The position numbers and the translations under genes were made by a program. This document shows positions 1-36,672 of a stretch of 36,672 nucleotides of DNA, in pieces. Origin of the DNA: Candidatus Methanoculleus thermohydrogenotrophicum (lineage in GTDB: Archaea > Halobacteriota > Methanomicrobia > Methanomicrobiales > Methanoculleaceae); the NCBI GenBank assembly GCA_001512375.1, contig LFRN01000035.1, positions 1 through 36,672 on the forward strand, in the 5' to 3' direction. Under the pieces are notes generated by a model, which did not search any database, was not told the origin of the DNA, and was given only the letters and a program-made list of their open reading frames with translations. Positions within the stretch are counted from its first letter, which is position 1. The number at the start of each line of letters is the position of its first letter.

Positions 1-489
1 AACGAGGATGCTAACGAACCACTTCCCGGTCGAAGTCACAGAGACTGTGGCATACTTCATTTCCCCGGTGAAGACTCGATGAAAGACGGTCTTGATCTCA
101 CCAATCTTTGGGAGTTTGATCCTATGCCGTTCGAAATCCACCGTGTAATGCTGAGGTATCTGGAATGACTGCACCGGGTGCTTCTTTGACTTAAATTTAG
201 GGAATCCCTTTTTCTCCCTGAAGAACCGGGTGAAAGCGTTGTCGAGGTTCTTGTTTGCACTCTGGAGAGACTGAGAGGTAACTTCCTTGAGCCACGGATG
301 TTCTTCTTTAAAGGCGGGAAGACGGTTGTTCAGGTCGAAACAGGAGAGTTTTCGACCTTCCTGCTCATACGCCCGGATTTTCTGCTCCAGAGAATGGTTG
401 TATACAAACCGACAGGCATGGATGTGTTTCATGAGGAGCGCAACCTGCTCCTCTGAAGGATACATCCGATACTTGTAGGCTTGGAACAT
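1..489 (-). CDS. tnpB: TnpB / IS200-IS605 OrfB-family RNA-guided nuclease-like transposon protein, N-terminal 163 aa, truncated by window edge
   Basis: Reverse translation from ATG at 487-489 is open to base 1: MFQAYKYRMYPSEEQVALLMKHIHACRFVYNHSLEQKIRAYEQEGRKLSCFDLNNRLPAFKEEHPWLKEVTSQSLQSANKNLDNAFTRFFREKKGFPKFKSKK... This matches the typical TnpB N-terminal pattern (YKYRMYPs..Q, C.fvYN, L.ev.sqslq.a...ld.Af..FF..kkGfPkFKsK). Absent from the ORF track because no stop lies within the window. Confidence 0.93.
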   Translation of the reverse strand, partial: MFQAYKYRMYPSEEQVALLMKHIHACRFVYNHSLEQKIRAYEQEGRKLSCFDLNNRLPAFKEEHPWLKEVTSQSLQSANKNLDNAFTRFFREKKGFPKFKSKKHPVQSFQIPQHYTVDFERHRIKLPKIGEIKTVFHRVFTGEMKYATVSVTSTGKWFVSILV

Positions 490-829
490 ACAAAATGTCA
501 TTTGGTATACACCAATATATACTCTCCACAATCTCTCTGAAAGCGCGCCGAAGGGGCGCCGCTTTCATCCCCGCACCTGTTGGCCGCGGTCTTCCTCGCT
601 CCGCCCCTTTCACCCCGCAAGATAAATCCCTGCCTGGAAGAGTAATCCCTTCTGGAATCCGCCCGGGCAGTCGGGTCACCCGGCTCGCCCTGGATCATTG
701 ACGGTATCACGTTGGGAAGAGCAGGACCGTCCGAGCCACCATCCAAAAACCACATGATGCCGGTGGGGCCCATACCGGATGAAAATTGCGGGGGTCATTT
801 TCATACGAAAAGGAGGGAGCCCTTCAGGC

Positions 830-2263
830 TCACTCCTTCCCGAAGAATGACCGCATGAACGGATACATCTCCATGATCTGCTGACTCGCGATCTCTTCGT
901 AGAGTCGATAGGTGATACTCACTGCCAGTAGCAGCCCTGTCCCACCGACCGCACCGATAACACCGAAGAGGTTCGCGACGACCGAGAGGATCCCGATAAG
1001 CGCACCGCCGATGACGGTGATCCGCGGTATATACCGGTCGAGGTACTTCTCGAGCACCTGGACGTTCCGGCGGTAACCGGGGATATGCATCCCGCTCATC
1101 TGGATCTGCCGGGCCACGCTTTTCGAGTCGAGGCCCGCAGTGTTAACCCAGAAGAGCGCGAAGAGCGCGCCCCCGACCACCATAACCGATATATCGATGC
1201 CCATACGCAGCATGACCTCCCAGGGGGCGTGCCCCAGGTCGGTGAGCCACCACATCCAGTCCTGCGGTTGGTTGATCGGCGCAATGTACCACATGATACC
1301 GCTGATCGGTTGCTGGTTCTGGAACTCGCCAAGGATTGTGATCCCGGCGTTTGAGAGGAGCATCCCGATCATCTGGATGTTTGCCTGCAGGACCCGAACA
1401 AGGATCATCGGCAGGACACTCGCGTAGATGAGCTTCACCGGGAAGCGTGCCCTGGCTCCCCGAACAGCGGAATGCGCAAGTGGGATCTCGATACGGGTCG
1501 ACTCCACGTAGACGATCACCAGGAAGATGATGATCGTCGTGATGAGAGCAAGCAGGTCCGTGCCGAAATACTCGAGGAAATTTGCTCCCGACGTCACGAC
1601 AGCGAACAACCGCGGGAAGAACCCGATCGGGAAGGGATCAGTGCCTGTCTGCCAGTTCAGGAACCCGTTCACCAGACCCTGAGAGACCCCTGCAACGATG
1701 AAGAGCCCCACGCCCGAGCCGACACCCCACTTGGTGACGACCTCGTCCATCAGTACGATCAGTAACCCGCCGATGCAGAGCTGGAGGAAGATCAGGAGCG
1801 AAACCACGGACGTGTTTCCACCGAACAACTCTGCCGCTATCGATGGATCAGGTAGCATCAGCCCGCTCACGACCATGGGGAGTGCCTCGACGATGATCAT
1901 CACGAAGATGAGCATCTTCTGCAGGCCCATGTACATGATCTGGCCACGCGCAACGCTGGTATCGATCTGCAGGATTTCAGCACCCTTGAGCAGCTGCAGC
2001 ACGATCGACGCGGTGACGATCGGCCCGATACCGAGGTGCAGGATCGAACCACTCGCACCGGCAAGCAGGGCCCGCCACAGCCCGAATATATCCTGTGACT
2101 GCGGAGAAAGCCCAAAGATATCGATGTTTGTCAACGTGAAGTAGAGGAGCAGGATCGCAATCGTCCACATCAGTTTATTCTTGAAGTGGACGTGCCCCTC
2201 TGGACTTTTGACTGCAGGCATCGCTGCAAGAATGGGTTCAAATCTATCCAGCAGATCTCCCAT
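830..2263 (-). CDS. secY: Preprotein translocase subunit SecY
   Basis: 477 aa, multi-TM, SecY-like segments, last gene of the r-protein operon as in other archaea. Confidence 0.97.
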   Translation of the reverse strand: MGDLLDRFEPILAAMPAVKSPEGHVHFKNKLMWTIAILLLYFTLTNIDIFGLSPQSQDIFGLWRALLAGASGSILHLGIGPIVTASIVLQLLKGAEILQIDTSVARGQIMYMGLQKMLIFVMIIVEALPMVVSGLMLPDPSIAAELFGGNTSVVSLLIFLQLCIGGLLIVLMDEVVTKWGVGSGVGLFIVAGVSQGLVNGFLNWQTGTDPFPIGFFPRLFAVVTSGANFLEYFGTDLLALITTIIIFLVIVYVESTRIEIPLAHSAVRGARARFPVKLIYASVLPMILVRVLQANIQMIGMLLSNAGITILGEFQNQQPISGIMWYIAPINQPQDWMWWLTDLGHAPWEVMLRMGIDISVMVVGGALFALFWVNTAGLDSKSVARQIQMSGMHIPGYRRNVQVLEKYLDRYIPRITVIGGALIGILSVVANLFGVIGAVGGTGLLLAVSITYRLYEEIASQQIMEMYPFMRSFFGKE

Positions 2264-2282
2264 AGTTTCACCAGAAAGAAAT

Positions 2283-2708
2283 TTAGACGGTCTTTGCCTG
2301 ACCGCCCATCTCCTCGATCTTTGCCCGGGCCCGTTCCGAAAACGCTTGCGCGGAGATACTCAATTTGCGCGTGACTCTTCCACCACCAAGCACCTTGTCG
2401 ATACCAAGTTCGGTAGCGTCGAGGGTGATAAGGTCCCCGTCCCGGGTGGCAACCCCCTCCTGGAGCAGAACCTCGACCATCTGGTCGATCGCCCCGATAT
2501 CAAGGGCAGGTACTGGCACAGATGTCTTGTTGACGAACCCGTGCTTACCGCTGGCTACCTCGCCCTTCAGGTAGAAGTGGGAGAAGCGGTGGTCCCGCTG
2601 CCCGGCTCTACCGCGTCCACCCCTGTTGCCGGCGCCACGCCGATTTTTGTGTGTACCGCCGCCACAGGTTCGTGAACCTCTGTATTTAGATCTCTTGTTT
2701 ACGGGCAT
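2283..2708 (-). CDS. rpl15: 50S ribosomal protein L15 (uL15)
   Basis: MPVNKRSKYRGSRTCGGGTHKNRRGAGNRGGRGRAG..; start moved inside the track ORF to the conserved MPVNKRSKYRG. Confidence 0.95.
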   Translation of the reverse strand: MPVNKRSKYRGSRTCGGGTHKNRRGAGNRGGRGRAGQRDHRFSHFYLKGEVASGKHGFVNKTSVPVPALDIGAIDQMVEVLLQEGVATRDGDLITLDATELGIDKVLGGGRVTRKLSISAQAFSERARAKIEEMGGQAKTV

Positions 2709-2713
2709 CAGTT

Positions 2714-3175
2714 TCACCTCATCTTGTAGAGGAGATCATTGATCTGGGGTCCATGGTAGCCAAGAGCTCCACCCTGCTGGAAGGTTCGTTTGATTGTTTT
2801 ATAGCCCTTTCGTGGGGGATGCAGTCGGAGCACCGGTTTGATGTCAGCCAGATCGTGGAGACTCGCCTCCCCGCTGCAGAGTGCCGCTGCGAACTCGTCA
2901 ATGCCGGCATATGAGGTATGCGCACGGACGTAGTCATCAGTCAGCCGCTCGTCCCCGGTCAACCTACCCCGGTTGCGCAGGAGGGTGGCCAGGGTCTCCG
3001 GGTCCACCTCACCATACGCTACATAGTCCTTCACTTTGCGGATCATGCCCAGGTACGCCGGGGTATCGGGCACAAGGACACAGTGATTGACGTGGTGCAG
3101 ACGGAGCATCTTGAGGGTGTCCCTGATCTCGCGGTTGGCCTTGACCACACCGCGTACCTGCACTACTGCGTACAT
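2714..3175 (-). CDS. rpl30: 50S ribosomal protein L30 (uL30)
   Basis: [62 protein letters not shown] overlap with rps5. Confidence 0.96.
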
Positions 3176-3792
3176 CACTCCTTCCCTCCAACCCGGACGA
3201 TATTCGTCTGCCGGAGCGCCTCGAACGTCGCCCTGGCATAGTTGATGGTCGTCCGGGTCCGTCCCTTGTTGAGGGCCCAGACATCCTTGATCCCTGCAAG
3301 CTGCAGGACCTTCTTTGGGATATCTCCGGTCACAAGGCCGATACCCTGGGGTGCGGGTTTCAACGTCACCCGGACGCTACCTGCCTTACCGGTCACCTCG
3401 ATCGGGATCGAGTGATCGGTATCACAACCGCACTCCCAGCTCCCGCATCCCCGGTGTACCTTGATGATATTCACTTTCGCGTCATCTATCGCCTTCCGGA
3501 TAGCGTTGCCGACCTGGGTATCCTTTGCCTGACCAAACCCGACGTAGCCGTTCCGGTTGCCGACCACCACGACGGTGCGGAACTTCACACGGCGACCCGA
3601 GTCCGTCATCCGCTGGACCATGTTGATGTCCAGCACCTCGTCTTCCAGGTCGGGCAGAAGGAGATCGACGATCTGGGGTTCTTTGATCGGCTTGCCGCTC
3701 GCGAGTACCTCATCGATACTGGTGATCTCGCCTGCGGCAACCATGCGCCCGAGACCGGTGAGCGGAACCCATTCTTCCTGTACGTATGCCAT
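3175..3792 (-). CDS. rps5: 30S ribosomal protein S5 (uS5)
   Basis: [28 protein letters not shown]...[20 protein letters not shown]; canonical archaeal S5. Confidence 0.97.
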
Positions 3793-3794
3793 TG

Positions 3795-4325
3795 TCACAC
3801 CAGCTCCTTCTTGATGGCCAGAGCCACAGCCTCTACATTTGCTGCCAGGTTCTCTGCCCGCTCAGGGGCATACCCGGCGATATGGGCACCTTTGAGCCGC
3901 TCCTCATCAGGGAGAATCGACTCGCCGTAGGGTATATCAAGACCCACGTCCACCGCCCCTTTCAGGGCGGCAAATACACGGGCTCCAGGTTTTGCCCGGG
4001 CAAGCCCGATGTCCAGGATGCCTCTGTCATACCCTGCGTTCAGCGCTCTGACCGCAAACAGCATCCCGGTCAGGTAAGCGGCCGGGGTGCTGGAAGTCGA
4101 TCCCTCATACCCGTACTTCGCAAGTTCGGTCGAGTACGCGGCCACCAGGGTGCGGTCTCCCTCATCTCCAGGGACGACCAGCTGTGTGATGATCTGCCGG
4201 TTTGTTCTCCGGACAACCATCCTGGGTATCCCTGATGACAGGAGCGACGTCCGCTTGTAGTAGTCAGTCTTGCCCTCGTGCCTTCTCCGGAAGGGCACAA
4301 AGTATCTTGGACCGGTTGCCATCAT
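3795..4325 (-). CDS. rpl18: 50S ribosomal protein L18 (uL18)
   Basis: [30 protein letters not shown]..; operon position. Confidence 0.96.
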
Positions 4326-4777
4326 TTCGTCCTCCCTGTCATCATCATCTCAACATGCGCTGTAAGGTGTGCCACGCTCCGGAACTGGCCTCCGGAGGCC
4401 CGCCGGTACATCAGGCGGTAGAGACTCCGGTCGATTCTGCCTTCATCACGCATCACGCGCAAGGCCCGGCGCTGTGCCCGGATCTTCCTCATCCATGTCT
4501 TCTTTCCTGGATATCTGGCTCCCGCGGCACCCTTTCTTCGGCCGGGTCCCTTCCGGTGACCGTAGGCACGTTTTTCCATCCGCTCGCGTGTCCTGCCCCG
4601 GCTGTTTCCTTTCACAGCACGCGTCCTGATCGCACCTTCCTCGATGAGATCGCGCATATCTTCCCGCGAAATGGCTGTCTCGATATCAGCCAGCCGCTCG
4701 GGATCAAACCAGACACGGTTAACCCCGCACTTGAGAACGGCGGCTGCCATTCGTTTCTGGTTGGCGAGATTACTCAT
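4322..4777 (-). CDS. rpl19e: 50S ribosomal protein L19e
   Basis: [45 protein letters not shown]..; internal ATG chosen by family conservation. Confidence 0.96.
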
Positions 4778-5204
4778 CTTCATCCACCTCTTCCTCTTCA
4801 TCCTCAACAGGCACAGGGGCCACCGCGGTAAGGTCTTTTGCGTTCAATACTTTAAGCCCCAGTTCCATGGCCTGCGCCTGGATTACTCTACGCTTCCTGT
4901 TTCCTACTGATCCAGCGATCCGGACAGCCTGGAGGTCGGGGTTCAGCCCGGCAAGGTCTGCCGGTGAGAAGACCCGCACCTCCTCATACCCGCTCGGGTG
5001 CAGGCCTCGAACTGCCGCGGGGCTCCCGTATCCCGGCCTGGGAAGCGCGCCCTTTGCGCGGAACTGCCGCCGCTGTTTGCTCTGCAGGCCGCGCGGACGC
5101 CGCCAGACATCGGCCAGTCTTACCTTGCGGTGGAGCCCGCGCCTCTTGAAAGCTGGTTTATTGTGCCGGGTGCGGACGCGGATCAATCTTTTTCTTTCAT
5201 CCAT
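4770..5204 (-). CDS. rpl32e: 50S ribosomal protein L32e
   Basis: RKRLIRVRTRHNKPAFKRRGLHRKVRLADVWRRPRGLQSKQRR; acidic C-terminus. Exact start (5204 ATG or 5213 GTG) uncertain. Confidence 0.95.
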   Translation of the reverse strand: MDERKRLIRVRTRHNKPAFKRRGLHRKVRLADVWRRPRGLQSKQRRQFRAKGALPRPGYGSPAAVRGLHPSGYEEVRVFSPADLAGLNPDLQAVRIAGSVGNRKRRVIQAQAMELGLKVLNAKDLTAVAPVPVEDEEEEVDEDE

Positions 5205-5209
5205 CCTCT

Positions 5210-5734
5210 TCACGCTCTCTCGGTGATATAGATGCCATCCTGGAACACCCGGGGATCACGCTTTGTGATCCTGGTCGCGCGTTCGATGTTTGCGGCCGTG
5301 TTGCCCACCTTCTCCTTATCGATACCGGTGAGAATCACTTCATCGTTCCCGATCTTGACGGTGACGCCTTCGAGGATCCTTGCTACCCGGGGCTGCTTCT
5401 CGCCAAGGAAGTTGTTGATCACGAGGCGGTCGCCCTGCAGCTTCAGCTGGATCGGAAAGTGGCTGTAGACCACCTTCATGCGGTACTCATAACCCTCGAC
5501 GACGCCCCGGATCATGCTCTTTGCATGAGACTCAAGCGTACCGGTCATGGCGAGGAACCGCTTCTTATCAGATGCCGTGGAGATGACGATCTCGTCGTCC
5601 TCAAGGGCGACATTGATCTGCGGGAACCACAGATTGCGGGAAAGCGTGCCTTTCGGCCCTTTTACTGTGAAAACGCTGCCTTCGAGCGTGACGTCCACCT
5701 CCGGAGGGATCTCGACTCGACGTATTATACCCAT
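5210..5734 (-). CDS. rpl6: 50S ribosomal protein L6 (uL6)
   Basis: MGIIRRVEIPPEVDVTLEGSVFTVKGPKGTLSRNLWFPQINV. Confidence 0.96.
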   Translation of the reverse strand: MGIIRRVEIPPEVDVTLEGSVFTVKGPKGTLSRNLWFPQINVALEDDEIVISTASDKKRFLAMTGTLESHAKSMIRGVVEGYEYRMKVVYSHFPIQLKLQGDRLVINNFLGEKQPRVARILEGVTVKIGNDEVILTGIDKEKVGNTAANIERATRITKRDPRVFQDGIYITERA

Positions 5735-5750
5735 AAAGCCTTCCTCTCCT

Positions 5751-6143
5751 TCAGTAGACATATCCCAGCAGCTGCCCGCCGATACCCTCGTTCCGGGCCT
5801 GCTCGTGGGAGAGGACTCCCCTCGAGGTCGAGACTATCAGGATACCAAAGTTCTTTGCGGGGAGGTACTGCGACTCCCAGTATTCCATATCAGCCATCGT
5901 CACCGAGAACCGGGGGGTGATGGCGCCACACTTATTGATCGTCCCGGTGAGCTGGACCCGGAACTGGCCGCCACGGCCGTCATCGATGAACTCGAAACCG
6001 CCGATAAAGCCGTTTTCCTGCATAACGCGGAGCATCGAGCCTAACACCTTGCTGGCGGGCTCGACAATGACTTCGCTCCGTCCAGCGTCGCCGGCATTCT
6101 TGATTGCACTCATCGCATCAGCGATCGGATTCAGTCGTGCCAT
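5751..6143 (-). CDS. rps8: 30S ribosomal protein S8 (uS8)
   Basis: [42 protein letters not shown]. Confidence 0.97.
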
Positions 6144-6154
6144 ATCTTTCACCC

Positions 6155-6322
6155 TCAGTTCATCTTCTTAAAGCCCATCTTGCTCGCGCACTCGCGGAAG
6201 CACTGGCGGCAGAAGTAGATGCCGTATTTGCGTACAAGGCCCTGTTTCCGACCGCATATACGGCACTCGTTCGCACCGCGGCCGAACTTCTTCGTGCTCT
6301 CTGCCGAAGATTCTCCTGCCAT
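6155..6322 (-). CDS. rps14: 30S ribosomal protein S14, zinc-binding type (uS14)
   Basis: Hand-translated 55 aa: [55 protein letters not shown]; two CxxC motifs; lies between rpl5 and rps8. Below the ORF-track length cutoff. Confidence 0.97.
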
Positions 6323-6325
6323 ACC

Positions 6326-6829
6326 TCACACCTCCACCTGGTAGCGCTCGCGCATGAACGCGATGGCTTCTTCTTTATTCACTCTCTGGTCAGCCGGCAG
6401 TTTCCTGCGTCCGGCGGCCCGGCGTGCAACCCGCACACCTTTACGCTCAAGCACCACGTTGACGTCCATGCCGTAGATGCCGATCGCAGGGTCATAGGCC
6501 ATGCCCGGGAAATCGGTGTGCTCCTCGATACCGAAGGAGACGTTCCCGGTCTGGTCAAACTGAGAGACTGCAAGGTGCCGATCGATGATGTCAAGCGCGG
6601 TCTCAACGAACTTCTCGGCGTTCTTTCGGCGCAGGGTGACCTTGCACCCGATGGGTGCACCCTTCCTGATACCGAACGCCGGCTGGGTCCGCTTTGCGAT
6701 GGTGCGGACGGGTTTCTGACCGGTGATCTGCTTCACGAGTTCCTCGGCCTTGACCAGCCGCTCACCGCTCTCGCCGACACCCATATGCACGATGACTTTG
6801 TCGATGTAGATCTCCCTCATCGCGCTCAT
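6326..6829 (-). CDS. rpl5: 50S ribosomal protein L5 (uL5)
   Basis: [58 protein letters not shown]. Confidence 0.97.
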
Positions 6830-7560
6830 ATGGAAGCCTCCAGTTCAGGCGCAACCCCTGAGCGGCCGACCATGAAGATGTACTCCTCGATGGTCTCGAA
6901 CCGCTCATCGGCTGAGTCGTCCACGAGGACCACACGGTTCGGGACGGAACTTGCGGTCTTGATGATCTCAACGATCCTGCCGACCTTCCCCGAATGCTTT
7001 CCGCCGACGATCATGGCCACGTTGCCTTCTGCGAAGGGGAAATGGTCGACAATCCGGAACCGGTCTTCACCGGTCTCCGGGTCTCCAAGGGTCACCACAA
7101 TCGAGTCTTTCGCCTTGTAGGTGTTGTCGGCAAGGATGTTTGCACCATACGCAAGGTTCAGCTGCACCTTGCCACCCTTGATGATGGTCTTGTTGCGGAT
7201 CTTGCAGAGTCGGGTCTTTGCAGACTCCTCCGGGATCTCAACCGAGATCAGGTTACCCCGCTTATCCAGCTGAATACGGTAGTGTTTCCCGAGTTTCGGG
7301 ATCGAGATGATGTCAAAGACGCCAAGACCAATCCTGGGATCCTTGCAGGGTCGTCCATTGACAAGGACATCTCGCTGATGCAGGATCTTTTTGACCTCGC
7401 TTGCATTCTGTGCGATGCCAATATGCTCGCGGAGCCAGACTCCGACCGGCAGGGCGCCGGCGTTGTGGGGGCCCGGGGCGGTCTTCATGATAAATTTCTG
7501 TGTTTTTTTCGGGATGCGCCAGGACTCCGGCGCTACCAGCCGCTTGAGATGGTTGGACAT
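6826..7560 (-). CDS. rps4e: 30S ribosomal protein S4e
   Basis: [45 protein letters not shown]. Confidence 0.97.
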
Positions 7561-7925
7561 TATTCCCCGCCTCCGAGTCTCTCCTCACGGAGTTTGTCTT
7601 TCAGGTTGAGTTTCGTGATCTGCACGTTCGAAGGGTCCACCGGTCGGGGGACCTCGGTCCCGTCTGCCTTTGTCACCATTACACCGTGCACGATCAGCTG
7701 GCACCTCTTCATGTCGACAGCATCGACAACGCCTTCTTCACCGGTATAGTCTCCACGGAGCACTCTCACGGTGTCGCCCTTCACCACCCGGACTCTCCGG
7801 GTGTTATACTTCTCGCGGAGCTCATGTGAGAGTGACGCGGTGAGGAACTGACCCCTGGCGTGGTTCGGTGCGTTGAAGCGCGCCTTGCGCTGTTTTCTTG
7901 GTTGTTTACTGGTTGTGCGTACCAT
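7560..7925 (-). CDS. rpl24: 50S ribosomal protein L24 (uL24)
   Basis: KOW-type sequence RRVRVVKGDTVRVLRGDYTGEEGVVDAVD; operon position. Confidence 0.96.
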   Translation of the reverse strand: MVRTTSKQPRKQRKARFNAPNHARGQFLTASLSHELREKYNTRRVRVVKGDTVRVLRGDYTGEEGVVDAVDMKRCQLIVHGVMVTKADGTEVPRPVDPSNVQITKLNLKDKLREERLGGGE

Positions 7926-7934
7926 TCTTCACCT

Positions 7935-8333
7935 CTACACGATTATCGTCGCCATGGAGGTGATCTTCGGGAACCTCTCTGCGATCTCGCGAGGGACAGG
8001 ACCCTTGATCTCAGTTCCTTTCGGCTCGCCGCGCTCGTTGATGAGCACCATAGCGTTATCCTCAAATGAGAGCCGGATCCCGTTCGGGCGGCGGATCTCC
8101 TTCTTCTGTCGGATAACCACCGCCTTCTCAAGTTTCCTCCGCATGTCGGGAGTGCCCTTCTTGACACTCACGGTTGCCACATCGCCGAGGCCCAGGCTGG
8201 GCTGCCGCCGCCTGACACCGTGGTAGCCGTCGACAGAGACGATCTCCACAAGCCGGGCACCGGTGTTATCGGCACAGACAATGCGGGAGCCCGTGGCAAG
8301 CGCACGCGGAATGGTAGACTGCATCGCCTTCAT
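7935..8333 (-). CDS. rpl14: 50S ribosomal protein L14 (uL14)
   Basis: [45 protein letters not shown]; start at 8333 gives a 4-bp overlap with rps17. Confidence 0.96.
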
Positions 8334-8656
8334 TCCTTCACCACCTCGACAACCACGAAGTTCTTTGTCTTCGAGAGTGGCCTGCACTCTGCAATCCTGA
8401 CCACATCACCGACACCCGCGTTGATACAGGGCGTGCTGTGGGCATGGTATCGGGACCTGCGTTTCTCGTACCGTTTGTACTTCTTGACGTAGTGGAGGAA
8501 CTCACGCTCCACGACGACAGTACTGTTCATACGATCGCTCACGACTTTGCCGGTAATCACCTGGCCGCGTACCGGCAAAGTGCCGTGAAACGGACAATTT
8601 GCATCCTCGCATTCCATTTCCGGAACGGGGACATCTAACCCAATATTTCGTGCCAT
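8330..8656 (-). CDS. rps17: 30S ribosomal protein S17 (uS17)
   Basis: [53 protein letters not shown]. Confidence 0.97.
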
Positions 8657-8669
8657 TATTCATCCTCTC

Positions 8670-8942
8670 TTATCTGATGCGCATCGTGATCCGCCGTTCC
8701 GGCCGGGCCTCGAGGCTCGAGCCGTCCACATCGACGACCGTGCCATCCGGGAGCCGGAAGCGGAATACACTGAACCGCTTTGGTATTCGTTTCTCCCCCC
8801 GCTCAGTCCAGATGACCAGGGTGTTTCTGGTTTCATCGATGATGCGACCAGCCACCCCGACGTGGCCGGGATTACTTGCGCGGGCGACCAGAACATCCAG
8901 GCCGATCAGCTCGTGTCGCAGGATGTTCCGGGGAGATATCAT
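8670..8942 (-). CDS. rnp1: Ribonuclease P protein component 1 (Rpp29/Pop4)
   Basis: MISPRNILRHELIGLDVLVARASNPGHVGVAGRIIDETRNTLVI; canonical position between rpl29 and rps17. Confidence 0.93.
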   Translation of the reverse strand: MISPRNILRHELIGLDVLVARASNPGHVGVAGRIIDETRNTLVIWTERGEKRIPKRFSVFRFRLPDGTVVDVDGSSLEARPERRITMRIR

Positions 8943-9142
8943 GTATTCCTCCGTGCTTTCTGCTCGGTCCGGATGCGTGCGATGGTCCTGCGGATCTCGC
9001 GGATCCTCCCGGGGTTCTCCGTGGCACCGCCAGCGCTGACTTTCCCCCGCTCCTGGATCAGTTCAAGGTAGAGTTTCTGCTCCTGTTCGAGGAGCTCGAC
9101 GTCGGAGAGCTGTTTCACTTCGCGTGCGCGAAAGATTGCCAT
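8939..9142 (-). CDS. rpl29: 50S ribosomal protein L29 (uL29)
   Basis: MAIFRAREVKQLSDVELLEQEQKLYLELIQERGKVSAGG. Confidence 0.95.
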   Translation of the reverse strand: MAIFRAREVKQLSDVELLEQEQKLYLELIQERGKVSAGGATENPGRIREIRRTIARIRTEQKARRNT

Positions 9143-9847
9143 TTATATCTCCTCCAGGTTCTCCTCGTCTGAGAACTCATCGAACTCCTCCTCGAGTTCC
9201 TCGTCGCCGATCTCCTCAGGTTCGGGAATCGGCACCGGGGCCTTCTTTGGCTCTGGTTCAAGGACCTCGAAGGTGTCAGGCAACTTCGCACCCGGCGGGA
9301 CGATCTTGACCTGGACGCCGATGGTTCCGAGTTTCTTGACTGCAATGGCATACCCCTTCTCGACGAGTGTCTCGCTGGGTTCACCTGAGTGCTTCACGTA
9401 ACCCTCTGTGAACTTCTGGGTCCGCGATCTCGCACCGGTCAGTTTCCCGGCGATGATGACTTCGCAACCGAGCGCACCTGACTCCATCACCCGGCGGATC
9501 GTGCTCTGTCCGGCCTTCCTGAAGTACCAGCCGCGCTCAAGCGCGTTTGCGAGCCGTTCCGCCATAATCTGGGCGCTGAAGTTGGGGTTCTGGACCTGCT
9601 GGACCTCCACCTGCGGGGACTCGATCTCGAAGAGGGTAGCAAGGTCCTGGGTGAGCTGGCGGACCTGTTTGCCGCCTTTCCCGATCACGATACCAGGTTT
9701 CTCTGCAAAGATGGTTACCTGGGTGCCAAGCGGCGTCCTGGTGATATCCATACCGCCATATCCGGCCCGCTTGAGCTCTTTCGTGAGGAACTTGTCAATA
9801 CGGACGTTGCGCACACCTTCACTGACGAACTTCTTCTCGATTGCCAT
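9143..9847 (-). CDS. rps3: 30S ribosomal protein S3 (uS3) with acidic C-terminal extension
   Basis: [35 protein letters not shown]...KPGIVIGKGGKQVRQL (KH motif). Confidence 0.97.
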   Translation of the reverse strand: MAIEKKFVSEGVRNVRIDKFLTKELKRAGYGGMDITRTPLGTQVTIFAEKPGIVIGKGGKQVRQLTQDLATLFEIESPQVEVQQVQNPNFSAQIMAERLANALERGWYFRKAGQSTIRRVMESGALGCEVIIAGKLTGARSRTQKFTEGYVKHSGEPSETLVEKGYAIAVKKLGTIGVQVKIVPPGAKLPDTFEVLEPEPKKAPVPIPEPEEIGDEELEEEFDEFSDEENLEEI

Positions 9848-10317
9848 TACGCCACCTCAGTCACGATGATCTCAATGTTCACGGTCTCCCTGCGTTTTGG
9901 GGTGGCGCGCCCCATCGCGCGCGGGAAGAACGCCCGGAGACCACGACCCCTGTTGGCGGAGACATGGTCGATCCTGAGGTTTTCGGTGTCAAGGCCGATA
10001 TACTCGGCGTTCTTCTCGACGGATTCAAGCAGCCTGATGTAGGCCTTCGCGGCCTTCACCGGGTACCGGCCTGCCGGCCATTTCTCAAGGCCGTGCTTGT
10101 GGGCGACGTTTCGCTTGAACCGCTTGAACGGAATGGCCTTCTTCATCTCAACCACATCAGCAAGGTATGCCTTTGCTTCGGTGGTGGTCATGCCCTTGAT
10201 GAATCGGGCAATCTCGATCGAGTGTTTGGGAGAGACGGGAATCTCGTTCGCTTTTGCGCGAGCGACGTTCTCGCCCTCGATCATTGCTGAATAGCCTGTT
10301 CTTGCCATAACCATCAC
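9847..10317 (-). CDS. rpl22: 50S ribosomal protein L22 (uL22)
   Basis: [48 protein letters not shown]. Confidence 0.96.
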
Positions 10318-10727
10318 TTCAGCGGTACGTACTTACTCGACCGGGTCGCACCGATACCGGCGCTGCCGTGGGAGACTTTCCTGCGGGTCAGTGCAAATTC
10401 TCCAAGATAATGGAAGACCGCCTCGGGGTGGATCTCCACCCTCTGGAACTCCTTTCCGTTGTGGACCTCGATCGTCTTTCCGACCATCTCCGGCATAACG
10501 ACCATGTCGCGCAGGTGGGTGCGGATGTTCGGGTTTCCTGACCTGATGTCAGAGAGGAGCTTCTCGTGTTCCCGGGAGAGGCCGCGCTCGAACTTCCTGC
10601 GTACCCGGGACGGCATGAGCGGCAGGAGTTCGGAGAGAGCCATCTGCTGCAGGTCGTCGATGGAGTACCCGCGGTAGGTAAACTCTTCACGCCGCCGCGG
10701 CATTCGCTTCTGTGTCTTCTTTGCCAT
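10314..10727 (-). CDS. rps19: 30S ribosomal protein S19 (uS19)
   Basis: [45 protein letters not shown]. Confidence 0.96.
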
Positions 10728-10740
10728 GCATCACCCCTCC

Positions 10741-11460
10741 TTACTTCTTCCACTTGCCGGTTCTCCGGGCTGCAATATGCCCTACCTTCCTGCCAGGGGA
10801 TGTCCCGCGAGATACGGTCTTTGGCCGCCCGCAGTGCTGGTGGCCGCCACCGCCGAACGGATGGTCGATGACATTCATGCAGACGCCCTTGACACGGGGC
10901 CACTTCTCGGCAGAGGACTGGATATGGAGATACTTCTTTCCTGCCCGGGCGAACGGTTTCTCACCCCGTCCGCCGCCGGCAACGATACCGACGGTTGCCA
11001 AACAGGCACCGCTGAACCACTTGTTCTTGCCGCTTGGCATCCGGACGCCGACCCTGCCGTCATCGGCCTTTCCGATGACAAGGGCCTGAACACCGCCTGA
11101 GCGGACAAACTTGCCGCCGTCGTTGGGCCGTGCCTCGATGTTGCAGACGTACGCCCCGACCGGGATCTCCCGGAGCGGCAGGGTGTTTCCGTTCTTCACC
11201 TCGGCTCCTGGACCCCAGGTGACCGTATCCCCGACACCGAGTCCTTCGGTGGCGAGCATGTAGACCTTCCGCCCGTCCTCGAGTTTGGCGAGAGCGATCG
11301 GCGCATGCCGCGCCGGGTCGTGCTCGATGTCGATGACGCGCCCCGAGACCGGAGCAGCGTTTGTTCCGGCGTGTCGCAGCTCGGCCTTATACCGGTGCGA
11401 GGGCGCACGGTAGGTCGGGCCGCCCCGGCCGCGGTTCTGTGATATAATTCGATGTGCCAT
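10741..11460 (-). CDS. rpl2: 50S ribosomal protein L2 (uL2)
   Basis: MAHRIISQNRGRGGPTYRAPSHRYKAELRH...NVIDHPFGGGGHQHCGRPKTVSR. Confidence 0.97.
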   Translation of the reverse strand: MAHRIISQNRGRGGPTYRAPSHRYKAELRHAGTNAAPVSGRVIDIEHDPARHAPIALAKLEDGRKVYMLATEGLGVGDTVTWGPGAEVKNGNTLPLREIPVGAYVCNIEARPNDGGKFVRSGGVQALVIGKADDGRVGVRMPSGKNKWFSGACLATVGIVAGGGRGEKPFARAGKKYLHIQSSAEKWPRVKGVCMNVIDHPFGGGGHQHCGRPKTVSRGTSPGRKVGHIAARRTGKWKK

Positions 11461-11472
11461 TGATCACTCACC

Positions 11473-11721
11473 TCACATGATTCCAAGCCGGCTGAGAATC
11501 TCTTCAGCCGCTTTCTCGTCCGCAAACCTGATAATGGCCTTCTTTTCGCCTTTCATGGTCATCATTGTGCGGACTTCACTCACTTCCTGCTCAAAGACCG
11601 ACTCCAGTTCAAGTTTGATATCCCGCTTGGTAGCGTCTCTATCCACGACAAACTGGAGCTTGTTCTCGCCTTCGAGCATCATCGCTGCTTTTTCAGTAAC
11701 GAAGGGGTATTTCAGTATCAT
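11473..11721 (-). CDS. rpl23: 50S ribosomal protein L23 (uL23)
   Basis: [43 protein letters not shown]. Confidence 0.96.
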
Positions 11722-12467
11722 GAGAACTCCTCCAGTCTCCTGATCGCAGACTCCGTCCAGATCGTCAGGCGTCCAGCCTGCGTGCCCGGGGCCAGCAGTT
11801 CAGTATTGAGCTGGTCGACCGTCACAGCGTCGACGCCAGCGAGGTTCCGGGCCGCCCTGAGCGGTTCGTTTCCGGTGACGATGAGAACACTCTTGCGCTG
11901 CTTGTAGCGGCGGCCGCGCATGGTGCCGCGCCCTGCCCGGACCTTCCTGCTGGTCTTCGCCCGCTCGACATCGGCATAGACACCAAGAGCTGAGAGCGTT
12001 GCAATGACATCACCCGTCCGCGTGATCTCTTCAAACCGGTCCTCGAGAACCAGCGGGAGGTCGCCATCGAAGATGTGCCCGCGTCCCCTGACAAGATCCG
12101 GGGAAGTGCTGGCTGCGATTGCTGACCTGAGAGCTTTCTGCTTCTCTTTTCGGTTAATCCTCTTGACGAGGACCTTTGTGACCTTTGGGGGGTGTGCTGT
12201 ACGCCCGCCGGTCGCCTGCGGCACCCGGGCAGCCCTGCTGCTGTTCTTTATGCGAGGGACCTGGGCGACGCCCCGGCCGCTGCCCCAGGACTCTGCCGAG
12301 GTGCGCATGCCGGCGTAAGGGTCGGTCCCATGTGGCTGGAACCGGGTGCTCTGGATCGCGAGGACAGCCCGCTTAATCAGGTCGGGTCTGTACTCTTCAT
12401 TAAAGATCTCCGGGAGATCGACCTCGTGGGCAATCTCGCCTGTCAGTGTTCGAACCTTTGCCTTCAT
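11718..12467 (-). CDS. rpl4: 50S ribosomal protein L4 (uL4)
   Basis: [66 protein letters not shown]. Confidence 0.97.
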
Positions 12468-12473
12468 CGCTGC

Positions 12474-13487
12474 TCACCCCTGCTTGCTCTCTGTGCTGAC
12501 GAAACTGATCGTCGGCGTGCGGACGACGTGTTCTCCCTGGCGTATCGCGGGCCGTATCCTGACCAGTCGCTTGTTTGGTCCCGGGACCGATCCCTTGATC
12601 AGCACGTAGGGGCCCCGCACAACCCCGTAGTGGAGAAATCCACCTGCGGGTGTTATCTCGTCGCCGTTGGTGCCGATCTTTAAGATGCGCTTGTTGAACT
12701 CAGTGCGCTGCTGGTAGCCCATCTGGCCTATCTGGGGAACCTGCCACCTGACATGGTGGGGGTGCCATGGACCGAGGTTGCCGATGTGGCGCTTCTTGCC
12801 GCCGCGGGAGTGTTTCCGCTTCCTGACCTGGACGCCCCAGCGCTTGACAGGGCCTTCTGTGCCCTTACCGGTGGTGACGGCGGTCACGTCGATGTACTCG
12901 CCGGCCTCAAAGTGCTCGGTAATCTCGATCTCTTTTCCGAGGATCTCGGCGGCGTAGGTGATCTGGTCTTCAAGGCTTCCGCCGGCGATCCGCATCTCCA
13001 TCAGGTCAGGGACTTTCTTCGGGACGCCGGTGAGGTGACCGGGCTGCGTGTAGGTGATGGCGTAGAGCTCCGTGACCCTGCCTTCGCTGATCGCTTTTTT
13101 GATGGCATCGAGAGCGGCAGCGGTATCGTGGTTCTTCGGGATGGTGATGCGGCGGGACAACTCCTCGTCGAGGTCGATTGTCCAGGCCTCGGTCAGTGCG
13201 TGCTTTCCGTTGCTGTTCTCGCTGTATGCGCGCACCCCCGCCACTCGCATGGGCGGAACCTCAACCACGGTCACTGGCACCATCACGTCCTTGCCTTCGG
13301 TGGGACTGCTTTTGTGGTCGTCGACCATGACGATATGGGTCATCCCCACCTTGTACCCTGCGAATCCCTGTATAGCCGGGGTTCCCGTGTACTCCGGCCA
13401 TGCGCCATACCCGGGAACGGGGCTCTTCGCCCGTTTCCTCGGGCTATATGCAAGGGATCCCCTGCGTGGCCTGTTATACTTCGGCAT
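12474..13487 (-). CDS. rpl3: 50S ribosomal protein L3 (uL3)
   Basis: [54 protein letters not shown]; the track's upstream extension to 13709 has no family similarity. Confidence 0.96.
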
Positions 13488-13489
13488 GT

Positions 13490-14100
13490 TTTTAATCAAC
13501 CCTTCGTGCAACTGTAGTCTGAGATGCACCGACTGCGTAGCGATTCGTACTGCTGCATGGACTGCAGAACGCACCAAATCGCTGCCGGACAGGCCGGCCG
13601 CAGGTCGGGCATTACGGCGAACCCGTATCGGGCATGACATCGAACGCCACGCCGTTTTGCCGCGGCGTGAAGGGATACAGTTGGATGGAGGCGGCGGGGA
13701 GACGCCCATCTCCTCCTATCTTCCCCGCCACCGGCCCGGTGTGCGCCGGGTACGTCCAGTCGTCGCTAATAGATCCTGATTCTTCAACGTTTCCGGGAAA
13801 GCCTGTTCCCGGAACCGGGCGCGCTGCACCGGCGTTGGCCCAACGTCTCGATCAGATCCAGCTCCTGTCATCCCGTTGTGACGAGCACAACTCCTTAATC
13901 GACATCGCCCTCCATCTGGAGGGTTCAACCTTCGCGTTGTCTTGGTACCATCTGCGCCGTCCCGCCGTGAGTTCCTGATCCGCATATGCCGCGTTGTCAG
14001 GGAGTTACCAGGGATCAGAGGTACCTAAAGCACCTGTTACTCCCTGGATCGCGGCGAGATAGAGCAGAGCGGTCTCTTAACTATTACTTAAAATTTGATA
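13490..14100 (-). ncRNA. Candidate structured leader / ncRNA upstream of the r-protein operon
   Basis: No convincing ORF. Perfect 9-bp stem TTCCGGGAA-AGCCTG-TTCCCGGAA (13791-13814); long imperfect hairpin 13998-14046 (CAGGGAGTTACCAGG...CCTGTTACTCCCTG) whose loop contains palindrome AGGTACCT. TATA-like element on the minus strand GGTTTATATCAAATT just upstream. Boundaries and transcript are inferred. Confidence 0.35.
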
Positions 14101-14299
14101 TAAACCTTGTTATCAGATTTCTCGACGATCTCGGGGACAAATACCTGCTCGCAGGCGAGCTCTCTGAATGGGACTCCGGGCGGAGATGGGTGAAGGCCTG
14201 CAGGGGAACGCCCGTAGGGCCGTCGCTCGCAGGGCTACCGCTGGTGTTTGGGACCATCCCGGCTGAAGGATCTGCGTCTGTGCGCGTCCGGGGGCTGCA

Positions 14300-14704
14300 T
14301 CATCCGAAGTACAGGTCACCGTCTTCGTTGATGTAGACCTCCACATCCTCGCGAACCTGTCTCCCCCTGAACCGATCAGGGTTGGCATCCCTGAGCCTGT
14401 TGATGAGCGTGATCGTGTCATACTTGACCTTCACTCCCATCTTCTCGGCCTCGGAGTAGATGATCTCGGGGGCCTTGAGCAGGTCAAGACCGCTCTTGAG
14501 CGTACAGAGATGTGCAGCGTCAAGTGTGTAGAGGAACTCAAGGGTGTCACGTGCTCGTGCGATATTCTCGAGGGCAGCCTTCTCTATGGTACAGACATTA
14601 GCTTTTGATGTCTTGATGATGTCTGCGATCTGTTGCTGCGTCAATCCTTGTTTTCGATACCGCAGTACTTCCTTCTGGCGGTCGGTAAGCAGACCTCGTT
14701 TCAT
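14300..14704 (-). CDS. Tfx-family DNA-binding transcriptional regulator
   Basis: MKRGLLTDRQKEVLRYRKQGLTQQQIADIIKTSKANVCTIEKAALENIARARDTLEFLYTLDA: LuxR-like HTH plus Tfx C-terminal region. Confidence 0.9.
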   Translation of the reverse strand: MKRGLLTDRQKEVLRYRKQGLTQQQIADIIKTSKANVCTIEKAALENIARARDTLEFLYTLDAAHLCTLKSGLDLLKAPEIIYSEAEKMGVKVKYDTITLINRLRDANPDRFRGRQVREDVEVYINEDGDLYFG

Positions 14705-14989
14705 CAGGTATATATATGGACACATCGAATTTAAACACTTCTGCTTAACAGATTCTCCCGGCCTCCTTTATAAAGGGTTGCTGTGCAGAAGAGATCTGTC
14801 TGATCGTGCGTGCTGCGGCCGTGCTGAAAGGCGTTGACCCGAATGCTAACTTTGAATGTCGCAGCCAGAGTTCGCGTCAACGAAACCTGCTTGCGGTTCG
14901 TCTACCCTTAATCCCGGAGAGAGCATGGTGCTACTCGCCGCACTGTGCTCCCGACTGAAGCATGAGGGAGGTGGCGGCCGTTTCAAAAC

Positions 14990-15040
14990 GTTTATATTAT
15001 AACTCGGCGATATTATCGTGTTCTCAAATTTTGAGAGGTG
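14990..15040 (+). promoter_or_regulatory. mtd promoter/leader: TATA element, perfect inverted repeat and ribosome-binding site
   Basis: TATA-like TTTATATTATAA from 14991; perfect inverted repeat TCTCAAA-T-TTTGAGA (15022-15036) immediately before GAGGTG (15035-15040) and GTG start 15047. Confidence 0.6.
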
Positions 15041-15046
15041 TTTAAA

Positions 15047-15889
15047 GTGGTAGTTAAAGTAGGAATTGCGAAACTAGGAAATATCGCCAGTGGCGTGATG
15101 GCTGAACTTCTGCTCGATGAGCGCGCTGACCGTGAAGACATGATTACCTTCATGGCGACATCCGGGACGAAACTGCAGCCAGAGGACATCGACCGCGTGG
15201 TCAACAATATGAAAGCATGGGTTCCTGATTTTTGTATCGTTGTATCCCCTAACGGTGTTCTTCCCGGACCCACCAAGGCCCGTGAAGACCTTGCAGCGGC
15301 CGGGATCCCCTGCATCGTCATCACCGATGACATCACCACCAAGAAGGACCAATTCGCGGCTCTCAAGGAGAGCGATTTTGGCTATATCATCATGAAGGCC
15401 GATGCCATGATCGGCGCCCGCCGTGAGTTCCTGGACCCCATCGAGATGGCGGACTACAACGGCAACCTCATCAAGGTCCTCTCCATCACCGGTGCGTTCC
15501 GCAAGATGCAGATGGAGCTCGACAAGGTGATCGACCAGGTGAAGGCAGGCAAGAAGGGCAAGGACCTCGTGCTGCCGAAGGTTGTTATGACCGCAGACAA
15601 GGCGGTCGAGGGCGAGTTCAGCAACCCCTACGCACTTGCAAAGGCCCGTGCCGCCTACGAGATTGCGCAGCAGGTCGCCGCGGTCAACGTCAAGGGCTGC
15701 TTCATGACGAAGGAGTGGGAGAAGTACATCCCGATCGTCGCGAGCGCTCACGAGATGATGCGCCAGGCCATGTACCTCTGCGAGGAGGCCCGCGAACTCG
15801 AGAAGAGCATGGATGCGGTCATCAGGAAACCGCACAAGAAGGATGGCGTGATCGTCTCGAAGACGAAGCTCATCAGCAAGCCCGAGTGA
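15047..15889 (+). CDS. mtd: F420-dependent methylenetetrahydromethanopterin dehydrogenase
   Basis: [79 protein letters not shown]; highly characteristic Mtd. Confidence 0.98.
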
Positions 15890-15899
15890 GTCGACAACA

Positions 15900-15916
15900 C
15901 TTCTCCTTTTTTTTGC
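15900..15916 (+). terminator. T-rich archaeal terminator after mtd
   Basis: Oligo-T tract (ttctcctttttttttgc-like) directly 3' of the mtd stop. Confidence 0.55.
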
Positions 15917-16129
15917 ATCCGTTTAACCGAATTTTGCCGCAGTGACCGGTGACAGCTGGACGGTTCCCGCATCCAGGGAAGACCCGTGCGTGATGATTCC
16001 TGCCTCGCTCCGCCCCACCAGTTCCAGGCTATCCCTGTACCCACCAGGTCGCTCTCCTCCGGTTCGGTCGGGAGCATCGCCTCGTGTGGGTATTATAGGG
16101 TTGTCGCTCCAACGGGAGTATGAAGGGCT

Positions 16130-17059
16130 ATGTTCACCATCCGCGAGATCCGGACGAACCGGGGGATCGTTCAGTACCGCCAGGAGTCCCTCACCGGCAT
16201 CAGGTGCCGAATAAGTCCGGTTCGGGTCGAACGAAAGATCAATGCTCCCCCCGTTATGGCGTACCCCCGTGAAGGCTGCCCGTTCTGCCCTGATATCATA
16301 GGTACCGCCACCCCGACCTTCGAGGACGGCAGTCGTCTCCGGTGTGGGGAGAGTGTGACGTTCCCGAACCTCTACCCGTACGCTGAAGACCACGTGGTCA
16401 CAGTGATCACGCCCGATCATTCGGCCGACCGGTTCGACCGTCGGTCTCTTGCCGATGCCATATCAGGCACGGCAGAGGCGCTTTCCCGGTCCTCGGGCTA
16501 CGCGAGCATCAACTGGAACCACCTTCCTTCAGCGGGCGCAAGCATCGTCCACCCCCACCTGCAGGGTGTGGCTGACCCTCAACCCACCCGGGTTGCTGAC
16601 CTCTACATCTCCGGGGGCCGCCGCTACCTCGCCGAGAACGGCCGCCTCTACTGGGACGACCTGGTGGAGCGCGAGCGCTGCTCGGACCGGTTCCTCTTCG
16701 AGAACGAGATCTTCTGGTCGGCAAACCCGGTCCCTCTCGGCGAGCGGGAGGTGCGCGGTATCCTGCCGGTATCAACGCTCGCTGATCTCGAGCCCTACAT
16801 CGAGCCGCTGGTCGACGGGCTCCTCAAGGTCATCGCATTCTACCGGCACCTCGGGACGCATGCCTTTAACGTCTCGATCTTTTTTGACGCTCCGGGAACA
16901 GCGGGGCAGGGCCACCGGGTCTTCTGCTCCCTGATCTCAAGGCTAAACCCGAACAGCCTCTCGATGTGCGACTCGGCGTTCATGGAGCGGCTGCACCAGG
17001 AACCGGTCATCCTGACACTCCCTGAAGATCTGGGCCCCCTCTTCCGGGAATTCTGTTGA
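16130..17059 (+). CDS. Galactose-1-phosphate uridylyltransferase-like protein (HIT superfamily)
   Basis: CPFCPD Zn-type motif; SINWNHLPSAGASIVHPHLQG (GalT-like HPHxQ active site). Confidence 0.85.
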   Translation: MFTIREIRTNRGIVQYRQESLTGIRCRISPVRVERKINAPPVMAYPREGCPFCPDIIGTATPTFEDGSRLRCGESVTFPNLYPYAEDHVVTVITPDHSADRFDRRSLADAISGTAEALSRSSGYASINWNHLPSAGASIVHPHLQGVADPQPTRVADLYISGGRRYLAENGRLYWDDLVERERCSDRFLFENEIFWSANPVPLGEREVRGILPVSTLADLEPYIEPLVDGLLKVIAFYRHLGTHAFNVSIFFDAPGTAGQGHRVFCSLISRLNPNSLSMCDSAFMERLHQEPVILTLPEDLGPLFREFC

Positions 17060-17164
17060 GGAATGTCCACGGGACATTTCTCCTGCCTGTGGTGAGCCAC
17101 AATCCCGGGGTCACCCTCTCAGTTCTCGTCGATACCGAGAGCGGCTTATCGGAGCGAAAAGTTC

Positions 17165-17180
17165 CTGGAAAAAATAGTGA
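17165..17180 (-). terminator. T-rich terminator after mer (minus strand)
   Basis: aaaaaat on + strand (ATTTTTT on -), just 3' of the mer stop at 17196. Confidence 0.4.
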
Positions 17181-17195
17181 GCAGTTTTTTCTGCC

Positions 17196-18188
17196 TTACA
17201 CGATGTACTTGCCGAGCAGACGGATGGAGTTGACCATATCGGGGCCAAGGGGCGAGCCGAAGATGATCTGGGTAACTCCAGCCTTCTCGAGGTCTTCACA
17301 CTTCTGCTTGACCGTGTCGGGGGTTCCGGCAATGGTGAAGGCGTCGATCTCCGCGTCGCCGACAAGGCTGCCGGCGGTCTTGAAGTCGAAGCGTGCAAGG
17401 GCGTCCTTGATCTTGGCGACGTTGTCCAGGTCAAGTCCGTGGCGCTTGAGAACCGGGGGCGGAGAACCTGCGGCGATGAACGCAGCCACAATCTTTGCGG
17501 CGTTCCGGGCCTTCTTCTCATCCTTGTCGATGGACATGGCAGTGTAGGCACCGACGTCGAACTTCTTCTTGCCGACCTTCTCCATCGCCTTCTTGATGGT
17601 CGGGATGGCGATCTCGAAGTCCTTGGGGTTGGACGCGTTGATCAGGGCACCATCACCGATCTCGCCAGCGAGCTCGAGCATCTTGGGTCCCTGGGCACCG
17701 ATGTAGATCGGGATCCCCTTCTTGCCGGGCAGGGTGACACCGGTCAGCTTGGCTCCGTCGTAATCGAAGAACTCCATCTCACCGGTCTTCTTGATTTCCT
17801 CACCGGCAAGAAGCCTCCTGATCTGGATGACACCTTCCCGCAGGCGGGAGACAGGCTTGACGGGTTCGATCGCGATCTTCGGGAGCGTCGAGAGGTCGCC
17901 GGGCCCAATACCAAGGACGGCACGGCCGTCGGAGATCTCGTTCAAAGTGGCTATGAAGGACGCGATGGACGCTGGAGTGTCGGTGAATGTGTTCATAATA
18001 CCCGGTCCCATCTTGATCGTGTCGGTGTTCGCCGCGATCATGGCGAGGGTCGGGTATGCGTGACGATTGTTGTAGTGGTTAGTGATCCAGGCAAAGTCGA
18101 TATCCTTCGACTCTGCGAGCCTAGTGTAGGTTACTACCTGCTTGACGTTGATTGATCCAGGCACAAATTCAATTCCATATGTGGTCAA
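17196..18188 (-). CDS. mer: 5,10-methylenetetrahydromethanopterin reductase (F420-dependent)
   Basis: MTTYGIEFVPGSINVKQVVTYTRLAESKDIDFAWITNHYNNRHAYPTLAMIAANTDTIKMGPGIMNTFTDTPASIAS; luciferase-like, characteristic Mer. Confidence 0.97.
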   Translation of the reverse strand: MTTYGIEFVPGSINVKQVVTYTRLAESKDIDFAWITNHYNNRHAYPTLAMIAANTDTIKMGPGIMNTFTDTPASIASFIATLNEISDGRAVLGIGPGDLSTLPKIAIEPVKPVSRLREGVIQIRRLLAGEEIKKTGEMEFFDYDGAKLTGVTLPGKKGIPIYIGAQGPKMLELAGEIGDGALINASNPKDFEIAIPTIKKAMEKVGKKKFDVGAYTAMSIDKDEKKARNAAKIVAAFIAAGSPPPVLKRHGLDLDNVAKIKDALARFDFKTAGSLVGDAEIDAFTIAGTPDTVKQKCEDLEKAGVTQIIFGSPLGPDMVNSIRLLGKYIV

Positions 18189-18260
18189 GGCTTAACACAC
18201 CTCACTTGAGTAGTTACGTGCCGGGAGATATATATATTATCATTTTATGCTCACCAAGCG

Positions 18261-18282
18261 ACATGTACCGCACATGTACCGC
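18261..18282. repeat. Perfect tandem duplication of 11-bp ACATGTACCGC upstream of mer
   Basis: acatgtaccgc (18261-18271) followed directly by acatgtaccgc (18272-18282). Confidence 0.9.
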
Positions 18283-18541
18283 AAAACGGAGCGATGTAAT
18301 GTATTATCCAGGGCTTCAGGCGTATCTTGTCAGTTACCTGGCAGAGGGTCTTTTTGTGCGAGAATCAAATCGGAAGTTTGAAGTATCGTTTTTCGATTAC
18401 TACCGTAATCCCCCGCCGGGACGGTCTACAGAAATATATATGTCTACCGGCCCACATAATCTTCATCGGTTTCAGGTGATATGTACGCTTTTTTTCGCGG
18501 CAAAAGGTCACACGAGGGTGTCAGGCAGAGGGTAGAGATCT

Positions 18542-20407
18542 ATGCGGGTGCTGGCTATCGGATTGGGTGGCGCCGGGTCACGGGTTGTGGATATTCTCTA
18601 CGACCATGATCGGCGAAGCAAAGTCTGCTGCATGAGTGCGGTAGCGATCGATATCGATCCAAACTCCCTTGTGCAGCTCCGTCACCTGCCGGAACCGGCC
18701 AGGATATTCTTCCCTCCTGTCGACGCCATAGATCCCGGCGACATCATGAACATCGTCGATATCGAGGAAGTGATGACCCGGATCCAGCGCCTGGATACGA
18801 TGGAGATCGACGCCATCCTGTTCTGCTGCGGACTTGGGGGGAACGTCGTCGATATCGTGCCGTCCATCGTTGAGGAGCTCCGGAAGTCCTACCTTGAGCC
18901 GATCTTTGCACTTGCCATCCTGCCGTGTCTGGATGAAGGGAAGCGGGTCTCGGCCAAGGCCGCCGATGACCTCGATATGCTCCAGGAGTTCATGGATGCC
19001 ATCATCCTCTTTGATAACGAGACCTGGTCGCAGAAGATCAAGGCCGCCGCTGAAGAGGGGGGGGATACTGGCATCATGGCCCAGATACGCCGGAGTCCGA
19101 TCAGCCTGGACCCGAGAACCCACTACAACGTGCTCAACGAGCGGATCGCTCGCCAGATCGGTCTTCTTCTCCGCGCCGGAGAGTTCAGCGAGCATGGGGT
19201 CGAGGTTGCCGAGGTCGTCCTGGATGCCGGCGAGGTCCTCAATACCCTGAAGGGAATGGGTTTTGTCGCGGTCGGCTACGCGGCCGAACGCCTGCCTGGT
19301 GGGTGGCTGGATTTTCTTTACCGGCGGCGGTCGATGAAGTACTTCATCGAGGGGTCGCACGAGAAGGCTGCGCGGATCGTCTCGCTTGCCAAGAAGGCGG
19401 TCTATGAAGAGGTGTCGATCCCCTGTGATCTCACAAGCGCCGATAAGGCGCTGGTGCTGATCGCCGGGCCTTCGGCTGAGCTCTCGATGAAGGGTTTTCA
19501 GACCGTCAGGAAGTGGATCGACCGGAGTATCGCGGGGCTTGAGATGCGGTCCGGCGACTACCCGGTGAGGAACACCTCGTTTGTCGGGATCATCGTCGTA
19601 CTCTCGGGGCTCTCAAACGTCCCCCGCGTCGAGGAGATCCGGGAGATCCGGACTGATTACCAGCTTGAGCGTGAAGAAGAACGGCTGAGGGCGGAAGAGG
19701 CGGAACAGATGCGCGAGGAGGAGGCAATCTGGATACCGGAGGAGGATGACGATATCCCCTACTTCGCCTCGCCGCTTGAGGCTGCGTTTCTGGAGGAAAG
19801 TGATATGGCAGAACCATCGACAGCAGGGAAGGATGAGATGATCGAGCTGCCTGGCAGCGGCCAGGGCAACCGGAAGAACAGGGACGAGACCATTGATATG
19901 CTCCCGAGGCCTGAGAAGAAAGAGGACGACGGTGCCATCGTTCTCCCCCCAAGGCAGGACGGGCGGGAGGTCGACCTCGCCGGATCTGCCTCGGTCACCT
20001 CTTCTGTGCCAGCGCCGAAGAATTCTACCTTTGACCCGAAAGGGATCAGTATCGAGAAGACCGCCCCGAAGGATGATACGATAGTCTATTCTGCGTCTGT
20101 AAAGCCGGTACAGCACCCGAAAGATGCGATATTTACCGGCAAGCGGGTCTCGCTCGGCCCCGCGATGCAGCGGCCGGTCGACAGGGCTCTTGATGAACCT
20201 GGCCTTCGCATGAGAGAGGTCTTCCCTGAGCCAAAGGACGACCTTCTGGGGCGTGGGCCTGACCGCAGGAGTCCTCAGCCGAAGGAGGTTGACCCCTCGC
20301 GCGGCAAGCTCCGGGTGATCGATGTCGCCGGGCGGCAGCCGGAGGAAAGGAAGGGAGAAGGAGACGGCTCTGATGACAGGGGGGGCGGGATCACCTGGAT
20401 CCTGTAG
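18542..20407 (+). CDS. Divergent FtsZ/tubulin-superfamily protein with long low-complexity C-terminal tail
   Basis: N-term MRVLAIGLGGAGSRVVD (Rossmann-like T1); CCGLGGNVVDIVPSIVEEL at the position of FtsZ GGGTGTG (T4); VVLDAGEVLNTLKGMGFVAVGYA resembles the FtsZ T7 segment (NVDFADV...MG.AxxG). Residues beyond about 380 are charged and Pro-rich. Confidence 0.8.
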   Translation: MRVLAIGLGGAGSRVVDILYDHDRRSKVCCMSAVAIDIDPNSLVQLRHLPEPARIFFPPVDAIDPGDIMNIVDIEEVMTRIQRLDTMEIDAILFCCGLGGNVVDIVPSIVEELRKSYLEPIFALAILPCLDEGKRVSAKAADDLDMLQEFMDAIILFDNETWSQKIKAAAEEGGDTGIMAQIRRSPISLDPRTHYNVLNERIARQIGLLLRAGEFSEHGVEVAEVVLDAGEVLNTLKGMGFVAVGYAAERLPGGWLDFLYRRRSMKYFIEGSHEKAARIVSLAKKAVYEEVSIPCDLTSADKALVLIAGPSAELSMKGFQTVRKWIDRSIAGLEMRSGDYPVRNTSFVGIIVVLSGLSNVPRVEEIREIRTDYQLEREEERLRAEEAEQMREEEAIWIPEEDDDIPYFASPLEAAFLEESDMAEPSTAGKDEMIELPGSGQGNRKNRDETIDMLPRPEKKEDDGAIVLPPRQDGREVDLAGSASVTSSVPAPKNSTFDPKGISIEKTAPKDDTIVYSASVKPVQHPKDAIFTGKRVSLGPAMQRPVDRALDEPGLRMREVFPEPKDDLLGRGPDRRSPQPKEVDPSRGKLRVIDVAGRQPEERKGEGDGSDDRGGGITWIL

Positions 20408-21356
20408 CGTCCGTTATCGTCTCAAACGGTATGCATCCGGCGCCGATCTCGCTCCTGATGACGTAACCTTTCTCGATGGCGTTTCCCACCATGTTCATAC
20501 CGGTGAACGCAACGACTGGAAGGCGGTAGGGGTGTTCCGGGATGTTGAAATTCCCGATGCTGCCCCTGGCAGGGAAGACGAACCCGCATTCTGCCATCAA
20601 CCTGATGGCCTCCTCTACCCGCTCTTCTGCGGCTGCCGGGACCTCGCGGACGTTTGCAAGCGCGACGCCGGACCGGGTTGTCACGAGCTGGTTGATGGAT
20701 GTGAGTCCGGCTGATATGAAGAGATGGAGCGGGTCGACCGATGTTCCCCGGTAGCCGATGAGGTCGAGGAACCGGGCGGAGTCACCGTCGATGGCGATCC
20801 TCCCGGCGTACTCGAGCCTTGCCGGGATGCCCATCTTCTGGAGGACGCCGTCCAGCGTGACGCTGCAGGCGGTCATGATCCCGGTATGCCCTTCTGGCAC
20901 GCGGGGGTCTGAGTCGATGATATGATAGGTGTTCAGGAACCCGTAACCTGCTGCTGCCACTTCGTCGAAGGCAGCAGTGACGCCGTCGAGGTCCTCCTCC
21001 CGTACGAAGGAGAGGTTGTAAGCGACGCTTCCCGTGCCGGCCACGGGGTCGAAGGTACTCTGGAACGCAAGTTGTTCGAGCTTGGATATGATGAAGCCGA
21101 TCCGCTCATCGACGAGCGCTCGCTCGCTCTCGGCGGTGCCCGCTTCGGTGAGGATACGTCCCCGGTTCCCGACCTTCTCCGTAAATCCCATCTCGTCAAG
21201 GTACTGGAGGTAGTACTGGACCGCACGGTCACTCAGGACGAAACCGCGCTCGGCCATCTTCTCGCTCAGTCGTTTTGCGCCCAGAGGCTCGTGCGACTCC
21301 GCGAGGATCCGGAGGATCTCGAGGTGTTTTCGTTCCGAACGGATCTCGGGGCTCAT
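20391..21356 (-). CDS. nrpR: NrpR-like transcriptional regulator (winged HTH + single DUF128/NrpR regulatory domain)
   Basis: MSPEIRSERKHLEILRILAESHEPLGAKRLSEKMAERGFVLSDRAVQYYLQYLDEMGFTEKVGNRGRILTEAG plus NRD-like domain; convergent overlap of 17 bp with the FtsZ-like gene. Confidence 0.88.
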   Translation of the reverse strand: MSPEIRSERKHLEILRILAESHEPLGAKRLSEKMAERGFVLSDRAVQYYLQYLDEMGFTEKVGNRGRILTEAGTAESERALVDERIGFIISKLEQLAFQSTFDPVAGTGSVAYNLSFVREEDLDGVTAAFDEVAAAGYGFLNTYHIIDSDPRVPEGHTGIMTACSVTLDGVLQKMGIPARLEYAGRIAIDGDSARFLDLIGYRGTSVDPLHLFISAGLTSINQLVTTRSGVALANVREVPAAAEERVEEAIRLMAECGFVFPARGSIGNFNIPEHPYRLPVVAFTGMNMVGNAIEKGYVIRSEIGAGCIPFETITDATGSR

Positions 21357-21778
21357 CGCGTCTCCACCGCACCCCTGCTGTCCTGATATCTGCCCTGGTA
21401 GAGCCGGTCGCCGTTCCTGACTTCATGCAGGATCATCTGCACGATCCGGTCTCCTTCAACGAGATCTACGGGTTCTGGACCCATGTTGGTCAGGCAGAGG
21501 GTCAGCTGGCCGCGGAACCCGGGGTCCACGAACCCGGCGCCGAGGAGGACTCCGCGGCGTCCGAACGAGGAGCGGCACCGGAGGGTTGCCGCGAGGTCGG
21601 CGGGGAGTTCCACCCACTCGATCGAGGGGACGAGGGTGCAGGCGCCGCGCTGGAGCGTGGTCGCTTCGGCCACCCGGAGGTCGTAGGATGCGGGCTGCTG
21701 GGATGCGCTGTGGTATGGCTCGATGACGAGATCGCCGATCTCACGCCTGCGGGTGATTTCGCTGGATGATAGGATCAT
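21353..21778 (-). CDS. dcd: dCTP deaminase / dUTPase-family protein
   Basis: MILSSSEITRRREIGDLVIEPYHSASQQPASYDLRV...CRSSFGRRGVLLGAGFVDPGFRGQLTLCLTNMG. Confidence 0.9.
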   Translation of the reverse strand: MILSSSEITRRREIGDLVIEPYHSASQQPASYDLRVAEATTLQRGACTLVPSIEWVELPADLAATLRCRSSFGRRGVLLGAGFVDPGFRGQLTLCLTNMGPEPVDLVEGDRIVQMILHEVRNGDRLYQGRYQDSRGAVETR

Positions 21779-21833
21779 TGTATACAGTACCGGCACAAAA
21801 ACGCTTAATATCTTACGGCAGAAACCCATGAGG

Positions 21834-21905
21834 GGACCCATGGGGTAGAGGAGATCCTTTTGGGCTTCGAACCCAAGGACGCGGGTTCAATTCCCGCTGG
21901 GTCCG
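21834..21905 (+). tRNA. tRNA-Arg (anticodon TCG)
   Basis: GGACCCA...TGGGTCCG acceptor; anticodon arm TTGGG-CTTCGAA-CCCAA; T arm GCGGG-TTCAATT-CCCGC; D arm GGGT...ATCC. 72 nt, no intron, CCA not encoded. Confidence 0.92.
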
Positions 21906-22050
21906 TCAGTTCTTCTGGTGTGATGTGGCGGTGAGGCGGCCAGATACACTCAGGTCTGTTTCACCATCAGGAAAACATCACCTTAATTTGTGGGGTTCTG
22001 GGTGGGCGCGAGCCGCCTCGCCAATTGTCGCGTGAGTTTCGAGTGCACCG

Positions 22051-23442
22051 CTACAGCCTGCGCCGGCCGCGAGGTCTGCCCCGGCCCGCCCCCATTCGGC
22101 GGCGTCTCACCACAAGAACGACACCGAGGAGGACGGCGGCAAGAACCCCGATGCCGATCGGCATCCAGACGTTGAAGGTTCGCTCCATCACGAGCGGGAT
22201 CGTGAACTCGGTCGTGCCGAGCGGGATCTCCACATCGACCGATACGTTCTCATAGCCCTCACGGGCGGCGGCGATGACGTACACCTTATTCGTGGTGAGC
22301 GCCGTCTGGATGCAGCCGAGACCGTCGGTCACCCCGACAACCTTGCCGTCGACCAGGATGGCCGCGTCGGCAACCGGTTTCTGGTCGGGATCCTCTGCGC
22401 GGATGGTCACGCTCGCCCGGTCGTAGTCAAGCTCGGCGACGATATCCTCCCCATTCCCTGAGACTTGGCAGACCTTGCTCCATTCTTCGTACCCCGGTGC
22501 CTTTACCGTGATCTCGTAGGTCCCTGCATGAACATCGGAGAGCATGATCCGGCCGTACTGGTTGGTCTTGCCCTGGAGCGTCCCGTTGAGGTAGACCTCA
22601 GCCCCTGCTATCGGTTTTATCAACTCATTGAACGCTGTTATCGAGATCGGGTATGCCGATTTCGAGAGATGTACCAGGAAGAGGACGTTATCCTCCTCAA
22701 GGTAGCGATCCTCCTGGTACGGCTGGTAGTCGGGCGCCGTGACCTTGAGGGAGTAGCGCTTCTCGCGCCGCAGGTGGAGCGGGAGGTTGCCGTTGGAATC
22801 GGTTGCTCCCGCGCGCGCGCCATCGATGAAGACCTCTGCCCCCTCGACCGGTTCAGAGGTCTCAGCATCCCTGACCTGGACCCCCAGGAGGTCTTTCCTG
22901 AAGAGCCAGTACTGGACGATCCTCTCGGTGTTCTCCATCTGCACCGTCTTTGAGACGTCGTAGTAGTCCGATGCGCGGATATCGACGTCGTAGAGCGTCG
23001 CCGACCGCACTGAGAAGATCGCGCTCCCGTCGCTCCGGGTAGTCTCCGAGCGGGAGAGCCCGTCACCCTCGACGCGCACCAGGGCACCGGTGACCGGCTG
23101 CAGGGTCGTCGCATCGTAGACCTCGACTGTGAGCGTCTCGTCATTCCTGGTCATCTCAACCAGGATCCGGGTCCTGTCAGCATCAACCCAGTCCGTCCAG
23201 TCCTGGTAGCCCCTCCGCGCAACCTTCAGGCGCAGATCTCTCTTCCCGGAATGGTCGTACGAGTAAGTGCCGTCCGACGCAGTGGTGCCCACGTACTCGC
23301 CGTCAACGTATATGGAGGCGTCAGCAAGGGAGTCGCCGTTCTTCTCGTCGGTTACACTGATGCGCAGGGTGACCGCCTGCACCGTCCCACATATAAGAAC
23401 GCACGCTATGAGGAGACCTATGATGAGGCGATGTTTAATCAT
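22051..23442 (-). CDS. Secreted/membrane-anchored protein with tandem carboxypeptidase-regulatory/PEGA-like repeats
   Basis: N-terminal signal-like segment, repeats such as DADGEYVGTTASDGTYSY, EVFIDGARAGATDSNGNL, EVYLNGTLQGKTNQYGRI, AILVDGKVVGVTDGLGCI, C-terminal TM and Arg-rich tail. Confidence 0.85.
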   Translation of the reverse strand: MIKHRLIIGLLIACVLICGTVQAVTLRISVTDEKNGDSLADASIYVDGEYVGTTASDGTYSYDHSGKRDLRLKVARRGYQDWTDWVDADRTRILVEMTRNDETLTVEVYDATTLQPVTGALVRVEGDGLSRSETTRSDGSAIFSVRSATLYDVDIRASDYYDVSKTVQMENTERIVQYWLFRKDLLGVQVRDAETSEPVEGAEVFIDGARAGATDSNGNLPLHLRREKRYSLKVTAPDYQPYQEDRYLEEDNVLFLVHLSKSAYPISITAFNELIKPIAGAEVYLNGTLQGKTNQYGRIMLSDVHAGTYEITVKAPGYEEWSKVCQVSGNGEDIVAELDYDRASVTIRAEDPDQKPVADAAILVDGKVVGVTDGLGCIQTALTTNKVYVIAAAREGYENVSVDVEIPLGTTEFTIPLVMERTFNVWMPIGIGVLAAVLLGVVLVVRRRRMGAGRGRPRGRRRL

Positions 23443-23481
23443 ATTAGTCTGTTTCGTTGCCTAAAATTTGAGTGCATCGGT

Positions 23482-25005
23482 TTACGCCCAGCGCTCAGGT
23501 GGGATACGTTCGAGGATCATCCCTTCCACGACCACCGGCATCAGCACCCTGCCGGTCTCTATCGCGCGCTCAAGCCGCCATTCCCGATCTGCGTAGATGG
23601 TGAAGATGGGATCGCCTTTCTTTACCCGGGCCCCCTTCTTTGCGTGGATATGTATCCCCGCGCCATGGTCATAAGGAGAGCCCGCAAGCCGGGCGAGGGT
23701 CACGAGCGCGCTGTTGTTGAGTTCGATGACATAGCCGTCATGCGGGGCCCGGACTTCGAACTGGTACTCACCCGGTTTGATATCCTCGGCCTTCACCGTC
23801 GGGTCGCCGCCCTGGATCTCGATGATCTGCCGCATCTTCTCAAGCGCCTTCCCGCTTCTGAGGATCTCGGCTGCCACATCAAACCCCTGACCGTATGCGG
23901 CCTTCCCTGCCATTTCAAGTGCAATCCCGGCCATTGAGAGACTCTTCTGGATCAGGGAGTTTGGCACGGTCGCCCCTTCGAGGACGGCGAGCGCTTCGCG
24001 CACCTCGAGGTTCGGGCCGATGGTGTGGCCGACGGGCGACTCCCCGTAACTGAGCGCGCACTCGACCCGTATCCCGAGTCTCTCACCGAGTTCGATGAAC
24101 TCGCGGGCGAGTTTTCGGCCTTCCTGTTCGGTCTCGATCTTGGTGTTCCGGCCGACCGGTATATCAATGACCACGAGATCGGCGCCGACGGCGAACTTCT
24201 TGGCCATGACGCTTGCGATCATCTGTCCCCGGGCATCGATCCGGAACGGGTACTCGTGGGTGATGATCTTGTCATCGGCCGGGGCGATGTTTGTGGCCCC
24301 GCCCCAGACGATGACGCCTCCGACCTTCTCGGTCATCTTCTGGATCTCGACAGCCGAGAACGAGACGGGCGCGAGGACCTCCATGAGGTCTGCGGTCCCG
24401 CCAGCACCGGTGATGGCACGGGAGCTGGTCTTCGGAATCCGGAGGCCGCTCGCGGCAATGATCGGTACTATCAGGAGGGTGATCTTGTTCCCGGGCACGC
24501 CTCCGATGGAGTGTTTATCGACGATCGGGCGCCTGGTGAACCGGAGCCGCTCTCCGGTCTCGACCATGGCCCTCGTCAGGTACTCCACCTCGTCCATGTC
24601 AAGGCCGTTGATGTAGGACGCGGTGACGTAGGCGGTTATCTCACCAGGCGAGAGGGTGTCGTCGACGATGTCCTTGATGATCTCCAGGGTCTCGTCCTTG
24701 GTAAACCGGCCGCCGTCCATCTTTTTCCTGATGTACGCGAGGGAGCGCGGCAGTTCGGCGCCCCGCACCTCAACGGGCGTTCCCTCGCTGGCTTCGAGCA
24801 CGCTGATCAGCGGCCGGTAGATGCCGATGACCCCCGGCTCAATAAGCGATCTGGTGGTGTCAACACGCGCCCGGGCGGTCTTCCCGGTCGCTTTGTCGAC
24901 GATCTGGATCCTGTCACCGTCGCGGACCCGGATGTTCTGTGCGTCGGTGCTGTGGAGGAGGACCCCCCGATTCGCGATGTCGAGCAGTTTCACTGTCAGT
25001 TCCAT
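23482..25005 (-). CDS. deoA: AMP phosphorylase (archaeal thymidine-phosphorylase family)
   Basis: 507 aa; [51 protein letters not shown] characteristic of the family with archaeal N-terminal extension. Confidence 0.92.
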
Positions 25006-25369
25006 GCATGTAACCCCATCTTTGTTGAAATTGAGGTTTTGTACTACTTAAGCACGGCTGATCGGGTGGGACGGTTTGGAATCACCATCGCAAACCCGCT
25101 GTTGCGCGGATAGGGGGAGGGAGGCCAAACTGTATACCTGCGCTCTCGCCCCTGTATCGTCCTTTATCGGTCAGGTCAGGGACAGCGCTTCATCAAATCG
25201 AGAATCAATGCACCGACTCCGCACCCCGGGTTGGTTCACGCGACCGGCGGTCCGCCTCATGCGCCCGGACTCGACGTTATTGCTCCTCTATATCGGGAAA
25301 GACAGATATCGATTGATCGACCATATTATGAAGACCCATTCCGGGATCTCCGGTCCCCTACGGGTGATG

Positions 25370-25619
25370 GTCTTTTTGTCAACTACCCCGCCCTGAAGGG
25401 TGGGGCTTGCGAACGGCTAAGCGAGACTAAACAGTAAGACCAGGAGGTGATCAATTGCAGTAGCGTTACGGGCTACAAGAACGGATGGGTGCTTCCCTGG
25501 CCTGTCCCTCTTCCGGGCACGCCAAAACCCGATGCGCTCTCAGGAGGAGCGCTAAGCCCGTCCCGCGGCTCCGAAGGGAAATGTAACCCCGGTTCGACCG
25601 GGAGAAGGTAATACCTGCC
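25370..25619 (+). ncRNA. HEARO / IscB-type omega-RNA-like structured non-coding RNA
   Basis: Dense hairpins directly upstream of the RRXRR ORF: CCCCGCCC-TGAA-GGGTGGGG (25386-25405), GTAGC-GTTACGG-GCTAC (25460-25476), GCGCTC-TCAGGAG-GAGCGC (25534-25552), CCCGGT-TCG-ACCGGG (25588-25602). Location matches the HEARO arrangement (HNH endonuclease-associated RNA and ORF). Confidence 0.75.
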
Positions 25620-25991
25620 ATGCGTGTACCCGTATTAGACACCAATCAAACACCGTTGATGCCAACGACCCCGGCACGTGCCCGTCTTCTCCTCAAGCAG
25701 GGGGAGGCAAAACCGTACGGGAACAAACCTGGCATCTTCTGCATCATCCTGACCTATGCAGTTGACCCCGACAACCAACCACTGGTCGTCGAGATCGACC
25801 CTGGCAGTTCCTTTGAGGGCTGGTCGGTGGTCGGGACCACCCTGAAAGGGCGCGTCTCGCTTCACAACCGCATCACCGGAGGACGGGTGACCCAGACCGC
25901 AAAGGTGGAGGATTGTACCATCCTGACCAGAATCGCATGGAGAACAGAGTGGTATGCCGGGATGAGCAGACGGCATTCCTCCCCGGCCTGA
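25620..25991 (+). pseudogene. iscB: Truncated IscB-family ORF (RRXRR domain only; bridge helix and HNH domain missing)
   Basis: MRVPVLDTNQTPLMPTTPARARLLLKQGEAKPYGNKPGIFCIILTY...LVVEIDPGSSFEGWSVVG: RRXRR N-terminal pattern (VLD...PLMPTTPARARLLL..G.A, (I/L)DPGS..G). Ends after 123 aa without arginine-rich bridge or HNH motifs. Confidence 0.85.
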
Positions 25992-26041
25992 AAAAGATGA
26001 TACAACACCTGCCTGCTCCATTCCCGGACTCGGAAGAGGCT

Positions 26042-26674
26042 ATGTTTTTCGACATGCATGTCCACTCCGACTACTCCATCGACTCGGTGGTGAGCGTGGG
26101 CGCCATCGTCCGGGCCTGGGAGAAGACAGGCATCCTCCCGCTGGTCTGCGACCACAACAGCATCGAGGGCTCCAGGGAGGTGTACGCCCGGATCCGAAAG
26201 CAGGACCCTGATATCCCGGAGATCCTCGCCGAAGAGATTCTCACCCGGGATGGTGAGATCATCGGCGTGTTTCTCACCGAAGAGATCCCTCCCGGCCTCT
26301 CTGCCGAAGAGACCCTTGATGCCATAGACGACCAGGGTGCCCTCTCCATCGTCCCGCACCCCTTCTGCACCTATCGGTCGTCCACGATAGATCGGGAGGT
26401 CCTGGAGGATATCATCGACCGGATCGATATTGTCGAGGGCTACAACGCCCGGAATCGCTCCCCGGAAGCGGACATCGAAGCCCGGGCGTTCGCCCGCGAG
26501 CATAAAAAACCGATCTCTGCCGGCTCAGATGCCCATACCTGCATCGAACTTGGCGGAGTGTTTGTCGCCATCGCCCCATTCGAGGAGCCGGATGATCTTC
26601 TCGCGAACCTGAAGGACGCTCTCGTGTGGTGCCGCCCGACCAGGGCCTCTCGAAGGGTGAACCGTCAGCGGTGA
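26042..26674 (+). CDS. PHP-domain metal-dependent phosphoesterase
   Basis: MFFDMHVHSDYSIDSVVSVGAIVRAWEKTGILPLVCDHNSIEGS...ISAGSDAHT: PHP motifs (DMHVHS, D-H, SDAH). Confidence 0.88.
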   Translation: MFFDMHVHSDYSIDSVVSVGAIVRAWEKTGILPLVCDHNSIEGSREVYARIRKQDPDIPEILAEEILTRDGEIIGVFLTEEIPPGLSAEETLDAIDDQGALSIVPHPFCTYRSSTIDREVLEDIIDRIDIVEGYNARNRSPEADIEARAFAREHKKPISAGSDAHTCIELGGVFVAIAPFEEPDDLLANLKDALVWCRPTRASRRVNRQR

Positions 26675-27768
26675 TGGACCACTCGCTTCCTCTGCGCGAT
26701 GCGGTAGCCCGAGATAACTGCTATCGAGTCTTCAAACTCCCTGTCAAGCGCCGGATCCCCGGTATCCACGTAGAGTGCCGGGGTCGCGGCGAGTTTCGCG
26801 GGCGTCCCCACCACAATGATCCTTCCGACACCCCCGGCTCGCCTGACCACCGCCGGGCTGATCTGCTGGTTCCCCCGGCCGAGGATGAACCCCTGCGCCC
26901 CGATGGGGCTTGCGATGATCCGGGCGGCCGCCGCACCCTCGAGGTGGGAGAGGATCGTCCTCTCATCCACGCCCCTCGCGACTATTCTTCTGTTCATGAC
27001 CAGATCGACCCCGAGGAGTGTCCCCTCAAGCCCGAGATGCGCAAGGATCGCCTCTGTGGTGCTCCCGGCACCAACGATATACAGGGTCTCCGGGACCATC
27101 ACCTCGGTGATGAACCGGGCGATCGCCTCCTTTGCCCTCTCGTCGTCGGCCTCCTCGAAGACCGCCTTCGCCCCCTGGATTCTCTCCGGGAGGTAAGGAA
27201 CCCGGGCCGCCCCATAGAATCTGACCGCAAGCCTCCCCTCCCGGTAGGCCTCCTCATCGACGTCGAGCACGTCGGCGTCGAGGAGCCGGGCTGCATCGAG
27301 CCCGATGACGACCGCGGCCGCCGCGGCAGGATTGACCGCAAAGACCGCCGAGTACATCTTCACCCCGGCCGGAACCCCGAGGACCGGCACCGACCGGCCC
27401 ACCGCGTCGAGGACGTCCCGGGCCGTCCCGTCGCCCCCGCAGAAGAGGATCAGGTCGACCCCGGAGGCGACGAACGCCCGGCAGGCTTCCCGGGTATCCG
27501 CGGCCGTCGTCGGCTCTCCAGGCGTGAAGACGACCTCATACCCGGCGATCCCCGCCGCATCGAGGATATCGGCACCCATCGCCCCGGCGGGGGTGAGGAA
27601 CCTGATATCCTCCCCCGGTAGAAGCCTGAGTGTCTCGGCTGCCCGGGCAGGAGCGCGGGGGATTGCCCCCCGTCGAATCGCCTCCGCAGCCTTGCCATCA
27701 GTACCCGAGAGTCCCACCGCACCGCCCATCCCGGCGATGGGGTTCGCCAGGAAGCCGATGGTCTTCAT
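26665..27768 (-). CDS. ATP-NAD kinase-like protein (COG3199-type)
   Basis: MKTIGFLANPIAGMGGAVGLSGTDG...DLILFCGGDGTARDV...GVPAGVKMYSAVFA; NAD-kinase GGDGT motif. Confidence 0.87.
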   Translation of the reverse strand: MKTIGFLANPIAGMGGAVGLSGTDGKAAEAIRRGAIPRAPARAAETLRLLPGEDIRFLTPAGAMGADILDAAGIAGYEVVFTPGEPTTAADTREACRAFVASGVDLILFCGGDGTARDVLDAVGRSVPVLGVPAGVKMYSAVFAVNPAAAAAVVIGLDAARLLDADVLDVDEEAYREGRLAVRFYGAARVPYLPERIQGAKAVFEEADDERAKEAIARFITEVMVPETLYIVGAGSTTEAILAHLGLEGTLLGVDLVMNRRIVARGVDERTILSHLEGAAAARIIASPIGAQGFILGRGNQQISPAVVRRAGGVGRIIVVGTPAKLAATPALYVDTGDPALDREFEDSIAVISGYRIAQRKRVVHHR

Positions 27769-28553
27769 GGCCGTCCCACCATAGCAGCCACATAATCACC
27801 GACTGCCTGCAGCATCTTCGTTCCACCGTCGGGATGCTCCCCGATGATCCGGGTAATGGCGCTCCCGACAACGACCGCATCCGCACCGGCGGCTGCTATC
27901 GCCTGAACATGCCCGGGCCGGGAGACCCCGAACCCGACGGCAAGCGGGAGGCGCGTCTCCTGCCTGACGGTCCTGATCAGGTCAGCAAGGTACGCCGGGA
28001 GGTCGTCTCGCACACCGGTCACCCCCTCGACCGCGACCAGGTAGACGAACCCCGACGCACCGGCGAGGACCCGCCGGCGGCGGGCCGCCGATGTCGTCGG
28101 GGCGATGAGCCTGATGAGGTCAAGACCGTGCCGGGCCGCGGCGGCCGCGAGGTCCCCCGACTCTTCGGGCGGGAGGTCGACGACCAGGAGGGCGTCAGCC
28201 CCCGCTCCCGCGGCCCGTGCCGCGAACCGCTCCCACCCCTGCCGGAAGACGATGTTTGCATACGTAAAGAGGACGACCGGCACCGGGGCATAACCCCGGA
28301 TCGCCTGCACCAGGTCGAAGGCCGCATCCGGAGTCATCCCGGCGGCGAGCGCCCGCTCGTGGGCCTGCTGGATGATCGGGCCGTCAGCCATCGGGTCAGA
28401 GAAGGGGATGGCGACCTCCAGGATCCCGGCCCCGGCATCGATCATCGTCTTTGCAACAGCAAGCGACATCGCCGGGTCAGGGTCGCCGGCGACCAGGAAC
28501 CCGACGAATACCGGACCATCCCGATCCGCGAATGCGGCGGCAAGCCTGCTCAT
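27765..28553 (-). CDS. trpA: Tryptophan synthase alpha chain
   Basis: FVGFLVAGDPDPAMSLAVAKTMIDAGAGILEVAIPFSDPMADGPIIQQAHERAL. Confidence 0.97.
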   Translation of the reverse strand: MSRLAAAFADRDGPVFVGFLVAGDPDPAMSLAVAKTMIDAGAGILEVAIPFSDPMADGPIIQQAHERALAAGMTPDAAFDLVQAIRGYAPVPVVLFTYANIVFRQGWERFAARAAGAGADALLVVDLPPEESGDLAAAAARHGLDLIRLIAPTTSAARRRRVLAGASGFVYLVAVEGVTGVRDDLPAYLADLIRTVRQETRLPLAVGFGVSRPGHVQAIAAAGADAVVVGSAITRIIGEHPDGGTKMLQAVGDYVAAMVGRP

Positions 28554-29722
28554 CAGGCCACCCCGTCCATCCGCGCCACGTCAGGGACATCCTTGTCGCC
28601 CCGGCCAGAGAGGTTGATCACAAGGATCCCGTCAGGGCCGAGGTCGGCTGCGGCCCGGCAGGCGTAGGCAACCGCATGGGCAGACTCGAGAGCAGGGATG
28701 ATCCCCTCCCGGCGGGAGAGGTAGCGGAACGCGTCCAGCGCCTCCCGGTCGGTGACAGCTTCATACCTGACCGCTCCGCTCTCCTTCCAGGAAGCGTGTT
28801 CAGGGCCGACGCCCGGATAATCGAGGCCGGCCGCGACTGAGTGGGTCTCCCGCACCTGCCCATCGCCGTCCTGGAGGAGGTAGGAGAACGCGCCCTGGAA
28901 TATCCCGGGCGAACCCCCGCAGATCGACGCACCGTGCCGGGGGGTGCCGAGGCCGGCGCCCGCCGCCTCGACCCCGACGAGGGCGGGGCCGGCGCCGATG
29001 AATGGCGCAAACATACCGGCGGCGTTTGACCCCCCGCCGACACAGGCAACGATCATGTCAGGAAGCCTGCCCTCCCGCTCAAGGACCTGCTGCCTCGTCT
29101 CCTCCCCGATAACCGACTGAAAGTCCCTGACGATCGAGGGGAAGGGATGTGGCCCCACACACGAGCCGATCAGGTAGTGGGTACCCCGAACGTTCGTCAC
29201 CCAGTCCCGCATCGCCTCGTTCACCGCGTCCTTCAGGGTCCTGGTCCCCGAAGCGACCGGATGGACCGTGGCGCCGAGGAGGCGCATCCGGTAGACGTTC
29301 AACCGCTGTCGCTCAGTATCGACCTCGCCCATGTAGACCTCAACCGGGAGGCCGAGAACTGCGCCTGCCATCGCCGTCGCAACACCGTGCTGCCCGGCCC
29401 CGGTCTCGGCGATGAGGCGGCGTTTGCCCATGAACTCAGCGAGCAGCCCCTGGCCGAGGGTGTTGTTTATTTTGTGCGCCCCGCCGTGGAGCAGGTCCTC
29501 CCGCTTCAGATAGACCCGGCACCCAAGGTCATGGGAGAGGTTTGCACAGTAGGTGAGCGGGGTCTCCCTCCCCGCGTACTCGGTCAGGTAGAAGGAGAGC
29601 CGCCGTAAGAAGGTTGGGTCCTGCCGGGCCCGGCGGTAGGCCTCCTCGAGTTCAACGAGCGTTTCCATCAGCGTCTCGGGGACGTACTGTCCCCCGAACG
29701 CTCCAAATCGTCTCTGTATCAT
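28553..29722 (-). CDS. trpB: Tryptophan synthase beta chain (TrpB1 type)
   Basis: [24 protein letters not shown]...[45 protein letters not shown]. Confidence 0.98.
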
Positions 29723-30291
29723 ACTTCACTCTTCCTGCATGCCAGAAGAAACGCCCTGACCCGTCCAGGGTCCTTCACGCCGGGGTAGAGCTCCACTCCC
29801 GAGGCGACGTCCACCGCTGCGGGGTGGAAGGTATCTATCGCCTCCCCGACGTTTTCGGGCGTAAGCCCGCCGGCGAGGATCACCGGCACCGATGAACGCT
29901 CGATGACGTGCCGGGTATATTCTTTGTCAAACTCGAGCCCGGTCCCCTGACTCCCATCGACCACTACGGCGTCGCAGTCGTCCGGGACCGGGTCGCCGGG
30001 GGAGACCGACCTGATGACCCTGACCCTGGATGCGGGCGGAACCTCGCAGGCTGCCGGTACCTGGATCGCACCCGGGCGCAACCTGAGGATCGCATCGATC
30101 TCGGCGTCCGCTGTGGTTGCCGTCACCGCGACCGTGATGACCAGGGGATCGACGGCGGCAAAGATCGCCGCAGCCCGCTCCGGTGTGACCGATCGCGGGG
30201 AAGGGGTCGCAAGCACGACACCGATCGCGTCAGCCCCGCAATCAGCGACCATAATGGCGTCAGCGACCGTGGTGACGCCGCAGACCTTCAC
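29719..30291 (-). CDS. trpF: Phosphoribosylanthranilate isomerase
   Basis: [40 protein letters not shown]. Confidence 0.95.
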
Positions 30292-31046
30292 GCGAATACG
30301 AATCCCTCCAATCTCCGTTTTGGGTCCCGGGCGTTCATGATCGCCGAACCGACGAGGAAGGCATCACAGCAGTCACAGAGGCTCCGGACATCATAGGGCC
30401 AGAGGATCCCGCTCTCAGAGACGACGAGCCTCCCCTCGTCCCTGACAAGGTCGGCAAGCCGTCGCGTGGTGGAGAGGTCGACCCGGAACGTCCCGAGATC
30501 GCGGTTGTTGATCCCGATCAGGTCTGCTTCCGTGGCGAGCGCCGCCTCAACCTCGTCGCGGTTGCGGACCTCCACCAGCGCATCAAGCCCGACCTCGTGA
30601 GCGGCGTCCACGAACCGGGAGAGGTCATCACCGAGGATCCGGGCGATCAGGAGGACCGCATCGGCCCCCATCGCCCTGGTCTCGCTGACCTGCCGCTCAT
30701 CGATAATGAAATCCTTCCGAAGCACCGGGATGGAGACCGCAGCGCGGGCACGGACGAGGTTCTCGGCACTCCCCCCGAAGAACGAGGGTTCGGTCAGGAC
30801 CGAGACCGCAACCGCTCCAGCGGCGGCGAACCCGGCAGCCAGCGCCTCCGGCGGTAAGGTGCATGCCGCCCGCCCTCCTGAGGGCGAGGCGTACTTCACC
30901 TCCGCGATGATTGCGATACGGTCGGTGCAGGAGCAAATCGCGGCCGTGAGACTCCGGGCCGGGGTGGGGCAGTGGTCCGGGAGGGGGGCGGCCGGGATCG
31001 CCGCCACCCGCTCCCTCGTGCTCCGGAGGATTTCCTCGATGATCAC
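30288..31046 (-). CDS. trpC: Indole-3-glycerol-phosphate synthase
   Basis: [16 protein letters not shown]...[56 protein letters not shown]. Confidence 0.97.
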
Positions 31047-32059
31047 GGCGCACCCCCGGTCACCTCGATCAACCTATGGAGCCGGTCGAGCGCCGCCCCC
31101 GAGTCGATCGACTCAGCCGCATGGACCATCCCTCCCGGAAGATCAGTGGCCTTCCCGCCGAGGTAGATCGCCGCCCCGGCGTTGAGGAGGACGATATCCC
31201 GTGCCGGGCCGTCTTTGCCATCGAGGACCGAGAGGAGGATCCGGGCGTTTTCCTCAGGCCCGCCGCCCTGGAGGACGGTGACGGGCGACCGCGGGATCCC
31301 AAATTCGGTGCAATCGAGGGTGTAGGTCCAGACCTCACCGTCCCGGAGTTCCGCGACCACCGTCGGCCCGGTCGTTGTGATCTCATCGAGACCCGCGCCA
31401 TGGACCACCATCGCCCGCCGAACCCCGAGGTCCCTGAGCACCCGGGCGACCGGGGCGGTCAGGCGGGAGTCGTAGACCCCGAGGAGATGCGCCCCGACGC
31501 GGCCCGGGTTCGTGAGGGGGCCGAGGAGGTTGAAGACCGTCCTGATCCCGATCTCCTGCCGGGCCGTCCGGGCGTGCTGCATCGCCGGGTGGTAGGCCGG
31601 GGCGAAGAGGAAGGCGATCCCGGCTGCCGCGAGGAGATCTGGGACCCGGTCAGGCGGGGTCGTGACCGCTACCCCAAGCGCCTCAAGAACGTCGGCCGAG
31701 CCGCACCGGCTCGATACGCCCCGGTTCCCGTGCTTCACGATGGAGACTCCTGCGCCGGCAGCGACGAAGGCGGCTGTGGTGCTGATGTTGAACGTTCCCG
31801 AATCGTCACCCCCGGTCCCGCAGGTATCCACCCGTGCCTCCGGAGCCGGAAGAGAGACCGGGACGGCAGCCTCTCGCATCACCCGGGCGAACGCCGCGAT
31901 CTCGGCCTCGGTCTCCCCCTTCATCCGCAGAGCAGTAAGGAACCCGCCGATCTGGGCCGGGGTCGCGACGCCCCGCATGATCTCTTCCATCACCCCGGTC
32001 GCCTCGGCCGCGGTGAGGTCGGTGCCCGAGGAGACCCGGGCAATCGCCTCCCTGATCAT
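31043..32059 (-). CDS. trpD: Anthranilate phosphoribosyltransferase
   Basis: [54 protein letters not shown]. Confidence 0.97.
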
Positions 32060-32640
32060 ACCCCACCCCCTGTGCCGAAGAGGAAGTTTGCCATCAACTG
32101 GTCCCCGTCGGGGGTGAGGACGCTCTCTGGATGGAACTGCACCCCATGAATCGGGAACTCCCGGTGCCGGACGCCCATGATCGCGCCGTCGCCCTCGCTT
32201 CTGGCGGTCACTTTGAGGCAGTCGGGGACGGTTGCGGGATCGATGACAAGCGAGTGGTAGCGGATTGCAACAAGGGGGTTTGGAACCCCTGCGTAGAGCC
32301 CGGCACCGTCGTGCCGCACGACCGACTGCTTCCCATGCATTGGCCTGCCAGCCCGGGTGATCCGGGCCCCAAAGGCAAGCCCGATCGCCTGGTGGCCGAG
32401 AGAGACCCCGAGCGTCGGGACGGTCCGGCTGGTCGACGTGAGGATCGCCTGGTAGAGCGCAACGTCCCCCGGATGCCCCGGTCCGGGCGAGAGGACGATC
32501 CGGTCGAAGTGCAGGGAACGGAGCCGATCAGGTGGTGTATCACTCTGCACCACAACCGGCTCGGCTCCAAGGACCCCGATCTGCTGGCAGAGGTTGTGGG
32601 TGAAACCCCCGTAACCGTCGATGACGACTACCTGCATCAT
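32056..32640 (-). CDS. trpG: Anthranilate synthase component II (glutamine amidotransferase)
   Basis: [31 protein letters not shown]...[11 protein letters not shown]...[10 protein letters not shown]...; start at 32640 overlaps the trpE stop. The residue at the canonical nucleophile Cys reads SLGHQ ([15 protein letters not shown]). Confidence 0.93.
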
Positions 32641-34123
32641 TGCACCTCCACCGCACCGAGCGCGGCAAGCATCGCCCTTCCTTTGCTCTCGGTCTCGATC
32701 CACTCCTGACCGGGATCCGAGTCGGCCACGATCCCGGCACCAACCTGGACGGATGCTATGCTGTCCTGGACGACGACCGTCCTGATGGCGATCGCAAGAT
32801 CCATCGTCCCGGAGAAACCGATGTAGCCGGCTGCTCCGGCGTAGATCCCGCGCCGGAGCCCCTCCACCTCAGAGATGACCTGCATTGCCCGAACCTTCGG
32901 GGCGCCCGAGACGGTCCCCGCCGGGAAACAGGACCGCAGAGCGTCGAAGCGGTCGCAGCCCTCCCTGAGCGTGCCCGAGACCGTGGAGGCGATATGCTGG
33001 ACGTGCGAGAACCGCTCGACGTCCATGAACCCCTCCACTGAGACACTCCCAAACGCCGAGACCGCCCCGATGTCGTTCCTCGCCAGGTCGACGAGCATGA
33101 TGTGCTCGGCACGCTCCTTCTCGTCGGCGAGGAGTTCGGCAGCCAGCCGGTCGTCCTCAGCCGGGGTCGATCCCCGCGGCCTGGTCCCGGCGATCGGGAC
33201 CGTCGTCACCCGGCCGCGCTCAACCCGGAGGAGCATCTCGGGACTGCTCCCGGCGACCGCGAGGTCCCCGAAGTCCAGGTAAAACATATAGGGGCTTGGG
33301 TTTCTCGCCCGGAGACGCCGGTAGACACCGAAAGAGTCGCCCTCGATCCGGCAGGAAAGCCTCCGGGAGAGGACCGCCTGGAGGATATCGCCCGCCGCGA
33401 TGTGCTCCTTGATCCGCAGGACCGCACCCGAGAACTCATCAGCGGTGCAGGAGGACGACGCCGCGACCCGGACCCGGGGGTCAGGGTCGGCGGGGCGTGC
33501 CGGGGAGAGGTCGCGTATCCGGGCGGCCTGCTCAACGACTGCATCGGTGGCCCTGGCGTACTCCTCCTCTGCATCGTCCTCGTCGGTGATGAGCAGGTTC
33601 CTGATGACCGCGAGTCGCTCTCTCTGGTGGTCGAGGGCGAGGCAGTCCAGCGCCAGCATGAACCGGGCGACCGGCTCCTCCACCACCGTCTGCCGGATCG
33701 TCGGGTAGATCGACGAGACAAGGTCGTAGGAGAAGTAACCGGCAAGCCCTCCGGAGAACGGGGGGAGCGGTGCCGGGACGGCCCGGAACCGGCCCATAAA
33801 CGAGCGGACGGCATCAACGGCGTCGGCGGCCTCGATATCGGCGGCGATCTCGCGTAGGCGGGGGTCGCCGGAGACCGTCACCAGTCCATCGGAGGTCACG
33901 GCGACGGTCGCGGCGGGGGCGGTGCAGATGAACGAGTAGCGGGCGCACCTCCCGCCCCCCTCAAGCGACTCGAGCAGGAACCCCGGACCTTCCCTGAGGG
34001 AGGCGTAGAGGTCTGCCGGTGGGTACGCGGGGAGCGGGAGTTCGGCGAATACCGGGACGATGCGAGGATGCCCGCCCGGATTCTGGTTCAGCTCTCTTCG
34101 AGCGCTGTCCAGTCCAACGGCAT
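32637..34123 (-). pseudogene. trpE: Anthranilate synthase component I with apparent 2-nt frameshift near the N-terminus
   Basis: Main frame 32637-33899+ is clearly TrpE (GTRPRGSTPAEDDRLAAELLADEKERAEHIMLVDLARNDIG). Coding similarity continues upstream of the track start (PVFAELPLPAYPPADLYASLREGPGFLLESLEGGGRCARYSFIC), but that frame has no ATG/GTG/TTG before a TGA at 34131-34133. An ATG at 34121-34123 (TGATG overlap with trpB2) reads [11 protein letters not shown]; dropping one AG joins both frames. Confidence 0.85.
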
Positions 34124-35481
34124 CACCCCATCACCGGCAGCCGGGAGAGTGACTCTTTGATCAGCTCCACCGGGTACTCGTAATCAACAAGCATCCCCGC
34201 GAAATAGGCCTCGTAGGACGAGAAGTCAAAGTTGCCGTGCCCGGAGTTGTTGAAGAGGATCACCTTCGCCTCCCCGGTCTCGCGACACCTGAGGGCCTCA
34301 TCGATCGTAGCCTTCACCGCGTGGGCGGCCTCGGGCGCGACGACGATCCCCTCGGTCCGGGCGAAGGTCACGGCAGCCTCGAAGACCTCGTTCTGGTAGT
34401 AGGCGACCGGCTGGATCATCCCATCCTGGACAAACCTGGAGAGGAGCGGTGACGCCCCGTGGTAGCGCAGCCCGCCCGCGTGGATCGCCGGCGGGACGAA
34501 GTCGTGGCCGAGGGTGAACATCTTCATGATCGGGGTCAACCCCGCAACATCCCCATAGTCGTAGGTGTAGAGCCCCTTTGTCAGGGTCGGGCAGGCGGCA
34601 GGCTCCACCGCGATGATCTCGGTATCAGGGTGCTTCCCGGTGATCTTCTCACCGACAAACGGGAAAGAGATCCCGGCAAAGTTCGAACCGCCGCCGACGC
34701 ACCCGATCACGACGTCGGGGTAGGCCTCCGCAACCGCGAGTTGCTCGCGCGCCTCCTGGCCGACAATCGTCTGGTGGAGGCAGACGTGGTTGAGGACCGA
34801 GCCGAGCGCGTAGTTGGTGTTCTCGTGGCTCGCCGCATCCTCCACTGCCTCAGATATGGCGATACCGAGGGAACCCGGGGTCTCGGGGTCGCGGCCGAGG
34901 ACCATCCGGCCAGACCGGGTCTTCACCGACGGACTCGGGATGCACTCGGCACCGTAGACCTGCATCATGCTCTTCCGGTAGGGCTTCTGCTCGTACGAGG
35001 CCCTGACCATGTAGACGGTGCACTTCATATCAAAGAGACTCGTTGCAAACGCAAGCGACGAGCCCCACTGTCCTGCCCCGGTCTCGGTCGCGAGCCGCTC
35101 GATCCCCTCCTCGCGGTTGTAGTAAGCCTGGGGGATGGCGGTGTTGGGCTTATGCGAGCCCGGTGGGCTTACACCCTCCCACTTATAGTAGATCTTCGCC
35201 GGGGTCTTCAGGGCCGCTTCAAGCCTTCTTGCCCGGTAGAGGGGGCTTGGTCTCCAGAGGGTGAGGATATCCCGGACTTCGGCAGGGATATCGATGTAGC
35301 GCTTCGTGCTCATCTCCTGCCTGATCAGCTCCATCGGGAAGATGTGCCGGAGGTCGTCGGGGGTTGCTGGTTTCCCGGTCGCCGGGTTGAGAGGCGGATC
35401 CAGGGGAGTCGGGAGATCAGCCTGGATGTTGTACCACCGTTTTGGCATTTCTCCCTCGTCAAGGAAGATCTTTGTCTGCAT
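34123..35481 (-). CDS. trpB2: Tryptophan synthase beta-like protein (TrpB2 type)
   Basis: [88 protein letters not shown]...[15 protein letters not shown]. Confidence 0.96.
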
Positions 35482-35498
35482 ACCTCCATGGTAGTCTC

Positions 35499-35553
35499 TG
35501 TATAGATATATACATTGTGCATCAAAATTAAGCAACAAAGTATAATAGTATAC
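35499..35553. promoter_or_regulatory. Two palindromic GTATA-N4-TATAC elements in the trpB2 / membrane-protein divergent promoter
   Basis: TGTATA-GATA-TATACA (35499-35514) and GTATA-ATAG-TATAC (35540-35553); centres exactly 40 bp apart. They also look like the TATA boxes of the two divergent genes. Confidence 0.6.
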
Positions 35554-35600
35554 AGAGTTGGCGCCTGAGCCCCTGCTCATCTTTCAGGCGCAAAGAGTAT

Positions 35601-36212
35601 ATGGTTGCCCTGCAACAGGTCCTGCCAATGTATTTCTTCGCCCACGCCATGGCCGGTATCCTCATCGGCCTCGTGCTGGCGGCTCTCACCGGTGACCGGC
35701 GCGTTGTCGCGCTCGCCGCACTGGGCGCCGTGCTTCCTGACCTGATCGATAAGCCGCTTGGACACATCATCCTCGCCGGGACGGTTAACTATGGCAGGAT
35801 ATACTTCCACGGTCTCACCGTTCTCTCCCTGTTCGTCCTCGCCGGCCTCTTCCTCTATCACTATCGCCACCGAATCGGCCTCCTCGTGGTAGCTGCAGGC
35901 ATGGCGAGCCACCAGGTCCTCGACGGGATGTGGCACAACCCGGTTGTCTGGTTCTGGCCGTTTCTTGGCCCCATTCCCCGGCAGAATTATCCCCGGCATT
36001 ACCTCAGGGAGGCCATCTGGCGGCAGCTCTCCCAGCCAAGCGAGTGGATCTTTCTCTTCCTGATCACCGTGCTGTTTGCCGTCCTCTACCGCCAGGAACT
36101 AAAGACTGTCATCGCCCGGATCACAAGCCCATCCGTCCGCCGGACTGTCTTTGCCGTCCTCTGTCTTGCCGCCCTCACCGCGCTGGTCGTAGGCTGGCAG
36201 CTCCTGCTGTGA
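35601..36212 (+). CDS. Membrane-bound metal-dependent hydrolase-like protein (YdjM/DUF457-type)
   Basis: FFAHAMAGILIGLVLAALTGDRRVVALAALGAVLPDLIDKPLGHIIL...HGLTVLSL...ASHQVLDGMW: His/Asp-rich pattern in TM segments. Confidence 0.75.
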   Translation: MVALQQVLPMYFFAHAMAGILIGLVLAALTGDRRVVALAALGAVLPDLIDKPLGHIILAGTVNYGRIYFHGLTVLSLFVLAGLFLYHYRHRIGLLVVAAGMASHQVLDGMWHNPVVWFWPFLGPIPRQNYPRHYLREAIWRQLSQPSEWIFLFLITVLFAVLYRQELKTVIARITSPSVRRTVFAVLCLAALTALVVGWQLLL

Positions 36213-36364
36213 CTACCGGTACTGGCCTATTTCACCGTATTTTGTGGGTTCTGGTGCGAATCGCCGGCCGCACGCAGAAGTGCGCGAAGGGTGACGGCTG
36301 GGGAGCAGGTACACGTCCTTTGCGTGAGACGATGGTGATAATCAGGTGAAATGCTCCACCACTC

Positions 36365-36672
36365 CTACTTTCGCCACCATATCGCGGCATACGTCGAGGT
36401 TCCCGGAAGGGTGAGCTCGTTCCCCTGTTTGATGAGGTGTTCACGGAAGTAGCCGCGGAGAACCTCCCGCTGTTGCAGGGTATCCGCGCTCATCCGGGGA
36501 GCGAAGTGGTCGACTGCATCCTCCACAGTCGCAAAAACGACCGTGTCTCGCATCGGGCGCATCAGGACGTTTGCATAGATCCCCATGCCGTAGAGGACGT
36601 TGAAGAGGCAGTCTGCCTTTGGCCTCGGGTGATACGGTTCTCCATGCAGGTCCTCCCAGAGCGCAAGATATA
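36365..36672 (-). CDS. C-terminal part of a protein truncated by window edge, possibly a SAM-dependent methyltransferase
   Basis: Frame stays open to the right edge: ..LALWEDLHGEPYHPRPKADCLFNVLYGMGIYANVLMRPMRDTVVFATVEDAVDHFAPRMSADTLQQREVLRGYFREHLIKQGNELTLPGTSTYAAIWWRK*. Family call is weak. Confidence 0.55.
   Translation of the reverse strand, partial: YLALWEDLHGEPYHPRPKADCLFNVLYGMGIYANVLMRPMRDTVVFATVEDAVDHFAPRMSADTLQQREVLRGYFREHLIKQGNELTLPGTSTYAAIWWRK

Follow-up and report, generated by a model that had tools for sequence, protein, structure and literature searches.

A probable internally deleted, non-autonomous IsrB element that retains its omega-RNA scaffold in a Methanoculleus-group archaeon

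A run of about 230 nt of hairpins directly before a short RRXRR open reading frame (ORF) raises the question of which mobile element left these two parts behind, and whether the RNA still has a use. The locus lies in the window, i.e., the whole 36,672-nt stretch of DNA analyzed here (contig LFRN01000035.1 of Candidatus Methanoculleus thermohydrogenotrophicum). The initial annotation had described an omega-RNA of the HEARO family retained next to a truncated IscB. We conclude that positions 25378-25996 are very probably an internally deleted, non-autonomous IsrB element (IS200/IS605-type, HEARO), for which a putative mode of action is given below. The features are collected in Table 1.

Using a covariance-model search, we found that window positions 25378-25586 (+ strand) match the whole Rfam HEARO model RF02033 (model positions 1-211) with 47.1 bits and E = 1.2e-8, below the gathering cut-off of 83 bits, at which this RNA is missed; it was recovered in an E-value search. 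All 11 HEARO matches in this genome score below the same cut-off (29.8-53.6 bits). An alignment of 17 related scaffold copies yielded 59 consensus pairs, in which 96.6% of the cells are paired and 15 pairs have changes on both sides. Among 500 shuffles, none was as high as the real alignment on four of five measures, and 10 were as high on the fifth. The pairing was also lost when the partners were slid, a control that leans toward the consensus structure because this structure came from the same 17-copy alignment. The window scaffold keeps all 59 pairs, the best value among the 17 copies (54-58 in the copies without an ORF), and its sequence is about 11% different from the other copies. Thus, the covariance-model match, with its conserved structure and sub-gathering score, agrees with the proposal that the hairpin run is an omega-RNA; likewise, covariation and shuffles place the hairpins above chance, and the scaffold is as intact as it had looked. 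It should be noted that intact pairing does not prove that the scaffold is used, because the copies are related and the insertion is possibly recent; the intactness may stem from recent insertion instead of use.

The 123-aa ORF matches the RRXRR model PF14239 with 62.5 bits (cut-off 25), as had been predicted. It consists of the IsrB PLMP domain and the RuvC-I strand, joined in frame to the C-terminal ~45 residues, and its best match is IsrB: residues 2-72 match DtIsrB (E = 2.5e-12), and in a profile built from six IsrBs, positions 1-75 align to window 25617-25841 and positions 297-341 to 25830-25964. Profile positions 76-296 are missing from the window ORF and present in two other contigs of this genome, C42 and C233, which encode intact IsrB ORFs of 351 and 355 aa. 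These two ORFs match the IsrB nickase structure 8DMB (DtIsrB) over residues 2-290 with E = 7.5e-46; the matches of IscB chains are chiefly N-terminal, with E = 7e-16 or worse. In an alignment with four other IsrBs, RuvC residues D60, E154, H223 and D226 are invariant, and RuvC-II is followed by RuvC-III without HNH between them. Because the intact homologues match 8DMB best and the RuvC alignment contains no HNH, the parent is an IsrB, and therefore no HNH was lost. The window ORF has the RRXRR/PLMP N-terminus of IsrB and lacks the split RuvC (D, E, H/D) and the bridge helix; judged from its sequence, it is an IsrB derivative and not a working IsrB. By the same kind of evidence, the isrB loci of C42 and C233 are apparently intact and could act in trans.

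The idea that the locus is a relic of IscB that lost its HNH half is, consequently, hardly tenable. It draws on the fact that the RRXRR domain is common to IscB and on a sub-threshold match to the NCBIfam IscB model. The HNH between RuvC-II and RuvC-III that marks IscB is, however, absent from the nearest intact copies, for which IsrB is the best match, and we reject IscB parentage on these grounds. The search for an intact iscB in the genome did return two apparently intact loci, but they are isrB. The bridge helix and HNH are both absent from the window ORF, as had been noted; the ORF does not simply stop before them, but an in-frame internal deletion skips the bridge helix and retains the native C-terminus of an HNH-less parent. 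We also considered that the window might conceal an intact ORF disrupted by a frameshift, and rejected this because the DNA of the isrB middle is missing.

BLAST and direct comparison with C233 revealed an internal deletion of 675 nt with a 2-nt microhomology (CA). Being a multiple of three (225 codons), this length leaves the reading frame unchanged, and the ORF runs on to the native IsrB stop. The right end lost another 21 nt between two GCCTGA repeats, whereby the 3' arm of the right-end hairpin is gone and the stop of the mini-ORF is placed 5 nt before the ATG of the PHP gene. The element spans from its left end at 25378 to its right end at ~25996, and this copy is now probably immobile. 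We found no second copy of the exact 675-nt deletion in this genome or in 60 relatives.

Table 1. Features of the element and its insertion site (window positions)
Feature	Position	Strand	Evidence and remarks
Left flank, PHP gene 5' region	25286..25377	+	Aligned with the empty sites of two related genomes (G029, G001)
Element left end and omega-RNA (HEARO) scaffold	25378..25619	+	RF02033; 59/59 pairs; covariation; terminal hairpin before the isrB start codon
Mini-isrB ORF, 123 aa	25620..25991	+	PF14239; IsrB profile; stop TGA 25989-25991
Junction of the 675-nt deletion	25838..25841	+	BLAST/direct comparison with C233
Shortened right end	25982..25996	+	Comparison with C42 and C233 right ends; multiple alignment
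ATGA at insertion site	25997..26000	+	Candidate target-adjacent motif (NTGA) and host start codon; same place in G029, G001
Host PHP-domain gene, 225 aa from insertion-site ATG	25997..26674	+	Pfam PHP_C, weak PHP match; conserved in G029, G001 and others

These features can be compared to known systems. Like the OMEGA nickase DtIsrB (PDB 8DMB; PMC9581776), the family has PLMP and RuvC without HNH, a 5' scaffold, a guide upstream and NTGA after the target; DtIsrB itself has an NTGA target-adjacent motif and an omega-RNA of ~300 nt (PMC9581776). The bridge helix, RuvC-II, RuvC-III and the greater part of the TAM-interacting domain of DtIsrB are, however, missing from the window copy, and the archaeal scaffold scores under the Rfam HEARO cut-off. 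The full-length model match and the position before an RRXRR ORF are those of HEARO RF02033, whereas the score (47 bits versus 83) and the ORF, a deletion derivative, are different. With the IscB OMEGA nuclease the element shares the N-terminal RRXRR/PLMP region and the omega-RNA layout; unlike in IscB, no closely related copy has an HNH.

The insertion site was mapped by means of empty sites in two related genomes, which match the window insertion point to the base, directly before ATGA. The G029 site reads ..GATGACCTTTTT followed immediately by ATGACTCAA.., the window reads ..GATGGTCTTTTT, the element and ATGATACAA.., and G001 agrees. A Shine-Dalgarno-like GGTGAT is at 25363-25368 in the left flank. 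From IsrB biology (PMC9581776), the candidate guide would be the last 16-20 nt of this flank (~25358-25377, the PHP leader), in line with the expectation that the guide segment lies just 5' of the scaffold, i.e., before 25378. We searched this 16-20 nt flank, with NTGA, against the genome and found no other match with up to three mismatches, as expected if the empty allele is the only target of the guide. In relatives, the empty allele likewise has ATGA after a region resembling the guide; the G029 site differs from the window guide at several positions. The insertion itself was not found in relatives. The PHP gene follows the element, as had been noted, but it belongs to the host and not to the element, which inserted at its start codon.

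For the copies at mobB (C282), an aminotransferase gene (C20) and purN (C230), G029 likewise has an empty site ahead of the corresponding start codon. At C42 (purD/argF), relatives have an additional 14 bases, lying between two ATGA motifs; a small deletion therefore took place there with or after the insertion. Insertion without duplication beside a short motif, as in IS200/IS605-type elements, is thus seen at the window, C282, C20 and C230, and ATGA abuts the right end at all 13 right-end loci of this genome (the window and L058, L059, L060, L061, L064, L066-L069, L071, L073 and L076).

In this genome, about 14 copies have a match of over 230 bp to the window element, in addition to shorter left-end or right-end fragments. 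It should be noted that the assembly is a draft fragmented into 287 contigs, with a completeness of 89%, and some copies may therefore be mis-joined; C234a and C42 (L058, L060) have a near-identical purD-end left flank and different right flanks, which could reflect a duplication, a strain mixture or an assembly mis-join. In C13, C173, C130 and C56 (L067, L068, L069, L071), the scaffold is joined straight to the right end, with one common junction and four different flanks; thus, omega-RNA-only miniatures moved, or were copied, after the deletion. C282 has a different internal deletion. MITE-like or PATE-type non-autonomous IS200/IS605 derivatives have an internal deletion, keep their ends and occur as several copies with one junction. 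Several copies with one deletion at different sites are seen in C13, C173, C130 and C56, and the window deletion in one copy only. Unlike in these derivatives, the left end of the element is here the omega-RNA, and the miniature has therefore retained its guide-RNA scaffold in full.

The genome has 22 Y1_Tnp matches, and none of the eight Y1 transposase loci checked contained a tnpA with matching ends. Across the genus, RRXRR matches are patchy (5 of 35 genomes). A genus member without an RRXRR match, G019, carries a far stronger HEARO match (G019:C240:100-312, 154.5 bits). A contig filed as Candidatus Zixiibacteriota (L087) encodes an IsrB 73% identical to the Methanoculleus type, pointing to transfer or mis-binning. 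For an IsrB in the large phage record LR745208, no right end was evident in the stretch read.

The anatomy, deletions, empty sites, pairing and copy number observed give the following course of events. The element entered the PHP gene without duplicating the target, between the Shine-Dalgarno region on one side and the ATGA start codon on the other; it retained the left end and the complete omega-RNA scaffold, and lost the isrB middle (675 nt in frame) and 21 nt of the right end between repeats. From this, we infer how the locus may work. A transcript from the PHP promoter would contain the guide (PHP 5'UTR), the scaffold, the mini-ORF and the PHP gene. The scaffold may be loaded in trans by an intact IsrB from elsewhere in the genome, which would nick an empty copy of the site beside NTGA; such a trans role is possible because intact IsrB copies are present. 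Ribosomes that leave the mini-ORF stop would be 5 nt from the PHP ATG, so that PHP translation could continue by coupling.

Whether the RNA still acts is a separate question, to which three answers can be given. The copy may be a dead relic, i.e., an inert, decaying copy whose RNA is neither made nor used and whose pairs are intact only through recent insertion. The broken right-end hairpin, the loss of the nuclease core and the restriction of the exact deletion to one copy in this genome and 60 relatives are consistent with such decay; the complete pairing despite the ~11% sequence difference, and the occurrence of sister ORF-less copies that have a common junction at four sites, which shows that such forms are moved, argue against it, and we consider this reading a serious one that falls somewhat short of an even chance. 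We give the same weight to a trans-guide reading, in which the scaffold with its guide from the PHP 5'UTR would be loaded by the C42 or C233 IsrB, nick empty alleles and help the element to persist or spread. Here, the absence of another target of the guide in this genome and the several differences between the guide and the G029 empty site are set against the two intact IsrB ORFs, the ATGA after a similar guide region in the empty allele of relatives, and standalone omega-RNAs, which a statement in PMC9581776 (citing Altae-Tran 2021) describes as functional with IscB.

HEARO RNA without its protein is disordered (PMC12286853), and an orphan omega-RNA would therefore need an IsrB from elsewhere. 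The same disorder argues against the third answer, a co-opted 5' leader in which the omega-RNA, perhaps with the remaining PLMP-domain mini-protein, controls PHP translation. That the insertion was not found in relatives, and that the C-terminal half of the ORF has no known role on its own, likewise speaks against co-option, which we regard as improbable. In its favor, the element takes the place of the PHP leader immediately upstream of the start codon, and the ORF keeps the region matching PLMP; the PLMP domain of DtIsrB is in contact with the terminal hairpins in which the isrB Shine-Dalgarno lies (PMC9581776).

The position of the window element directly before a start codon is a recurrent one. 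Of the 13 right ends abutting ATGA, 11 are followed by an ORF of at least 68 aa, and nine are Pfam-supported start codons, with the product recognized from near the first residue: PHP, DUF1890, ornithine carbamoyltransferase, FAD oxidoreductase, PurN-type formyltransferase, MobB-MoaE, ABC ATPase, aminotransferase and CarA. As a null model, we used 363 kb of the genome, with genes called by a simple program of our own: of the 3317 ATGA sites, 109 coincide with a predicted gene start, as do 12.9% of the sites outside other coding sequence. Compared to this non-coding null, 9 of 13 is significant (p ~4e-6). The copies are related, but insertion was separate at most sites; C42 and C234a, which have a common left flank, are maybe not independent. 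Selection against insertions within genes explains part of the bias, and the non-coding null allows for that. Hence, at 9-11 of the 13 right ends the ATGA is the start of a host gene (carA, argF, purN and others), a share far in excess of chance.

Start-codon sites were also found in other relatives, at genes for biotin ligase (G009), glycosyltransferase (G022), ferredoxin (G019) and an amino-acid-kinase-type product (G018), and, in G034, at genes for a tRNA synthetase of class II (D, K, N) and for a DUF134 protein. The pattern extends to G046 and G068, from another family, whose intact copies are at start codons as well; one G046 copy deviates. On cyanobacterial plasmids (Leptolyngbya, Stanieria), the IsrBs likewise end at an ATGA start, which is preceded at a short distance by GGAG or GGAGG. 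We compared eight plasmid loci in which a gene follows closely downstream: in four, this gene is annotated as starting at ATGA; in a fifth (dpdE), an in-frame ATGA precedes the annotated start; and the other three deviate. This tally is suggestive and not significant on its own. The dpdE gene, on Nostoc sp. PCC 7120 plasmid alpha (L151, ~2655-2680), is annotated from GTG, and the in-frame ATGA lies directly after the apparent right end of the RRXRR element, so the annotated start may be incorrect.

In-frame internal deletions arose independently three times in this genome (the window, C282, and the form shared by C13, C173, C130 and C56) and a fourth time in a related species, G034, where the deleted isrB of C37 (L172) adjoins an ATG-started gene. 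The chance of frame retention is 1/3 per deletion, i.e., 1/27 for three and 1/81 for four; in C13 and C56 the frame was broken by later mutations. By sequence comparison, these deletions hint, at most, at selection for translation up to the host gene.

A joint reading, offered tentatively and rather doubtful as a whole, is that IsrB/HEARO elements are start-codon transposons. NTGA would be the host start codon plus A, so that the guide would be the host ribosome-binding region; the host promoter would make the guide RNA, and the element ORF would end a few bases before the host ATG, keeping the host gene translated. Miniatures would be kept in frame for coupling while their omega-RNAs act in trans. 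HEARO elements were reportedly described by Weinberg in 2009 as adjoining ATGA or GTGA. No earlier statement of the start-codon explanation for the IsrB motif and gene order was found in a literature search that did not include Weinberg 2009, Kapitonov 2015 and Altae-Tran 2021.

The mechanism is thus ordinary and the setting informative: the locus is a miniature, deletion-derived copy of a known element type. Guide-RNA-only miniatures beside intact nickases, with mapped empty sites, make a natural test of omega-RNA action in trans and of transposon persistence. The repeated precise insertion at housekeeping start codons (carA, argF, purN, and a class II tRNA synthetase gene in a relative) points to a simple explanation of the IsrB motif, and of why guide, scaffold, ORF and host gene follow one another in this order. 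Elsewhere in the window, positions 13776-13855 (- strand) match the Rfam L4-Archaeoglobi ribosomal protein leader with 50.8 bits (cut-off 34.5), although the genome does not belong to Archaeoglobi.
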